This document shows, piece after piece, positions 1 through 64,000 of a DNA stretch of 64,000 nucleotides. Source of the stretch: a bacterium. GTDB taxonomy: Bacteria; Zhuqueibacterota; Zhuqueibacteria; Residuimicrobiales; Oceaniaggregativiventaceae. Positions within the stretch are counted from its first letter, which is position 1; each line of letters begins with the position of its first letter. The notes under the pieces are model-generated. The model was given only the letters and a program-made list of their open reading frames with translations. It searched no databases and was not told the origin of the DNA. A program made the translations under genes and the position numbers. The stretch spans positions 124,001 through 188,000 of the forward strand of contig JAKQNP010000002.1 of the NCBI GenBank assembly GCA_029565675.1, in the 5' to 3' direction.

Positions 1-1
1 C

Positions 2-769
2 GGCCCTCCAGAACTAGACGGCGATGAAGAGCTGGGACTGCACGGCCGCATCGCCAATTCCGCCGGCCGTAATGTCGCCTTCGGAACGGATTGGGATGGA
101 GACGATTACATGATTTGGGCCAGTGGCGAGGTACGCGAGAGCCGCTTGTTCGGCCCCAATCTGGTTCTCAAACGGATGATCACCTGCCGTCTTGGCGAGT
201 CCAAGATTTGGCTCAAGGATGTGGTGGAAAACTGCGGTTTCGAGCCTTCTCCTTTGATGGTTCTCTACCATTGCAATATCGGCTTTCCGCTTGTAAACAG
301 CGGGTCAGAACTTTTAGCGGTGGTCAATGACGTCGAGCCCCGGGACAAAGCAGCGGCCCGCGGGGTGGACGAATTCGATCGCTTTTCAGAACCGCTTCCC
401 GGCTACGACGAACAGGTTTTTTTCATCGATCATGATACCGATGCGCAAGGCCGTGTGCATGTGGCTTTGGCCAACCGGCAATTTGCCAACAACCAGGGGC
501 TGGGGATTTACCTGAGCTATCTCAAAGGAGAGCTCGGCCAGTATACCGAATGGAAAATGATGGGGCAGGGGGCTTATGTGGTGGGCATGGAGCCGGGCAA
601 TTGCCGGCCGGAAGGCCGCACCCAGGCGCGTCGGCGCGGCGTATTGGAAATGTTGCCGCCAGGTGAAAGCCGCACCTTTCACCTGGAAATCGGTGTGATG
701 GCCGATAACCATGAAATCCATGCTTTCGAAAATCGGTTTCTTGGGCTGGACGGCGAAATGCAAAGCTGA
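2..769 (+). CDS. DUF4432 family protein (aldose-1-epimerase-like), 5' end outside window
   Basis: An open frame enters from the left edge and stops at 769, giving 255 residues of a C-terminal part. It carries 'LHGRIANSAGRNV' near the start and 'VVGMEPGNC' near residue 200, both typical of the DUF4432 branch of the galactose-mutarotase fold, where a late Glu and His lie in the sugar pocket. Family members are about 300-350 residues, so roughly 80-100 residues are missing. The role is probably binding or epimerising a sugar in the cytoplasm; the substrate cannot be told. It converges on the next gene with only 15 bp between the stops, so it is probably the last gene of a unit that starts outside the window. 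A start at the internal ATG at 110 is unlikely because conserved family sequence precedes it. Confidence 0.8.
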   Translation, partial: GPPELDGDEELGLHGRIANSAGRNVAFGTDWDGDDYMIWASGEVRESRLFGPNLVLKRMITCRLGESKIWLKDVVENCGFEPSPLMVLYHCNIGFPLVNSGSELLAVVNDVEPRDKAAARGVDEFDRFSEPLPGYDEQVFFIDHDTDAQGRVHVALANRQFANNQGLGIYLSYLKGELGQYTEWKMMGQGAYVVGMEPGNCRPEGRTQARRRGVLEMLPPGESRTFHLEIGVMADNHEIHAFENRFLGLDGEMQS

Positions 770-784
770 AAGAAAACCGGCTGT

Positions 785-1597
785 TTAGGGCAGTGTTGTT
801 TCCATTTGTGTATAGTTGAGCTCGGAGCCATACAAGCTGTGGGGGATTAAAAAGACCACCACTGTGATCAGTGCAGCGGCGATGATCCATCCGCGTTGTT
901 GTGGTTTTTTCCAGATGACCTGCAGGGCGATCAACCAGGTGATAAACGCAATCAAGGTTTTGTTGTCGGTCAAGTCTGTGCCATTGGGAAAACCAGTCCA
1001 ATAGGCGGAAAATGCAAATTTTTGCACAATTGGTCCCATGATCATACCGCCGATGGTCAACATCACAAGTGTCCACAGGGTATAAGACAAGAGGTGCTCG
1101 GAAGGCTGAATCGCCTCCAACCCGCTGCGGATCGCCAGCAGAAAAAAGAGAAAGATGAACAGAATATGCGGGATCAGGATGGCGCTGGGAACGGCACCGC
1201 GGAAGCGGGTGATAACGATGCCCTTGACTGGAAGAATTAGCGTATCTTCGTCTTTGCACAATTCCACCCGATAGGCGATTTTCCCGGCGGCCGGTTGTTT
1301 GGGCAATTCACCAACCAGGGTCTCGGCAAAACGCTGCATTGGCACCGCTGTCCAGTCATCCTGCGAAAGATGACGTCTGTAGAAAAGGGTTCCGGAAATC
1401 GAGGTATCAGTCGATGAGACGTAGACGGGTTGATTGGAATCGGTGGTATGGCTTCGTTCGAATTCGTAGCTCACAGAGGAACCGGAAAAATCGATTTTCT
1501 TCGAAATGGAATGGGTCGGGCCGGTCATGCGTTGAAAAATAATGATGGCGATTGTCAATAACAGCGCCAGAAACCAGAAAAATATTTGTTTGCGCAT
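785..1597 (-). CDS. Conserved membrane protein of unknown function
   Basis: A 270-residue protein that I cannot assign to a named family. It has an N-terminal membrane anchor (residues about 3-21, 'FFWFLALLLTIAIIIF'), a roughly 115-residue extracytoplasmic stretch rich in beta-strand-like sequence ('GTLFYRRHLSQDDWTAVPM', then 'GKIAYRVEL'), and about five further hydrophobic segments. I chose the ATG at 1597 because GGAG lies about 7 bases upstream. The frame stays open back to 1801, but the extra N-terminus is unlike protein sequence and no ribosome site supports it. The layout suggests an inner-membrane protein with a periplasmic Ig-like domain. It converges with the DUF4432 gene and diverges from the large outer-membrane gene at 2020. 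Confidence 0.75.
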   Translation of the reverse strand: MRKQIFFWFLALLLTIAIIIFQRMTGPTHSISKKIDFSGSSVSYEFERSHTTDSNQPVYVSSTDTSISGTLFYRRHLSQDDWTAVPMQRFAETLVGELPKQPAAGKIAYRVELCKDEDTLILPVKGIVITRFRGAVPSAILIPHILFIFLFFLLAIRSGLEAIQPSEHLLSYTLWTLVMLTIGGMIMGPIVQKFAFSAYWTGFPNGTDLTDNKTLIAFITWLIALQVIWKKPQQRGWIIAAALITVVVFLIPHSLYGSELNYTQMETTLP

Positions 1598-2019
1598 TCT
1601 GTGCTCCATTGGTCTATCCAAAACCCATGCGATTCCCCGGTCCGCTGGATGTGGGTGGATGTGAAGAAAAGACAGTTTTATAAAATAAAAAATTGAACCA
1701 AAAAAGCAAACTAAACTCACGAATTGTGGAGAGGATTCTTGCGGCACTTTTTTTGGCAACGCTGGAACCAAACGCACCTGTAATCGTTGGTGCGTGTGCA
1801 CAAGACTTCTTTGACAGGAACCAAGTTAAAAAATTATCGTAAAATTGACAGTTACCACAGTCACATTTTTTTCATCCTGCAGCAGTGGAATATAACCAGG
1901 TCATTCGCTGTTTTTCAATCATAATCTGTGCCACTAGCGGGAATCGATCGATGGACAGAAATGTCCAATAACAAGACAATTCACCGGCAGGTATTCGGTG
2001 AAGATTAGATGGAGCCAAT
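1598..2019. promoter_or_regulatory. Divergent intergenic region with two small leader hairpins
   Basis: This 422 bp region separates the unknown membrane gene (minus) from the outer-membrane fusion gene (plus) and should hold both promoters. A TTGACA at 1811-1816 is followed 18 bases later by TATCGT, a weak sigma70-like pair. Two compact inverted repeats lie just before the plus-strand start: TGGACA/TGTCCA with a GAAA loop (1952-1967) and TTCACCG/CGGTGAA (1980-2002). A GGAG five bases before the ATG at 2020 lies just outside the second hairpin. Another 7 bp repeat, ACGCACC/GGTGCGT, sits at 1772-1795. I see no open frame or RNA gene here. Confidence 0.3.
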
Positions 2020-5000
2020 ATGAAGAGAGCCATTTTTTTTCTGCTCATGTTTTGTTTCAGCGCGGGCACCGGTTGGGCACAATATTTTGGCAAGAATAAA
2101 GTACAGTACACCTACTTCAATTGGCAGTTTCTGCAATCCGAGCACTTTGACGTCTATTTTACCGACGGTGGGAAAGAGGTGGCGACCTTTGTCGCTCAGG
2201 TTGCTGAGGAGAGTTACAAGGAACTGCAGAAGAGCTTGCGCTATGATTTGGTAGAGCGGCTGAAAATTATTGTCTATAACAGCCACAACGATTTTGGTCA
2301 AACCAACGTCGATCTCAGTCCACCGGAAGAATCGGTGGGCGGATTCACCGAGTTTTTCAAGAACCGGGTGGTCATACCGTATGAGGGTGAGTGGGAAAAG
2401 TTCCGCCATGTAATTCATCACGAGTTGACACATGCAGTGATGTTGCAGATGGTTTATGGCGCAGGCGTGCAATCGATTATCACCGGTATGCAGCAATTTC
2501 AGTTGCCGCTGTGGATGATCGAAGGCCTGGCTGAATTCGAGAGCCGTGGCTGGGATATCGAGAGCGATATGTATATGCGCGATGCGACTCTGGCCGGGTA
2601 TGTGCCGCCCATCGATTATCTCGGCGGTTTTATGGCCTACAAAGGTGGTCAGTCGGTGTTGAATTATATCGCCGAACGTTATGGCAAGGAAAAAGTCGGC
2701 GAAATCCTGGGCAAGATCAAGATCAACAAGAGCACAGAACGCGGCTTGCAGCAATCCATCGGCATGAACACTGAAGAACTAACCGAGCGGTGGCACCGCT
2801 ACCTCAAACGCCGTTATTGGCCGGATATGGAAAACCGCCAGGAACCCGATGAGTTTGCCAAACAACTCACTGAACACCGGAAAGACGGCAGTTTTGTCAA
2901 CACCAGTCCGGCGGTCAATCATCACGGCGACAAGCTGGCCTTTATTTCCGATCGCGATGACTATTTCGATATCTATTTGATGAGCACAATTGATGGGCGG
3001 ATTTTAAAAAAGTTGGTGCGCGGGCAGCGGGCCGGCAATCTCGAAGAGTTGAAATGGCTTCGCGGTCCCAATATCGCCTGGAGTCCGGACGATCAACAGA
3101 TTGTTTTCAGCGCAAAAACGGCAGAAGAAGATGCACTTCATTTTGTCGATGTCAAAAAGGGAGCTATTGTCAAGAGCATCAAGTTCGATCTCGACGGAAT
3201 CTATAACTCCACCTGGAGTCCTGACGGGGATGAGATCGTTTTCATGGGTCTGAAAGACGGACAAGGGGATCTCTATGCCTATCACCTGAGCAGCAAAAAG
3301 TTGCGCAAGATAACAGATGATCTCTTTAGCAATGTCGAGCCCAAGTGGTCTCCAGACGGCAAGAAATTGGTTTTTGCCAGCGATCGGGGCTCTTATGGTG
3401 AAAGCGTTCCCGAAAATCTCGCACCAAAAGACATCGACATGAAGAATTTCGACATTTTTGAAATCAATGCCGACGGCACGGGATTGCGCCGACTGGTCGA
3501 ATCGCAATTTGTCGAACGTACACCGATCTATTCTCCGGACGGCAGCAAAATCGCTTTTACCAGCGAGCGTTCCGGGGTGAACAATATTTATATCAAAGAT
3601 TTGGAAAGCGGCGAGGAGTGGCCGATTACCAATGTGATTACCGGTGTCTTTCAACCCAGCTGGGGCGGAGATGCCAACCGGCTTATCTTTGCCTCCTTTT
3701 TTGAAGCAGGATATGATCTTTATCAGCTCAAGAATCCATTGGAAATAAAGCCGGAAGACGTAGTTGTCGCAGAAACGCAGCTGGTTAAGGAGCTGCTCAA
3801 TATCGAGGAAAAAATCGCCCAAGACGAATGGGTTTATGACGATTCGAGCAAATCCGCTATCAACGAGGATACACGCAGGTATCGCAATTTTGTTTTCGAC
3901 GAGTCTTTTGCAGCAGGGGATTTAAATGACCTCAATCAACCACGCGGAGTATTTCTCGATTCGACTGATTTTATTCTGCCCAGCGGCGATTACAAGGTCA
4001 AGAGATACGAGGTGCAGTTCACTCCAGATCTGGTCTATGGTGCTGTAGGTTACAATCAATTCTTCGGCACTCAAGGTTACACCAGCGTCCTGCTATCGGA
4101 TGTGTTGGGGAACCATCAGCTTTATCTTGCGGCCAATGTGTTTGGCGACTTGAAAAATGCCGATTATATGGCGAGCTATTATTACCTGCCGCGGCGGATC
4201 GATTTTGGCGTCAGCGCCTACCATACCGCCTATTTCTTCTATTCGGATATGCTCGGTTGGGTTAAAGACCGCAACTATGGCTTGGGTGTTCAACTCAGCA
4301 ATCCTTTCGACCGCTTTCGCCGCCTGAGCTTTGGCTCAACTCTGATGGGTATCAGCCGTTCCTATCTGGATTATCCAGACGATGTTATCGACGAATTGAT
4401 CGATATTGGTTTTCTTTCTCCGCGAAACCGATTCTTTACCCTTAACAATCTCACCTATACGAAGGACAACACCATTTGGGGCGGAACAGGGCCAATCAAC
4501 GGCACCCGTTATGCTGTCGGTTTGACCTATAGCCCGCGATTGGGTGAAAGTGGTGTTGAATTTACCACCTTGCGCGCCGATTGGCGGCGATATGTGAATT
4601 TGCACAAAAATTACAGCATTGGTTTGCGGCTATCCGGGGGTGCCAGTGTTGGGATGCATCCGCAGAAATTTTTCCTGGGCGGCGTGAACAATTGGCTAAA
4701 CCGAGAATACAATGGCGGCATCCGCATCGACAAAATAGAAGAGATCTATTTCTCTACCTTTGAGATGCCTTTGCGTGGCGCGGGCTTTTATGAGCTGGAA
4801 GGCACTCGCTTTGCTTTGGCCAATCTCGAGTTCCGTTTTCCGCTGATCAAGCGCCTCTCCCTGGGATTTCCCTTGCCTCTTGAGTTTGGCAATATCGGCG
4901 GTGCGATTTTTACCGACATGGGCATGGCATGGGATAAAGGAGACCAAGTCAAACCTTTCGTCAAAGCGCCCAACGGATTGTTTCGCACAAAGGATCTTTT

Positions 5001-5133
5001 CGCCAGTTTTGGCATGGGAATTAGAATCTATTTAGGGTTTTTCCTTTTGCGCATGGATATGGCTTGGCCAACAGATTTCTACCGTTCAGCCGATTCTCCG
5101 CAATATCTCTGGTCTCTGGGTGCAGATTTCTAA
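2020..5133 (+). CDS. Outer-membrane fusion: MA-type metallopeptidase, TolB-like propeller, Omp85-like barrel
   Basis: A 1037-residue exported protein with three parts. A signal peptide ends near 'GTGWAQ' (residue 21). Residues about 30-270 form a gluzincin-like peptidase domain with the zinc motif HELTH at 134-138 and a downstream 'WMIEGLAEFES' (165-175) that supplies the likely third ligand, Glu168. Residues about 290-590 contain repeated 'WSPDG/YSPDG' blades of the TolB/PD40 propeller type. The C-terminal 380 residues alternate in strand-like fashion, contain 'FFLGGVNNWL' and 'GGAIFTDMGMAWD', and end in an aromatic residue, as in Omp85/BamA-like barrels. The protein is therefore expected to be anchored in the outer membrane with the peptidase and propeller in the periplasm or at the surface. 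Substrate unknown. The gene leads a likely two-gene unit with the GWxTD gene 95 bp downstream. GGAG lies before the ATG. Confidence 0.85.
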   Translation: MKRAIFFLLMFCFSAGTGWAQYFGKNKVQYTYFNWQFLQSEHFDVYFTDGGKEVATFVAQVAEESYKELQKSLRYDLVERLKIIVYNSHNDFGQTNVDLSPPEESVGGFTEFFKNRVVIPYEGEWEKFRHVIHHELTHAVMLQMVYGAGVQSIITGMQQFQLPLWMIEGLAEFESRGWDIESDMYMRDATLAGYVPPIDYLGGFMAYKGGQSVLNYIAERYGKEKVGEILGKIKINKSTERGLQQSIGMNTEELTERWHRYLKRRYWPDMENRQEPDEFAKQLTEHRKDGSFVNTSPAVNHHGDKLAFISDRDDYFDIYLMSTIDGRILKKLVRGQRAGNLEELKWLRGPNIAWSPDDQQIVFSAKTAEEDALHFVDVKKGAIVKSIKFDLDGIYNSTWSPDGDEIVFMGLKDGQGDLYAYHLSSKKLRKITDDLFSNVEPKWSPDGKKLVFASDRGSYGESVPENLAPKDIDMKNFDIFEINADGTGLRRLVESQFVERTPIYSPDGSKIAFTSERSGVNNIYIKDLESGEEWPITNVITGVFQPSWGGDANRLIFASFFEAGYDLYQLKNPLEIKPEDVVVAETQLVKELLNIEEKIAQDEWVYDDSSKSAINEDTRRYRNFVFDESFAAGDLNDLNQPRGVFLDSTDFILPSGDYKVKRYEVQFTPDLVYGAVGYNQFFGTQGYTSVLLSDVLGNHQLYLAANVFGDLKNADYMASYYYLPRRIDFGVSAYHTAYFFYSDMLGWVKDRNYGLGVQLSNPFDRFRRLSFGSTLMGISRSYLDYPDDVIDELIDIGFLSPRNRFFTLNNLTYTKDNTIWGGTGPINGTRYAVGLTYSPRLGESGVEFTTLRADWRRYVNLHKNYSIGLRLSGGASVGMHPQKFFLGGVNNWLNREYNGGIRIDKIEEIYFSTFEMPLRGAGFYELEGTRFALANLEFRFPLIKRLSLGFPLPLEFGNIGGAIFTDMGMAWDKGDQVKPFVKAPNGLFRTKDLFASFGMGIRIYLGFFLLRMDMAWPTDFYRSADSPQYLWSLGADF

Positions 5134-5228
5134 AAGGCGACGCCGTAACCTCGGAAGGCTTGGCGTCTGCGGTTTCCGGCAGCCCGGCCGGTTGCAGCGG
5201 ACATAACGCGTCACAAAGGAAGATATCC

Positions 5229-6527
5229 ATGAGCGCTTTCAACCGTCTTTTCATCTTTGGCCTGGCCCTCATCACCGGCCTTTCGGCCTCGGCCCTGGGA
5301 AGGATGCAGTCCAAACCGCCGCAAAATATTGTCGACAACAATCCGTTCGGCAGTGCTTTGTTTTACTACCAGTCTTATCTGTTTGCCGATGATGCGCAGC
5401 AGAATCGCACCCAGGTGGTATTTCATTTCAATCTGGTCAATGACCTGTTGACTTTTTTTAAACAGAACGATTCTACTTTCCAGGCCCGTTATGAAATCGG
5501 CATGGTCATCTATAACCCGAAGCGCGAAGCCATTGCCGAACGTTTTATCAGCGGACAAAAGCGGGCTTTTTCTTTTGCGGAAACCAATTCACGGCAAGTC
5601 GTTCATCGGGAAAAAGTCGAAATGTCCCTGCCGCCTGGCGATTATGTCGCTCATATTCAGCTGATCGACCAAGAATCCAACCAGATTCTCAAACGAGAAA
5701 AGAAACTTTCAATCCCTGCGCTGCATACCGATCGTCTGCAGTTCAGCGATCTGGTGTTTGCCGACGAAATCGACTGCACCAGCGACGATGTGCGACAAAC
5801 GCTGGTTGCCAATTTACGCGACGTCTACGACAGCCGAAAATCTGCTTTTTCCAGCTTTGTAGAAATCTATGTGCCAGAGCCGGACGATTCACTGGTGGTT
5901 GTCGCGCAATTGTTTTTGGAAAACGGTCAATCGATCTCTCTGGACACGACGGTTTATAAAACCCCGGTGGATAAAAAGATTGCCCATTGCTTCGATTTTA
6001 AAAATGCCCTGCGTAACCCCGGCCGTTACACATTGCGGATCAGGGGAGATGCCGGACCCCTTTCGGCGCGGGCCGAGCGCCAATTTCGCGTCTTTTGGGG
6101 AGACCTTGACCTCACGGAAAAGAACTCGAATGTCCTTGTCGATCAGCTCAAATTGATTGCACCCAAAGAGTGGATCCGGCAAGTTCGCGAAACAGATCCG
6201 GCCAAACACGAAACTCTGATAGAAGAATTTTGGCGCCAGCGCGATCCCGATCCTGAGACGCCTGGAAACCCACTGAAAACAGAATTTTTTCTGCGCGTGG
6301 ATTACGCCAACCGCAATTTCCCGGAGTTTTTTGACAACCGCCAGGGTTGGGAAACCGACCGTGGCCGGACTTTTGTACTCAATGGTCCCCCGACTCAGGT
6401 TGAGAAACAGCCCGCTGAACTCAACCGTCCAACAGCAGAGATCTGGTTTTATGCGCACTTGAATAAACGCTATATCTTTTCCGATCGCAATGGTTCAGGA
6501 CGATATCGTCTGGTCAAAGTCGAATAG
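5229..6527 (+). CDS. GWxTD domain-containing exported protein
   Basis: A 432-residue protein with a signal peptide (cleavage near residue 24, after 'LSASALG'). The C-terminal third carries the defining 'GWETDRGRTF' at about residue 373, followed by 'VLNGPP', 'IWFY' and 'RYIFSDRNGSGRYRLV'. The preceding region ('FWRQRDPDPETPGNPLKTEF') matches the usual lead-in of the GWxTD family. The function of this family is not established; it is common in FCB and Acidobacteria-type genomes. The frame is open from 5064, but that would overlap the previous gene; the ATG at 5229 has GGAAG upstream and begins exactly at the signal peptide. A second GWxTD protein is encoded at 43410-44699. Confidence 0.85.
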   Translation: MSAFNRLFIFGLALITGLSASALGRMQSKPPQNIVDNNPFGSALFYYQSYLFADDAQQNRTQVVFHFNLVNDLLTFFKQNDSTFQARYEIGMVIYNPKREAIAERFISGQKRAFSFAETNSRQVVHREKVEMSLPPGDYVAHIQLIDQESNQILKREKKLSIPALHTDRLQFSDLVFADEIDCTSDDVRQTLVANLRDVYDSRKSAFSSFVEIYVPEPDDSLVVVAQLFLENGQSISLDTTVYKTPVDKKIAHCFDFKNALRNPGRYTLRIRGDAGPLSARAERQFRVFWGDLDLTEKNSNVLVDQLKLIAPKEWIRQVRETDPAKHETLIEEFWRQRDPDPETPGNPLKTEFFLRVDYANRNFPEFFDNRQGWETDRGRTFVLNGPPTQVEKQPAELNRPTAEIWFYAHLNKRYIFSDRNGSGRYRLVKVE

Positions 6528-6549
6528 ACGCATGTTTTGCCTGTCATTG

Positions 6550-6589
6550 ATGCCTCTATTTGCTTGCAATTGCAAGTAAATAGAGGCAT
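6550..6589. terminator. 40-bp near-perfect palindrome, probable terminator or processing hairpin
   Basis: Two 20-base arms meet with no spacer (ATGCCTCTATTTGCTTGCAA and its reverse complement with one C-to-T change, which still pairs as G-U in RNA). It begins 22 bases after the stop of the GWxTD gene and 140 bases before the PHP gene. No T-run follows, so a classic intrinsic terminator is not certain. It could also be a binding site for a dimeric protein. Confidence 0.5.
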
Positions 6590-6729
6590 ATCGAGTCGCA
6601 GCCAGACCGCCACACCCGGCGGCGAATAGTGTAAATAAATAAAAAACAGGATCCGTCTACCGCCGTCCTTGTTGCTGCCGTGGCACAATCTTTGAACATC
6701 CTATCCACTGTAAAGGATAGGAGAGCGTT

Positions 6730-7389
6730 ATGAAAGCAGATTTGCATATCCATTCTCATTTTTCTCCAGACGCCATCAGCCGGCCTGATTCCATTTTATC
6801 TGCCGCTGTTGAGCGCGGTCTGGATTATATCGCGATTACCGATCACAATACAGCTGCGGGCTGGGGCGCTTTCGCCGAAATCGCTCATCGCTATCCAGTG
6901 GGGGTGATTTTCGGACAGGAGATGAAAGTTTACAAGGATGAACTGGTTGCGGGCGAATTGCTTTGTCTCTTTCTTTCGCAACCGGTTACCGGACATACTG
7001 TCAGCGAAATTCTGGCGCAAGTGCGCGCCCAGAATGGATTGGTTTCCATTGCCCACCCCTTTTCCGAACGTCGCCATGAGTTTCGTGCCTATGACCAGAT
7101 CGATAATTGGCGAGACCTGGCTGTAGAAGTTCGCAACGGCCGATCCTATCGCGCTGAAGATAATACCATGGCTGCAGACCTCGCTCGCCGGCTCAATTCA
7201 CCCATTACGGCAGGCAGCGATGCTCACACACCGTTTGAAGTCGGAACGGTATATGTCGAGTTTTCCGGCAGATCCGATCATGATCTGTTGCGCGCCATTA
7301 AAAATCGAGACGTGCAAGCCGGCGGTCGGCCATCTAGCATGTTCTTTACGGTTGTTTCTGGCCTTGGTCGACTCGGTATCCATATTTAA
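6730..7389 (+). CDS. PHP domain phosphoesterase
   Basis: A 219-residue cytoplasmic protein built almost entirely of a PHP domain. All metal-binding motifs are visible: 'DLHIHSHFS' at residues 4-12, 'ITDHN' at about 36-40, 'GQEMKV' at about 62, 'AHPF' near 102 and 'GSDAHT' near 164. Such stand-alone PHP proteins hydrolyse phosphoesters (for example nucleotide 3',5'-phosphates or histidinol phosphate) with two or three metal ions; the true substrate cannot be read from the sequence. The start is supported by AGGATAGGAG shortly upstream. The CDP-alcohol phosphatidyltransferase follows 15 bp later and is probably cotranscribed. Confidence 0.85.
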   Translation: MKADLHIHSHFSPDAISRPDSILSAAVERGLDYIAITDHNTAAGWGAFAEIAHRYPVGVIFGQEMKVYKDELVAGELLCLFLSQPVTGHTVSEILAQVRAQNGLVSIAHPFSERRHEFRAYDQIDNWRDLAVEVRNGRSYRAEDNTMAADLARRLNSPITAGSDAHTPFEVGTVYVEFSGRSDHDLLRAIKNRDVQAGGRPSSMFFTVVSGLGRLGIHI

Positions 7390-7404
7390 ACAGGGGAATT
7401 CTGC

Positions 7405-8013
7405 ATGAGATTTTCCAAAGAATGGTTCAATCCTGCCAATATGGTGACTGTAGGACGAATTTTTCTTCTCTTTATCGTTGTGTTGTTGATTCAAAACCCC
7501 AATCCAGTGGTCCGTGCCATTTGCATCGCGATCATTCCGGCTGTTTTCATTCTCGACAGTGTGGACGGCTATCTGGCGCGCCATCACTGCTGCACCACCC
7601 GGCTGGGCAGCGTGTTGGATATTGCCGGCGACCGGATTGTCGAGTCGGTTCTGTGGATTATGCTCGGTTTTTTGCATCTCATCCCCATCTGGATTCCGAT
7701 CGTGGTGGTGGCACGCGGTATCCTTACCGATGGATTTCGCACCGTGGCCATCGCCGGCGGTCAAACCCCATTTTCCGTCATGAAGTCGCGTATGGGCTGG
7801 TGGCTGGTCGCTTCACCCCTCAGCCGCACCAGTTATGCGATTCTCAAAGCAGTTGTTTTTACCCTGGGTTTTCTTCTGTGGAACTATGCTTTGCCCTCCG
7901 AGTCCACGATCAAAATCATCTTCTTTCTGCTGGTGGCGATAACTGTTGCGCAATGTCTAATCCGCTCGGTCTATTCGATTCGGGATTGTCTCTACCAAAT
8001 GGCCAAAAGCTGA
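7405..8013 (+). CDS. CDP-alcohol phosphatidyltransferase family protein
   Basis: A 202-residue integral membrane enzyme. The family signature is complete: D51, D54-G55, A58-R59, G68, D72 and D76 (DxxDGxxARx8GxxxDxxxD), which binds the metal ions and CDP-alcohol. Hydrophobic segments before and after the motif fit the six-helix fold. Enzymes of this family join a CDP-activated lipid to an alcohol phosphate (PgsA, phosphatidylinositol or similar synthases), or a CDP-alcohol to another acceptor, at the inner membrane. Length and motif fit PgsA-like proteins, but the acceptor is not clear. The C-terminal half differs from canonical PgsA, so I give no symbol. GGGGAA upstream supports the ATG, and a terminator follows at 8054-8082. 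Confidence 0.85.
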   Translation: MRFSKEWFNPANMVTVGRIFLLFIVVLLIQNPNPVVRAICIAIIPAVFILDSVDGYLARHHCCTTRLGSVLDIAGDRIVESVLWIMLGFLHLIPIWIPIVVVARGILTDGFRTVAIAGGQTPFSVMKSRMGWWLVASPLSRTSYAILKAVVFTLGFLLWNYALPSESTIKIIFFLLVAITVAQCLIRSVYSIRDCLYQMAKS

Positions 8014-8053
8014 AAAATCCATCCCTCACCCTCTTTACGCGCATCATCCTATC

Positions 8054-8082
8054 GCCTCTCAGGTCCAGAGGCCCCCTTTTTT
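8054..8082 (+). terminator. Rho-independent terminator after the phosphatidyltransferase gene
   Basis: GCCTCT (8054-8059) pairs with AGAGGC (8067-8072) across a 7-base loop, followed by CCCC and six T. It lies 40 bases after the stop at 8013 and would end the PHP/phosphatidyltransferase transcript. Confidence 0.65.
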
Positions 8083-8432
8083 CATGACATGTGGTCGTTT
8101 ATGCAATGCACAAGCACAAAGCCTGTCGCCAGGGTTTGGTTCGACGCAGCAAATCTCCAGGTCTCTTGTGGCCTGCCGGTATCGCTGAGTCTGAGGTTTT
8201 TGCTTGCAGCTAATCTAACCTTTTTTGTATATTGAAAAAACGTCCTCTGGTTCTTATACCGGACAAGCAAAAACTGTCTGCGGCTCGCAGTCCCTGAGAA
8301 GTTCGATCGGATTGGTGGGGATGGCAGTTTGCGCAAATATCGATAAATATTCTGACTGCGCTCTGAGAGTGTTTTTCAGTGCTGAAAACCAGTCCGATTC
8401 CCTGTTTGATCAATAGAGAGAAAGAGAAAAGA
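8083..8432. other. Gene-free stretch upstream of the small membrane protein
   Basis: About 350 bp between the terminator and the next start. Short frames exist on both strands but lack family features and ribosome sites. A 'GGTTCGA' near 8138 recalls a tRNA T-arm, but no acceptor or D-arm can be folded around it. The promoter of the following gene must lie here; an AT-rich stretch around 8216-8240 is a candidate, but I cannot define it. Confidence 0.3.
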
Positions 8433-9065
8433 ATGAAACTGTGGCAAAAAACGAAGCAGGAAAATTTTGGTGCTTTACTCTTGAATTGGCGACACAAGAC
8501 CAGCAATCGTTTCTGGACGCAGATATTTTCCTGGATCTTGACAGCTTTTGTTTTTGGCTTGGGAGCTGCGATTCTCCTGGGGAACATCTTTGGCTTGCCC
8601 AACGGCCTGACCCAAATGGTAGCTCGAGTCGCGTTTCTCCTGACTTTTCTGGTCGGCATCGTCGATGCCTATTTCCACAACATCGTTCTGGGAGTGGAAA
8701 CCCGCATCTATCAACAGGCGCTGGTTCAGGTGCAACCGCCTTTGGTACGGGAGTGGTTGGCTTTTCTGCAAAAACGCTCCTTTCCGAATCGCGGCTACAA
8801 GTATGAGTGGCTGCCCTTGAGCTTAATCAAATCGGCGCAGCGCGATAAAAATGACTTGCGCCTCTCATTTAAGAATCGGGATGACTCTGTCACCATCCCG
8901 GTAATTCCAGTTATCAGCTATCGCCATTACAGCAGCGGCCAGAAGAACGAACAGGTCATGGATGCCAGCCGTTTTGGATTGCATGCCAGCGATCCCAAGT
9001 TTTCCGAACAAGCGATGGGAAGCATTCTCTCAGCGATAAAAGAGGCTAAACGACAGACGGTTTAA
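8433..9065 (+). CDS. Conserved membrane protein with two TM segments, function unknown
   Basis: A 210-residue protein. Residues about 28-50 and 60-82 are hydrophobic ('WILTAFVFGLGAAILLGNIF' and 'VARVAFLLTFLVGIVDAYF'), and the rest is a charged, probably cytoplasmic domain of about 120 residues with no motif I recognise. I chose the ATG at 8433, which follows a purine-rich AGAGAAAGAGAAAAG, over the in-frame ATG at 8379. The SWIM gene starts 33 bp downstream, so these two and the Ldh gene probably form one operon. Confidence 0.65.
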   Translation: MKLWQKTKQENFGALLLNWRHKTSNRFWTQIFSWILTAFVFGLGAAILLGNIFGLPNGLTQMVARVAFLLTFLVGIVDAYFHNIVLGVETRIYQQALVQVQPPLVREWLAFLQKRSFPNRGYKYEWLPLSLIKSAQRDKNDLRLSFKNRDDSVTIPVIPVISYRHYSSGQKNEQVMDASRFGLHASDPKFSEQAMGSILSAIKEAKRQTV

Positions 9066-9098
9066 GTTGGTGACCACACCAAAAACCAGGGATCGATT

Positions 9099-9920
9099 AT
9101 GCCGACACGCATCACACCTATGGATGTCAAAGCTTTTGCGAGTCACGAAATTTATCGCAAAGGTGAGCAGATCTATGAAAATCAACTGGTGAAACATCGT
9201 TTCATGACCCACTATGGTTTGCATGCGACAGTTCGCGGTGAAGGCAACTATCGCGTCGAAATGATTGTCGATGGTGAACAGCTTTTCGGCCGCTGCAATT
9301 GTCGAGCTGGCAGCGGACCTTGCGAACATCAGGTGGCGACGTTGTTGGCTTGGCTCAATGAATCAGCAACCTTTATCAGCTACCAGGACTTGCGCAAGGC
9401 GATACGCAACAAAGACAAGAACGCGCTGATCGATATTCTGCTCAATTTGATCGAGATTTTTCCGGAATTGAGCCAATTTTTTATCACTGCCCCGGGGGTG
9501 GATCTGACGCGCTCGGTGCGCGAGGAAGTGGCGGATATTTTTGATTTGCCTTTGTCGCAAAAAATTGATCCCAACGAGGTGATGAAGCCTTGTCAGATTC
9601 TTCTGGTGCGGGCAAAGTTTTTGCGCAATGAAGGAAATTGGCATTTGGCCCGCACAATGCTCTTTGAGATTCTCAATCGCAGTTTGGCGTTGATCGAAAG
9701 AGAACAGACGACACGGCCGTTTCGAGAAAATTTCCTTATCGAGCTGGCGGATGATTTTGAGGATTTAGGCCTGAATGATCCGGATTTCGAACAACATCGG
9801 GAAGATATCAAGCGCGAAACATTGGAACTCTTGGATCATGATTCGGCAGAACTGGAAGGTGTTTTCCTCGACAGGCTGAAAAAACAATTGGGGTTGATTC
9901 AAAACGAGGGACAGGTATGA
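9099..9920 (+). CDS. SWIM zinc-finger protein
   Basis: A 273-residue protein with an N-terminal SWIM domain. The zinc ligands fit CxCxnCxH: C66, C68, C75 and H77 ('CNCRAGSGPCEH'). This domain usually binds nucleic acid or protein partners. The remaining 190 residues are largely helical and charged with no catalytic motif visible. Bacterial SWIM proteins are often linked to SNF2-type helicases, but no such gene is next to it here. The stop overlaps the start of the Ldh-family gene by 4 bp (ATGA), so the two are translationally coupled; I infer no functional link from that alone. Confidence 0.8.
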   Translation: MPTRITPMDVKAFASHEIYRKGEQIYENQLVKHRFMTHYGLHATVRGEGNYRVEMIVDGEQLFGRCNCRAGSGPCEHQVATLLAWLNESATFISYQDLRKAIRNKDKNALIDILLNLIEIFPELSQFFITAPGVDLTRSVREEVADIFDLPLSQKIDPNEVMKPCQILLVRAKFLRNEGNWHLARTMLFEILNRSLALIEREQTTRPFRENFLIELADDFEDLGLNDPDFEQHREDIKRETLELLDHDSAELEGVFLDRLKKQLGLIQNEGQV

Positions 9921-11017
9921 ACACAATCCGGGTTTCTGTTGATTTTCTTTGCGATTTTATGGACAAGGCTTTTGCACAGGTCGGAGTGCCCGATGATGAT
10001 CGCCGGATCATTATCGATGTTCTCATACGAGCCGATTTGCGCGGCATCGAATCGCATGGGATTGGACGCCTGAAGATGTATGTCGACCGCATCCGCCAGG
10101 GCATTCTGATGCCCAAAACCGAGCTGAAGATCGTTCGCCAATCCGCCGGAAGTGCGGTGATCGACGGCGGTCATGGCATGGGGCAGGTCATCGCCTATCG
10201 AGCGATGGAGCTTGCCATCGATAAGGCGCGGCAAGTGGGCATCGCTGCAGTCGCGGTGCGCAACAGTTCGCACTTTGGCATTGCCGGTTACTATCCGATC
10301 ATGGCGGTTAAGCAGAATATGGCTGGATTGGCTTTCACCAACGCCCGGCCTTCGATTCCGCCGACCTTCAGCGGTGAGCCGATGATGGGAACCAACCCCA
10401 TCGCCTTTGCCGTGCCTACAGATGAAGAATGCCCCTTTGTGCTCGATATGGCCACATCGATTATCCAGCGCGGCAAGATCGAAGTCTATGAACGGGAAGG
10501 CAAAACCGTGCCCGAAGGTTGGGTGACAGACGACCAGGGAGCGGAGATCTCGGATCCCGGCGAGGTGTTGCGGCTTATGGGCTTGCGAAAAGCCTCTTTG
10601 CTGCCCCTTGGTGGAGCTGGAGAGAGCCATTCCGGTTACAAAGGTTATGGCTTGGCGATGATGGTGGAAATATTTTCCTCCCTCTTTGCCGGCGGTGCTT
10701 TTGGCCAAGCCCTCTCCGGTTTGAATGAGGATGGCAAAGCCATTCCGCACCAGCTCGGCCATTTTTTTATCGCTATCGACATCTCCCATTTTATCGCCGT
10801 TGAAGAGTTCAAAAAACTGGCGGGAGATCTCGTGCGATCCATGCGCACCGCGCAAAAGCTGCCCGGAGAGAAACGGATTTATACTGCCGGAGAAAAAGAA
10901 TTCGAGAATGAAAAACGAATTCCGATCGATGGAGTTCCGCTGAACACGGTGATGCAAAAGACTCTGCACAAGATGGCTGATGAACTCCGCCTGGATGTGC
11001 AATTTCCGTTTTCTTGA
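9917..11017 (+). CDS. Ldh family (malate/L-lactate/ureidoglycolate-type) NAD(P)-dependent dehydrogenase
   Basis: A 366-residue cytoplasmic oxidoreductase of the YlbC/MdhA/ComC fold, which is unrelated to classic LDH. Landmarks are 'DLRGIESHGIGRL' near residue 40, where the catalytic His sits (H47), 'GGHGMGQVIAYRAM' near 85, 'VRNSSHFGIAGYY' near 114-126, the 'NARPSIPPTFSGEPMMGTNP' stretch near 137 and 'GYKGYGLAMMVEI' near 240. Length is normal for the family. Substrates in this family include malate, L-lactate, sulfolactate, ureidoglycolate and 2,3-diketogulonate; which one applies here cannot be told. It overlaps the SWIM gene by 4 bp and converges on the phosphorylase gene with a 23 bp gap. 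Confidence 0.88.
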   Translation: MNTIRVSVDFLCDFMDKAFAQVGVPDDDRRIIIDVLIRADLRGIESHGIGRLKMYVDRIRQGILMPKTELKIVRQSAGSAVIDGGHGMGQVIAYRAMELAIDKARQVGIAAVAVRNSSHFGIAGYYPIMAVKQNMAGLAFTNARPSIPPTFSGEPMMGTNPIAFAVPTDEECPFVLDMATSIIQRGKIEVYEREGKTVPEGWVTDDQGAEISDPGEVLRLMGLRKASLLPLGGAGESHSGYKGYGLAMMVEIFSSLFAGGAFGQALSGLNEDGKAIPHQLGHFFIAIDISHFIAVEEFKKLAGDLVRSMRTAQKLPGEKRIYTAGEKEFENEKRIPIDGVPLNTVMQKTLHKMADELRLDVQFPFS

Positions 11018-11040
11018 GCCAACTCCGAGCGGTCGCCCCT

Positions 11041-12348
11041 TTAATGGTTGGTGATTTCTTCGATGATCAGGGGAGGAGGCTCGACCGCTTGTGACGCGAT
11101 GCGGAATACCGACTGCAGTTCAACCGCGACATCGTGGACCGACGGACGATCCGAATAGAGTTGTGCCAGGCGATCGCCTTTTTGAATACGATCGCCTATT
11201 TTTTTATCGAGCACGATTCCGGCTTTATAATCGATCGCGTCTTCGAGAAACTCTCGCCCTCCACCCAATCGCACAACCGCCTGCCCCAGAGTTCGCGCAT
11301 TCAATTCAGCCAGATGTCCACTTTCTTGGGCGAAAATGGGGATTTCGTAGCGACTCTGGGGGTAGAGTCCCGGATTGTCAAGCAATCGGCAATCACCGCC
11401 CTGAGCTTTTACCAGCCGTTTGAAACGATCGAAAGCTGCACCGCTGTCGATCTTTTGCTTGAGAACACCGACGCCGGCTTCGATCTCTGGCAGCAAGCCC
11501 GCCAGGCGCAGCATATGCGCCCCCAAATGCAAGGTGACCAGCAGCAGATCCCGTGGCCCTTCCCCTTGCAATGTCTGGATCGCTTCCCGAGTTTCCAGCC
11601 AGTTGCCAATCGCCAATCCGAGCGGTTGATCCATGTCGGTGACGATCGCGGTTGTGTTTAGGCCGTTCGCTTTGGCAGTGGTCACCAGGCTATGTGCCAG
11701 AGCAGTTGCGGCATCGCGGTTCTGCATAAAAGCCCCATGGCCGGTTTTGATGTCGAGAACAAGGCCATCCAGATCTTCCGCCAATTTTTTGCTGAGAATG
11801 CTGGCCGTAATCAAGGGGATGGAACCAATGGTGGCGGTTGCATCTCGCAGAGCATAGATTTTTTTATCCGCCGGCACCAGTTCCTCTGTCTGGCCGATCA
11901 TGCAGACGCCCAACTCTTCGAGCTGAGCAAAGAGCTGCTCAACTGACAGTTGGGTGGAAAATCCGGCAATCGCTTCCAGTTTGTCCAGCGTACCACCGCT
12001 GTGCCCCAGGCTGCGGCCGGAAATCATCGGCACCGTGACGCCCATGGTGGCAACGAGAGGAGCCAGGATCAGCGAGACTTTATCGCCTACGCCGCCGGTG
12101 CTGTGCTTGTCGATCTTGCGGCCTGGCAGAGAATCGAGACGCAATCGATCGCCAGATACGAGCATGCTTTGGGTCAGCCAGGCGGTTTCTTCGGCGTCCA
12201 TCCCGTTCAGATAGACGGCCATCAGCCAGGCAGCCATTTGATAGTCGGGAATTCGTCCTTTGCTGAAACCGATCACGAGATAGTCGATCTCTTCACGGTT
12301 CATTTTTTGGGCGTCGCGTTTCTTGGCTATGATGTCGAGAACATTCAT
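11041..12348 (-). CDS. Pyrimidine-nucleoside / thymidine phosphorylase
   Basis: A 435-residue enzyme that splits uridine or (deoxy)thymidine with phosphate to give the base and (deoxy)ribose 1-phosphate, in pyrimidine salvage. The phosphate and substrate motifs 'KHSTGGVGDKVSL' (residues about 80) and 'SGRSLGHSGGTLDKLEAI' (about 107-124) are intact, and the C-terminal alpha/beta domain is complete ('GAGILVDKKIGD'-like region reads 'AGIVLDKKIGDRIQKGD'). Length fits both Pdp and DeoA, so I leave the symbol open. The ATG at 12348 has AGGAGAG upstream; the in-frame start at 12387 has none. It stands alone between convergent and divergent neighbours. Confidence 0.9.
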   Translation of the reverse strand: MNVLDIIAKKRDAQKMNREEIDYLVIGFSKGRIPDYQMAAWLMAVYLNGMDAEETAWLTQSMLVSGDRLRLDSLPGRKIDKHSTGGVGDKVSLILAPLVATMGVTVPMISGRSLGHSGGTLDKLEAIAGFSTQLSVEQLFAQLEELGVCMIGQTEELVPADKKIYALRDATATIGSIPLITASILSKKLAEDLDGLVLDIKTGHGAFMQNRDAATALAHSLVTTAKANGLNTTAIVTDMDQPLGLAIGNWLETREAIQTLQGEGPRDLLLVTLHLGAHMLRLAGLLPEIEAGVGVLKQKIDSGAAFDRFKRLVKAQGGDCRLLDNPGLYPQSRYEIPIFAQESGHLAELNARTLGQAVVRLGGGREFLEDAIDYKAGIVLDKKIGDRIQKGDRLAQLYSDRPSVHDVAVELQSVFRIASQAVEPPPLIIEEITNH

Positions 12349-12659
12349 GATCTCTCCTGGTTGCCGCTCAACAAACCGATTTTTCATGACATAAAATAGA
12401 AAAGAAAGGTCGCAAAGAAAAGGAAAACCTGGACTGCAGGATAAATCGTCTGCAAAACTCCCGGCTTGTGGCTATATATTGTTGAACAGCGCGGTTCGCC
12501 TCAAGGATTTCACGTTGAGAAACAGACCAGGCAAGCCAGGGCTTTTCCAGCATTTGTGGGTATTGCACCCTGTCTGGGCTGGCCGATTCATTGCGCCCTG
12601 CACATCATCGAGGCATCCACAAGTCACTCCAGCGTTAACGATTTTAACAGGAGGCGCAT
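12349..12659. other. Divergent intergenic region before the YCF48-repeat gene
   Basis: About 310 bp holding the divergent promoters of the phosphorylase and the repeat protein. A strong AGGAGG at 12649-12654 is the ribosome site of the plus-strand gene. Otherwise I see no clear promoter pair, hairpin or reading frame with family features. Confidence 0.3.
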
Positions 12660-15032
12660 GTGAAACGTTTGTCACTTCTCTTGGCCGTCATATCGCTCCT
12701 TGCTCCCGCCGTTTTTTCACAGGGTTGGTATTGGCAAAATCCGTTGCCGCAAGGGAATGCAATTTATGATCTCCAGGTCATCGATGCGGCGACCGTCGTC
12801 GCCGTCGGAGATCTCGGTGTGATTTTGCGCACCCAGGATGGCGGCAACGCCTGGAAGTTGCAGCCGAGCGATACCAGCATTGCCCTTTATGGAGTCCACT
12901 TTCCCAACGCTGATTTAGGGATGGCGGTCGGCGACAGCGGTGTGATTTTGCGCAGCGAAGATGGCGGAAAAAGTTGGCTGACACAAATCAGCAACGCCAT
13001 CGTCGCTTTGCGCGCTGTCTATATGTTCGGCCCGAGCGACGGGGTGGCGGTCGGTGATGGCGGCACGATCATCTATACCATCGACGGCGGCAATACCTGG
13101 CTGCCTGCCGCTTCAGGCACCGTGCGGGACCTGCATGCGCTGCAGGGCAACAACGCAGGCTGGCTGATGGCCGTAGGAGATTTGGGTGTGGTTCTCATCA
13201 GCAAAAACGGCGGGGAAACCTGGGAGGCGCAAACGCCGCCGACCTCAGCCAATCTTTATGATATCTTGTATTTGCAGACCAATTCCTGGATGGTGGTCGG
13301 CAGCGAGGGCAAGATTTTGCTTGGCCAGGGTGATGAAATGCTCTCCTGGTCAACCATTGTTTCGCCTACCACTCGGAATCTCAATGCGGTTGCTTACCCG
13401 GGCAGCAATTATTTCGTCATCGTCGGGGACAACGGCGTGGTGCTCAAATCGTCGGACAATGGTTCTTCCTGGGCGCAGCAGACAAATGGCGTAACCAACG
13501 ATCTGACTGCATTGGGTTTTCTCTCCCAAAACAACGGATTGGCGTTGGGCCAGGAAGGGGTCATACTCGAGACGCTGGACACCGGCACCACCTGGGCTCT
13601 CAAGAATCCTCCAAATTATATCCAATATCAGCTCAACGGCGCTTTCCTCGCCGATGCCGAACACGGTGCCGTGGTGGGCAATGACGGCTCGATATTTTTT
13701 ACCGAGGATGGCGGTTTGAACTGGACCCAACAGATCAGCTCGGTCACCAACCATTTGCAGGATGTCTTTTTTATCGACGCTCAGTTGGGTGTGGTTGTCG
13801 GCGCGGATGGCGTGATTCTGCGCATCACCAGTGGCGACCCGTTCTGGACCAAGATCAACGCCGGCACCAGCAGCCCACTTTGGGATGTGGTTTTTACCGA
13901 CGCTTCGCACGGCGTGATCGTCGGCAACGGGGTGATTTTGCGCAGCAGCGATTCGGGAGCCACGTGGCAATCTGTGGTTCCTGCGCCTACCCAAAACCTC
14001 ATGGGAGTCGATTTCGCCGATGCAGACAGTGGGTTGGCGGTCGGCTCCGGCACTGCGGTTTTGCGAACCACCGATGGCGGCGCCACCTGGCAATCCTTCG
14101 GTTTGCCCAGCTACTTCATACTGTACAGCGTCGCCCACGCTTCACCTGACATAGCGGTGGCTGTGGGAGTGGGAGGCCGGATCATCCGCTCAACAGACGG
14201 AGGTCAGAGCTGGCAACAGCTCGATTACGGCACCTATGGCGATTTGCACAAAGTGGTGTTCGTCGATGCGCAGACCGGCTTCATCGCCGGCGACAATGGC
14301 ATTTTATTGCGTTCCGATGACGGTGGCGCCACCTGGACACGACAATTCAGCCGTACCTGGGAAAACCTGCGCGCCATCGCTTTCAGCGGCACAGCAGTCG
14401 GCATCGCCGCCGGCGCAGACGGCACGATTCTGCGCACCGAAGACGGCGGCCTGCCGGTGGAACTGGTCGCCTTTCAAGCCCAATTGCTGGCGACCGGTGA
14501 AATCATGTTGACCTGGAGCACTGCCAGCGAGCAGAACAATTACGGCTTTGAGGTGCAGCGCTTTTTCAACGACAAAGCCAATCCGTGGCAAACCATCGGC
14601 TTTGTGCCGGGAAGAGGCACGACCGCCGAGCCGGCTTCTTACCGGTTTGTCGATACTTTGCCTCGCGACAACGGCATCAACGCAGCCACCTACCGCTTGA
14701 AACAAATCGATACAGACGGGGCCTTTGCTTATTCGGAAATTGCGCAAATCGATCTGTCGCCCGCGGGAATGGATTTTATGCTCGAACCCAACTATCCCAA
14801 TCCGTTCAATCCATCGACCTGCTTGCGCTATTATTTGCCAGAGGCTGCACCGGTGGTGGTGCAAATTCTCAATTTGCGCGGACAGCTGGTCGAGACGCTG
14901 GTCGAAGATCGACAGTCAGCCGGCTGGCACTCGCTGCAGTGGAACGCCGCGCCGTACAGCGCCGGCATTTACTGGTGCAGGGTGCAAACACAGAAAGCGA
15001 TCAAGGTGCAAAAGTTGCTCTACCTCAAATAG
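12660..15032 (+). CDS. Secreted YCF48/BNR-repeat protein with C-terminal FlgD-like sorting domain
   Basis: A 790-residue exported protein. It starts at GTG 12660, six bases after AGGAGG; an ATG two bases earlier runs straight into TGA and cannot be used. The signal peptide ends near 'PAVFSQ' (residue 20). Residues about 20-600 contain some fourteen repeats of about 42 residues of the type 'VGDLGVILRTQDGGNAWK', the hallmark of the YCF48/photosystem II assembly-like propeller. A beta domain follows (610-700, 'ITLTW'-like 'IMLTWSTASEQNNYGFEVQR'), and the last 85 residues ('LEPNYPNPFNPSTCLRY', then 'GIYWCRVQ') are the type found as a type IX-like sorting domain in FCB bacteria. It is probably surface-exposed or secreted; the ligand is unknown. 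A terminator follows at 15085. Confidence 0.88.
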   Translation: MKRLSLLLAVISLLAPAVFSQGWYWQNPLPQGNAIYDLQVIDAATVVAVGDLGVILRTQDGGNAWKLQPSDTSIALYGVHFPNADLGMAVGDSGVILRSEDGGKSWLTQISNAIVALRAVYMFGPSDGVAVGDGGTIIYTIDGGNTWLPAASGTVRDLHALQGNNAGWLMAVGDLGVVLISKNGGETWEAQTPPTSANLYDILYLQTNSWMVVGSEGKILLGQGDEMLSWSTIVSPTTRNLNAVAYPGSNYFVIVGDNGVVLKSSDNGSSWAQQTNGVTNDLTALGFLSQNNGLALGQEGVILETLDTGTTWALKNPPNYIQYQLNGAFLADAEHGAVVGNDGSIFFTEDGGLNWTQQISSVTNHLQDVFFIDAQLGVVVGADGVILRITSGDPFWTKINAGTSSPLWDVVFTDASHGVIVGNGVILRSSDSGATWQSVVPAPTQNLMGVDFADADSGLAVGSGTAVLRTTDGGATWQSFGLPSYFILYSVAHASPDIAVAVGVGGRIIRSTDGGQSWQQLDYGTYGDLHKVVFVDAQTGFIAGDNGILLRSDDGGATWTRQFSRTWENLRAIAFSGTAVGIAAGADGTILRTEDGGLPVELVAFQAQLLATGEIMLTWSTASEQNNYGFEVQRFFNDKANPWQTIGFVPGRGTTAEPASYRFVDTLPRDNGINAATYRLKQIDTDGAFAYSEIAQIDLSPAGMDFMLEPNYPNPFNPSTCLRYYLPEAAPVVVQILNLRGQLVETLVEDRQSAGWHSLQWNAAPYSAGIYWCRVQTQKAIKVQKLLYLK

Positions 15033-15084
15033 ATCTCTTGCCTGTGGTGTCCCATGTTGGGATACCATTGATCTTTTGCATGGA

Positions 15085-15126
15085 ATAAAAAATGGCTGCT
15101 CATAAAGATAAGCAGCCATTTTTTAT
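15085..15126. terminator. Bidirectional Rho-independent terminator
   Basis: AATGGCTGCT (15091-15100) pairs with AGCAGCCATT (15111-15120) around a 10-base loop. A-run before and T-run after make it usable in both directions, between the convergent YCF48-repeat gene and the NlpC/P60 gene. Confidence 0.9.
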
Positions 15127-15221
15127 TGTCTGCACAAGCTGGCTTGTTTCACATCCTCGATTTGCCAGGCCAGCAACACCTGCCGCAATCAGACCCCAAT
15201 ACGAGTTGTCTGTACTCTTGA

Positions 15222-16340
15222 TCAAAGGATACGTTTGACTCGCTGAAGGGAAACAACCCGATAGTCGCTAAAATTGCATGCATTTGGATCAAAGCTGTTG
15301 CAGCGAACAAATCCATCGCTGTGGATAAACCGTTTGTCACCGATATACATGCCGACATGGGTGATGCGGTCTGCAGTGCGGCCGAAAAAGAGCAGATCGC
15401 CGGGCAGCAGATTGTTATAGCTCGAGTCGATGGCAACATCAAAGCCGACCTCGACCTGCATATTGGCGTCGCGCGGCAGGGTGATGCCGTTCAGACGAAA
15501 AACGGTATGGGTAAAACCTGAACAGTCGAATCCTTTGGTCGATCGTCCGCCCCAATAATAGGGAATGCCGAGGAACTGGCTGGCGGTATGCACCAATTTT
15601 TGTGGATCTGCTTTGGATTGTTCCTGGAATGCCTGGAGATCGATCACCCCGGTTGCCGGAACGAAGGCTCGGCGATTCCCCAAAACCTCGATCTCGGTCC
15701 ATTCGCTTGCTTCCGCCAGGCGAACAAAAACCGCACCACGCACCAGATCACAAACAGGGTAGCTATCGGGTGAAGGGTTGCTATAGGCTGAACCACAATT
15801 TTTGATAAAGATGGATTTGCTTTTCTTCTCCCATGCGCTCAATTCTTCTGCTGTCATGGGGAGGATACCGTCCGTTATCGCCCAGCCGAGGTAGCCGTCG
15901 GCAAGCTGGATCAGATAAAAGAAAGACTTGTGATCGAGAATCCGGACTGTTTCTCCCATGATCCCCTGATTGATGATCTCTGCGGCAACACTCGGCTTGC
16001 GCCGCATATTGGTGGTGGAAATTTGAATGATACCGTGGCTGCGTTCGCCGATGGCAGAGTCTGGCAAAACGCGAACCCGATCGATCAAGGGAAGCGCGCT
16101 GATCTGTTTCAACCTGGCGATGAGCGAATCGTGCGCGCTGGGAATCGATGTTTCTCCGACCAAAACGATTTCATTGCCGAATCGCATGTGCACATTGAAA
16201 AGATTTAGCCGTGGCTCAGGACAGAATTCAATCCGCGTCCGGTCGATCACCTGCTGTATCTGCAGACTGTCTTGTGAAATGGAAGGTGCTGCAGTCGCCA
16301 GAATGGCCAGACAACAAAGGAAATAAACGCTGGTTTTCAC
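15222..16340 (-). CDS. NlpC/P60 cell-wall endopeptidase with SH3-like domains
   Basis: A 372-residue exported peptidase that should cut the stem peptide of peptidoglycan in the periplasm. A signal peptide ends near 'AAPSISQ' (residue 23). Two bacterial SH3-like regions precede the catalytic domain, which starts near residue 250 ('FLGIPYYWGGRSTKGFDCSG') with the nucleophile Cys in 'DCSGF', and the His in 'RITHVGMYIG'. The GTG at 16340 has AAGGAGC seven bases upstream, and this start sits exactly at the signal peptide. The ATG at 16400 would run into the Sua5 gene, whose stop is at 16363. With the GTG the two genes are 22 bp apart, so they form an operon. Confidence 0.88.
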   Translation of the reverse strand: MKTSVYFLCCLAILATAAPSISQDSLQIQQVIDRTRIEFCPEPRLNLFNVHMRFGNEIVLVGETSIPSAHDSLIARLKQISALPLIDRVRVLPDSAIGERSHGIIQISTTNMRRKPSVAAEIINQGIMGETVRILDHKSFFYLIQLADGYLGWAITDGILPMTAEELSAWEKKSKSIFIKNCGSAYSNPSPDSYPVCDLVRGAVFVRLAEASEWTEIEVLGNRRAFVPATGVIDLQAFQEQSKADPQKLVHTASQFLGIPYYWGGRSTKGFDCSGFTHTVFRLNGITLPRDANMQVEVGFDVAIDSSYNNLLPGDLLFFGRTADRITHVGMYIGDKRFIHSDGFVRCNSFDPNACNFSDYRVVSLQRVKRIL

Positions 16341-16362
16341 TTGCTGCTCCTTATCTGATGGC

Positions 16363-16971
16363 TCAATAATCGGCTTTGCCCTTGCCCTCGCGGTGGACAA
16401 CCGGCGTATCGCCGGTCAAGTCAAGGATTGTGGACGGCACGGTGCCGCCGATTCCAGAGTCGAGAAAAAGATCGATGTGATGGTAAAAAAGGTCCCATAA
16501 TACTTCCGGATCACTGATGTATTCCTGACCTGGGAGACAAGCGCTGGTGCTGATGATCGGCGTGCCGAGTTCTTTGAGCAAGCATTGGCAAACCGCATTA
16601 TTCGGTACTCGAATGCCCACAGTTCGGCGTTTTTCCAAAAGAATTTTCGGGACCTCCCGGCTCGCTTCCAGGATAAATGTATACGGCCCCGGGGTATAAT
16701 GGCGCATGAGTTTATAGGCGGGATTGGAGACGTGGGCATACCTGGCGATTTCTTTTAAATCCGGACAGATGAAGCTCAGCAGCTTGCGTTTGTCGCTGCC
16801 TTTAATTTGATAAATCCGCTGCAAGGCGCGTTTGTTGCACAGATCGCAACCCAAACCATAGACGGTATCGGTTGGGTAAATGATCAGGCCGCCTCCCTGC
16901 AGAATCTTGAGCGCTTGTTGGATAAAACGCGGTTGTGGATTATCCGGATGGATGTCCAGCCTTTCGGCCAT
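16363..16971 (-). CDS. Sua5/YciO/YrdC family protein (threonylcarbamoyl-AMP synthase-like)
   Basis: A 202-residue cytoplasmic protein of the YrdC fold, which makes L-threonylcarbamoyl-AMP from threonine, bicarbonate and ATP for the t6A37 modification of tRNA. The conserved 'YPTDTVYGLGCD' (residues about 32-43), 'IKGSDKRK' (about 56-63), 'PGPYTFIL' (about 93-100) and 'GTPIISTSA' (about 136-144) are present. It lacks the C-terminal Sua5 domain, so it is a short TsaC- or YciO-type form. The KxR/SxN sites look intact, which slightly favours an active enzyme, but YciO paralogues cannot be excluded. GGAG precedes the ATG. Confidence 0.85.
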   Translation of the reverse strand: MAERLDIHPDNPQPRFIQQALKILQGGGLIIYPTDTVYGLGCDLCNKRALQRIYQIKGSDKRKLLSFICPDLKEIARYAHVSNPAYKLMRHYTPGPYTFILEASREVPKILLEKRRTVGIRVPNNAVCQCLLKELGTPIISTSACLPGQEYISDPEVLWDLFYHHIDLFLDSGIGGTVPSTILDLTGDTPVVHREGKGKADY

Positions 16972-17407
16972 AATGCTCCTTTTCCTGCATCAAACTGCAT
17001 CGCTGTTCTATGTCCCGGCGTTGCATAAATTAAAAAGTAATCTAAATCTCGCCATTTTGCAACAGTTTTCTCTATTTTAAGGCAATGGGAAAGGGCCCCG
17101 CAACTCATTGCACAGGCGGATTCTGACTGCAACCATTGCATGCCTTATGGTGCGCTTCTCAGAAACAAGAAGCAAAAAAAGCATTGTTTTTCCTTTGTTG
17201 ATTTGCTACTTTCCACTTTTGTAAGGGAAAGACTCGCCTTGTCTATCCAGACTCATATTCGTTTCCACAGGTAATGTTCTCACTGCAACGCACGATTTAT
17301 AGAGAGCCATTTGCTGAGCTGCCTTGCTCTTTTAAGAACAATCGATCAACTCTCTTCTTCCGCCAACGCTGCGGTCTTGCCAACAACGGGGAGAATAAGG
17401 ATAAAGG
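16972..17407. promoter_or_regulatory. Divergent intergenic region upstream of the nqr operon
   Basis: A 436 bp stretch between the Sua5 start and nqrA. It must carry the promoters of both. A short inverted repeat GCTTCT/AGAAGC (17154-17173) is followed by A's, not T's, on the plus strand, so it is not a terminator for that strand. I recognise no riboswitch, RNA gene or small frame. GGATAAAGG at the end serves the nqrA start. Confidence 0.3.
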
Positions 17408-18763
17408 ATGGTCATGAAAAAGATTTCCATCAAAAGAGGATTGGATCTACCGATCAAGGGCCGGCCGATTCAAGAGATCACTGATCGCAAATCCTGCAAG
17501 CGAGTTGCGCTGCTCGGCGAGGATTATGTCGGCATGCGTCCGACTTTGCTTGTCAAGGTTGGCGACAGAGTGAAAGTGGGGCAAGCGGTTTTCAGCGATA
17601 AAAAGCTGCCGCGGGTGCTCTATACAGCTCCTGGAGCGGGTACGGTTGCAGCGATCAACCGCGGCGAAAAACGATTTTTCCTTTCTCTGGTGATCGAGCT
17701 GACCGGCGAGGCGGAAAATTCCTTTGACGCTCTGACTGCTGATGAATTGAACGGCTGGACACGCGAGCAGGTTGTCGAAAGATTGCTCGAAACCGGCGAG
17801 TGGCCGGCGTTGCGAATGCGACCGTTCAGTAAAGTTGCCAATCCTGACCAAATACCCCATTCTATTTTCATAAATCTGATGGACAGCCAGCCTTTGGCTC
17901 CTCAGATGGCAGTTGTTCTCAAAGGTCGTGAAGAGGATATCCGGTTCGGACTGGCGGCTCTCGGGAAATTGACCGACGGCAAACTCTATGTGTGTAAAGA
18001 TCCCGAAACCTTAGTTTCTATTTCCGAGAGCGAAAAGCTGCAAGTGGTCGAGTTCAGCGGTCCTCATCCGGCAGGGAATCCCGGCACTCATATCCATTTT
18101 CTCGATCCTGTCTATCGCGATAAAACTGTCTGGTGGATCCAGGCGCAGGATTTGTTGGCATTGGGGCATCTCTTTCGCCTTGGCCGTCTGGAACAGGAAC
18201 GGGTGGTGGCGTTGAGCGGAGCAGGCGTAAAAGAACCGCGGTTGATTCGCGTGCGCCGGGGTGCCGATCTGCAGGAAATTGTGCGGGATGAATTGAAAGA
18301 GGGCGATTACCGCCTGATTTCCGGCTCGGTCCTGCACGGCCGAACGGCTGTGGATGTGCGCGCTTTTCTGGGCCGGTATCACCAACAGATTTCGGTTATC
18401 CCCGAAGGTCGACAGCGAACATTTGCCGGTTGGCTCAGCCCGATGGCCGGGATCCATTCGGTTAAAAATGTGGTGTTGTCGCGATTGTTTCCCAAACGGC
18501 TTTTAGATTTGACCACTGCGATGAACGGCGGATTGCGTGCCATTGTCCCCAGCGGCAGTTATGAGAAAGTGATGCCGCTGGACATGTTGCCGACCTTTTT
18601 GCTCCGTTCCCTGGCTGTTAACGATGTCGAACAGGCGGAAAAACTCGGCTGTTTGGAGTTGGATGAAGAAGATCTGGCCCTATGCACTTATGTCTGTCCA
18701 TCGAAGATTGATCATGGCATGAATCTGCGCGAAACATTGAACCTAATCGAAAAGGAAGGCTAG
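17408..18763 (+). CDS. nqrA: Na+-translocating NADH:quinone reductase subunit A
   Basis: A 451-residue subunit that sits on the cytoplasmic face of the Nqr complex and is involved in quinone binding. The N-terminal '[13 protein letters not shown]' and '[17 protein letters not shown]' with '[16 protein letters not shown]' are the standard NqrA signature, and the length matches the family (about 445-450). The start could be 17408 or the second ATG at 17414; AAAGGA suits both. It is the first gene of an intact nqrABCDEF operon and overlaps nqrB by 1 bp (TAGTG). Confidence 0.97.
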
Positions 18764-19965
18764 TGAAGCTCCTACGACAGTTTCTCGATAAACAGGCTAA
18801 ATATTTTGCCAAGGGTGCCAAACTGGAACGCTTGCATCCTTTATATGAAGCAGCGGATACCTTTTTGTTTACCTCTGGTAAAGTGACGACGGCTTCGCCG
18901 CATGTGCGCGACGGCCTGGATTTAAAGCGGATGATGATGGCTGTCGTAATCGCGCTTGTGCCGGCCGTTTTAATGGCCTGCTACAACATTGGATTGCAGG
19001 CCAATTTGGGACTACAGGCTATGGGACAGGCGGAGATAGCCGGTTGGCGCGGAGCGCTTCTTTCTCTCTTGTCGGTCGGCGTTGAGCCGCACAGCGTTTG
19101 GGCCAATCTGCTGCATGGCGCACTCTACTTTTTGCCGGTCTATATTGTTACCCTTGCAGTCGGCGGATTGTGGGAAGTTTTGTTCGCCGTGGTGCGCCGC
19201 CACGAAGTGGCAGAAGGATTTTTGGTTACCAGCCTTCTGTTTCCACTGATTTTGCCGCCAGACATTCCGCTATGGCTGGTGGCAATCGGCATCTCTTTTG
19301 GGGTCGTGATCGGCAAAGAAGTTTTCGGCGGAGTCGGGATGAATATTCTCAATCCAGCCCTGACCGGTCGCGTCTTTTTATTTTTTGCCTATCCGGCTTA
19401 TATCTCAGGGGATAAAGTCTGGGTGGCTGTTGACGGACTGAGCCGCGCCACACCATTGGCTGAATTGGCCGATCCGTTGCTCGATCTCAGCGTTTCATGG
19501 TCACAGGCCTTCTGGGGAACGATTCCAGGATCAATGGGAGAGACGTCAACGTTTGCCTGTTTGCTCGGCGCCTTGATTCTCACCGCTACCGGATTGGGTG
19601 CGTGGAGAATCATGCTGGGCAGCGTGCTTGGCATGGCGGCGATGTCCCTGACGTTTAACACAATAGGCAGCACCACCAATTCGATGTTTCAAGTCACCCC
19701 GCTTTGGCATCTCGTGCTGGGCGGTTTTGCCTTTGGCACCGTTTTTATGGCCACCGATCCGGTAAGCGCAACGGTAACAGAACAAGGGAAATGGATTTAT
19801 GGTTTTCTGATCGGCATGTTGACGGTGATGATCCGGGTGGTGAATCCCGCTTTTCCAGAGGGGATGATGTTGGCGATTCTGTTTATGAACGTTTTTGCTC
19901 CGACGATCGATCGAATTTTTATCCAGCGGAATATCAAGAGGAGGCTCTTGCGCCATGTCGAATAA
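18763..19965 (+). CDS. nqrB: Na+-translocating NADH:quinone reductase subunit B
   Basis: A 400-residue integral membrane subunit that carries covalent FMN and riboflavin and takes part in Na+ translocation. Ten hydrophobic segments are visible. The flavinylation region reads '[13 protein letters not shown]' with the acceptor Thr at 230. The usual motif has Gly where this protein has Arg (SGAT to SRAT); the Asp and Thr needed by ApbE are kept. The start is GTG, overlapping the nqrA stop by one base, with AAAGGAAGG upstream. nqrC begins 11 bp before its stop. Confidence 0.96.
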
Positions 19966-20755
19966 CAGCACCCGGAAAACTCTGACTGTCGCATTGGGCG
20001 TTTGCCTGGTTTGTTCGATTATGGTGTCAGCGGCAGCGGTCTCGTTGAGCAAGATCCAGAAAGAAAACAAGCGGCGCGATAAATTCAAAAACATCCTGCA
20101 AGCAGGAGATCTTTATACCGATTCGACAAAAGTGGAGGAGACCTTTCGCCGGGCGATCCAGCCTCAGATGATCGATCTCGAAACCGGCGAGGTTGTTGAT
20201 CCTGTTTTTTCGGATAAATTGAACGTCGAAACTTTTGATATCCGGGCTATTGCGATGGATCCGGAGCTTGGTGTGGCTGTGGCCCAGAATAAGGACCTCG
20301 GCCAGATCAAGCGCAAACCGCGGTATATGGCGGTTTATCCGGTGGTCCAGAACGGTGAAATGGTAAAGATTATTTTGCCGATATATGGCAAGGGGTTGTG
20401 GTCGACCATGTACGGTTTTCTCGCCCTCAATCGAGATTTGCGGACGATCGATGGGTTCACTTTTTACGAACATGGCGAGACTCCCGGACTTGGCGGCGAG
20501 GTCGACAATCCAAAATGGAAATCCCTTTGGCGGGGGAAAGCGGCATTCGACGATCAGGGCCAAGTGGTCATTCAGGTGATCAAAGGTCAGACGGATCCCG
20601 GTGATCCATCGGCTGGGCACCAGATCGATGGTCTTTCCGGCGCGACCATCACCACCCGAGGGGTGGATCAATTGGTCAAATTCTGGCTTGGCGACCAGGG
20701 ATATGGTCCGTTTCTGAACAAGCTGCGGGAGGCAAAGCGCGATGCACAAAGTTAA
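19955..20755 (+). CDS. nqrC: Na+-translocating NADH:quinone reductase subunit C
   Basis: A 266-residue subunit with one N-terminal membrane segment (residues about 10-32) and a periplasmic FMN-binding domain. The covalent FMN site is complete: '[10 protein letters not shown]' with Thr231. Family length is normal. The ATG at 19955 follows AGGAGG within the end of nqrB; the in-frame ATG at 19895 is less likely because the product would then start deep in nqrB without a ribosome site. Overlaps: 11 bp with nqrB and 14 bp with nqrD. Confidence 0.96.
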
Positions 20756-21362
20756 AAAAATAGTCCTGGATCCGATTTTCAACGATAATCCGATCGCCCG
20801 CCAGATCCTCGGCATTTGTTCAGCCTTGGCTGTGACATCCAAGCTCGAAACCTCGATTGTCATGGCTCTCGCTGTCACTTTTGTCGTCGCTTTTTCCAAT
20901 CTTGCTGTGAGCGTGATCCGCAACCATATCGCCAGCAGCATCCGCATCCTGGTGGAGATGACCATCATCGCTTCCCTGGTAATCGTTGCCGATCAGATTA
21001 TCAAAGCTTTTGCTTTTGATATCAGCAAACAGCTGTCTGTTTACGTCGGTTTGATCATCACCAACTGCATTGTGATGGGCCGTGCCGAAGCTTTTGCCCT
21101 TAAGAATCCGCCGTTGGTCAGCTTCCTGGATGGCCTTGGCAACGGGTTGGGCTATGCATTTGTTTTGCTCACCGTTGGCTTCGTCCGGGAGCTGTTCGGG
21201 GCAGGCAAAATTCTGGGGATGGTGGTGTTCAAGACCACAACCGACGGCGGTTGGTATGTACCAAACGGGCTGTTGGTGTTGCCGGCCAGCGCTTTTTTCT
21301 TGATCGGTTTGTTGATTTGGATCATACGGACCCGAAAACCTGAACAAGTCGAAGAGGACTAA
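20742..21362 (+). CDS. nqrD: Na+-translocating NADH:quinone reductase subunit D
   Basis: A 206-residue membrane protein with about six helices. With NqrE it holds the iron centre located in the membrane. '[18 protein letters not shown]' near residue 105-122 carries the conserved Cys used for iron binding and is typical of NqrD/RnfE. The gene overlaps nqrC by 14 bp, with GGAGG about 10 bases before the ATG, and is separated from nqrE by one base. Confidence 0.96.
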
Positions 21363-21363
21363 A

Positions 21364-21975
21364 ATGATCGAACACTATCTCAGCCTGTTCATCAAATCGA
21401 TTTTTATCGAGAATATGGCATTGGCCTTGTTTCTCGGCATGTGTACCTTTTTGGCGGTTTCCAAACGTGTTGAAACCGCTATCGGCCTTGGCGTCGCGGT
21501 TGTGGTGGTGCAGGCAATAACGGTTCCGGTCAACAATCTGATCTATAACCACATCCTGCGCGAAGGGGCATTGGCCTGGGCGGGCCTGGCCAATGTCGAT
21601 TTGACCTTCATCGGTTTGGTTACCTATATCGGTGTCATCGCATCGATGGTGCAGATATTGGAAATGGCGCTGGACAAATACGTGCCTAAATTGTACAATG
21701 CTCTTGGCATCTTTTTGCCGTTGATTACGGTCAATTGTGCGATTCTTGGCGGCACTCTTTTTATGGTTGAGCGCGATTATACTTTTCCCGAAAGCGTTGT
21801 GTTTGGTCTGGGCTCAGGCGCAGGTTTCGCTCTGGCCATCATCGCCCTGGCCGGTATTCGCGAAAAAATGCGCTACAGCAATGTCCCCAAAGGGTTGCGC
21901 GGATTGGGAATCACATTCATTACCGCAGGCTTGATGGCGATCACTTTTATGCTGTTTTCCGGAATTCAACTGTAG
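21364..21975 (+). CDS. nqrE: Na+-translocating NADH:quinone reductase subunit E
   Basis: A 203-residue membrane protein with about six helices, homologous to NqrD in inverted topology. The conserved '[16 protein letters not shown]' (Cys near residue 26) and '[17 protein letters not shown]' (Cys near 121) give the Cys residues that bind iron together with NqrD. Length is as expected. Ribosome site GAGGA lies just before the ATG. The next start (nqrF) is 10 bp downstream. Confidence 0.96.
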
Positions 21976-21985
21976 GGAGCGCTGC

Positions 21986-23221
21986 ATGACAGGGCTAAAC
22001 CTGATACTTCTCGCCGTTGGCATGTTCACCTTGATCATCCTCTTGCTGGTCTTGCTGATTCTGTTCGCCAAATCCAAGCTCGTCGCCAGCGGCCAGGTTA
22101 AACTGGTCATCAACAACGATGAATCGCGGGCGTTGAACGTACCGATTGGAGGCAAACTCCTCAACGTGCTTGCGGAAAATAAGATCTATCTTCCTTCGGC
22201 CTGTGGTGGCGGTGGCACTTGCGGAGAGTGCAAAGTCATCGTCGCGGAAGGCGGCGGCGATGTTTTGCCTACTGAAACCTCCAAGCTCAACCGCCGGGAA
22301 ATTCGTGAGCATTATCGGCTCTCCTGCCAGCTAGCGGTCAAGAGCGATCTGAAATTGGTGGTGCCGCCCGACATCTTTGAAATCAAGAAATGGCAATGCA
22401 CGGTGCGTTCCAATCACAACGTTGCAACGTTTATCAAAGAGCTGGTGTTGGATTTGCCGGCGGGGGAGAGCGTTGATTTTCGCGCAGGCGGCTACATTCA
22501 AATCGATGCCCCGTCGCATACCGTCTATTACAAAGATTTTGCTATCGAAAGCGAATTTCGCGACGAATGGGATCGCTACAACATGTGGCAATTTGTTTCA
22601 AAAGTCGATGAACCGGTGGTGCGCGCTTATTCGATGGCCAATTACCCCGACGAAAAGGGCGTCATCATCCTCAACGTTCGCATCGCCTCACCGCCGCCGC
22701 GGCTGGCCAATGTGCCGCCGGGCAAAATGTCTTCTTATATTTTTAATCTCAAACCAGGCGATCAGATGACGATATCCGGTCCATACGGCCAGTTTTTTGC
22801 CAAACAGACAGACGCCGAAATGGTCTTTATCGGCGGTGGAGCCGGGATGGCGCCGATGCGCTCGCATATCTTCGATCAATTGCGCCGTTTGCACAGCAAA
22901 CGCAAAATCACATTCTGGTATGGCGCTCGCAGCCTGCGTGAAATATTTTACCAGGAAGATTTCAACAAACTGGCGGAGGAGAACAGCAATTTTAACTGGA
23001 CGATTGCCCTCTCCGAGCCCAAAAAAGAGGACAACTGGCAAGGACCAGTTGGCTTTATTCACCAGGTCCTCTATGACCGATATCTCAAGGATCACCCCAA
23101 TCCGGAGGATTGTGAATATTATATCTGCGGCCCGCCGATGATGAACAGCGCCTGTTTCAAGATGCTCGACAGCCTGGGAGTCGAGCCGGAAAATATCCTT
23201 TATGACGATTTTGGCGGTTGA
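21986..23221 (+). CDS. nqrF: Na+-translocating NADH:quinone reductase subunit F
   Basis: A 411-residue NADH-oxidising subunit. Order of parts: an N-terminal membrane anchor (residues 5-28), a [2Fe-2S] ferredoxin domain with C73, C79, C82 and C114, an FAD domain with 'RAYSMANYP' near 211, and an NADH domain with '[12 protein letters not shown]' near 287 and the C-terminal '[14 protein letters not shown]'. All cofactor sites are intact. GGAGCGC precedes the ATG. Its stop overlaps the possible TTG start of apbE. Confidence 0.97.
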
Positions 23222-23259
23222 TCCGCGAGACTTTCATGACAGGCATGGAAAAGCTGACG

Positions 23260-24288
23260 ATGGCGCGGAAAATAGTCTTTTTCGTTTTAAACAGTGCGGC
23301 CGTGATATTCCTGGCGTGCCACGGCCCCCAAAGCGATTCGCTGTGGAGCTGGCAGGGTCAGACCATGGGAACCACTTTTGTCATCAAAGCCTTGCCTGCG
23401 GATTCGCTCAACCGACGCGAAATCGAAGCAGCGGTGGAAGATGTATTGCTCGACGTGAACGTACAGATGTCGACCTGGATCGATTCGTCGTTGATTTGCC
23501 AGTTCAATCGTTCACAGCAAACCGAGTGGTTCCCTGTTCCTGGGGGAATGGCACACGTGTTTGCTCAAGCTCTGTGGGTCAGTGAATTGTCCCAGGGCGC
23601 ATTCGACATAACGGTTGCGCCATTGGTTGACTTGTGGGGTTTCGGCCCGGGCTCGGCAGCGGAAGAATTCCCCAGTGAAGATGAGATTCTTCAAATCAAA
23701 GAACATGTTGGCTATCAAATGGTCAGAGTACAGGATGACCCGCCAGCCATTCGCAAGGCCGATCCGCATCTGACATGCGATCTTGCCGCGATCGCCAAAG
23801 GATACGGTGTCGATTGTGTGGCCGCTTTGCTCGATTCTTTTGGTGTCGCATCGTTTTTTGTCGAAATCGGCGGGGAGGTTTACTGCCGCGGCACCGGCCC
23901 GCACCATGGACTTTGGCATGTCGGCATCACCTCGCCGAACCGAGACGGCCGCATACAACGAGTGCTGCGACTGACAGATCTGGCAACAGCCACCTCTGGC
24001 GATTATATGAATTATTTCGAACACGATGGAGTCCGCTATTCGCATACCATCGATCCACGCTCCGGCAAACCGATCGCGCATCGCCTGGCCTCGGTCACGG
24101 TTGTGCATGCTTCCTGCACCCTTGCTGATGCCATGGCCACTGCGATCGATGTGCTCGGTCCGGAAGCTGGATATGGTCTGGCTGTGCGGGAAAACCTTGC
24201 GGTCTTGCTGATCGAACGAACAGAAAATGGTTTTGAAGAGCGCACGAGTCCTGCTTTTGACCATGCCTTTGGTGAACAGGGTTTTTAA
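23260..24288 (+). CDS. apbE: FAD:protein FMN transferase
   Basis: An ApbE enzyme of about 342 residues that moves FMN from FAD onto Thr of NqrB and NqrC. An N-terminal hydrophobic segment ends in 'FLAC', so it is probably a lipoprotein or anchored in the periplasm. Motifs: 'GQTMGTTFVIKA' near the start, 'DLAAIAKGYGVD' near residue 176, 'DIGG'-like 'VEIGGEVYCRG', 'HTIDPRSGKPI' near 262 and the metal site 'LADAMATAIDVL' near 287. The frame is open from TTG 23218 and also has ATGs at 23236 and 23245; I prefer ATG 23260 because GGAAAAG lies seven bases upstream and the signal sequence follows at once. Position directly behind nqrF fits its job in Nqr maturation. Confidence 0.92.
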   Translation: MARKIVFFVLNSAAVIFLACHGPQSDSLWSWQGQTMGTTFVIKALPADSLNRREIEAAVEDVLLDVNVQMSTWIDSSLICQFNRSQQTEWFPVPGGMAHVFAQALWVSELSQGAFDITVAPLVDLWGFGPGSAAEEFPSEDEILQIKEHVGYQMVRVQDDPPAIRKADPHLTCDLAAIAKGYGVDCVAALLDSFGVASFFVEIGGEVYCRGTGPHHGLWHVGITSPNRDGRIQRVLRLTDLATATSGDYMNYFEHDGVRYSHTIDPRSGKPIAHRLASVTVVHASCTLADAMATAIDVLGPEAGYGLAVRENLAVLLIERTENGFEERTSPAFDHAFGEQGF

Positions 24289-24410
24289 TCGCGCTGCGAA
24301 ACCGATCGCTTGCTCTTGTTGCCGTCTGTTTCTCTGATGAGCGTATTCGGCTGCTGTTATTCAGGGGGGCAGGTTGATTATCTTAAAACTCAGACCAGGG
24401 GAATGCAGGG

Positions 24411-24563
24411 ATGGAATATCTTATAGCCTTTTTGGTTTTGGCGGCCGCCTTTGGTTTCATGTTGTTGGTTCTCCACCTCTCTCGTTACAAACGCCGATCA
24501 TCTTGCCAATCCTGTTCTTGTGGAGGCGGTACATGTCATCAACAAAGAACGACTGACCAATAA
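24411..24563 (+). CDS. NqrM-like small Cys-rich membrane protein
   Basis: A 50-residue gene too short for most callers. It encodes one N-terminal membrane helix (residues 3-22, 'YLIAFLVLAAAFGFMLLVLH'), a basic stretch 'RYKRR', and four Cys at 32, 35, 37 and 42 ('CQSCSCGGGTC'). This plan and the position after nqrF-apbE match NqrM (DUF539), a factor needed to load iron into the NqrD/NqrE site. It is shorter than typical NqrM and its Cys spacing is tight, so a FeoB-associated Cys-rich type protein is the main alternative. GGGGAATGCAGGG precedes the ATG, and the stop is 9 bp before the acyl-CoA ligase gene. Confidence 0.72.
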   Translation: MEYLIAFLVLAAAFGFMLLVLHLSRYKRRSSCQSCSCGGGTCHQQRTTDQ

Positions 24564-24572
24564 GGAGAGAAA

Positions 24573-26114
24573 ATGAAACCTTCGTTGGCAAAACTTCTTG
24601 TCGACAGTGCTGGCCAATTTCCACATCGGCCTGCAGTTCGTTTTATGGGCAAGACAACTCTCTATCCAGAGTTGAACGATTGGAGCAATCGTTTAGCGAA
24701 TGCACTGCAGCAGCAAGGGGTTGTTCAGGGTGACCGGGTGGCTTTGTACTGCATCAACTCCCCACAATTTATGGCTTCCTATTTTGCCATTCTCAAAATT
24801 GGGGCGACAGTCGTGCCCATCAACCTGCTCTTGCATCCCGAGGAAGTTTTGTATCTGCTCAAAGATTCGGGTTCGACAGCAATGATTTACCACCAGGCGG
24901 TGGAAAAGGCTGTTGTTGCCATTCGCGATCAATTGCAGGATGTCAAGACGATGATTTGCATTGGCGATGGTGTGATGCCGGGAGTGCTGAGCTGGCAGAA
25001 ACTGGTTGAAGAAGCTGATCCTTCACCTGTATTGGTTTCACCGACAGACAAGAATGATATCGCAGCCCTTTTGTATACCGGCGGCACCACCGGTTTGCCA
25101 AAAGGAGCTATGCTGACACACAACAATCTGTTGGCCAACGTCGATTCGGTCGTCCATGCACTGCATTTGCACGAGAATACCGATATTTTTATAACGGTTT
25201 TGCCGATGTTTCATTCCTTTGGTGCAACTGCAGGGTTCCTCAGCCCCATCGCAGCAGGTTCGACAGTCGTGGCGTTGCCGCAATTCGCCCCAGAGGGCAC
25301 CTGCAAGACGATCCAAGATGAAAAGGCGACGGTTTTTCTTGGCGTTCCGACCATGTTTGCGATGATGGCCAATCTGCCGGAGAACAAAGCCGCTGATCTT
25401 TCCTCGCTGCGTTTTTGTGCCTCCGGTGGTGCTCCGATGCCGGTTTCGGTGCAAAAACGGTTTCAAGATCGCTACAATGTGCTTGTCTATGAAGGATATG
25501 GACCGACGGAATGTTCACCGGTTGTCAGCGTGAACCCGATCGGCGGGAAATGCAAAATGGGCACCGTGGGTTTACCGATCCCAAATGTTGAAATCGAGAT
25601 TCAGGACAATCAGGGGCGTGCGCTGCCTTCGCGCGAGATCGGCGAAATCTGCGTTCGCGGCGCCAACGTGATGAAAGGGTACTGGAAACAACCCCAGGAA
25701 ACGGTAAATGTCTTTCGCGGAGAGTGGATACGCACCGGCGATCTCGGTTTTCTCGACGAGGAGGGATATTGCACGATTGTCGACCGCGCCAAGGATTTGA
25801 TTATTGTGCATGGAATCAATGTCTATCCGCGACAGGTTGAAGATGTGCTCTATCAACATCCGGCGGTTGCGGAAGCGGCAGTGATCGGAATTCAGGATAT
25901 GCTGCACGGCGAGCAGGTCAAAGCCTATGTTTCGCTGAAAGCAGGTGAGCAGGTCAAATCGAGTGATTTGATCGCCTTTTGTCGACGGCATCTGGGGCGA
26001 TTTGAAGTGCCGCGCTGGGTGGAAATACTGGAGTCGCTGCCCAAAAGCGGCGCCGGCAAAATCTTGCGCCGATCCCTGCGCGATTTGCATCAGAAAGGTC
26101 GTGCCAGTTCCTGA
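24573..26114 (+). CDS. Acyl-CoA ligase (AMP-forming; long-chain fatty-acid type)
   Basis: A 513-residue ANL-superfamily enzyme that activates a carboxylic acid with ATP and joins it to CoA. Motifs: the P-loop-like 'YTGGTTGLPKGAML' near residue 168, 'YEGYGPTECSPV' near 308, 'RTGDLGFLDEEGY' near 389 with the hinge 'DRAKDLIIVHGINVYP' and the catalytic Lys in 'PKSGAGKILRR' near the end. Length and the 'GYGPTE' motif fit fatty acyl-CoA synthetases, but other acids are possible. GGAGAGAAA precedes the ATG. It may be read from the nqr transcript, since only 9 bp separate it from the NqrM-like gene; a functional link is not evident. Confidence 0.88.
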   Translation: MKPSLAKLLVDSAGQFPHRPAVRFMGKTTLYPELNDWSNRLANALQQQGVVQGDRVALYCINSPQFMASYFAILKIGATVVPINLLLHPEEVLYLLKDSGSTAMIYHQAVEKAVVAIRDQLQDVKTMICIGDGVMPGVLSWQKLVEEADPSPVLVSPTDKNDIAALLYTGGTTGLPKGAMLTHNNLLANVDSVVHALHLHENTDIFITVLPMFHSFGATAGFLSPIAAGSTVVALPQFAPEGTCKTIQDEKATVFLGVPTMFAMMANLPENKAADLSSLRFCASGGAPMPVSVQKRFQDRYNVLVYEGYGPTECSPVVSVNPIGGKCKMGTVGLPIPNVEIEIQDNQGRALPSREIGEICVRGANVMKGYWKQPQETVNVFRGEWIRTGDLGFLDEEGYCTIVDRAKDLIIVHGINVYPRQVEDVLYQHPAVAEAAVIGIQDMLHGEQVKAYVSLKAGEQVKSSDLIAFCRRHLGRFEVPRWVEILESLPKSGAGKILRRSLRDLHQKGRASS

Positions 26115-26132
26115 GCCACGGCTGTTTGCCGG

Positions 26133-27545
26133 TCATCGTGTTGGTGCGATGGCGAGAAATGCTTGAATCAGGATTTCGATCTCCTCGTCTTCGATCGTGC
26201 GAAAGTCGAGGTAGAGGTGATCAGATTTGATATAGCCCAGCACGGGCGTGGTTCCGCAGCGCAAGCGGCCGGCCAGGTCGGCCGCAGAACCGGCTTTGGG
26301 CTTGATCGCCAGCGCGCAGCTGGGCAGTTTTTCGAGCGGCAGAGCCCCGCTGCCAGTTTGCGAAACCGAATCGACTCTTTCGATCTCCAGCCATCCGCTG
26401 CAGGCTGCCTGCAAACGCTGCTCCACAATTTTCGCGCGCGCCTCGATCCTATTGGCTGGCTCAGTTAAACGGGCAATCGCCCGAACTTGCGTCAGATCAG
26501 ACGAGAAAAAGAGTTTAAGGGTTGCTTCCAGCGCGGCAAAAGTCAATTTGTCACAGCGCACCACCCGCATCAATGGATTGGCGGCGATCTGCCCGATCGC
26601 TGTCCGGTTTCCCACCAGCAAACCGCATTGCGGACCTCCAAGAACTTTATCGCCGCTAAAAGTCACCACATCAGCGCCTGCCTGGAGGCTGTCCTGCACC
26701 AACGGTTCATAAGGCAAACCGAATTGCTGGAGGTCCACGATAACTCCACCGCCCAAATCGTGCAGCACGGGGATACCGTGTTGATGCGCCAGTGCGCAAA
26801 GATCAGCCACGGAAACCTCGGCGGTGAATCCCATCACCCGATAGTTGGACGTGTGGGCGACGACAATAACCGCAGTTTTTTCATTGATCGCCTCGCGAAA
26901 ATCGGCCAGTTTGGTTTTGTTGGTTGTTCCCACTTCACGCATGATGACACCGCTTTTTTCCATGATCTGCGGTATGCGAAAGGAACCACCGATTTCAATC
27001 AGCTGACCGCGCGAAATGATCGCTTCGCGTCCGGCTGCCAGTGTATTGAGGGCAAGAAAGACCGCTGCGGCGTTGTTGTTGACCGCAACAGCCGCTTCGG
27101 CACCGGTAAGCTGACAAAGCAGATCGGCGATATGAGAGTTGCGTTGTCCTCGTTTGCCGGATAAAAGATCGACTTCCAAATTGCAGTAACCCTGCATGGC
27201 CTGTTGAACCTGTTCCTGTGCTGCTGGCGAATAAGGTGCTCGGCCCAAACCGGTATGCAAAACAATACCGGTGCCGTTGATCGTTCGCCGCAGACTCGGC
27301 CGCTGCCATGCCGCCACTGCTGCTATACAATGATCGATGATCGCACGCGACAACTCTTTTCTCGAGGGCGTTGCATCGCTGTCGTTGTGCAAAAGCTGCT
27401 TTTTGTTCTGTTCCACAGCGGCACTGAGCCAACTTTTGACTCGCTCGCGATCGAATCTTTCAAGTATTGCTTTGATTTCGGGGTCGAGCAAAAGCGCATC
27501 GATCGAAGGAATCTTTTGCAGTCGTTCAGCAGAAGCGCGGCTCAC
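26133..27545 (-). CDS. selA: L-seryl-tRNA(Sec) selenium transferase
   Basis: A 470-residue PLP enzyme that turns Ser-tRNA(Sec) into selenocysteinyl-tRNA(Sec) using selenophosphate. The PLP site 'VTFSGDKVLGGPQCGLLVG' (Lys near residue 299) and the N-terminal tRNA-binding part 'LQKIPSIDALL' are intact, and the length is normal. The start is GTG 27545 with GAGGAAACAG upstream; it overlaps the upstream membrane gene by 4 bp (GTGA). selB, selD and the tRNA(Sec) gene are not in the window, although selA and selB are often adjacent. The neighbouring membrane protein has no known link to selenium. Confidence 0.93.
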   Translation of the reverse strand: MSRASAERLQKIPSIDALLLDPEIKAILERFDRERVKSWLSAAVEQNKKQLLHNDSDATPSRKELSRAIIDHCIAAVAAWQRPSLRRTINGTGIVLHTGLGRAPYSPAAQEQVQQAMQGYCNLEVDLLSGKRGQRNSHIADLLCQLTGAEAAVAVNNNAAAVFLALNTLAAGREAIISRGQLIEIGGSFRIPQIMEKSGVIMREVGTTNKTKLADFREAINEKTAVIVVAHTSNYRVMGFTAEVSVADLCALAHQHGIPVLHDLGGGVIVDLQQFGLPYEPLVQDSLQAGADVVTFSGDKVLGGPQCGLLVGNRTAIGQIAANPLMRVVRCDKLTFAALEATLKLFFSSDLTQVRAIARLTEPANRIEARAKIVEQRLQAACSGWLEIERVDSVSQTGSGALPLEKLPSCALAIKPKAGSAADLAGRLRCGTTPVLGYIKSDHLYLDFRTIEDEEIEILIQAFLAIAPTR

Positions 27546-28204
27546 AGCTGTTTCCTCGTTTTGCGGTGGGTGATGATCGACAGGGCAATAAATCCTATGC
27601 CGATCAAGATGAGCAAAAAGGGCAAAATGACATCAGTAGGGATCGAAATGAACGTGCCCAGATGAATAACACCGGCCAACAGAAAGAAACCGATGATTGC
27701 GATCCAAAGCCAGGTAAAGCCGCCGGTGACGGGCTGTTGCAGTTTCAGATAAAAAAAGGTAAAGGCAAGGCCAAACCAGAAGAGTGCCAGTTGGTTGTTC
27801 TCTGAAAGCAGCGACAATTCTCTCAAAAGATAGACAGAGCTCAAGGTAAAAAGCGTTCCGCTGAGCAAAACCAACCACCATTTGTCGGGATTTCGCCTTG
27901 CCCGGCAGCCGAAAAAGATTGAAAAAGCGGCCAGGGCCACCGCCATGGTATACTGACTTGACGCTGGCCATAGCATGGGCAGCAGGAGCAGCAGAGCGAT
28001 CAGAACCAGCAGAAAAGGCCATATCCCGGGTGATTTCTGGTTATCCCGGGCTTGCCAATAGAGCAGCACGCCGGTCAAACCGCACAACAGGATAAGCAAA
28101 ATTCGTCCCCATGAATGCACGATGGATAGCTGTGAAAAGAGCGAGAGAGCTCCTGCAGCAATGATTGTAATTCCTGCGATCAAATTGCGTTTTCGATGGG
28201 ACAT
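27542..28204 (-). CDS. Polytopic membrane protein, LiaF/DUF5668-like in style
   Basis: A 220-residue protein made almost wholly of hydrophobic helices (about eight), with short basic ends ('MSHRKRN', 'THRKTRKQL'). Paired helices such as 'FLLLILIGIGFIALSII' resemble the DUF5668/LiaF N-terminal type, but I cannot confirm the family. It is the first gene of a two-gene unit with selA; the start is supported by AGAGGAAAAATC eight bases upstream. Confidence 0.7.
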   Translation of the reverse strand: MSHRKRNLIAGITIIAAGALSLFSQLSIVHSWGRILLILLCGLTGVLLYWQARDNQKSPGIWPFLLVLIALLLLLPMLWPASSQYTMAVALAAFSIFFGCRARRNPDKWWLVLLSGTLFTLSSVYLLRELSLLSENNQLALFWFGLAFTFFYLKLQQPVTGGFTWLWIAIIGFFLLAGVIHLGTFISIPTDVILPFLLILIGIGFIALSIITHRKTRKQL

Positions 28205-28514
28205 GATTTTTCCTCTTCAGACAGCAGATAATTGCTTTTAGATAAAGCGAAATTGATCCGTTTTGCTTTTGCCCTCCGGGGCAGATAAATTAACATAAAA
28301 AAAATATCGCTGATAAAAAAGGGCAAAATTTGTTGGACACCGTTTCCGGGCGAGGGATAGGGTATTCAGCTGATTTTTTTGCAAGATGATGGTGATTTAC
28401 AGCGACAGGGTCTCGGTCCGAGATTGGAGAGACAAACAGAATGGGAGTGCTGCAACAGAATGCGGCGAGAGATCGAGCGGCATGCCGTGGACCCGGCATG
28501 CCGCTCCTCTGGTA
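28205..28514. other. Intergenic stretch with GC-rich hairpin
   Basis: About 310 bp upstream of the membrane protein/selA unit and downstream of the large repeat protein. It should contain the promoter of the former. The only clear structure is the hairpin listed at 28475-28506. An AT-rich tract near 28295-28320 may be part of a promoter. No gene is seen. Confidence 0.3.
28475..28506 (-). terminator. GC-rich hairpin after the repeat-protein gene
   Basis: GAGCGGCATGCCG and CGGCATGCCGCTC form a perfect 13 bp stem around a 6-base loop, 9 bases beyond the stop at 28515 on the minus strand. There is no T-run after it, so it would act as a factor-assisted terminator or protect the mRNA 3' end. Confidence 0.55.
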
Positions 28515-31484
28515 TTATTTCATCAGCACCATTCGCCGTGTTTGTTGAAAGGTTTCGGTCGGTGAACCTGCCTGCAGCTGGTAAAAATAGACACCGCTGG
28601 GAACCGCGAGTCCTTGTTGATCCCGGCCGTCCCAGACAACTGCATGTGAGCCTGCCTTGAATTCAAGATCAGACAAGACCCGAATCGGCTGACCAAGGAG
28701 GTTAAAAACCGTCAACTCTACTTTGGCGGCAATCGGCAGTGAGAAACGGATCTCCGTGGAAGGATTGAACGGATTGGGATAATTTTGCTCTAGGGCGAAC
28801 GCGATGGGCAGCGATTTTGCGTCTTCGATCTCGGTGGTCGATTGGACAAGAGTGATCCGCAAATCCGAAACCGCTGTGCTGTTGCCGACGGCAATCATGG
28901 TAGGTCGATCACTCGATTCGTCCGCGGCACTGGGGTAGGAGATCGACAAGGTATAGCTTCCAAACGGCATTTCTTCGAAGAGGAAAGCGCCATCTTCGCG
29001 AGAACTTGTGGCTGCTGTTACCTGCTCTTCGGTGCTAAGCGTCAACAAAACACCCTCGATGGGTGCGCCGTTCTGGTCTTTTACATTGCCAGCAATCCAG
29101 TAAGCTCCTTGTTGTTGCGGCGCAAGAGAAAAATTGACGCCGTCCCTGCTTTGCCCGGCTTGGATCTGGATGGTCTGAGCATCTCGCCAGTGGTAGGCAT
29201 TGTCATAATACTCGCCGATATATCCCCTTGCTCGACAGATCACGTAATAAGTGCCGTCCCTGAGGCCGGCAAGTTGGTAGCTGCCATCTGCAGTGGACAG
29301 GGAATGGTGAGCCCGGCCGAACTGCGCAGGGATTGCGATCACCATTGCACCCTCGACAGGGGTGTCGTTTTGTTCATCCACCACAACACCGCTGATCTGT
29401 CCGCCGATTTTTATCCTCGATCTGAGAACAAAGTCGATATCATTGATGGCAGATACGCCGTCCAGTTCGATGGGAGTGGCATTGGTACGGTCATTGGCGC
29501 CGTCGTAAAACTGCTGGTCAGTCCCGCGTGCTTGAGCGACTGCGATAAAAACGCCGGCAGGCAAACCGTTTAACTGCCACATTCCGGATGGATTGCTGCG
29601 GGTTGCGCGAATGACCGGGCCATCGAGCTGATACACGTTGATGATTGCGGAAGCAACAGGTTCATTGTTTTCTGCAGCAATCACCTTGCCGCTCATGCTG
29701 CTGCCTGTCTGCAGGTCAAAATCGATGGCCGTGATTTCCTGATCGGTCTCGACGTGCACAGCCGTTGCAGAGGTTAAATCCGCAGCATGATCATAGTACT
29801 GCGCTAGATAGCCGGTTGCTCCGGCGCGCATGAGATACGATCCCTCCGGCAAAGACTCAAATCGAAATGAGCCGTCTTCTCCGGTGAAGGTGTTAAAGAC
29901 CGCTCTCGACGCGTTTTCAGCAAAAACGCTGACCCGAGCGCCTGCAATTCCTGTCTGTGTCGCCGCATCTCGCACAATGCCGGTAATGCTGCCAAGAGAG
30001 GTGAGCGCGAAATCGGCGATGAGATGTTCCCCGGCGGCAGGTTGTAATGGTTTGGCGAGCATTGGATTGGTGGTGTTTTCAAACCACATCATTTCAAAAC
30101 CAGCTGCTATTGCGTGTACGATATAGATACCTGGCTGAACCGATAAGACATATTGTCCATCTTCATCGGTCTCAGCCTGTTGCGCAAATGGCCTCTGAAA
30201 ATCGAATAGACCTCGTCCATTCGACAGCCCATACGCCAAAACTCGAGCACCGGCAATCGGCTGCTGATTGGACTTACTGGTCACTCTTCCGACAATGGCG
30301 CTCGTCCGGGAGAGTGTAAAATCAATCCCGTCCACCTGGGCGTAATCGATGATTTCAACCGCTTGGGCATCGCTCAACTTTTCGGCTTCCGGGTAATATT
30401 CGTTGAGGTATCCGGAGAGTTCGGCTATAACGATATAACGGCCGTTGAGGAGGCCGGTCAGCTCATAATGACCATTGCTGTTGCTGATCGCATGGGTGCG
30501 GAAGAGGATATTGCCGCGGTTGTATGCCGAGATGTGAGCACCGGCAAGAGGCAGTCCTTCTTGATCTGTCACCCGGCCCGAGATGACGCCGCTCTGCTGT
30601 AACGCAAAGTCAACTCCTTGCCGCTCTTCTGCAGAAGCCAATTCGATTGGTGTGGCTTCTTGGAAGGTGTTGACGTGGTTATAGTATTGCGGAGCATAGC
30701 CAGTCAGAAATGCCTGTACCACATAGCTGCCTGGAATAAGAGAGTCGATCGCAAAAGAACCGTCTGCACCGGTAACGGCATGGACCACAAATGGAAACCG
30801 GCTGACAAGCATCGCTGTTACCGTGGCACCCGCAAGCGCTGAGCCTGCAGCATCGGTGACGCTCCCTTTCAACGAGGCGCTGGCAGTCGGATTAATCGCG
30901 ACCATTGCGCTGCCGCGATAGGTGCGGCCGTCTATTTCTGCAACGGCGATTGTCCGGCCGATCGCCATCATCGAGCCGGCGGTGAACAATCCATTTTCAT
31001 TGATCTGTCCCAATACTCCGGGTTCCACAAACCAGCGCAAGGATTGGGGAGTGAGCAAGACGCCGTTTCGGCTGATGGCTTTGGCTTCGAACTGAACGGT
31101 TTCTCCAAATGGTACACTGACCTTTTCCGGATGAACCTGGATTTCGATTTCGTGCTGATTGCCCTCGCCAATTTTGACCAGAGCGGTGCCAACGATTTCT
31201 TCACCATCGATCGTTGCAGTGGCTCGGACTTCACCCTCCGTAGGTGCCAGCCCGGCGATGAAGAAGCCATCCTGGGTGATTCTGCCCAGATTCTCAGGCA
31301 TAAGGGACCAGACCAATTGCGCTCGTACCGGCTCTTGGTCGCTGTTGAAGAGCTGGGCCTCAAATCGAATCGTTTCGCCCGGCCGCATTTCCGCCTGCTG
31401 CGGGCGAACGAGAACCGTGAAGGCCGAGCTGATTCCGCTCAAGAGCAGAATCAGGACAGCACAAAACCGATATCGATTTTTCAT
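28515..31484 (-). CDS. Large secreted protein with seven carboxypeptidase-regulatory-like repeats and sorting domain
   Basis: A 989-residue exported protein. A signal peptide ends near 'GISSAF' (residue 22). Two Ig-like repeats follow (about 25-200, each with 'LVWSLMPENLGRITQDGFF' or 'LRWFVEPGVLGQINENGLF' and 'IDG' turns). Then come seven tandem repeats of about 95 residues (200-890), each with 'GxVxDxxGxPIAGAxV', a 'G..GSY.L.GLP.G.Y' turn and most with an aromatic 'EYY/QYY' spot and a closing 'IDFTL'. This is the carboxypeptidase D regulatory-like fold. The last 90 residues ('LEQNYPNPFNPSTEIRF', then 'GVYFYQLQAG') form the type IX-like sorting domain also seen in the 12660 gene. A surface adhesion or substrate-binding role is likely; no catalytic domain is visible. 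Confidence 0.88.
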   Translation of the reverse strand: MKNRYRFCAVLILLLSGISSAFTVLVRPQQAEMRPGETIRFEAQLFNSDQEPVRAQLVWSLMPENLGRITQDGFFIAGLAPTEGEVRATATIDGEEIVGTALVKIGEGNQHEIEIQVHPEKVSVPFGETVQFEAKAISRNGVLLTPQSLRWFVEPGVLGQINENGLFTAGSMMAIGRTIAVAEIDGRTYRGSAMVAINPTASASLKGSVTDAAGSALAGATVTAMLVSRFPFVVHAVTGADGSFAIDSLIPGSYVVQAFLTGYAPQYYNHVNTFQEATPIELASAEERQGVDFALQQSGVISGRVTDQEGLPLAGAHISAYNRGNILFRTHAISNSNGHYELTGLLNGRYIVIAELSGYLNEYYPEAEKLSDAQAVEIIDYAQVDGIDFTLSRTSAIVGRVTSKSNQQPIAGARVLAYGLSNGRGLFDFQRPFAQQAETDEDGQYVLSVQPGIYIVHAIAAGFEMMWFENTTNPMLAKPLQPAAGEHLIADFALTSLGSITGIVRDAATQTGIAGARVSVFAENASRAVFNTFTGEDGSFRFESLPEGSYLMRAGATGYLAQYYDHAADLTSATAVHVETDQEITAIDFDLQTGSSMSGKVIAAENNEPVASAIINVYQLDGPVIRATRSNPSGMWQLNGLPAGVFIAVAQARGTDQQFYDGANDRTNATPIELDGVSAINDIDFVLRSRIKIGGQISGVVVDEQNDTPVEGAMVIAIPAQFGRAHHSLSTADGSYQLAGLRDGTYYVICRARGYIGEYYDNAYHWRDAQTIQIQAGQSRDGVNFSLAPQQQGAYWIAGNVKDQNGAPIEGVLLTLSTEEQVTAATSSREDGAFLFEEMPFGSYTLSISYPSAADESSDRPTMIAVGNSTAVSDLRITLVQSTTEIEDAKSLPIAFALEQNYPNPFNPSTEIRFSLPIAAKVELTVFNLLGQPIRVLSDLEFKAGSHAVVWDGRDQQGLAVPSGVYFYQLQAGSPTETFQQTRRMVLMK

Positions 31485-31752
31485 ACAGACTCCCTATTGA
31501 TTTGCGATCAAACTGCATGCTGGTTGGATTTTGGCCGAACCGTTCCATGGCGTTCTGGTTTGTCGGTTTCAGTTGAGCAGCGCCCTTACTTGTAGTACGC
31601 AAGTAACGTGCCATATATTGTAACGATAGCCATCAACGGTGACCCGCGTGTTGCGACCCGGATTCGGCGCAAAACGAAGGATACAAGAAGGATTTTCTTC
31701 AGGGAGCAACAGCGAAGTGATGATGTTTTGATTTACAAATTTGTAAGCAATT

Positions 31753-34284
31753 TCAGGAATGGAAAAACTTGGCAAAAGCTGAAAAAAGTTCTTCTTGCGG
31801 CCCGACAAGAGGATCGCATTCGGGCAAAGAGTGAAGAAAACGCTTGCCATAAGATTTTTTCACAATGCGGTTGTCGTAGATAAGCACAGCGCCGCGATCG
31901 GAAGTGCTGCGAATCAGCCGTCCAAATCCCTGGCGAAATTTGATAACCGCCAGCGGCACCGCATAGTCAATAAAGGGATTGCCGCCCATTTTTTCAATCG
32001 CTTCATAGCGGGCTTCGATCACCGGTTCGTTGGGGACTTTGAATGGCAAGCGAGTGATGATCACCAATTGCAGCGCATCGCCGACGACGTCGACGCCTTC
32101 CCAGAAGCTGTCGGTGGCAAAAAGGGCGCTGTTGCGGCTGTCGCGAAAACGGTTGAGCAAGCTGTGCCGGTTTTCGCTTCCTTGCTTGAGAGTCTGGATG
32201 CCGAGCATTTGCAGGGAGCTGGCGAGTTTATCATAGACCGAGGTCAGCAAGCTGTAAGAAGTAAAGAGGACGAATGCCCGTCCATGGCTGATCGACAGCG
32301 CACGAAAGATAAATTTTTCCATTTCGCTGGAGAAACGCGATTGGTTGGGCTCGGGGGTGTCTGTGGGAATGCCGAGCAGAACTTGCTTATGGTAGTCGAA
32401 AGGTGAAGGCAGCACCTGGGCAAATCGGCGGTCCGGAGAAATTTCCTGCAAACCGATGCGGTTTTGCAGAAAATCAAATTTCTGATCAACGGTAAGAGTT
32501 GCTGAGGTCATCACCACCGTATCGAAAGAATCATAAACAGCCTCCCGCATCATGCTGCCGATATCGAGCGGCGACAATGCCAAGCGAACAATTGCCGGAC
32601 CGCGGTCATTGGACCGTATCTCAATCCAGCGGATGTGTTCTTCATCTTCACCAAAGAGAATATCGTCCAAATCTTCTGCTGCAAGAGCCAGACGGTCGGT
32701 CTGTGCGCGGAGTTCGATCAACAGGGAAGACCAATCTTCGCCGGCGTGATCTTGTGCGCGGATCAGCTCTTCCTGCAGGAAAGAGAGCTTGGCGCTGAAA
32801 TGCTTGATTGCGGCGATCGTCTCATGTATCAGATCCACAAATTGCAGCTCTGCAAACAACTCGTTTCTGATTGCAGGGGTAAGCCTGACTTTAATTTCGC
32901 GGGCAGCAGAAAAGTCGGGCTGTTGTTGCGCGAGTCGACAAAGATAATCCATGCTTGCGTGGATTTGTTCCGTCAAACGGTTCAGCTGGTTGACCAGTGT
33001 GTGGCTGACCAGCATGTCGATGCGGTCGACGGTTTCATGCGGCAGCAAGGAATGCACTTCATGGAGGCGATACATCGCCGTGTGCAGCAGGCCTTTCACT
33101 TTGCCATGTCTTTCGCGATGCAAGCGATTGAGGATGCGCACCAGTCCAAAGCGGGTGATGCGTTTGCCGAAATAATCGGTTGCCACATCTTCGACATGAT
33201 GAGCTTCGTCAAAGATGATTCGTTGGTAGGGCGGCAGAACTCCGCTTTCGCTGCCGTATCCAAGCCGATTTTTAATGGCAAGGTCAGCGAAGAGAAGGTG
33301 ATGGTTGGTGACGAGGATATGGGCGCGCATCGCTTGCCGGCGCGCTTTATTGACAAAGCAGTCGCGAAAGTGGGCGCATTTGCTGCGTGTACAGGTATCG
33401 CTTTCCGCCGCAAAACGCTCCCAGATCAGTTCGTTGGGAATGAAAGCCAAATCGGATTTGCTGCCATCCCGCGTTTGGTGCGCCCAGCGGAGCAAGTCTT
33501 CGACCATGTCGGCGTCTTCCTCTTCGATGTCGCTGTGGCCGAGCTCGCTGTCCAATTCATCCACTTTGCGAAGACAAACGTAATTGCTCCTCCCCTTGAC
33601 CAACACCGCAGTGAATTCTTCCGGCAACACCTTTTGCAGAAAGGGGATATCTTTTTTTAACAGCTGTTCCTGCAGATTGATGGTGTTGGTCGAGATGACG
33701 ATTCGTTCTTTGTTGTGCAAAGCCCAAAAAACAGCGGGCAGAAGATAAGCGATCGTTTTCCCGGTTCCGGTCCCCGCTTCGATGAGAGCGATTTTTCTCT
33801 GATTGAGAGCGCGGCACAACAAAGAGATCATCTCTACTTGCAGGGGTCGATTTTCATAACCGGCAAGAGCGTCGGCGATCGAACCCCCGGGTTGCAGCAG
33901 TTTGGCGATCTCTTCGCTGTCCAGATCGACCTGTTCCTTTTTGCTGAAAGGCTCGACCACCACATAGAGATCATCAACTGCATTGTTGACGATATAAAAA
34001 GCGACACCAAAAGGATGAAGATGACCGGCAATCGCCAAATCGGCTTCTGATGGACGCAAATGGTCTGAAGGGTGGTTGTGGATAACCACATCGGCTTCCT
34101 GGGCAATCTGCAGCACAGCCGGGACCGCCGATTCGTTTCCGCGGGCGACGGCCTGGACGTCGTGGACAATCAGGTCTTCTTCGGTATAACCGACAAAAAA
34201 CACTTCATTGCCGCCTGCGGCCGCAATTTCCAGCTGAATTTTCTTTGCTGCTTGTGGAGCGATGTAGCGGTTCATTTTGGCCAT
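31753..34284 (-). CDS. JAMM/RadC-like domain fused to DinG/XPD-type helicase
   Basis: An 843-residue cytoplasmic protein. Residues 1-115 form a JAB/MPN domain with a complete JAMM zinc site: E27, H69-x-H71, S79 and D82 ('HNHPSDHLRPSEAD'), closest in style to RadC. The rest is a superfamily 2 Fe-S helicase: Walker A 'AGTGTGKT' at 170-177, Cys237, Cys298, Cys303 and Cys309 for the [4Fe-4S] cluster, DEAH at 359-362 and motif VI 'QGFGRLIRS' near 787. DinG-like helicases unwind 5'-to-3' DNA, including R-loops and G-quadruplexes. In Firmicutes the N-terminus of DinG is an exonuclease; here a JAMM domain takes that place. Whether it cuts isopeptide bonds or binds DNA is unknown. It follows the MBL nuclease gene by 24 bp. 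Confidence 0.9.
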   Translation of the reverse strand: MAKMNRYIAPQAAKKIQLEIAAAGGNEVFFVGYTEEDLIVHDVQAVARGNESAVPAVLQIAQEADVVIHNHPSDHLRPSEADLAIAGHLHPFGVAFYIVNNAVDDLYVVVEPFSKKEQVDLDSEEIAKLLQPGGSIADALAGYENRPLQVEMISLLCRALNQRKIALIEAGTGTGKTIAYLLPAVFWALHNKERIVISTNTINLQEQLLKKDIPFLQKVLPEEFTAVLVKGRSNYVCLRKVDELDSELGHSDIEEEDADMVEDLLRWAHQTRDGSKSDLAFIPNELIWERFAAESDTCTRSKCAHFRDCFVNKARRQAMRAHILVTNHHLLFADLAIKNRLGYGSESGVLPPYQRIIFDEAHHVEDVATDYFGKRITRFGLVRILNRLHRERHGKVKGLLHTAMYRLHEVHSLLPHETVDRIDMLVSHTLVNQLNRLTEQIHASMDYLCRLAQQQPDFSAAREIKVRLTPAIRNELFAELQFVDLIHETIAAIKHFSAKLSFLQEELIRAQDHAGEDWSSLLIELRAQTDRLALAAEDLDDILFGEDEEHIRWIEIRSNDRGPAIVRLALSPLDIGSMMREAVYDSFDTVVMTSATLTVDQKFDFLQNRIGLQEISPDRRFAQVLPSPFDYHKQVLLGIPTDTPEPNQSRFSSEMEKFIFRALSISHGRAFVLFTSYSLLTSVYDKLASSLQMLGIQTLKQGSENRHSLLNRFRDSRNSALFATDSFWEGVDVVGDALQLVIITRLPFKVPNEPVIEARYEAIEKMGGNPFIDYAVPLAVIKFRQGFGRLIRSTSDRGAVLIYDNRIVKKSYGKRFLHSLPECDPLVGPQEELFSAFAKFFHS

Positions 34285-34308
34285 TGCTTGTGTCCATCGG
34301 TAGCCAGA

Positions 34309-35265
34309 CTATATTTTGCCTTCTGCATCGAGCGACTGGGCGGAAAACCCCAATTCCTGCAGATAGTGAGGAAAATCGTCAAAACCATGGGTTGTATAGA
34401 TCTGTTGCGGATTGACGGTTTTGACAAGGCTTTGCAGTTCATCAAAATCCGCATGATCGCTCAACGCGATCATGTGATCTGCGCGAAAGCGAAAGCCGGA
34501 TGCGCGGTTGGCCCAGCCGGACAAAAAAACCGTGCGCGGCCTGGCGACTTTGCGGAACACCGGTGAATTGCAGATGTGCGGCGGAAACAGCAAAACCTCT
34601 CCTGGAGGAAGGGCGACTTCGTGCCATAAAGCGCACCGGTCGAACTGAGCACCAAACTCGCGATAGACCTCTGCCATTTGCCAGATCGAGGAATGGACCC
34701 GCGTCGGATATCCCAGATCGCCGAGGATTTTCATCGCTTCCTGTCCTTTGCCGAGCGAATAGGCGAGGACGACAGGCGTCTGGCCGCGTCGGAAGGTATC
34801 GTCGATAAATTCTTTGAGTTCATTGACCAGTTGCAGCCATGACGATTTGATACGATATTCTGGCCGGCCGAAGGTCGATTCCATGATCAAGATGTCGGCT
34901 TGCGGAATTTTAATATGTTCAGCGGTAAGGCTCGGGCGCAGTTTGAAATCGCCCGTGTAGAGCAGCGAGCGGCCGCCGTGTTCGATTCGAATCATCGCCG
35001 ATCCGAGGATGTGGCCGGCGGGAAAAAGCTCGATCTGCAGTTCATTCCACTCAAGAGTTTGGCCAAACGGCAACGCGATCGTTTGGCGTTGCTTGCCGCG
35101 AAGTGCAAAAAAGCGTAAAGTGGCAGGAGTGGCCAGAACCTTTTGGTGGTTGCGCAGGTGGTCGGTATGGCCATGGCTGATAAAGGAGAATTCGACGGCG
35201 CGGGTGGCGTCGAGCCAAAAATCATAGGGGCGAATTTTGATACCCGCTGAATGGTAATCAAACAT
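34309..35265 (-). CDS. Metallo-beta-lactamase-fold exonuclease-like protein
   Basis: A 318-residue protein of the MBL/beta-CASP type related to ligase-associated DNA exonucleases and RNA-processing CPSF-like enzymes. The zinc motif 'HGHTDH' is at 31-36, followed by 'PAGHILGSAMIRI' near 85, 'YTGDFK' near 105, 'IMESTFG' near 124 and 'ALSDHADFDEL' near 268. All the metal-binding positions are present. Its gene sits just upstream of the helicase gene (24 bp), which suggests joint work in DNA or RNA processing, though that is an inference. Ligase and Lhr helicase, the usual partners of the ligase-associated form, are not nearby. Confidence 0.82.
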   Translation of the reverse strand: MFDYHSAGIKIRPYDFWLDATRAVEFSFISHGHTDHLRNHQKVLATPATLRFFALRGKQRQTIALPFGQTLEWNELQIELFPAGHILGSAMIRIEHGGRSLLYTGDFKLRPSLTAEHIKIPQADILIMESTFGRPEYRIKSSWLQLVNELKEFIDDTFRRGQTPVVLAYSLGKGQEAMKILGDLGYPTRVHSSIWQMAEVYREFGAQFDRCALWHEVALPPGEVLLFPPHICNSPVFRKVARPRTVFLSGWANRASGFRFRADHMIALSDHADFDELQSLVKTVNPQQIYTTHGFDDFPHYLQELGFSAQSLDAEGKI

Positions 35266-35305
35266 GGCAATCGAGGATTAGGGTTCAGCCCCGGCAAAAC
35301 ACGGT

Positions 35306-35908
35306 TCAGGCAGCACCTTGGATATCCCGGTGTTGCATCGAGGCGGCGACTTGGCGAATAAAATAGCTGTGAATGGCGGGATCATCAGTCAATTCTGGAT
35401 GAAAGGTCGAAACCAGTATACGATCGGATTCGGCCAACACCACATTGCCGTCGTGCCAGGCGAGCGGCTGTACCGATTTGCCGAATCCAGTGATTTTCGG
35501 AGCGCGGATAAAGACCCCTTCGAAAGCCACCTTCTGATCCGGCAAGTGCAATTCGAGATTGGCGACAAACGAATCGATTTGCCGGCCATAGGCGTTGCGC
35601 TGCACCGCGATATCGATCAACCCCATCGCGTCGAGATTTGGCAAGATGGGGCTGGTGCCCAATAGGATCAGTCCGGCACACGTGCCATAGATGGGTTTTG
35701 TCCGGCCGAACTGCACAACCTGGTCCCATAAATGGTGTTTGTGCAGCAACTTGGCCAGAGTGGTGGATTCACCGCCCGGAATGATCAAGCCATCAGAGCT
35801 GTGCAGCGTCGCTTTGGTTTTTACTTCGACTGCCTTAGCGGCCAACCCTTCGATCATCCGTATATGGCGGGCAAAATCGCCTTGCAGAGCGAGAACGCCG
35901 ATCGTCAT
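35306..35908 (-). CDS. pdxT: Pyridoxal 5'-phosphate synthase glutaminase subunit
   Basis: A 200-residue class I glutamine amidotransferase that feeds ammonia to PdxS. 'GVLALQGDFARH' at the N-terminus, 'PGGESTTLAKLL' near 46-57, the nucleophile Cys in 'GTCAGLILL' near 78 and the C-terminal His/Glu pair ('FHPELTDD') are intact. The frame is open to 36052 but that part overlaps pdxS; the ATG at 35908 begins at the conserved N-terminus. It lies 29 bp after pdxS. Confidence 0.95.
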   Translation of the reverse strand: MTIGVLALQGDFARHIRMIEGLAAKAVEVKTKATLHSSDGLIIPGGESTTLAKLLHKHHLWDQVVQFGRTKPIYGTCAGLILLGTSPILPNLDAMGLIDIAVQRNAYGRQIDSFVANLELHLPDQKVAFEGVFIRAPKITGFGKSVQPLAWHDGNVVLAESDRILVSTFHPELTDDPAIHSYFIRQVAASMQHRDIQGAA

Positions 35909-35937
35909 TGAAATCCATCGATTATTGCCAAACGGCT

Positions 35938-36822
35938 TCACCAGCCGCGGGCAGCCATTTTTTCTTCTTCTTTTAGGGTTGCGATGTCGATTCCCGGCAT
36001 TGGATCGCCGAGATCTTCCGAAATACGGGCGATGAGGTCGAAGTCCTGACAATGGGTCACAGCGGAAACAATCGCTTTTGCCCGCTTGGCCGGATCGCTC
36101 GACATAAAAATACCGCTGCCGACAAAAACCGATTCCGCACCCAACTGGACCATCAGCGATGCATCGGCAGGCGTGGCGACTCCACCCGCTGAAAAATTGG
36201 GTACCGGCAGTTTGCCGCTCTTTTTGATCTGCCGCAAGAGTTCGACAGGCGCACCGAGTTTTTTCCCCTCAGTCACCAACTCTTCATTGCCGAGCAAGGT
36301 CAACCGCCGAATGCCGCTTTGGACAGCGCGCATATGGCGGACAGCTTCCACGATGTTGCCCGTACCCGCTTCTCCCTTGGTGCGGATTAAGGCCGCACCT
36401 TCAGCGATGCGGCGCAGAGCTTCGCCCAAATCGCGACAACCGCAGACAAAAGGCACCTTAAATGAAAATTTATCGACATGATATTCTTCATCAGCCGGCG
36501 TGAGCACTTCGCTCTCGTCAATAAAGTCGACCCCCAAGGCCTGCAATACCTGTGCTTCAGCAAAATGTCCGATTCGACATTTCGCCATCACCGGGATGGT
36601 AACGACTTTTTGGATACTCCGGATTATTTTGGGATCGGACATACGTGCCACACCGCCCTGCTGGCGAATCTGTGCCGGAATGCGTTCCAAAGCCATAACG
36701 GCAACGGCGCCAGCATCTTGGGCGATCTTGGCTTGATCGGCGTTGGTGACATCCATGATGACGCCACCTTTCAGCATTTCCGCCAGTCCGATTTTAACTT
36801 GCAGCTCTTTTTCAATCGACAT
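35938..36822 (-). CDS. pdxS: Pyridoxal 5'-phosphate synthase subunit PdxS
   Basis: A 294-residue TIM-barrel enzyme that makes PLP from ribose 5-phosphate, glyceraldehyde 3-phosphate and ammonia. The N-terminal '[19 protein letters not shown]' and '[20 protein letters not shown]' and the two active-site Lys regions ('[13 protein letters not shown]', '[12 protein letters not shown]') are intact, as is the C-terminal 'AARGW'. AGGGAG precedes the ATG. PLP made here would serve SelA and other PLP enzymes. Confidence 0.97.
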
Positions 36823-36977
36823 TGAAACAACTCCCTGTTTATGAATGCGCCATTGATTGGCTCACCTTTTCTGTATTGCTATCAGATTGATTTTCTATGA
36901 GATCCGGTACTTCGCACTTGATCCGGATAGTGTGCGAAAGATGTTTCAAGTTATAGATATTATTAAAATTGGCATTA

Positions 36978-37003
36978 GGTTTTCCGTCTGAAGATGGAAA
37001 ACC
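36978..37003 (-). terminator. Hairpin after the penicillin-binding protein gene
   Basis: GGTTTTCC and GGAAAACC pair, extended by three further pairs to a UGAA/TTCA tetraloop. It lies 13 bases past the stop at 37016 on the minus strand. The T-run after it is weak, so termination strength is uncertain. Confidence 0.5.
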
Positions 37004-37015
37004 GGTGGTACACGA

Positions 37016-39208
37016 TTAGGTGTTGATGCGTCTTTTTTTGTTGTTTTGCTCTTCCCCGGCAGGTTGACGCTGGCCTGTATGCAAATTGCAGGTTTCCTGC
37101 GGTGCGAATCGCCTGTCGTAGATTTCTGTGATGACGCTGGGACAGGATTCTGCCGCCAATTTTTTGCTTTCGCTGCAGATTTCCACTTCGATCACATCAT
37201 AGGGTTTGACAAAATCGACCACCGGCAGATTCAGAGCATCATGAGCGGTGCGCATAAAAGTTGCCGCGATGGGCAACGCAGCAAGCGCGCCGGTTTGCCG
37301 TTCGCCGAGGGATAGGGCCGGGTCGTCCAGGCCGACCCAGACACCGACCACAATCTGCGGCGTAAATGTCACGAACCATGCATCGGTATAGTTGTTGGTG
37401 GTTCCTGTTTTACCACCCGCCGGGCGTGTAAAATTATAGACCGAACGCGATGCAGCGCCAGTGCCATTGGCGGCTGCTGTTTTCAGCATATCAGCCATAA
37501 TATAGGCGGTCTCTTCGCGCAAAACGCCTTTCGCTGTGGTTTTACCGCGTTCGAGGATATTGCCATAGCGGTCTTCCACTCGCAATATGCTCAGGGGTGA
37601 GGCCAATATGCCCTGATGGGCAAAGACACCGAATGCGGAGACCAATTCAATGGGTATCACTCCACAGGATCCCAACGCCAAAGCGTCCACTGCGTCGAGG
37701 GGAGTCGTGATGCCGAGATTGCGTGCATATCGAATAACCTGTTCTGGCGGAACATCTTCCTGCACCAAACGAGCGGTCACCAGGTTCAGCGATTTGCGCA
37801 ACGCTTCACGCAAATTTGTTTTGCCGCCGATCGACTCGTCATAGTTATGGGGAGTCCAGCGGGTGCCGTCCACCATGTGGACGACGATCGGTTGATTCAG
37901 TTTTTCGTAGGATGGCATATAGCCATTGTCTACTGCAGCCGTATACACAAAAGGCTTGAAAGCCGATCCAGGTTGCCGAATCGCTTGCACCGCCCGGTTG
38001 AATTGGCTTTCTGAAAAATTTCGCCCGCCGATCATGGCGAGGATATGCCCGTTTTGCGGGTCGAGGGCAACCAGCGCGACCTGCACAGGTGTGCGCGCTT
38101 CGATGAGAGAGTCAGAAAAGGCTTTGTCTGCCAAAAGCTGTTCGACCGTGCGTTTTTTCAACAGTGACGGCGGCACAATTTTGACAAATTCACTTTTTTT
38201 GCGTATATGGCTTCTGAAGATTCGCTGCACATTGGGCAGATATTTCGCCACCGCAGAATCTGCGCATGCCTGTACGCGCGAATCCAATGTCGTATAAACC
38301 GTCAAGCCGCCCTTGTAGAGATCCCAACCATACTCTTTTTGCAAATTCTGCCGCAAATATTCGCAAAAATAGGGCGCAGTGCCGTCTGATTGGCTTTGTG
38401 GCACCACCCCCAGCTTGGAATCGGCTGCTTCTCTGAACGTCTGTTCGTCGATAAAGCCTTCCGCCAACATTCGGCTGAGCACGATATTCCGCCGCCGCAG
38501 CGCGCGCTCCGGATATCTGTGTGGATTCAAGGCTGCTGGCCGCTGCGCCATGCCGGTCAATAGAGCGCATTCAGGCAGCGTCAATTCTTGGATACTCTTG
38601 TGAAAGAACAGCTGCGCAGCCGATTCGACTCCATATGTACCATGACCGAAAGACATGTGGTTCAAATACATTTCGAGAATTTCGGGCTTGGTATAGGTGC
38701 GCTCGATTTGGATGGCGGTGAGTATCTCTTTGATTTTGCGGGTCAGGGTTTTTTCCGGGGTGAGAAACAACCGCCGGGCGAGTTGCTGCGTCAAGGTGCT
38801 GGCTCCTTGTTGCTTGCTGAGAGTCAGCACATTCTTGCCGATCACCTTGATCAGGCGAACCGGGGCGATGCCCCAATGGCTGTAAAAGCGATGGTCCTCA
38901 GTGGCCAGAACCGTGTTGATGATGGTTTGCGGTATTTGGGCGAGTGGCGTATGAAAGCGCCTCTCGGTGTAGAACTCTTTGATCAACACACCATCGCTGG
39001 AATAGACCTTGGTGGCAAGTTCCGGAGTGATATTCTCCAGCTGGTCAAAGGAAGGCAAGTCGCTGCTCAAACACAGCAAGAGGATCACGCCTGCCAGAGC
39101 AAAGAGCGAGATTGCAGCCAGAAATTTTCGCCGGCCGGAGCTCCAAAAATTTTTTTGCAGCCAGCTGCCGGATTTTTTTAGAGCTCGCGGAGTATGTTTT
39201 AATGTCAT
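37016..39208 (-). CDS. Class A penicillin-binding protein (transglycosylase/transpeptidase, PBP1A type)
   Basis: A 730-residue bifunctional cell-wall enzyme with an N-terminal membrane anchor (residues about 30-50). The GT51 glycosyltransferase has 'ATEDHRFYSHWGI' near 107 with the catalytic Glu, and 'GASTLTQQLARRLFL' near 135. The transpeptidase has SxxK in 'GSAFKPFVYTAA' near 411, SxN in 'RKSLNLVTARL' near 474, and 'KTGTTNNYTDAWF' near 610. It builds and crosslinks peptidoglycan in the periplasm. The gene starts 5 bp after mreB with no clear ribosome site, so its translation probably depends on that of mreB. Confidence 0.93.
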   Translation of the reverse strand: MTLKHTPRALKKSGSWLQKNFWSSGRRKFLAAISLFALAGVILLLCLSSDLPSFDQLENITPELATKVYSSDGVLIKEFYTERRFHTPLAQIPQTIINTVLATEDHRFYSHWGIAPVRLIKVIGKNVLTLSKQQGASTLTQQLARRLFLTPEKTLTRKIKEILTAIQIERTYTKPEILEMYLNHMSFGHGTYGVESAAQLFFHKSIQELTLPECALLTGMAQRPAALNPHRYPERALRRRNIVLSRMLAEGFIDEQTFREAADSKLGVVPQSQSDGTAPYFCEYLRQNLQKEYGWDLYKGGLTVYTTLDSRVQACADSAVAKYLPNVQRIFRSHIRKKSEFVKIVPPSLLKKRTVEQLLADKAFSDSLIEARTPVQVALVALDPQNGHILAMIGGRNFSESQFNRAVQAIRQPGSAFKPFVYTAAVDNGYMPSYEKLNQPIVVHMVDGTRWTPHNYDESIGGKTNLREALRKSLNLVTARLVQEDVPPEQVIRYARNLGITTPLDAVDALALGSCGVIPIELVSAFGVFAHQGILASPLSILRVEDRYGNILERGKTTAKGVLREETAYIMADMLKTAAANGTGAASRSVYNFTRPAGGKTGTTNNYTDAWFVTFTPQIVVGVWVGLDDPALSLGERQTGALAALPIAATFMRTAHDALNLPVVDFVKPYDVIEVEICSESKKLAAESCPSVITEIYDRRFAPQETCNLHTGQRQPAGEEQNNKKRRINT

Positions 39209-39213
39209 GCTGA

Positions 39214-40245
39214 TCAGTATTTTTTAATTCGGGTGATCACTTTGCGGTATCGATTGAGATCGTCGAGCACCTTGCCCGTGCCGCGCACAACCGCCAGAAG
39301 TGGCTCTTCGGCGACAATAACCGGCAAATTGGTTTCCTGGCGCAAACGCTCATCCAGGCCTTTGAGCATTGACCCTCCACCGGTCATCAAAATACCGCGG
39401 TCGAGTATGTCGGCAGAGAGCTCCGGTGGAGTCATTTCCAGACACATCTTGAGCGCATCTGCGATCTGTGTCACAGTTTCAGACAGCGCATCCTGTACCT
39501 GTTTGCCGGTTATGGTAATCGTCTTGGGTATGCCGGCGATCAGATCGCGGCCTTTAACTACCATGGATCCCTTGATTTCATAGGGCGATGCGGATCCCAG
39601 GTCACATTTGATCTGTTCGGCGCTGTTATCGCCGATCAATAGATTAAATGTCTTTTTAAAATATTGAACAATGGCTTCATTCATCTCATCTCCACCGACA
39701 CGGAGTGAGATCGAGTTGACGATGCCAAACATGGCAATAACAGCTATTTCAGTTGTGCCGCCGCCAATGTCGACGATCATACTGCCGACGGGTTGATTGA
39801 CCGGCAATCCCAGTCCGATCGCGGCAGCCATCGGTTCATCGACCAGATAGACTTCACGCGCACCGGCGTGTTCCGCTGCATCGCGCACCGCCCGTTTTTC
39901 CACTTCAGTAATTCCGGTCGGCACACAGATGGCAATCCGAGGACGGGGGACGCGGCTGGGCACAGCTTTGCGGATAAAGTAGCGGATCATTTGTTCCGAG
40001 AGATCGAAATCAGCAATAACACCATCTTTTAACGGCCGAATGGTTATGATTTCACCCGGGGTGCGTCCAACCATCTCCTTGGCTGCCCGACCAAAGGCAA
40101 CGATATTTTGGTCGCTCTTTCGTACAGCCACCACTGATGGCTCATCGAGTATGACATCGCGGCTTTTTATGTAGACCAAGGTGTTGGCCGTACCGAGATC
40201 GATGGCAATGTCGTTGCTTAAAAACTGGCTGAGAGAAAATTTCAT
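39214..40245 (-). CDS. mreB: Rod-shape-determining protein MreB
   Basis: A 343-residue actin homologue that organises cell-wall synthesis. 'DLGTANTLVY' at 17-26, 'GYSDI'-type phosphate loop 'MIVDIGGGTTEIAVI' near 158, and the C-terminal 'LTGGGSMLKGLDERL' region are typical. AAGGAT precedes the ATG. mreC and mreD, usual partners, are not downstream; instead a class A PBP gene follows after 5 bp. Confidence 0.95.
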   Translation of the reverse strand: MKFSLSQFLSNDIAIDLGTANTLVYIKSRDVILDEPSVVAVRKSDQNIVAFGRAAKEMVGRTPGEIITIRPLKDGVIADFDLSEQMIRYFIRKAVPSRVPRPRIAICVPTGITEVEKRAVRDAAEHAGAREVYLVDEPMAAAIGLGLPVNQPVGSMIVDIGGGTTEIAVIAMFGIVNSISLRVGGDEMNEAIVQYFKKTFNLLIGDNSAEQIKCDLGSASPYEIKGSMVVKGRDLIAGIPKTITITGKQVQDALSETVTQIADALKMCLEMTPPELSADILDRGILMTGGGSMLKGLDERLRQETNLPVIVAEEPLLAVVRGTGKVLDDLNRYRKVITRIKKY

Positions 40246-40428
40246 GGTAATCCTTATCGGTTGCTTGCTTTTTACTTCTCAAAAGCCTTTTGCTTGCGGC
40301 TTGTTCGTGTAGAACAGCAAAAACCAATATACGATAATTGCAGTGAAAATTCAATGATTTCCAACAAGACCCCTTAATCAGCCGATCCCATGGCTGCAGT
40401 CACCAGCCGTTGCAAGCCATCTACTTAT

Positions 40429-41037
40429 CTAGAAATTGTTTTTTCGGTTCTGCAGATAGGCTTGAATTTCATTGTCGTATTGACTGGTGCGTACAAAAGC
40501 CTGTTGCGCCAGCTGATATCGGGTTTTGCCTGATACGCATCCTGCCAGGGTGCGCATCTCTGTCAAAACCAGTTGGTATTGCGATGGATCTGTGATCACC
40601 GTGACGCGGGGGTGGTTTTTCGCTGCAGCACGTATCATGCACGGTCCGCCGATATCGATATTTTCCAGCGCTTCATCAAGAGTGACATTTGGTTTGGCAA
40701 TTGTCTTTTCGAACGGATAGAGATTGACGGCAACCATGTCGATCGGGATGATGCCGTGTGAGGCAAGCTCCGCCATCTGTTCGGCATCATCTCTGGCCAA
40801 AATGGCGCCGTGGATATTCGGATGCAGTGTTTTGACCCGACCGCCGAGAATTTCAGGAAACCCGGTCACTTGCGAAACCGGGGTAACCGCAATACCGTTT
40901 TTTTGCAGTTCCCTGGCGGTTCCGCCTGTCGAAAGAATCTCGACACCGCCATCGGTCAATGCACGGGCAAACTCGAGCAACCCGGTTTTGTCATAGACGC
41001 TGACCAACGCGCGTTTGATCTGGATGTTTTTTGCCAC
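40429..41037 (-). CDS. Stand-alone IMP cyclohydrolase (PurH N-terminal domain only)
   Basis: A 202-residue protein equal to the first domain of bifunctional PurH, which closes FAICAR to IMP in the last step of purine synthesis. '[16 protein letters not shown]' at 9-24, '[14 protein letters not shown]', '[15 protein letters not shown]' and '[15 protein letters not shown]' are intact. The usual AICAR transformylase domain (about 310 residues) is absent, and the gene stops cleanly at the linker with no remnant in the 183 bp that follow. A separate transformylase gene should exist elsewhere. A frameshift is unlikely for the same reason. Confidence 0.9.
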
Positions 41038-41135
41038 GTGGACCTCGTTCGTTAAGAGTTCGCCAGGGGACTCTGTTGTTTATTTGCGGTCGAATCTGGC
41101 CACGCGGCGGCCAGACGCGATCGGCTGAATCGCGG

Positions 41136-41765
41136 TCAATTTACTTCAACCGCCTGCAGGGAAATATCCAGGACTTTGCATTTCTCCCACCCGGGGGCAT
41201 CGAAATGCCACCACTCTGATGAAATCGGGGAGAATCCCTGTTCCTGCATGGCCTGCTGCAACAGGCTGCGATGGTGCAAAGCGGCCCGGGGCAGGTCGGC
41301 ATAATTGCTGGCCGCTTTTTCGCTAAACTCGTCGAAAGCGGTCGGCATTTCCACATCGTTGCCGGCCAGATCGACCAGGGTAACATCCACTGCTGCGCCG
41401 CGGTTGTGGCGAGATCCTTTGGCTGGATCTGCCACATAGCGCGAATCGGGAAGAATTGCCCACATCTGTTCTTGCACGCTCAGCGGTCGATAGGCATCCA
41501 GTACCTTTAAGCCGTAGCCTTGTTTGCGCAGGGATTGATGTGCCCGAACCAGCCGTTCAGCGGCAAACCGACGCAGAATACAGCGGTCGCCGCTTGAATA
41601 GACCGCTTGACCGAGAAAATTGTTCGGGGTTGCATAGGCAAGCTCGACAAGAATCGTCGAATCCATCTCGCATACATCGACCAAATCCATGGGATCGGGT
41701 TGCAGAGTGAAACAGGACAGCAGGACCAGCAAACTGATGCAGACAGGTGCCAGAGAGCGGATCAT
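41136..41765 (-). CDS. D-Ala-D-Ala dipeptidase (VanX/DdpX type), lipoprotein
   Basis: A 209-residue peptidase of the M15D family. A lipoprotein signal ends in 'VLLSC' (Cys18), which would anchor it in the periplasm. Zinc and catalytic residues are present: 'SRHNRGAAVDV' gives H120 and D127, and 'EWWH' gives E184 and H187; 'VLDAYRPLSVQ' near 88 is a family motif. It hydrolyses D-Ala-D-Ala, in peptidoglycan turnover or use of D-Ala. It sits 10 bp after purN and 30 bp or more from other genes of the same strand, beside an LD-carboxypeptidase gene, which points to cell-wall recycling. Confidence 0.9.
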   Translation of the reverse strand: MIRSLAPVCISLLVLLSCFTLQPDPMDLVDVCEMDSTILVELAYATPNNFLGQAVYSSGDRCILRRFAAERLVRAHQSLRKQGYGLKVLDAYRPLSVQEQMWAILPDSRYVADPAKGSRHNRGAAVDVTLVDLAGNDVEMPTAFDEFSEKAASNYADLPRAALHHRSLLQQAMQEQGFSPISSEWWHFDAPGWEKCKVLDISLQAVEVN

Positions 41766-41775
41766 GGAATGACCT

Positions 41776-42405
41776 CTATGGTTTGATGACGATGCGACGG
41801 TTATCGATCACGATGCGATCTTGCACAAATAATTTAATTGCTGCTGGCAGCAAACGATGCTCGACTTCCAGCACACGTGCGGCAAGGGATTCTGGGGTAT
41901 CGCTGCATTTTACCGGCACGCATTCCTGCAGAATCGGAACGCCGGTGTCGTAATTTTCATCGACCAAATGGACTGTTGCGCCTGAGACTTTGCAGCCGTA
42001 TTCCAGAACCGCTTCGTGCACATGGATTCCGAACATCCCTTTTCCACCAAAAGACGGCAAAAGAGCAGGATGAATGTTGATGATGCGGTTTTTATAAAGG
42101 TGGATAACCAACTGCGGAAGCATTTTTAAATAGCCTGCCAGCACAATCAAATTGGTATCCGCTTCCTGCAGCACAGCGAGCAATGCCTTTTCGTAATCCT
42201 GCTCGCTGGCAAACTGTTTGGGTGACAGATGCACAGCTTTTATGCCGTGTTGTTGCGCTATGCCTAATCCGCCGGCTTCAGATCGATTGCTGATCACACA
42301 CGCAACCTGGGCGTCCAGCTCGCTGTTGTCGATTTGATCCAAGATGGCCTGCAGATTGGATCCGCGGCCGGAGATAAAGACCGCAAGTTTGAAAGGCTCA
42401 TTCAT
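41776..42405 (-). CDS. purN: Phosphoribosylglycinamide formyltransferase
   Basis: A 209-residue enzyme that formylates GAR with 10-formyl-THF in purine synthesis. 'AVFISGRGSNLQAILD' near 9-24, 'VLAGYLKMLP' near 87, 'NIHPALLPSFGGKGM' with the catalytic His and Asn, and 'SGATVHLVDENYDTG' with the Asp are intact. The frame is open to 42471, but the ATG at 42405 lies just before the conserved N-terminus and overlaps the S66 gene by 8 bp. GGGGT upstream is only a weak ribosome site. Confidence 0.94.
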   Translation of the reverse strand: MNEPFKLAVFISGRGSNLQAILDQIDNSELDAQVACVISNRSEAGGLGIAQQHGIKAVHLSPKQFASEQDYEKALLAVLQEADTNLIVLAGYLKMLPQLVIHLYKNRIINIHPALLPSFGGKGMFGIHVHEAVLEYGCKVSGATVHLVDENYDTGVPILQECVPVKCSDTPESLAARVLEVEHRLLPAAIKLFVQDRIVIDNRRIVIKP

Positions 42406-43378
42406 AGCTGACCCCGGGTTCAAGCATTTCACAGACTTGATTTGTCGCATCCAGACGCACTCGACAACCAATAGGCAACGTATATTTTATATCGCCGTGT
42501 CCATAGGGAAAATTTCCCAAAATCGGGATGTGCAGGTCTGCACAATAATCTGCGACAACTTGCTCGATTGTCAAAGATGGATTTTTGGGATCTTCGTGCA
42601 GGCATTCGATAAAATCGCCCAGCAGGATACCGTTGATGATCTGCAAAATACCGCTGTTGCGCAGCTGGGCAAAATAGCGGTCCAGGCGATAGACATCTTC
42701 GCCGATATCTTCCAACAGCAAAATGGCGCCGCGCAAGTCGGGCAAAAAGGGTGTGCCGATTGCCGGATTGATGAGGGAAAAACAGCCCCCCAGGAGACGA
42801 CCTTCGGCAACACCTGGATGATAGATGATGCTTTCCGGAGCGTTGAAAGCAAAGCGATCGGCTTTTGTCAGCAAGGGCCAAAAATGCTCTTCAGTGAACG
42901 GATCGATTCCCTTGCCCATCTCCACCGCCACCATGGGGCCGGAAAACGTGATCAAGCCGATTTGGCTAAAAACCGCCAGTTGCAAGCTGGTGATATCGCT
43001 ATAGCCGACGATAATTTTGGGATCGCGCAGCAAGGTCTGATAATCGATCTGGTTGAGCAAACGAGCGGTGCCGTAGCCGCCGCGCGCTGCAAAAATCGCG
43101 CGCACCTGTGGATCGGTGACCATCTGGTTGAGGTCGGCCAGGCGGTCGCGATCGTTGCCGGCCAAATAGCCGGTTTCCTTGTGCACATTTCGACCGATGC
43201 TAACCCGATAACCGCTCCGCTGCAGATATTCGATTCCCTGCTCCAGCTGCTGCAGTTTTTCGCCGCGCAGGGGACTGGCCGGAGAAATGACACCGATCAT
43301 GTCGCCATAGCGCAAAGATTTTGCTCGGATTGCTGTCAAGAGGGTTTCCTGGTTGAGTCCACTCGCTTTTTTTCCCAA
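42398..43378 (-). CDS. S66 family LD-carboxypeptidase
   Basis: A serine peptidase of about 326 residues that removes the terminal D-Ala from peptidoglycan tetrapeptides during recycling. 'GVISPASP' near 29, 'AARGGYGTARLL' near 98, the nucleophile Ser127 in 'GYSDIT', and 'EGRLLGG' plus 'FPYGHGD' for Glu and His are intact. No ATG start exists in the frame: the choices are TTG 43378, without a clear ribosome site, or TTG 43339, which follows AGGA at a good distance and gives an N-terminus closer to that of relatives. It overlaps purN by 8 bp and follows the GWxTD gene by 31 bp. Confidence 0.88.
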   Translation of the reverse strand: MGKKASGLNQETLLTAIRAKSLRYGDMIGVISPASPLRGEKLQQLEQGIEYLQRSGYRVSIGRNVHKETGYLAGNDRDRLADLNQMVTDPQVRAIFAARGGYGTARLLNQIDYQTLLRDPKIIVGYSDITSLQLAVFSQIGLITFSGPMVAVEMGKGIDPFTEEHFWPLLTKADRFAFNAPESIIYHPGVAEGRLLGGCFSLINPAIGTPFLPDLRGAILLLEDIGEDVYRLDRYFAQLRNSGILQIINGILLGDFIECLHEDPKNPSLTIEQVVADYCADLHIPILGNFPYGHGDIKYTLPIGCRVRLDATNQVCEMLEPGVSYE

Positions 43379-43409
43379 AAGACCGCGTTTTCGTCAATGC
43401 GCCCCTGAT

Positions 43410-44699
43410 TCAACGCCCAATCAATGCCTGCAATTCGTAGAATGAAGAGGGTGAGGCCAGACGATAATCTCCAAAACCGGTTGCATCATAGAATTCGAAA
43501 TATCGATTGTATCGATAATAATGCCAGATTTCATAGGGATAATTGCTGAAGCGCGGGAAAACATTGCGCTCCACTTCATCCGGTGCACCGAGTATCACAT
43601 AAACCATGCCCATATCGGTGCGCCATCCATCCCTCTGCATGACCGAAAAGGTGCGGTTGGCATAATCGATACGATTATAATGCCCTTCCATCGCTTCGTT
43701 TACTTCTGTGCCGGGTGTGGGATCGCGTTTTTGCCAAAACTCTTTAAAAACCTCCATCTTTTTGGCTCCTTCGGCATTTTTAAATTTTTTCCATTCAGAT
43801 GACGAGGCGATATACTGCAGCTGTGCGACAGCAGTGTCCACATCTTTGGCGGTTTCCGGCAGCCCGCGCCAGCGTACAAAAAAGTTCTTTTCTATTTCCC
43901 CTTTTTTAGCGCCATTTACAGTGATTCGCAGGCGATACTCGTCAGCTGCCAGACTGTCAGCTGGTATCCGGATGATTTCACCCTGTCGGAAACCGGATAG
44001 GGTTTTTCTATAGTGTTCCTGAAAACGAAAGCGTGTGGAATTCCCGTTCAGTTCATATTTGATTTCAACTGCCTGTTCTGTGTCTTTGTTGTTGTACAGT
44101 TCAAAATAGGCATTGATGGTTTTGTTAAAACCTTTGCGGCTGTCGCTGATGGTGGGGCTGAGCCATCTTTCTCCGCCCTCGTTGGTTTTTAAACTGTCGG
44201 AAAAAATGATGTCGCTTATCGTGAGTTCCTGACGCAGGAAATTCTCGACTTTGATCTTGAGTTCACTTTTGCTGGTGCGCCCGGTCTCGGCGTCTTCCAG
44301 GGCGATTATGATTTTGTATTTACCGGGCTGCACATCGAAATAATCCTCGGTGAGCGTATAGTCGACCCGGCTGTTGGTTTCTTCATAGTTGTCGACAAAA
44401 AGAGTCTTTTTTAAGATTTTTCCGGTCACCTGATAGTTGTCCTCATCGAAGAGAGCGATGGAAATTTCATAATTGGCTTCATAACCATCTTCGAGTTTGA
44501 CGAATTGCAGACCATCATTTTTGATTTCAAAATAGAGGAAAAGCCGTGCTTGGGTGGAATCGCCGGGTGCGGCGATCGCGGCGTAATCCAGATGAAACTG
44601 CGGGCCGCTGCTCATATCGACATTGGCCAACTCGGTCTGGGCAAACAGAGAAGTGGCGATGACCAGCGCTGGCAGAATGGCAAACCATAGTTTTTTCAT
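43410..44699 (-). CDS. GWxTD domain-containing exported protein
   Basis: A 429-residue protein with a signal peptide (cleavage near residue 21, after 'ATSLFAQ'). The C-terminal part has 'GWRTDMGMVYVILGAPDEV' near residue 356, preceded by 'KEFWQKRDPTPGTEVNEA' and followed by 'IWHYYRYNRYFEFYD', as in the GWxTD family. The function of this domain is not known. The start at ATG 44699 has AGAGGATTAC upstream and begins at the signal peptide; the frame is open to 44741 but that would overlap rimO. It resembles the 5229 protein in plan, so the two are probably paralogues. Confidence 0.85.
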   Translation of the reverse strand: MKKLWFAILPALVIATSLFAQTELANVDMSSGPQFHLDYAAIAAPGDSTQARLFLYFEIKNDGLQFVKLEDGYEANYEISIALFDEDNYQVTGKILKKTLFVDNYEETNSRVDYTLTEDYFDVQPGKYKIIIALEDAETGRTSKSELKIKVENFLRQELTISDIIFSDSLKTNEGGERWLSPTISDSRKGFNKTINAYFELYNNKDTEQAVEIKYELNGNSTRFRFQEHYRKTLSGFRQGEIIRIPADSLAADEYRLRITVNGAKKGEIEKNFFVRWRGLPETAKDVDTAVAQLQYIASSSEWKKFKNAEGAKKMEVFKEFWQKRDPTPGTEVNEAMEGHYNRIDYANRTFSVMQRDGWRTDMGMVYVILGAPDEVERNVFPRFSNYPYEIWHYYRYNRYFEFYDATGFGDYRLASPSSFYELQALIGR

Positions 44700-44731
44700 A
44701 TCTTGTAATCCTCTTTTTATTAACTTTTTGG

Positions 44732-46048
44732 CTATTCCCATCCTGCCGGCGGTAAGTCAATCGGATTGCCATTCGGAATGCCAAACAAATCATACATTTC
44801 CACTGATCGGATAAGGACTGGATAGAAACGTCCCTGCCCGAGTTGGTCGGGAATCAGTACAGAATTATCCACTTCCGGAGCGTCGCGATAGGTTCGGCCG
44901 ACCGACACTCGGCGGTCAGCATCCCACTCGTCAATCAACACCGGAATGGTTTTTTGCAACAATTTTTGATTCTTTGCCTCCGAAATTTCGGCTTGCAACA
45001 GCATCAATTCCTCTTGGCGGGCTGTTTTTTCTGCCGCCGGGATATTGTCCTCCAACCGATAGGCTGGTGTATTTTCTTCATGTGAGTAGGTAAAAACCCC
45101 AAGACGGTCGAACTCAAAGGATTCGACAAACTCGACCAGTTCCTGGAATTCACTCTCGGTTTCGCCGGGGTACCCCACAATTAAGGAGGTGCGAAGTGCA
45201 ACTCCCGGAATGCGCGTGCGCAGGCGCTGCAACAGTGCTTCCAAATCTTTGCGCCGGTTGTGCCGTCCCATGCTGGCGAGCACCCGGTCGTTGATGTGCT
45301 GAATCGGCAAATCGATGGCTTTAACGACGCGGGGCAATTCAGCAAAGTGCTCGATCAATCTATCCGTCCAATGCTGCGGATGTGTGTAAAGGACGCGGAT
45401 CCAGGCCAGATTGGGAACCTGGTTTAAATCAGCCAAAAGATCGCTCAAAGCATGGTCCTGTTGTCGATCATGGCCGTAATAAGTGGTATCCTGGGCGACG
45501 AGGATCAGCTCGCGGACCCCTCGTTCTGCCAAAAGATGCGCTTCAGCGACCACCTCTTCGTGATTTCGACTGCGGAATCGCCCTTTGATCAAGGGAATCG
45601 CGCAATATCTGCAGCGGTTGTCACACCCTTCGGCGATTTTGAGATAGGCGCTGTGAGCCGGCGTGAGAGGTTTACGCGGTGCATCGCTTTTTGCCGAAAG
45701 TCGCAGGTAACGGCTGATCTCGCGTGCCGTCTCCTCGGGATCCACGCTGTTAAAGACCGCATCGATTTCAGGTAACTCTTCCGCCAATCGTTCTTTATAT
45801 CGCTGTGCCATGCAACCGCACACCAGCAAAAGAGCCGCCGGATTTGTTTTTTTAAGTTCGGCAATTTCCAAGATAATGTCAATGGCTTCTTCTTTGGCCG
45901 CATCGATAAAAGCGCAAGTGTTGATGATGGTGACGTCCGCATTGCGGGGATCTTTTGTCCATTCGAGTTGACCATCCAGTCGCCCGAGTATGGTTTCCAG
46001 GTCGACCACATTTTTGGGACAACCCAGACTGATAAAAGTCGCTTTCAC
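44732..46048 (-). CDS. rimO: Ribosomal protein S12 methylthiotransferase
   Basis: A 438-residue radical-SAM enzyme that adds a methylthio group to an Asp of ribosomal protein S12. The N-terminal domain has three Cys for the auxiliary [4Fe-4S] cluster ('SLGCPKN', 'NTCAFIDAA', 'VCGCMAQRY'). The radical-SAM triad 'CDNRCRYC' lies near 145. A C-terminal TRAM domain ends the protein. 'SLGCPKN' favours RimO over MiaB. It overlaps ftsY by 4 bp, so the two are coupled. Confidence 0.94.
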   Translation of the reverse strand: MKATFISLGCPKNVVDLETILGRLDGQLEWTKDPRNADVTIINTCAFIDAAKEEAIDIILEIAELKKTNPAALLLVCGCMAQRYKERLAEELPEIDAVFNSVDPEETAREISRYLRLSAKSDAPRKPLTPAHSAYLKIAEGCDNRCRYCAIPLIKGRFRSRNHEEVVAEAHLLAERGVRELILVAQDTTYYGHDRQQDHALSDLLADLNQVPNLAWIRVLYTHPQHWTDRLIEHFAELPRVVKAIDLPIQHINDRVLASMGRHNRRKDLEALLQRLRTRIPGVALRTSLIVGYPGETESEFQELVEFVESFEFDRLGVFTYSHEENTPAYRLEDNIPAAEKTARQEELMLLQAEISEAKNQKLLQKTIPVLIDEWDADRRVSVGRTYRDAPEVDNSVLIPDQLGQGRFYPVLIRSVEMYDLFGIPNGNPIDLPPAGWE

Positions 46049-46956
46049 CTGAACAACGCCTCGACAAATTGGCTTGCATCAAAGAGCTCAAGATCGTCGA
46101 TCGTTTCGCCTACGCCGACATAGCGAATGGGTAAACCCAGCTCGCGGGTTATCGCAAGGACAATCCCGCCTTTGGCTGTCCCATCGAGTTTGGTCAGGAT
46201 GATACCGGTGACCTGCGCCGCTTCAGCGAATTGACGCGCCTGCGTTAAGCCGTTTTGCCCGGTGGTGGCATCGATGACCAGATACACTTCATGCGGCGCA
46301 TCGGCTATTTCTCGCTGGATCACTCGATGGATTTTTTTCAATTCCTCCATCAAGTTGGTTTTGGTGTGGAGCCGGCCGGCAGTGTCGATGATCAAAATAT
46401 CATGCTGTCGGTTTTTTGCAGCCCGCACTGCATCAAAAGCAACAGCGGCCGGATCGCTGCCTGTAATGCTGCTCACCAGATCCGCTTCCGCCCGTTTTGC
46501 CCAGACCGCCAGCTGATCGATCGCACCCGCCCTGAAGGTGTCGGCTGCTGCCAGCAACACCTTTTTCTTTTCCCGGGTGAGGCGGTAAGCCAATTTGCCG
46601 ATGATGGTGGTCTTGCCGCTGCCGTTGACGCCGATGATGCTGATCACTTGCGGCGGGACCGGCAACGGACGAGGTGGTTGCACGGTTGAATCGAGCAGTT
46701 CGATCAAGTGTGCCTTGAAAATCTCGACAACGCTATCCGTGGTCGTTAAACCGCTTCTGTCTTTGCTCCGCAGCTGCTCGATCAGCTCTTCGGCTGTTTC
46801 AAATCCGACATCGCTGCTCAGCAGAACTTCTTCGAGTTCTTCAAGTGCAGCTTCATCGATTTTGGGCGATCGGGTGAGAGTTCGCGCGATTCCGCCGACC
46901 AGATCGGAACGGGTCTTGGCCAAGCCTTTTTGCAGTTTGCTCAATACAGACAACAA
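46045..46956 (-). CDS. ftsY: Signal recognition particle receptor FtsY
   Basis: A 303-residue SRP GTPase that brings ribosome-SRP complexes to the inner membrane. The N and G domains are complete: '[15 protein letters not shown]' near 113, '[11 protein letters not shown]' near 143, '[17 protein letters not shown]' near 196, '[10 protein letters not shown]' near 256. The acidic N-terminal A domain is missing, a short form seen in many bacteria. It leads the unit ftsY-rimO-GWxTD-S66-purN-vanX-type gene. Confidence 0.95.
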
Positions 46957-47040
46957 CTTTTATCCTTTCATCGCTTCTCACTGCCGATCTTTCTGTCTTA
47001 CGACCGCCGTGCCTTTTCGTTCCGCTTGCCCTGGCCGGGC

Positions 47041-48210
47041 TCAGGTGAATAACTTGAGGATATCGAAGATCAGAGAGGGTTTTTTGATCAGGGCTTTGCG
47101 GAAGATATTAACCAACGTGCGTTTTTCTGCGGGCAGGCTGAGCACTGCAGCGGCGATCTGATCGAAATCCTTGTCGCGCAGATTAAAGACAAACTCTTTG
47201 ATCTTGTAAAATTTTTCTTGTTTTTCAGCTTCCGGTTGCCACTGCCTTTCATATTCTTGCAGGAAATGACGACCAAGATCGCCTGTTCGTATTGCTTTTA
47301 CAGCGGTTTCGCCGGCAAGCTTGCCGCTCAGCATGCCGCTGATGATTCCGCCACCAGTCAGCGGATTGGTCTGGTGCGCGGCATCGCCGGCGAGCAGCAA
47401 ACCATCGGCGACGAGCGATTCCAGCGGCTTAGAACAGGGTACACCGCCAAATACCGTGCTGAGCCAGACCGCTCGCGGAAAGTGCCGGTGAACAAAATTC
47501 TGCAACAGCTCGACCGGTTTATGCTCTCTGCTGTATTCACCTGAAACACCTAACCCGATATTGGCAATGTCCGGACCTTTGGGAAAAATCCACAGATAAC
47601 CACCCGGGGCAATTTCATGCGAAAAATAAAAGGTGATCAAAGAGGGTTCGATTTCCAGGTTGCCGGCAGTCACCTGGGCGCAACTCTCCATGTCATGAAT
47701 AGGGGTCTGGGTGTGAAGCCCTGCCCATCGGCCGACTCGAGATTCAACTCCATCCGCGCCGATGACGATTTTTGCCTCTACAGTCATCCGGTGTCCCAAA
47801 TGGTTGATCCGAACGCCGGCAACATGCCCGTCTTGAAAAAAAAGACCTTCGACGTAGGTTTTGGTAAAGATGTGGGCGCCGGAATCGCCGGCGAATTTGG
47901 CCAGGTCTGCGTCAAAAATTTTGCGGTTGAGGATGAATCCGATTTCATCGTTGGCCATATCGACGGATTGCCCCGAGGGCGCAATGAAACGAACGCCGCT
48001 TATTCTTTGGCTGATCCATTCCGGGCGTATTTCCAGCAAAGATCCCAATGCCTTGGCTCCGACTCCTTCGGCGCAGCGAACCGGAATGCCGATTTCTCGA
48101 TCTTTTTCAAACAAAGCGACGGTTGAACCGGCATGGGCTGCGGCTCGTGCCGCCATGCTGCCGGCCGGCCCACCGCCTACCACGACGACATCATAGTTCT
48201 TTTCGATCAT
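47041..48210 (-). CDS. Geranylgeranyl reductase family flavoprotein (archaeal type)
   Basis: A 389-residue FAD enzyme. The FAD site 'VVVVGGGPAGSMAARAAAHA' begins at residue 8. 'GIPVRCAEGVG' near 42-52 carries the Cys found in archaeal geranylgeranyl reductases, and 'GGYLWIFPKG' fits the YxWxFP substrate motif of that family. Such enzymes saturate isoprenoid chains of ether lipids, quinones or chlorophyll precursors. The start at ATG 48210 has GAGGAACGCG upstream and overlaps the ferredoxin gene by 20 bp, so ferredoxin is a likely electron donor. Together with the UbiA gene it forms an isoprenoid-modifying cassette. Confidence 0.85.
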   Translation of the reverse strand: MIEKNYDVVVVGGGPAGSMAARAAAHAGSTVALFEKDREIGIPVRCAEGVGAKALGSLLEIRPEWISQRISGVRFIAPSGQSVDMANDEIGFILNRKIFDADLAKFAGDSGAHIFTKTYVEGLFFQDGHVAGVRINHLGHRMTVEAKIVIGADGVESRVGRWAGLHTQTPIHDMESCAQVTAGNLEIEPSLITFYFSHEIAPGGYLWIFPKGPDIANIGLGVSGEYSREHKPVELLQNFVHRHFPRAVWLSTVFGGVPCSKPLESLVADGLLLAGDAAHQTNPLTGGGIISGMLSGKLAGETAVKAIRTGDLGRHFLQEYERQWQPEAEKQEKFYKIKEFVFNLRDKDFDQIAAAVLSLPAEKRTLVNIFRKALIKKPSLIFDILKLFT

Positions 48211-48385
48211 CGCGTTCCTCGAGAGCGGCGGTTGGACAAATGATAACACAGTTCATGCATGCGGTGCAAAGATCTTCCAAGATCACCAGGGTTGTTTCCG
48301 CCAGTTCAATGGCGTTCTCCGGGCAGACACCGACACACGTACCGCAAAAATCGCACTGCGATTGTCGATAATAAGGAATGGTCAC
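48191..48385 (-). CDS. 2[4Fe-4S] ferredoxin
   Basis: A 64-residue ferredoxin with two complete cluster motifs: 'CDFCGTCVGVCP' and 'CTACMNCVIICP' (CxxCxxCxxxCP twice). I chose GTG 48385, which has GAGG five bases upstream and starts just 7 bp after the ubiA-type gene stop. The frame reaches a TTG at 48424, but that lies within the previous gene and has no ribosome site. Its position between the UbiA and geranylgeranyl reductase genes, with overlap to the latter, fits a dedicated electron donor. Confidence 0.9.
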   Translation of the reverse strand: MTIPYYRQSQCDFCGTCVGVCPENAIELAETTLVILEDLCTACMNCVIICPTAALEERDDRKEL

Positions 48386-48392
48386 CAGGGCC

Positions 48393-49355
48393 TCAAGTTT
48401 GCAAACTTGGATAGCAGATCCCAAACCGATTCTTGTAGTACCACTTGGCCAGAAAATAAACGCTGCACAAAATCAACAGATAAACCGGAAATCGACAACA
48501 GACAAGCAGAGACAGAATCAAAGCAGCAAATTTATTGGCTCTTAATACAACCGCATCGGATTGTTTTTTCCATGCGTACAGGATAAACGGAAACGCAAGG
48601 GCCGTCGCGAGCAAAGCCACGTTATCGCGCGTTACCAGACTGGCGATAACAGCGGCCAGAGCGGACAGGACTGCGGCCAGAAGAGTCAGTTGAACGCCAT
48701 ATTTGACCGCAAAGGTGATTTTGCCTGCCTGGCGATCGCCAGGTTGATCCGGCAGGGTGGTCAAAAAATAGACCGCGAGAAATCCCAGAACATAGGGTGT
48801 GGCGTAGACGAAAAATGCGCACGAGAGGGGTGCATCAATGAGCCAACCGACGGAAAAGACGATATAGCCGGCCAAGAGATTGACTGCCGTTCCACCTATC
48901 GGTCTTTTCATCATTTGAAGCGGTGGATAGCTGTAAGCCCATCCTGTGATCAGAAAGGAGAGAAACATGACAGCGATCAAGTCCCATCTCTCCCATAGCA
49001 ACAGCAGCAACGGCGAGGCAGCGAGAATCCAAGTCAATGCCCAGGCCTGCCGGACAGAGAGTTCACCGTTCGCAATGAGATAGAGTTTTTTGTTGATGCG
49101 ATCGGTCTCGATGTCCTGAATTTGATTCAAGACGAAAACGCCGCCCATCATTGCCGTATAGATAGAGAGGACGATGGTCAGGCTGAGATCGCTGCCGGCC
49201 ACATGCAACAGCGGTTCCTGATGCGGTGATGGCATGAATCGCATCTGCGCCCATCTCCCGGCCAGAGAAAAGGTCCAGATCGGGAAAAAGAGGGTTGGGC
49301 GGAGTACGAAGAAAAAGTCGAGTTTGCGAATCCAGGAACTAGGCGTTTGGGTCAT
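48393..49355 (-). CDS. UbiA family prenyltransferase
   Basis: A 320-residue membrane enzyme with about eight helices. The two Asp-rich, metal-binding motifs are complete: 'NQIQDIETD' (N77, D81, D85) and 'DQPGDRQAGK' near 207. UbiA enzymes attach a polyprenyl diphosphate to an aromatic ring, to geranylgeranylglyceryl phosphate or to other acceptors in the inner membrane. The acceptor cannot be told from motifs. The partner genes (ferredoxin and archaeal-type geranylgeranyl reductase) fit either ether lipid or quinone synthesis. Start ATG 49355 is preferred over TTG 49382, which overlaps purF; both have weak ribosome sites. Confidence 0.86.
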   Translation of the reverse strand: MTQTPSSWIRKLDFFFVLRPTLFFPIWTFSLAGRWAQMRFMPSPHQEPLLHVAGSDLSLTIVLSIYTAMMGGVFVLNQIQDIETDRINKKLYLIANGELSVRQAWALTWILAASPLLLLLWERWDLIAVMFLSFLITGWAYSYPPLQMMKRPIGGTAVNLLAGYIVFSVGWLIDAPLSCAFFVYATPYVLGFLAVYFLTTLPDQPGDRQAGKITFAVKYGVQLTLLAAVLSALAAVIASLVTRDNVALLATALAFPFILYAWKKQSDAVVLRANKFAALILSLLVCCRFPVYLLILCSVYFLAKWYYKNRFGICYPSLQT

Positions 49356-49378
49356 GGTGGTGTTATTCTCGGGCAATC

Positions 49379-50833
49379 TCAACTGCCCGGTTCATTTTCG
49401 TGCTGAAATTTGCCGATGTGGTCTTCGATCTCGATTGGATAGAGACCGGTGAAACAGGCTGAACAGAACTCGCATTTCGAATCCGCCGCTGCTTGCAGCA
49501 GTCCTTCATGCGATAGGTAGGCCAGACTGTCGCATTTCAAATAGCAGCGGATTTCATCAACTGACATCTGCGCAGCGATCAATTCCTCTTTGTTGGGAAA
49601 ATCCATGCCGTAAAAACAGGGCGAAATGATCGGCGGTGAACTTACCCGCACATGGACTTCGGTGGCGCCGGCCTGACGAATGAGCTGTACCAATTGCCGC
49701 AGGGTTGTTCCGCGAACGATCGAATCTTCAACAACCACTACCCGGCGATTTTGCAGGATGCCGTTCACTGTATTGAACTTGACTCGCACACCAAAGTCGC
49801 GCATGGTCTGGTGAGGTTGAATAAATGTCCGTCCAATATAATGATTGCGGATCAAACCGAGCTCGAATTTGATGCCCGAACGTCTGGAAAAGCCGACTGC
49901 AGCGGTATTGCTCGAATCCGGAACCGAAATAACAATGTCGGCATCGACAGGGCTTTCCAACGCCAGAATCTTGCCGAGTTTGCGCCTGACTTTGTCGACG
50001 TTGTCATTGAAAATTCGACTGTCAGGTCTGGCAAAATAGATGTACTCAAAGATACACGAATACGAGTGCTGCTCCTGCGCAAAGAAGTGCGAAACAAGCC
50101 CTTCCGGTCCGATTTCGATTAATTCCCCTGGCAAAACATCGCGAATGTATTCGGCGCGGAGCAGATCAAGAGCGCAACTCTCTGATACAACGAAATAGGT
50201 CGTATCTTTTCGGCCCAGACAGAGCGGACGGACGCCGTGGGGATCGCGAGCGGCATAGAGGCGATCTCTGGTCAGCATAGCCAACGAATAAGCACCCCGC
50301 AACTGCTGCAGTGCCTCGATGATTTTTTCGGTCTGCGTTTTTTTGTGCGATCTGGCCACCAGGTGTGGCACAATTTCGGTATCGGTCGTTGTTTGAAACA
50401 ACGATCCTTGATCTTCCAACTGGTTGCGCAATATCCCTGAATTTGTAAAATTGCCGTTATGGCTCACGGCAAACGGGCCGAGCTTGGAGCGGAAAAGCAA
50501 CGGTTGGGCGTTCAGCACGAGCGTTGAACCGGTCGTGGAATAACGGTTGTGGCCGATGGCCATATGTCCATTCAGTTGCGCAAGGATTTCGGTCTTGGCA
50601 AAGACATCTGCGACCAGACCCTGGCCGACCTGGCGATAGACTCGCTGGCCGTCACTGGAAACGATACCGGCACTTTCCTGCCCGCGGTGTTGCAGCGCAT
50701 AAAGAGACAAATAGACGAGATGCGATGCATCTGTTGCACCATAGACGGCTGCCACACCACAATTGGATTGCGGCTTGTCGAACAGGGCGCAGGGAGAGTT
50801 CTTTCTGTGCTCAAGAATGCCTTTTTTTTCCAT
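49379..50833 (-). CDS. purF: Amidophosphoribosyltransferase
   Basis: A 484-residue enzyme for the first step of purine synthesis. The catalytic Cys25 follows a 24-residue propeptide ('CGVAAVYG'), so it is the processed type. 'VVVEDSIVRGTTLRQLV' is the PRPP loop, and the Cys-rich end 'CEFCSACFTG' matches the [4Fe-4S] B. subtilis-type enzyme. Start ATG overlaps the stop of the upstream YfiM-like gene by one base, with GGGAAAAG upstream. Confidence 0.95.
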   Translation of the reverse strand: MEKKGILEHRKNSPCALFDKPQSNCGVAAVYGATDASHLVYLSLYALQHRGQESAGIVSSDGQRVYRQVGQGLVADVFAKTEILAQLNGHMAIGHNRYSTTGSTLVLNAQPLLFRSKLGPFAVSHNGNFTNSGILRNQLEDQGSLFQTTTDTEIVPHLVARSHKKTQTEKIIEALQQLRGAYSLAMLTRDRLYAARDPHGVRPLCLGRKDTTYFVVSESCALDLLRAEYIRDVLPGELIEIGPEGLVSHFFAQEQHSYSCIFEYIYFARPDSRIFNDNVDKVRRKLGKILALESPVDADIVISVPDSSNTAAVGFSRRSGIKFELGLIRNHYIGRTFIQPHQTMRDFGVRVKFNTVNGILQNRRVVVVEDSIVRGTTLRQLVQLIRQAGATEVHVRVSSPPIISPCFYGMDFPNKEELIAAQMSVDEIRCYLKCDSLAYLSHEGLLQAAADSKCEFCSACFTGLYPIEIEDHIGKFQHENEPGS

Positions 50834-51210
50834 TAATCTTTTCCCACTGAGATAAGCGCATAGGCCAGACCTATTCCAGCCATGTCGGCAACAAGATCCT
50901 TCCAGCTCGGGGTGCCTGTTTTCGATGTGCCGTCGTAGAGCTCTTTAGCGATTCCCAGGCTGAGAGAAAAAACAACTGCACTGTTGCAGGCGGCTGGATG
51001 AGAGCGATCCAGTTCCTGTTTAGCGGCATAGTAACCGAGACCCACCAAAAAAGAGCTGGCGATCAGGTGATCCGCTTTGTCCTTGGCAAACCAGGCATCG
51101 AATTTCTTCGTTTTGGCCAAAGGCAGGCGCAGAGAGTCGACTGCGGTCTGAGAAAACCCACTTGAGCTAAACACCAAAACCGCGATGAATGTGCGCAGAA
51201 AATGTTGCAT
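50833..51210 (-). CDS. YfiM/DUF2279-like exported protein
   Basis: A 125-residue protein with a signal peptide (cleavage near 'SSGFSQ', residue 21). 'KADHLIASSFLVGLGYYAA' with the Asp-His pair near 45, 'LGIAKELYDGTSKTGTPSWKDLVADMAG' shape near 85-112 and the Gly-rich helices resemble the YfiM lipoprotein family; the function is unknown. It lies between the HD and purF genes with a 3 bp gap and a 1 bp overlap. Confidence 0.7.
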   Translation of the reverse strand: MQHFLRTFIAVLVFSSSGFSQTAVDSLRLPLAKTKKFDAWFAKDKADHLIASSFLVGLGYYAAKQELDRSHPAACNSAVVFSLSLGIAKELYDGTSKTGTPSWKDLVADMAGIGLAYALISVGKD

Positions 51211-51213
51211 GGA

Positions 51214-51759
51214 TCAGAGTCCGAGCTCCTGATGAATGGATTGCATCGCTCGCAGGGCAATAGAGATAAAATCCGGCAATTCCAACCCCAATTCGCTGCA
51301 GCTTTCGATCTGTTCGCGGTTGGCACCGCGAGCAAATCCCTTGACCTTATAGCGTCTCAGGACGAATTCGACGTCCACGGCAGCCAGTTTTTTCCCCGGA
51401 TGCATCAACGCCGCTGCTACGATCAGACCGGTTACTGGATCCACGGCGTAAAGCGCCTGGTCGAGACGGGATTGGCGCGGGGCTAAATGGTTGTGGCATT
51501 TGATGGCATGAATGACTTCCGCTCTGACCCCATACGGCTGCAATAGTTTTTCTGTCACCAGGGTGTGCTGTGCCGGTGTTTGCATGGTCTCTTCGTAATC
51601 CAGGTCATGCAACAATCCAGTCAACGCCCACTCTTCTTCGTTTTCTTTTAAGTGGCGCGCCAGAAATCGCATGACCACTTCAACGGCGAGCACATGTTTG
51701 AACAAATTCTTGTTGCCAATTTTGCTTTTGGCCAGCGCCAGTGCTTGATCGCGATCCAT
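51214..51759 (-). CDS. HD domain phosphohydrolase, HDIG-like
   Basis: A 181-residue cytoplasmic protein. 'HVLAVEVVMRFLARHL' near 20, then 'GLLHDLDYE' with the HD pair near 50, 'HTLVTEKLL' near 65 and 'AIKCHNH' near 85 make up the metal-binding residues of the HD fold. Such enzymes cleave phosphate from nucleotides or similar; substrate unknown. Two ATGs are adjacent (51762 and 51759), with AAGGACA just upstream; I take the inner one for better spacing. Confidence 0.82.
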   Translation of the reverse strand: MDRDQALALAKSKIGNKNLFKHVLAVEVVMRFLARHLKENEEEWALTGLLHDLDYEETMQTPAQHTLVTEKLLQPYGVRAEVIHAIKCHNHLAPRQSRLDQALYAVDPVTGLIVAAALMHPGKKLAAVDVEFVLRRYKVKGFARGANREQIESCSELGLELPDFISIALRAMQSIHQELGL

Positions 51760-51767
51760 CATTGTCC

Positions 51768-53141
51768 TTAAAAATAGTTGCGAGTCAGCAAAATATAGAG
51801 AAAAATTACAAAAATTGCAATTGGGCAGAGATAGCGAATCAATATTTTCCACCATCTTTTGAAGTAAAAGGTTTGCCCTTCGATTGTAATCTCTTTTTCA
51901 ACCTTGTTTGCTCCCCAACGGAATCCAACGAACAACGAGATTAGGAATGCGCCCAAAATCAGCGAAAAGTTGCCGGCCAGGATGTTGGCCAGATCGAGGA
52001 AGCCCGTGTGGAGCAGCGGAAGCCGGGTGAAAAAGGGTGAAGCTGATTGTGACAGAGCAGAGGGAATGCCGAGCAAAAAGGCTGCCAGCGCAATCGTCCA
52101 GACGGCGCGCGGACGCTGCCATTTTTTTTCATCGACAAGGAAAGCGACCACAACCTCCAGAAGCGAGATCGTCGAAGTCAACGCCGCAACCGAAAGCAGC
52201 AAGAAAAATCCGGCACCGAAGATTGAACCGCCAGGCATTTGTTTGAAAAGCAGCGGTAAGGTTTGGAAGACCAATCCAGGACCACCTGAAGGAGGAATGT
52301 GTTGTGAAAACAGGGCCGGAAAGATCATCAATCCTGCAACGATTGCGATTATCGTGTCGAACAGGCAGACCCAGCCAGCTGATGTGACCAGATTGACGCG
52401 TTTGGATACATAGCTGCCATAGGTGATCATCGCCCCCATTCCCAGGCTGAGAGAAAAAAGCGCCTGTCCCAGAGCGTTGCCGATGGTGTTGGTTGTCACT
52501 TTGCTGAAATCGGGTTTGAGATAATAATGCAGGCCGGCACCGGCGTTTTCCAGGGTGACAGACCGCAATGTCAACAGTATCATCAACAGCAGGAGGATCG
52601 GCATGAGGATCTTGGACCATTTTTCTATGCCGCCGGCAACGCCGCCCATGACGACTCCTGCAGTCATGGCAATAAAAACAAACAACAGACCAATGGCCAT
52701 TGCTGGGTTGGCGACAAAAGAACTGAAAATTCGGCTGGAGGTTTCGTAGTTCATGTCTGCGGGAAAACCACCGCTGATTGTTTTTAAAAAGTAGCCCACA
52801 GTCCAGCCGGCAATTACGCTATAATAGGAAAGGATGCCCAATCCGGTGAAAATGCCGAGCATGCCGACCCAAGGCCAGAGGGAATGAGGGGCCAGGGCAG
52901 CGAAAGCACCGGCGGGATTGCGTTTGGTGTGGCGACCCAGGCTCATTTCCGCAATCATCACCGGCAGGCCGATCAAAATCACGAATACGATGTAGATGAG
53001 CACAAAAGCTGCACCGCCGTTATTGCCCGTTACATATGGAAAACGCCAAATGTTGCCCAAACCGATTGCAGATCCGGCGGCGGCGAGAATGAAACCAAAC
53101 CGTGACCCCCAGGCGCCTCTTTCGCTGTTGCCCATTTTCAA
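51768..53141 (-). CDS. Sodium-dependent transporter, SNF/NSS (SLC6) family
   Basis: A 457-residue membrane protein with about eleven or twelve helices, LeuT fold. 'GSAIGLGNIWRFPYVTGNNG' near 23-42 forms the ion and substrate site, and 'FLILIG'-like and 'FFLLLSVAALTSTISLLEV' near 302 follow. It imports amino acids or related solutes with Na+, which fits a cell with Nqr-generated sodium gradient. The start could be TTG 53141 (GAGG 5 bases upstream) or ATG 53135. Substrate is not predictable. Confidence 0.9.
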   Translation of the reverse strand: MKMGNSERGAWGSRFGFILAAAGSAIGLGNIWRFPYVTGNNGGAAFVLIYIVFVILIGLPVMIAEMSLGRHTKRNPAGAFAALAPHSLWPWVGMLGIFTGLGILSYYSVIAGWTVGYFLKTISGGFPADMNYETSSRIFSSFVANPAMAIGLLFVFIAMTAGVVMGGVAGGIEKWSKILMPILLLLMILLTLRSVTLENAGAGLHYYLKPDFSKVTTNTIGNALGQALFSLSLGMGAMITYGSYVSKRVNLVTSAGWVCLFDTIIAIVAGLMIFPALFSQHIPPSGGPGLVFQTLPLLFKQMPGGSIFGAGFFLLLSVAALTSTISLLEVVVAFLVDEKKWQRPRAVWTIALAAFLLGIPSALSQSASPFFTRLPLLHTGFLDLANILAGNFSLILGAFLISLFVGFRWGANKVEKEITIEGQTFYFKRWWKILIRYLCPIAIFVIFLYILLTRNYF

Positions 53142-53179
53142 TTCGACCTCAAGTTTTGGAGCGGGGACTTTGCGATGGT

Positions 53180-53647
53180 TTAAAAATGAAAATTCAAATT
53201 CGCGGCCATCGATCGATCGGATGGCCTTGTTTGCAGATCAAAAGAAATTGACTCGTCTTCATCAAAATTGAATAGATGCGCATCCACATACGCATCCGCC
53301 ATGCTGTAGAGGATGATGCCGGCCAGCCACCAATAGGAAAGGTTGCGGCGATCGCGATAGATTTCGCGGTTATAAGGATTTTCTTCTTCTTTCAGGTATT
53401 GATTTTGGATGACGGCATTGGCAACACATCCCAATTCAGCTGAAGCAATGATCAATCCTTTCAGGTATTTGCCGTTATAGAACTGGCCGCCACCGGGGAT
53501 GAAAAAAGAATAGGCCATCGCCCGTGCGGGCGATGGCGCGGCAGCTCGGCTAGAGTCGGCTTGCGCCTGCGCGGATACCGGTGACTGGAGCAGGAGGATC
53601 ACAAGGCTTGCCCACAGCAGGCTGCGTTGAAGATGTGCGGTGTCCAT
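53180..53647 (-). CDS. DUF5683 domain exported/membrane protein
   Basis: A 155-residue protein with a signal peptide ending near 'PVSAQAQ'. 'AMAYSFFIPGGGQFYNGKYL' near 43-62 is the signature of DUF5683, followed by a hydrophobic segment and 'YWWLAGIILYSMADAYVDAH' near 110. Function unknown; common in FCB bacteria. It starts right behind the RidA stop (TAG then ATG). Confidence 0.82.
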   Translation of the reverse strand: MDTAHLQRSLLWASLVILLLQSPVSAQAQADSSRAAAPSPARAMAYSFFIPGGGQFYNGKYLKGLIIASAELGCVANAVIQNQYLKEEENPYNREIYRDRRNLSYWWLAGIILYSMADAYVDAHLFNFDEDESISFDLQTRPSDRSMAANLNFHF

Positions 53648-54034
53648 CTAGTTGACCTGCGCGATCGCTTCGATTTCCACCCGGGCATCTTTAGGCAGTC
53701 GTGCGACCTGCACAGCTGACCGGGCGGGAGAATTGTCGGCAAAGAATCTCGCATAAACGGCATTCATTGCGGCAAAATCTTCCATGTCGCGCAAAAAAAC
53801 AGTGGTTTTGACCACCTGGCTGAGGTCAGAACCTGCTGCGCGCAGAACAGCCTGGAGGTTTTTTAGTGCTTGTTCGGCCTGTCCTTCAATCGTCTCCGAG
53901 ACAAAAGCGTTGCTGTTCGGATCGATTCCAAGCTGGCCGGCGGTGAAAACCCATGTGTTGGCCGTTGCGAGTATGGCCTGTTGGTAGGGTCCGATCGCCT
54001 TTGGCGCCAAGTCGGTTTGAATCCCTTTTTTCAT
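53648..54034 (-). CDS. RidA family enamine/imine deaminase
   Basis: A 128-residue enzyme that hydrolyses reactive enamines or imines made by PLP enzymes. The N-terminal 'IGPYQQAILA' near 12, 'GQLGIDP' near 33, 'RSAVQVARLPKDARVEIEAI' near 105 with the conserved Arg and Glu are intact. Trimeric cytoplasmic protein. It overlaps the HD-GYP gene by 4 bp (ATGA). Confidence 0.93.
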   Translation of the reverse strand: MKKGIQTDLAPKAIGPYQQAILATANTWVFTAGQLGIDPNSNAFVSETIEGQAEQALKNLQAVLRAAGSDLSQVVKTTVFLRDMEDFAAMNAVYARFFADNSPARSAVQVARLPKDARVEIEAIAQVN

Positions 54035-55392
54035 TCCTCTTTCCCCGTAAATTTTATTGGTGAAGCTGTTTTTGAGTTTTTTTTGCCCTGCAAATAGTCG
54101 CGCGAGTAATAGTGGTTGAACTGTTTCATCATGGCGAGCTGATGACCGTCCGGAGATGGACTTTCCAGCGCTGACAGCAAAGCCGAAATATCGCTTTTGC
54201 CGAGCTCCTCGAGGTCGTTCAAATCCAAATCTTTCTGGTGATCATCTTCCAGAATCTCCACCAGCCGACTCAAAGGAATTTTTTTGAATGCGGCGATAAA
54301 AAAATCATCGAAATGGGTATTCGCTCCCTGGCTCAATATGCCGAGCACTTGGGTGAGATTCATGCGATCTCGATAATGGCGTTTGGATGTCAGGGCGTCA
54401 AAAACATCGACCACAGCCAGGATCTTGCCCAGTTTGGGGATTTCTCTTTCGATAAGCCCCTGCGGGTAACCGCTGCCGTCGAGCTTTTCGTGATGCGACG
54501 CGGCGATCATCGGCACATCCTTGAGAGCACGGGAAAAGTTGATTTTTTCCAATATTGTGCGGGTATAGTAGGGATGGTGCTGGATGTGTTTGAATTCCTC
54601 GTCGGTCAGTTTGCCTTCTTTGGTCAATATTGCTTCGCGGACCGCGATTTTGCCATAGTCGTGCAACAGAGCGGCGGTGCGCAACACTTCGCGTTCCGAA
54701 TCACCGAGATTCAAAACCCGCGCGATCTCGTCGGCATAGAGAGCGATACGCCGCGAGTGGCCAGCTGTCAGGGGATCGCGTGCATCGATGGTTGTCGCCA
54801 GGGTTTCGATAAAACTATCGAAGGTCTTTTTTTGCTCAGCATACAGTTGGGCGTTTTCGATTTGGGTGGCAGCGATACTGGAAATCGCATCGAGCAACTC
54901 GATATCATCCTGACAAAATGGGCCACCGATTTTGTTCAGAGATTGAAAGACGCCGATGATTTCACTGAGCTTGTTGCGCATCGGCACCGCAAGTATGGTG
55001 CGGGTAACATAACCGGTTTTTTTGTCGATATTCGGATTGAAGCGTTCATCCGCATAGGCATCTGGAATATTGAGAACCTCGCCTGAGGTGGCGACGAAAC
55101 CAGCGATTCCCAGGTGACTTGGGAACCGGATTTCTTTTTCTCCATGCGCCACCCGCGACCACAGTTCGCCCGTCTCGCGATTGAGGACAAAAACGGTACA
55201 GCGATCGCACTGCAGCACTGTCTTGACCTCGTCCATGATGAGCATGAGCAATTTGCTCAAGTCGAGTTCGCGAGAGATGTTATGGGTAATATTGAGAAGA
55301 ATTTGCAGCTTTTCATGCTCGCGTCGGTATTGCTCGAGTTTGAGCTGATAGTCTTTGATATCGGCGGTATTTGGGGCGGTTATTTTAGCCAT
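54031..55392 (-). CDS. GAF-HD-GYP cyclic-di-GMP phosphodiesterase-like response protein
   Basis: A 453-residue cytoplasmic protein. Residues about 35-190 form a GAF domain ('SRVAHGEKEIRFPSHLGIAG'). Residues about 205-390 form an HD-GYP domain with 'GHSRRIALYA', 'LLHDYGKIAVREAIL', 'HHPYYTRTIL', 'ASHHEKLDGSGYPQGL' and 'VVDVFDALTSKRHYRD'. The metal and GYP residues are complete, so hydrolysis of cyclic di-GMP is likely. The frame is open to 55812 in a low-complexity way, but AGAGG seven bases before ATG 55392 and the neighbouring gene rule out the longer form. It overlaps the O-antigen ligase gene by 8 bp. Confidence 0.88.
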   Translation of the reverse strand: MAKITAPNTADIKDYQLKLEQYRREHEKLQILLNITHNISRELDLSKLLMLIMDEVKTVLQCDRCTVFVLNRETGELWSRVAHGEKEIRFPSHLGIAGFVATSGEVLNIPDAYADERFNPNIDKKTGYVTRTILAVPMRNKLSEIIGVFQSLNKIGGPFCQDDIELLDAISSIAATQIENAQLYAEQKKTFDSFIETLATTIDARDPLTAGHSRRIALYADEIARVLNLGDSEREVLRTAALLHDYGKIAVREAILTKEGKLTDEEFKHIQHHPYYTRTILEKINFSRALKDVPMIAASHHEKLDGSGYPQGLIEREIPKLGKILAVVDVFDALTSKRHYRDRMNLTQVLGILSQGANTHFDDFFIAAFKKIPLSRLVEILEDDHQKDLDLNDLEELGKSDISALLSALESPSPDGHQLAMMKQFNHYYSRDYLQGKKNSKTASPIKFTGKEE

Positions 55393-56641
55393 CTTGGAAC
55401 CTCTGGGCATTGCTGCCATGATCGGATTGTGCAGCACGGTGGGCCGCAAAGGTGGCGGCGCAGAGGCGTGTCGGCAATGCCAACGCCAGCCCACAAACAA
55501 AATAGAGCGCAGTGACGATTTCCTGATCACCAAAATTCCATTCAAAGAGTCCATTGATGACAAAACCTGTCCAAACTGCCATCGCCGCCAATGTCCATCC
55601 CCTTGCCATGGCCAAGCCGGCTGACCGGTCGCATCGCCGAAACACCTGCCAGACTCGATAGAAGAGAAAACCGAGCAAATTGACGAACGCTGCCAATCCG
55701 ATCGACCCCAGGGTGACCGCAATATGGATAAAGTTGTTGTGAAAATGGCCGATCGATTCTTCGATGTCAGGCCCGGCGTATTGTTGGTAAACGGTTTGGG
55801 TGCTGACATCACCGATGCCGGTCAATGGATGGTCTTTATAGATCTCCCAGCCCGTCTTCCACCAACTGATCCGCTTGGCGTTGGTCCGCCAGGTTGGATC
55901 AAAAAAGTGGCGGGTGCGATGGGCAAGAGTTTCGGGCTGGACCAGCAACAACAGAACCAGCAGTACGGGAATGGCCAGCAGGAGTTTGCGGTTTTGCAGG
56001 TAGATCACCAACAGAGCCCCGGAAAAAAAACCCAGCCATGAACCGCGAGTGGAGGTCAGGATCAAACAGATAAAATTGAGCAACAGAGCGAGCAGCAGCG
56101 CGATTTGAACTTTCCGCCTTTTGTGGGTGATCAGCAATGCCAGGCTGATCACCGCACCCATCATCGTCAGTCCCCCGGCGGTCATTGAATTCTGCACATG
56201 GCGGACCCTGACCGTCGGATCCTGCAGAAATGAAAGGATACCGAACAACGAATAGACAGCCATTGCAGCGATAAAAATCCATGCGAGTTTTTGCATCAAT
56301 GATTTCGATTGCACTTGCTGGGCAATGACATAAAAAACCAAAACCAGCAGGTGCCTTTTCATGAAAATGGCTGATTGCGCTGCATTGGTTGAAAAAAACA
56401 GCGAAAGAAAAGCTGCGCCGATGAAAAGGAGAAAAGGAATCTCCAGACCAATCGGTTGAAAAGATTGGCTGCGGGTAATGGCGATTCTGGCGAACCAGCA
56501 CAAGATCGCACAGCCGATTGCGATCTGTGTCAATGCAATCGAAAAAGGCATTGCTGCTGCAAAAACGAGCAGCGATACCTCGAGGATTTGTTGCAGATGC
56601 CGGTCGAGTTGAGGCCGGACGATACTTGGTTGATTTTTCAC
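55385..56641 (-). CDS. O-antigen ligase family (WaaL/Wzy-like) membrane protein
   Basis: A 418-residue membrane protein with about ten helices. 'TRGSWLGFFSGA' near 204 and 'ESIGHFHNNFIHIAVTLGSI' near 300, a periplasmic loop with Arg and His residues, match the Wzy_C domain of ligases and polymerases of O-antigen. The start is GTG 56641 with AAGG six bases upstream. The ABC exporter gene lies 1 bp upstream, so both act on lipopolysaccharide or a glycolipid. Confidence 0.86.
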   Translation of the reverse strand: MKNQPSIVRPQLDRHLQQILEVSLLVFAAAMPFSIALTQIAIGCAILCWFARIAITRSQSFQPIGLEIPFLLFIGAAFLSLFFSTNAAQSAIFMKRHLLVLVFYVIAQQVQSKSLMQKLAWIFIAAMAVYSLFGILSFLQDPTVRVRHVQNSMTAGGLTMMGAVISLALLITHKRRKVQIALLLALLLNFICLILTSTRGSWLGFFSGALLVIYLQNRKLLLAIPVLLVLLLLVQPETLAHRTRHFFDPTWRTNAKRISWWKTGWEIYKDHPLTGIGDVSTQTVYQQYAGPDIEESIGHFHNNFIHIAVTLGSIGLAAFVNLLGFLFYRVWQVFRRCDRSAGLAMARGWTLAAMAVWTGFVINGLFEWNFGDQEIVTALYFVCGLALALPTRLCAATFAAHRAAQSDHGSNAQRFQDG

Positions 56642-56642
56642 G

Positions 56643-58514
56643 TTAAACCTTAAACTGCATTTGATAGAGTTTCTGATAGAGACCTGGTTTGTGGATCAGT
56701 TCTTGATGCGTCCCGCTCTGGACGATCTTGCCCTTGTCCAACACCAAAATACAATCGGCGTTGAGAATTGTGGAAAGCCGATGGGCGATCACGATCGAAG
56801 TTCGGTTTTTCATCAGCCTTTCGATTGCCTGCTGTACCAGAACTTCGGATTGGGTGTCGAGCGCCGATGTCGCCTCATCTAGAATGAGGATCGGCGGATT
56901 TTTTAAAACCGCTCGCGCAATCGCCAGACGCTGCCTCTGTCCGCCGGAAAGCTCTATGCCGCGTTCACCGATATTGGTCTGATATTTTTGTGGCAGCTCG
57001 AGGATAAACTCGTGGGCATTGGCGATTTTTGCAGCGGCAGTAACCTCGCTTTCTTTTTTATCGCTTAGCCCATAGGCGATATTGCCGAAAACAGTATCGT
57101 TGAACAAAATCGTCTCTTGGGTGACGATTCCCATCTGATTGCGCAGTGAAGCGATTTCCATCTGGCGAATATCGGTGCCGTCGATGCGAATAACGCCGGC
57201 AGTCGGATCGTAAAACCTCGGCACCAGGTCGGCAAAGGTCGATTTGCCGCCGCCGCTGGGGCCGACCAACGCCAAAACCCGGCCTTTTTCTATGGTTACC
57301 GAGATGTCGCTGAGAAAAAAATCGCCTTTGTTGTAGGTAAAAGAGACCTTGTCGAATTCGATTGCATGGTTAAATGTGTGCAAGTGGACGGGTTTGGCGA
57401 CGTTTCGAATCTCGGGCTGCAGATCGATTACCTCGAAAATCCGTTCGCCAGCCGCAAGTGCTTCCTGCAGACGGGTGTGAACGCTGGACAACTCTTTAAC
57501 CGGCGTCATCACGCTCAAGATAATGACCAGAAATCCGATGAATTCTTCGGGAGACATGATGTTTCCCTGCAAAACCTGACGACCGCCGAACCAGAGAATG
57601 CCAACCGCTACAATGGTGCCAAGAAATTCAGTCAGAGGTGACGCCAAATTGCGGGTGCGCGAGATCCGCAAGAGGGTTTTAAAATACGATTGTGTTTCGC
57701 GCACGAATTTATTGATTTCGAATTGTTCCATTGCGAATGCTTTGACCACCCGCGCGCCGCTGATGGTTTCTTGCAGCACCGACGTTACATCCGCCATTTT
57801 TTCCTGCGATAAGGTGCTTTGTTTGCGCAGGCGCAAACCGATCCATGAGATGATACCGATGCTGAGTGGTGCCACAATTAAAGCGATAAGGGTCAGCTGC
57901 CAGCTGAGATAAAAAGCAATCGCCAACGAGGCGATGATGGCCAGAGGATTCTTGATCAGAGTGACAAAACTGGCGGAAACGCCGCCATTGAGAAGAGAAA
58001 CATCGTTGGTGATCCGCGAGATAATTTGCCCGGTCCGGGTGCGGCTGAAGAAGCGCAGGGATTGGAGGCTGATCTGGCGATAAAGATCATTGCGGATATC
58101 ACGAATAATGCTCTCCTCGACCAGGGCCATCAAGTAGCGCTGCAGGTACGCAAATAGATTTTTAAACAACGTGATCAGCAAAATCACCACACAGATGCGG
58201 TGCAAGGCGGTGTCCGGATCATCACCTTGAAAAAAACGAAAGAATTTTTCTTTAACCAAATCCTGAGTGCCGGCGAACCGGTTTTTTTTGCTCAAGGTGT
58301 TACTTGCATCCGAATTCGCTGGTGAAAGAGACGGCGGTTCCGATGTTTGCAATGCAGTCTGCTGTGGCGATTTGAAAATCGTATTCAGAAAGGGAATGAT
58401 CGAAATCTGGAAAGCCGAGTTGAAAATCGTGAACAGAATGATGCAAAGAATGGATCCGAAGAGCGGCACAAGATAAGGCCTGATATAGCGCAAGATTCGA
58501 AAATAGAGATGCAT
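56643..58514 (-). CDS. ABC exporter, MsbA-like, fused TMD-NBD
   Basis: A 623-residue half-transporter: six-helix domain (residues about 10-360) and an ATPase domain with Walker A 'GPSGGGKST' near 417, signature 'LSGGQRQRLAIARAV' near 520 and Walker B 'ILILDEATSALD' near 545. An unusual insertion of charged, Ser-rich sequence lies near residues 60-95, between helices 1 and 2. It probably flips a lipid A or glycolipid across the inner membrane, as an MsbA homologue, in line with the neighbouring O-antigen ligase gene. Confidence 0.9.
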   Translation of the reverse strand: MHLYFRILRYIRPYLVPLFGSILCIILFTIFNSAFQISIIPFLNTIFKSPQQTALQTSEPPSLSPANSDASNTLSKKNRFAGTQDLVKEKFFRFFQGDDPDTALHRICVVILLITLFKNLFAYLQRYLMALVEESIIRDIRNDLYRQISLQSLRFFSRTRTGQIISRITNDVSLLNGGVSASFVTLIKNPLAIIASLAIAFYLSWQLTLIALIVAPLSIGIISWIGLRLRKQSTLSQEKMADVTSVLQETISGARVVKAFAMEQFEINKFVRETQSYFKTLLRISRTRNLASPLTEFLGTIVAVGILWFGGRQVLQGNIMSPEEFIGFLVIILSVMTPVKELSSVHTRLQEALAAGERIFEVIDLQPEIRNVAKPVHLHTFNHAIEFDKVSFTYNKGDFFLSDISVTIEKGRVLALVGPSGGGKSTFADLVPRFYDPTAGVIRIDGTDIRQMEIASLRNQMGIVTQETILFNDTVFGNIAYGLSDKKESEVTAAAKIANAHEFILELPQKYQTNIGERGIELSGGQRQRLAIARAVLKNPPILILDEATSALDTQSEVLVQQAIERLMKNRTSIVIAHRLSTILNADCILVLDKGKIVQSGTHQELIHKPGLYQKLYQMQFKV

Positions 58515-58557
58515 GAACTCTCACAAATTTGGAAGCCACCATTTCAACAACAAAGGT

Positions 58558-58734
58558 TCACTCGTCGACCTCTTTGAAATCGACATCTTGAATTTCGTTG
58601 TCCGAAACATTCAGAGGCTTGGATTTGGATTTTCCCTGCACCGTTTCAGAAGGACGGGATGGTTTGAAAAAAAGTGCGAGTAATTTGGAGGTGCCGTAGA
58701 AAACCAAAGCCAGTAAAGCCAGACGAAAAAGCAT
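58558..58734 (-). CDS. Small membrane protein of unknown function
   Basis: A 58-residue protein: one hydrophobic helix (residues 2-20, 'LFRLALLALVFYGTSKLLALF') and a charged, acidic tail ending in 'VDFKEVDE'. The ATG at 58734 has AAGGAAAAC eight bases upstream; the longer open frame to 58818 lacks a ribosome site. It lies 43 bp before the ABC exporter gene. I do not recognise its family. Confidence 0.65.
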   Translation of the reverse strand: MLFRLALLALVFYGTSKLLALFFKPSRPSETVQGKSKSKPLNVSDNEIQDVDFKEVDE

Positions 58735-58872
58735 CGCAGTTTTCCTTCTGTTTTTTGCCGCTTGGCAGCGGCAAAACATTTGCCGGAAATTTAAAAAAGG
58801 GCGATTAGCCCTCTCCAAAGAGCAAATAGGGATTTTTCACAGCATTAATGATCGAGGATGGCGACGAAATCC

Positions 58873-59508
58873 CTAAAAAGTCGGCGAATAGTATTCGATG
58901 CCGGAATGCGGCCGAACAATTTCTTTTGCCAGATCGTCAAAATGGCGTGAGTTGTTGACAAAGTCGATCTGGGTGCAATTGACCACGAGAAGAGGGGTGC
59001 CGTGGTAATGAAAGAAAAAGCGATTGTAAGCTTCGTTTAATGATCTGATATACTCATCAGAGATCGATTGTTCGTAATGCCGCCCGCGTTTGCGGATGTT
59101 GTTCATCAACCGCTCAGGCGAGGATTGCAGATAAATGACCAGATCGGGTATCGGTATGTCTTGCTCCAGCAACGAAGCCACCCGATCATAGAGGATCAAT
59201 TCGCGGTCATCCAAGTTCAAGGTGGCAAAGATGCGGTCCTTGGCAAACAAATAGTCCGACACCATGGTTTCATAGAAAAGATCCTGCTGGAAAAACTCTT
59301 GCTGCTGGCGGTAACGGCTCAGCAGGAAGAAAAGCTGAACCTGAAAAGCAAAGCGCCTTGGATCACGGTAAAAATCTTCGAGAAACGGATTTTCTTCCGG
59401 CTTTTCGTACATCAATCGCGCATTCATCACCTCACCCAGCATGCTGACCAGGCTCGTTTTACCAACCCCGATCACGCCTTCCACGCAGATGTATTTGGGT
59501 ATGGCCAC
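58873..59508 (-). CDS. Deoxynucleoside kinase
   Basis: A 211-residue kinase that phosphorylates a deoxynucleoside in salvage. The P-loop is 'GVIGVGKTS' (11-19), followed by 'EKPEENPFLEDFY', 'DRVASLLEQD' near 126 and 'LQSSPERLMNNIRKRGRHYE' near 145, all typical of the dNK/dGK family. The start is GTG 59508, overlapping the folK stop (TAGTG), with GAGG seven bases upstream; a longer frame to 59559 would run into folK. Substrate is not certain. Confidence 0.9.
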   Translation of the reverse strand: MAIPKYICVEGVIGVGKTSLVSMLGEVMNARLMYEKPEENPFLEDFYRDPRRFAFQVQLFFLLSRYRQQQEFFQQDLFYETMVSDYLFAKDRIFATLNLDDRELILYDRVASLLEQDIPIPDLVIYLQSSPERLMNNIRKRGRHYEQSISDEYIRSLNEAYNRFFFHYHGTPLLVVNCTQIDFVNNSRHFDDLAKEIVRPHSGIEYYSPTF

Positions 59509-60035
59509 TATTGAACCTCTCTGACCCGTTGCAGAAATTGGTGTTGCGTCAAGACGCACTGAATAATGCCTGACTCAGGACAATCAGCCAGAGCTGTTGT
59601 TACGGTCGTGCCGCTGCCGGGGATCACCCAATCCGGCACAAGCTCGGCCAACGGTAAAAGTGCAAAACGGCGAAAAAACAACTGTGGGTGGGGAACAGTC
59701 AAGCGTTTGGTATGGATCGACATCGATTCGATCAGCAAGATGTCGATATCCAATGTACGAGGTCCCCACCGGCGCCGCGTCCGGATGCGGCCGAAACGGA
59801 TTTCGATTGCCTGGATTTCTCGAAGCAATTCTTCTGGCTGCAGGTCGCTCAAAATCAATACCGCACCATTGATATAATTCGGTTGTGGCAACAGCCCTAC
59901 GGGTTCAGTCTCATAAAGAGATGAGACAGATTGCACCTCGGTCTGGGAAACCTGATCCAATTCAATAACTGCATGGACCAGCGTTTGGATCCTTTCACCA
60001 AGGTTGGATCCCAGACCCAGGGCGTAGAGACTCAT
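59508..60035 (-). CDS. folK: 2-amino-4-hydroxy-6-hydroxymethyldihydropteridine pyrophosphokinase
   Basis: A 175-residue enzyme that transfers pyrophosphate from ATP to hydroxymethyl-dihydropterin in folate synthesis. 'ALGLGSNLGERIQTL' at 6-20, 'YETEPVG' near 41, and 'RRRWGPRTLDIDILLI' near 89 with the metal-binding Asp pair are intact. It overlaps folB by 4 bp and the kinase gene by 1 bp. Confidence 0.95.
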   Translation of the reverse strand: MSLYALGLGSNLGERIQTLVHAVIELDQVSQTEVQSVSSLYETEPVGLLPQPNYINGAVLILSDLQPEELLREIQAIEIRFGRIRTRRRWGPRTLDIDILLIESMSIHTKRLTVPHPQLFFRRFALLPLAELVPDWVIPGSGTTVTTALADCPESGIIQCVLTQHQFLQRVREVQ

Positions 60036-60424
60036 TGCTCAGCCGAATGGCGATATCGAGTGATTTCGATCTCTGTTCCGTTTGCCAATCCCCCCAGTGG
60101 TGCAAACGGTTTTCGCAAACGAATCCGCACAGATTCAATCGGAAAATGATCGAGTAAATTATTGGCGATTTGCTGGCTGATCGTTTCGATCAAGTAAAAG
60201 CGATCTTGCTCCACAATTTTGCGGACATTCTCGTAAACCTGGCGAACGTCTATCGTGTCTTTAAGGCGATCCGATAGCGCTGCAGGTCGAGTGTCGTAAC
60301 TCATCTCAACATCGATTTCGAACCGCTGTCCGTTTTCCCGCTCACCATCGTAACATCCGTGATAGGCATGAAATATCATACCCATCACTCTGAGCTTGTC
60401 TTTTGGCATTAATTCTGCATTCAT
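60032..60424 (-). CDS. folB: Dihydroneopterin aldolase
   Basis: A 130-residue enzyme that splits dihydroneopterin in folate synthesis. 'FHAYHGCYDGERENGQRFEID' near the start holds the conserved Tyr-His-Gly, 'DTIDVRQVYENV' and 'FYLIETISQQIA' follow, and 'IRLRKPFAPLGG' near 102 gives the catalytic Lys. The ATG at 60424 is chosen over an upstream ATG at 60460; neither has a strong ribosome site. It heads the unit folB-folK-nucleoside kinase. Confidence 0.93.
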   Translation of the reverse strand: MNAELMPKDKLRVMGMIFHAYHGCYDGERENGQRFEIDVEMSYDTRPAALSDRLKDTIDVRQVYENVRKIVEQDRFYLIETISQQIANNLLDHFPIESVRIRLRKPFAPLGGLANGTEIEITRYRHSAEQ

Positions 60425-60768
60425 TTCCGTTAGCACCAAAATTGATTTCAATATAACCAAATATCAACAACATGTCAAGCGAATTTACCCTGCCACAAGG
60501 GCTGTAACAATACGAAAAACAAGTGATAGACTCGCTTTATTTTTGTTGTCGTGAGAGGACTTGTGGTCTGCATTTCTGGCGAATTGCTTGTATCAATCCG
60601 ATACAAACAATTCATCTGTTCGGCCGATTCAGGCTCTCACGGCCTGAATTTTTACAATATAACAACTCTGTCAATTTAACGCACGTTTTTTCTCATTTGC
60701 CTATGGTCATGAACCGGAAATTATTGGCGCTGGCTGTGCTGGATCAAAAAGGAAAGGTTTTCAGAGGG
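60425..60768. promoter_or_regulatory. Divergent intergenic region with two leader hairpins
   Basis: 344 bp between folB (minus) and the giant secreted protein (plus). On the plus strand a 14 bp stem GAATTGCTTGTATC / GATACAAACAATTC (one mismatch, 5-base loop) spans 60581-60613. A second stem ATTCAGGC/GCCTGAAT followed by TTTT spans 60627-60653. Two hairpins with a T-run before a start resemble an attenuator or leader terminator. It might also be the end of a short transcript. GGAAAGG lies before the chosen start at 60769. Confidence 0.4.
60627..60653 (+). terminator. Hairpin plus T-run in the leader of the last gene
   Basis: ATTCAGGC (60627-60634) pairs with GCCTGAAT (60642-60649) across TCTCACG, followed by TTTT. 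It has the form of an intrinsic terminator but lies 116 bases upstream of the plus-strand gene, so it may attenuate that gene. Confidence 0.45.
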
Positions 60769-63700
60769 ATGGACTGGCGAAACAGTTTTCAATGTCTACA
60801 AAGAGGGTGGATCCAGATATTGGGCCTTTTTTTCTTGGTTTCGTCGGTTGTCTTTGCTGCTCCAGAGCCCAATATGCACCAGCTCACTGAACCGATCCGG
60901 GAATCCGACACTGCGAGCGCCTGGCCCGCAACAAATCTGCATTATACGCCTATCTCGCCCGATATTGCCATTGCGGGTGTTCAGCCCGCTACACCAATGT
61001 ACAGCGCCTCGTACACCGCCGACGACCAATCTTTAGAGCTGCAGATCGCTTTTTCTCAAAGCCGAGCAAGGCTTGGGCGCCTGACCTTGCAGATTCACGC
61101 GGATGCGATTGCCGATCCTGAGCAGCCTGTGACAGCGCGGCTTATCGCTCTGCAATCTTTGGAAGCGCTATCCTTGCCCGATTCCTTCCAGCTGGCGGAA
61201 ATGGACGGCGACGGCATTGTCCGTTTCGTTTTGCCGGGTATTCTTGTTGAAGGACTGACACTTTCACTGGACAATGTTGTTCCGCAGAGCCCACCCAACG
61301 CTTTTCAGTTGACCGTGGAGCAGTTGACCTACAATGCGGACACGCGGATTATGCTGTTGGGCGACTCGATTACCAATGGAGTCGGCTCCAGTGACGGCAT
61401 CGGCTATCGGAAGAGTCTCTATCAGACCTTGATCAACAATAAATATACGATCGACTTTGTCGGATCTGCGGGTACACCGCCTTACGAAGGTCACTTTAGC
61501 GGCGGACGTAAGATCGCTGATTTTTATCCCATCTCTGTGGGCAACGGCGGAACGGGTGCTATGGATGTGACGTATCACATGTCGACATACCGCCCCAATA
61601 TCGTCACCATTCTCCTTGGCACCAACGATATACTCGGCGAATACTATCCTGCTGCGCCTTATATCGAAGGCGATCGATTTCAATTGACCGCGTCCGGGCA
61701 AATGGCAACACTGGTTAGTTATTTGCTCAAATGGAGCAATGGAGAAAAGGGCGATTTTCTGCAGGCGATTATCGTCTCTCTGGATATTCCGGTGCGATCT
61801 CACGAGTCCTACTGCCTGGCTTTTAATGCTGATGTCAGCCGCATGATACGCGACTTTCGCGGAGGTGCGATTACCGGACGGACCGAACCCGTTTATGAAT
61901 GCGATCACTACTCTCGCTTTATGGAAGATCCTTTCTTGTGGGCCAGCGACAGCCGTGGTTTGATGGATGATGGTTACCACCCCAGCGATCGAGGACATGC
62001 ACTGATCGCGGCGAATTATACGCAAACTTTCGACAACTGGTTTAAAGGACGGCCGCGCTGGTTCAGCGATCTTTCCTGGCAAACTGAAATCGCCGGCATA
62101 GATGTTCACGCGGGTTCACAGGGGATCGCGATCAGCGATTACAACGATGATGGTTGGCCGGATATCTATATCAGCCGCATTGCATCTCTATCTCCTGATG
62201 AGCGTGAGCTCTCCTACATCAACCAGGCAGGATCTTTCTTCATAGAGGATGCAAAAAACCGCCAGATCGATGATCCAGGCCAGAGCCGCGGCTTGCTCTG
62301 GGTCGACATCGACAATGACGGCGATTGGGATTTGTTCAATGCACAGACCTCAGGCCCCAACCGGCTCTATCGCAACACCGGTGCGGGTCAGTTCACCGAT
62401 ATAACGGCGACGGCCGGGATTGTCGATTTGGGAAGTGTGACGACAACCACGGTTTTGGCGTTCGATATCGAGAATGACGGCGACATGGATCTCTATGCCG
62501 CCAATTCTCGTGTTCCCAACGAGTTGTATGTCAATCAGGGGAATGTAGTTTTTTCCCGCGAAAATCGCGGTGCCGATGATGTCGTGGAAACAGGCGTTCC
62601 CACACTGTCCGCTGCCGCTGCGGATTTCAATCAAGATGGTTTTACCGACATTTATCTGGTCAAACGAGAGGGTGCAAATCGCTTGTATGTTAACCAGGGC
62701 GACGGAACCTTTGTCGATCGGGCTGCGGCTGCCGGTGTTGATTTAAAGTTGCAGAGCAATGGCGCGGTTTGGGCCGACATGGACAACGACGGGGATCTCG
62801 ATCTGTTGGTCAGCCAAACATCGCTTACTGGCGATCCTGTCCACTTGCGCATCTATCGCAATGAAGGCGATGGCACATTCACCGATCTCAGTGCGCTCAT
62901 CCAGATTCCTTTCGATGGCTACTCTGTGCTTGCCGCTGATTTCGACAACGATGGTTGGGTGGATATTCTGGCCACCGATGAACATGATGCAGGCAAATTC
63001 TACCACAACGACAGCAATTGGAAATTCAGCCACTGGGCGGACAGCGGTGCGGAAGTCAACGGCGGCGATGTGCGCGGTGCGGCGGTGGTCGATATTGATC
63101 GGGATGGCGATGTAGATGTGGTGGTGGTGCGCGCCGATGCCTTCAATATACTGTTGCTGAACAATCTCGACAACAACAACCATTTTCTGCAGATCGAAGT
63201 CGACGGTCCAGCCGGCAACCGCGGTGGTTTCGGTACTCGTATCTGGGTCTATCGCAGCGGGGAGCTCGGCAATCCAGCTGCTTTGCTCGGCTATCGCGAA
63301 GTGGTGTCTGCTTCCGGCCATCAGTCACAAAGCTCAGCTGTGCAGCATTATGGGCTGGGCACCCATTCCGCCTGTGATGTGATGGCGCGATTCAGCGACG
63401 GTACCATCGTCATCGAACGGCAAGTCGCTGCCGATCAATTGTTGTTCCTTCAACCCGGTGCGCCGGGCCAGGGCAGCGGCGAACCGGCAGTTTTGCTGAT
63501 GCAATCCGGAAATGGCCAATCCGCAACTGTCGGCAATCTGCTGCCAGATCCAATCGCAGTCCAGGTTCGCGATGTGAAAAACAATCCAGTTCAAGGGGCC
63601 CGGGTCGATTTCACTCTCCAAAGCGGGTCGGCACAAATTCTTGCTCCCACAAGCAGCGGAGAATCAATCGGGTTTCAAACCGAAAGCTCCACCCTCGGAG

Positions 63701-64000
63701 GATCGAGTTTATGGGCTTATGACCGCAGTTGTTCGGGCAACGGCATGGTGATGGTTCTTTATGAATCGCCCTCCAGCGGCACTGTCGAGGCCAATATCGA
63801 TTTGGCATCTGCCGGTGGATATTATGTCTGGATGCGCGCCTTGCATATGGGCCGCAGTGGGCTGGTTCTTTTGCAGGTCGACGACGGTGCGGCCTTGACG
63901 GTGCCGATCGAGTCTGCTGGCCAGTGGAATTGGTATCGGGTCCACTCTTCAAACACCCCACACCTTTTTCAGCTCGCTGCCGGCAGACGCAGGTTTCGAC
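60769..64000 (+). CDS. Giant secreted protein: SGNH esterase, FG-GAP/VCBS repeats, ASPIC/UnbV domain (3' end outside)
   Basis: An uninterrupted frame runs from here off the right edge, over 1077 residues. After a signal peptide ('LGLFFLVSSVVFA', end near residue 31) comes a beta domain, then an SGNH hydrolase (residues about 195-425) with 'LLGDSITNG' (Ser), a Gly block, 'LGTNDILG' (Asn) and 'DDGYHPSDRGH' (Asp and His). Next are FG-GAP/VCBS repeats (about 440-800) with Ca-binding loops such as 'DYNDDGWPDIYI' and 'DMDNDGDLDLLV', then an ASPIC/UnbV region (about 800-900, 'GTRIWVY', 'HYGLGTH') and an Ig-like domain. It should be exported and perhaps bind and deacylate surface or plant polysaccharides. 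The start at ATG 60769 follows GGAAAGG and AGAGGG; ATG 60703 is an alternative without a ribosome site. Confidence 0.88.
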   Translation, partial: MDWRNSFQCLQRGWIQILGLFFLVSSVVFAAPEPNMHQLTEPIRESDTASAWPATNLHYTPISPDIAIAGVQPATPMYSASYTADDQSLELQIAFSQSRARLGRLTLQIHADAIADPEQPVTARLIALQSLEALSLPDSFQLAEMDGDGIVRFVLPGILVEGLTLSLDNVVPQSPPNAFQLTVEQLTYNADTRIMLLGDSITNGVGSSDGIGYRKSLYQTLINNKYTIDFVGSAGTPPYEGHFSGGRKIADFYPISVGNGGTGAMDVTYHMSTYRPNIVTILLGTNDILGEYYPAAPYIEGDRFQLTASGQMATLVSYLLKWSNGEKGDFLQAIIVSLDIPVRSHESYCLAFNADVSRMIRDFRGGAITGRTEPVYECDHYSRFMEDPFLWASDSRGLMDDGYHPSDRGHALIAANYTQTFDNWFKGRPRWFSDLSWQTEIAGIDVHAGSQGIAISDYNDDGWPDIYISRIASLSPDERELSYINQAGSFFIEDAKNRQIDDPGQSRGLLWVDIDNDGDWDLFNAQTSGPNRLYRNTGAGQFTDITATAGIVDLGSVTTTTVLAFDIENDGDMDLYAANSRVPNELYVNQGNVVFSRENRGADDVVETGVPTLSAAAADFNQDGFTDIYLVKREGANRLYVNQGDGTFVDRAAAAGVDLKLQSNGAVWADMDNDGDLDLLVSQTSLTGDPVHLRIYRNEGDGTFTDLSALIQIPFDGYSVLAADFDNDGWVDILATDEHDAGKFYHNDSNWKFSHWADSGAEVNGGDVRGAAVVDIDRDGDVDVVVVRADAFNILLLNNLDNNNHFLQIEVDGPAGNRGGFGTRIWVYRSGELGNPAALLGYREVVSASGHQSQSSAVQHYGLGTHSACDVMARFSDGTIVIERQVAADQLLFLQPGAPGQGSGEPAVLLMQSGNGQSATVGNLLPDPIAVQVRDVKNNPVQGARVDFTLQSGSAQILAPTSSGESIGFQTESSTLGGSSLWAYDRSCSGNGMVMVLYESPSSGTVEANIDLASAGGYYVWMRALHMGRSGLVLLQVDDGAALTVPIESAGQWNWYRVHSSNTPHLFQLAAGRRRFR

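What the first reader, a model, noticed from the sequence alone, without database searches (positions are those of the whole stretch)
31753..34284. JAMM/RadC-like metalloprotease domain fused to a DinG-type Fe-S helicase
The N-terminus has all residues of a JAMM site (E27, H69, H71, S79, D82), and the rest is a complete Fe-S helicase (four Cys, Walker A, DEAH). DinG of Firmicutes has an exonuclease in this place. A JAMM domain could act on DNA, as proposed for RadC, or remove a ubiquitin-like tag from a protein near the fork. It is cotranscribed with an MBL-fold nuclease, so the two genes may form a repair module.
Basis: partly seen in the sequence, partly recalled or inferred. Interest (0 to 1): 0.75.

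Follow-up and report, generated by a model that had tools for sequence, protein, structure and literature searches.

The report
RadC-type JAMM domain on DinG helicase
The gene encodes a DNA-unwinding enzyme with a metal-binding RadC-type domain at its front end; this combination is real, strictly conserved in several bacterial phyla and already described in print, but what the front domain cuts is still unknown.

Summary
The ORF at 31753-34284 (- strand, 843 aa) has an N-terminal JAMM/MPN domain followed by a full DinG/YoaA-type Fe-S helicase. AlphaFold2 folds residues 1-148 at pLDDT 89. The best PDB match is RadC, and nearly all others are JAMM/MPN proteins. All metal-site residues (E27, H69, H71, S79, D82) are invariant in 74 fused homologues from three phyla, more so than the Fe-S cysteines. 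The fusion occurs in 57 of 63 genomes of the window's class (Calditrichota). Other classes of that phylum carry exonuclease-DinG (or a degenerate version) instead.

It is not new as a kind. Cheng 2025 named 'RadC-like DinG' and modelled zinc. Iyer et al. noted RadC-DinG fusions, their positional equivalence to nucleases, and proposed nucleic-acid processing.

What I add: the helicases probably share one origin (tested, not rejected). The window's genome and 14 other good genomes of the class carry the fusion but have no detectable E1 (ThiF) protein, which argues strongly against removal of a ubiquitin-like tag there. The MBL neighbour is conserved in 30 of 40 class loci but was not found in two other phyla.

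Best reading: a fork- or lesion-directed 5'-3' helicase with a RadC-clade metal hydrolase working in cis, probably on nucleic acid. The activity is untested.

The parts
31753..34284 (-). Whole gene: RadC-like DinG, 843 aa (P0001)
   Evidence: full-length relatives at 44-74% identity
33949..34284 (-). RadC-type JAMM/MPN domain, residues 1-112
   Evidence: AlphaFold2 pLDDT 89; Foldseek RadC 2qlc then other JAMM proteins; RadC profile match 96%
34204..34206 (-). E27, catalytic Glu of the JAMM site (EVF, as in RadC REVF)
   Evidence: invariant in 73 of 73 fused homologues with this position; hhalign places it against the RadC Glu
34039..34080 (-). JAMM metal motif H69-N-H71-P...P78-S79-x-x-D82
   Evidence: invariant in 74 of 74 fused homologues
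31753..33867 (-). DinG/YoaA-type SF2 Fe-S helicase, residues 140-843
   Evidence: NCBIfam YoaA E 5.5e-179; Foldseek DinG 6fwr E 2.6e-39
33754..33780 (-). Walker A, EAGTGTGKT, residues 169-177
   Evidence: invariant residues
33358..33576 (-). Fe-S region, Cys237/298/303/309
   Evidence: C303 and C309 invariant; C298 is S/T in 10 of 43 class members; C237 is S in 4 of 11 Sumerlaeota
33199..33210 (-). DEAH box, residues 359-362
31819..32307 (-). Helicase_C_2 domain, residues 660-822
   Evidence: Pfam E 2.8e-48
34309..35265 (-). MBL-fold (SNM1/CPSF73-like) nuclease-type gene, 24 nt upstream; class-level operon partner
   Evidence: TIGR04122-related, below its cut-off; PDB matches CPSF73, SNM1A, Apollo; linked in 30 of 40 class loci

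Best explanation
This is the Calditrichota form of 'RadC-like DinG'. Its helicase half belongs to the XPD/DinG/YoaA family and should translocate 5' to 3' on single-stranded DNA at stalled forks, gaps or R-loops (inferred from the family). The N-terminal RadC-clade JAMM domain binds a metal ion, probably zinc, and is an active hydrolase (inferred from an invariant site). It acts in cis on the strand or adduct that the motor presents, most likely on nucleic acid, in the place that the DEDD exonuclease holds in ExoDinG. It is the only DinG-family helicase found in this genome and works without chi (HolC). In this class it is usually made from an operon with an MBL-fold nuclease-type enzyme that may process the same lesions.
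For: Fold and motif. Metal site 100% invariant in 74 fused proteins of three phyla, beyond the Fe-S cysteines, so catalysis or metal binding is under strong selection. Sequence and structure place the domain with RadC. ExoDinG or degenerate ExoDinG occupies the same slot in other classes of the phylum. Published reasoning for nucleic-acid processing from positional equivalence and lack of a ubiquitin groove (PMC5512222). ExoDinG of B. subtilis degrades ssDNA and R-loop RNA (PMC12525004); YoaA-chi is a 5'-3' fork helicase (PMC9826845). Single DinG-family match in G000. HolC absent in the class. MBL linkage 30 of 40.
Against: No RadC-clade JAMM is shown in the papers read here to cut DNA or RNA; every characterised JAMM cited there cuts (iso)peptide bonds. 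Cheng's DALI search found metalloproteases and no nucleases (PMC11981726). Foldseek likewise returned only MPN/JAMM proteins among the best matches. In the helicase tree ExoDinG and RadC-like DinG are separate lineages, so this is not an in-place domain swap.
Confidence: 0.47

Rival explanations
1. The JAMM domain is a peptidase for proteins on DNA. The XPD-like motor runs into a DNA-protein crosslink or tight roadblock, unfolds it, and feeds it to the JAMM site: FANCJ and SPRTN in one chain.
For: FANCJ, a helicase of the same family, unfolds crosslinked protein so that SPRTN can cut it (PMC12279946). The domain is a bona fide JAMM fold with all protease residues, and JAMM enzymes with known activity are peptidases.
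Against: Known JAMM peptidases are specific for ubiquitin-like C-termini; no broad JAMM protease is known to me. RadC is argued to lack the tail groove. No data on bacterial substrates.
Confidence: 0.18
2. The JAMM domain removes a ubiquitin-like tag from a protein near the fork.
For: Fold matches to Rpn11, CSN5, PfJAMM1-SAMP2 and bacterial Ubl-JAB complexes.
Against: No E1/ThiF match in the window's genome or in 14 other genomes that are at least 90% complete, all with the fusion; the same search rings in 12 of 14 controls. Ordinary Prok-JAB genes in the class are in several genomes sited beside ThiF, and G000 has none. RadC-type HNHP motif.
Confidence: 0.05
3. The domain is a metal-stabilised binding or regulatory module (partner docking, DNA-end binding), not an enzyme, as for inactive MPN subunits.
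For: No phenotype is known for RadC; E. coli radC mutants show normal sensitivity to DNA damage (as cited in PMC11981726).
Against: The catalytic Glu and Ser, not needed for structure, are as invariant as the metal ligands; inactive MPN- domains typically lose them (own knowledge).
Confidence: 0.2
4. The JAMM-DinG and the MBL protein form a dedicated two-gene repair module.
For: Adjacent, same strand, 24 nt gap here and in 30 of 40 loci of the class at 41-76% MBL identity. The MBL protein matches SNM1A and Apollo.
Against: The MBL was not found near the fusion in Sumerlaeota or the deltaproteobacterial phylum; missing in 10 of 40 class loci; in several genomes of the window's order pdxT lies just upstream too, so general synteny contributes.
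Confidence: 0.25

Closest known systems
RadC-like DinG (Cheng 2025, PMC11981726; Desulfuromonas soudanensis)
   Same: Same domain order, same E/H/H/D site, YoaA-like helicase, no HolC in the organism
   Different: Calditrichota is not named in the paper's main text; class-level MBL operon; some members lose one Fe-S cysteine
RadC / UPF0758 (2qlc)
   Same: HNHPSG...PSxxD motif, EVF strand, closest structure
   Different: RadC has N-terminal UPF0758/HhH parts and no helicase; standalone RadC is present as a separate gene in the same genome
YoaA (E. coli)
   Same: Best NCBIfam helicase match; 5'-3' Fe-S helicase
   Different: No JAMM in YoaA; scores under the family cut-off; chi partner absent
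ExoDinG (S. aureus, B. subtilis)
   Same: N-terminal hydrolase fused to DinG; alternative carried by other Calditrichota classes
   Different: DEDD exonuclease instead of JAMM; helicase in another clade
Archaeal and bacterial JAMM deubiquitinases (AfJAMM, PfJAMM1)
   Same: Fold and metal site
   Different: No Ubl/E1 context; RadC-type motif (HNHP)

Membership tests
RadC-like DinG (Cheng 2025) | N-terminal RadC-like domain followed by DinG-like helicase | tested here: met
RadC-like DinG (Cheng 2025) | Conserved E, H, H, D centre | tested here: met
   74 of 74 fused homologues
RadC-like DinG (Cheng 2025) | Fe-S domain with three or four Cys | tested here: met
   four Cys in the window protein; at least three in relatives
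RadC-like DinG (Cheng 2025) | No HolC in the organism | tested here: met
   0 of 63 class genomes over the cut-off
JAMM/MPN+ metalloenzymes | MPN fold with E...HxH...SxxD | tested here: met
JAMM/MPN+ metalloenzymes | Bound zinc and hydrolytic activity | not testable with these tools
   needs purified protein
RadC family proper (NCBIfam RadC) | Full-length score over cut-off, UPF0758 N-terminus | tested here: not met
   19.8 bits against a cut-off of 180; the domain only is RadC-like
YoaA equivalog | NCBIfam cut-off 680 bits | tested here: not met
   596.9 bits
ExoDinG | N-terminal DEDD exonuclease | tested here: not met
   JAMM in its place
Ubiquitin-like deconjugation system | E1 in the genome | tested here: not met
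   no PF00899 in G000; control rings in 12 of 14
Ubiquitin-like deconjugation system | E2 in the genome | tested here: inconclusive
   no PF14461 match, but no control rang
Ligase-associated repair exonuclease (TIGR04122), upstream gene | Score over 325 bits and adjacent ligase | tested here: not met
   213 bits; neighbours are pdxT and dinG

The most novel reading that the evidence does not exclude
A single bacterial polypeptide that clears proteins covalently or tightly bound to DNA: an XPD-type motor unfolds the adduct and a RadC-type JAMM site cuts it without any ubiquitin-like tag.
Probability: 0.13. Interest if true: 0.85.

Novelty: new member of a known kind. Interest (0 to 1): 0.36.

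Why it matters
The biochemical role of the RadC JAMM clade, one of the most widespread in bacteria, is unknown. Here the domain is tied to a helicase, strictly conserved, and present in genomes with no detectable E1, so its substrate can be sought at the fork without the ubiquitin question. Lineages that carry exonuclease-DinG in its place offer a natural comparison.

Tried and rejected
Considered and rejected: (1) chance motif or frame artefact, excluded by conservation and fold. (2) In-place replacement of the exonuclease by JAMM on one helicase gene: the tree puts the ExoDinG of the other Calditrichota classes in a separate clade with a Bacillota protein (98% SH-aLRT), so a whole-gene difference fits better. 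A single clade for all fused helicases is not rejected (p-AU 0.45) but is not proved; long rows L032 and L034 are unplaced. (3) Defence-system membership: PADLOC finds only type IV DinG through the helicase. (4) A conserved neighbour outside the class: none recurs beyond close relatives (families named: kinases, phosphatase, esterase). (5) Standalone RadC beside the fusion: 2 of 20 wide loci, likely coincidence. (6) The E2 search was uninformative, as no control rang. (7) Promoter and terminator scan at chance level. (9) The RadC critique and the 2011 deaminase-fold paper are not held and were read only through citing papers.

Full report
Observation. The ORF lies at 31753-34284 on the minus strand and encodes 843 aa. 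Residues 147-843 are a complete DinG/YoaA-type helicase; the closest solved structure to the full-length model (pLDDT 86) is E. coli DinG 6fwr. A profile of 28 relatives finds RadC 2qlc in the PDB at 2.4e-6 and AfJAMM as the next, non-significant hit. AlphaFold2 gives residues 1-148 at pLDDT 89.1 with an alpha-beta order consistent with MPN, and Foldseek returns RadC first and then Rpn11, CSN5, PfJAMM1 and bacterial JAB enzymes. Profile comparison with the class's own standalone RadC gives 96% probability and aligns EVF to EVF and HNHPS...PSxxD to the same motif.

Conservation. Full-length fusions were gathered from whole genomes. By my count, 57 of 63 genomes of the window's class show the JAMM part together with the helicase; by my count at least 31 of 40 Sumerlaeota do, 23 of 247 genomes in the phylum of L065, and 10 of 58 in a fourth, unnamed phylum by the JAMM profile with 795-1011 aa frames. 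In 74 aligned fusions from the first three groups E27, H69, N70, H71, P72, P78, S79 and D82 are invariant (one truncated row lacks the E27 position), whereas C298 is S/T in 10 of 43 class members and C237 is S in 4 of 11 Sumerlaeota. The JAMM site is therefore kept more strictly than the Fe-S ligands. Such a pattern is expected of an enzyme, not of a relic.

Evolution. The other classes of the phylum encode DinG proteins of about 950 aa that match only from about residue 115. Of 12 examined, 10 carry a clear DEDD exonuclease motif (DxETTGL) and two (L079, L080) a degenerate N-terminus. In a helicase tree the exonuclease forms make one clade (98%) and the JAMM forms of the class another (99%); JAMM forms of all phyla lie together apart from one or two long unplaced rows, and a single JAMM clade is not rejected (p-AU 0.45). 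So the two architectures are alternatives at phylum scale, each with its own helicase lineage.

Context. The MBL-fold gene 24 nt upstream is next to the fusion on the same strand in 30 of 40 class loci with enough upstream sequence, but was not found beside it in Sumerlaeota or the deltaproteobacterial phylum. It resembles CPSF73, SNM1A and Apollo and TIGR04122 below its cut-off. In several genomes of the window's order pdxT lies upstream of it as well, so part of the linkage is general synteny. Outside the class no recurrent partner appeared.

Test of the ubiquitin-tag reading. PF00899 (ThiF/E1) gives no match in the window's genome and none in 15 of the 39 genomes of the class that are at least 90% complete (G000 included), while the same search rings in 12 of 14 control genomes. 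All 15 carry the fusion. Prok-JAB genes elsewhere in the class (G005, G039, G062 and others) lie within about 1.5 kb of a ThiF gene, and G000 has no such gene. This argues strongly against a Ubl-deconjugating role, at least in these genomes. It rests on detection of the Pfam family and on assembly completeness. HolC (chi) is also absent, so the YoaA-chi mode of fork recruitment does not apply; the same was noted for RadC-like DinG by Cheng 2025.

Mechanism. Shown: fold, intact metal site, intact motor motifs, distribution. Inferred from family: 5'-3' ssDNA translocation (YoaA-chi, PMC9826845) and a role at blocked forks or R-loops (B. subtilis DinG, PMC12525004). Inferred from conservation: metal-dependent hydrolysis. 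The substrate is not known. Nucleic acid is favoured by the RadC clade, the lack of E1, and positional equivalence to nucleases (the argument of Iyer et al., PMC5512222). Protein is favoured by the known chemistry of JAMM enzymes and by the FANCJ-SPRTN precedent, where a helicase of this family unfolds a crosslinked protein for a metalloprotease (PMC12279946).

Comparison with the known. Cheng 2025 (PMC11981726) defines RadC-like DinG, with AlphaFold3, zinc and the E/H/H/D site, and says no experiment exists. Iyer et al. 2017 state the DinG/Rad3 fusion and the nuclease hypothesis, citing their 2011 paper. The window protein meets every tested defining feature. Novelty is therefore limited to a member in a phylum not named in that paper's main text, its near-universal presence there and in Sumerlaeota, the E1-free genomes, and the MBL operon.

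Noticed in passing
L079 and L080 (genomes G052, G051, same phylum): DinG proteins of about 950 aa whose N-terminal region has lost the DEDD exonuclease motif, resembling the published pExoDinG group.
   Followed up: partly
G000:C62:331252-331614 (L138): Standalone RadC in the same genome and on the same contig, besides the fused domain.
   Followed up: partly
L148:5504-6280 and L160:12652-14166: Standalone RadC genes lie within a few kb of RadC-like DinG in two distant genomes; Sumerlaeota RadC has a long N-terminal extension (about 500 aa in all).
   Followed up: no
G000 and 14 other class genomes: No ThiF/MoeB/E1-family gene detected, which raises the question of how thiamine and molybdopterin sulfur carriers are activated there.
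   Followed up: no
window 34309-36822: pdxS, pdxT and the MBL gene sit directly upstream of the fusion on the same strand; pdxS and pdxT ORFs overlap as called.
   Followed up: partly
window 28515-31484: Next gene downstream encodes a 989 aa protein, seemingly secreted, with repeated carboxypeptidase-regulatory-like segments (judged by eye) and a T9SS-like C-terminal tail (NYPNPFNPST).
   Followed up: no
window 26133-27545: Likely selA (selenocysteine synthase), judged by eye from its translation.
   Followed up: no
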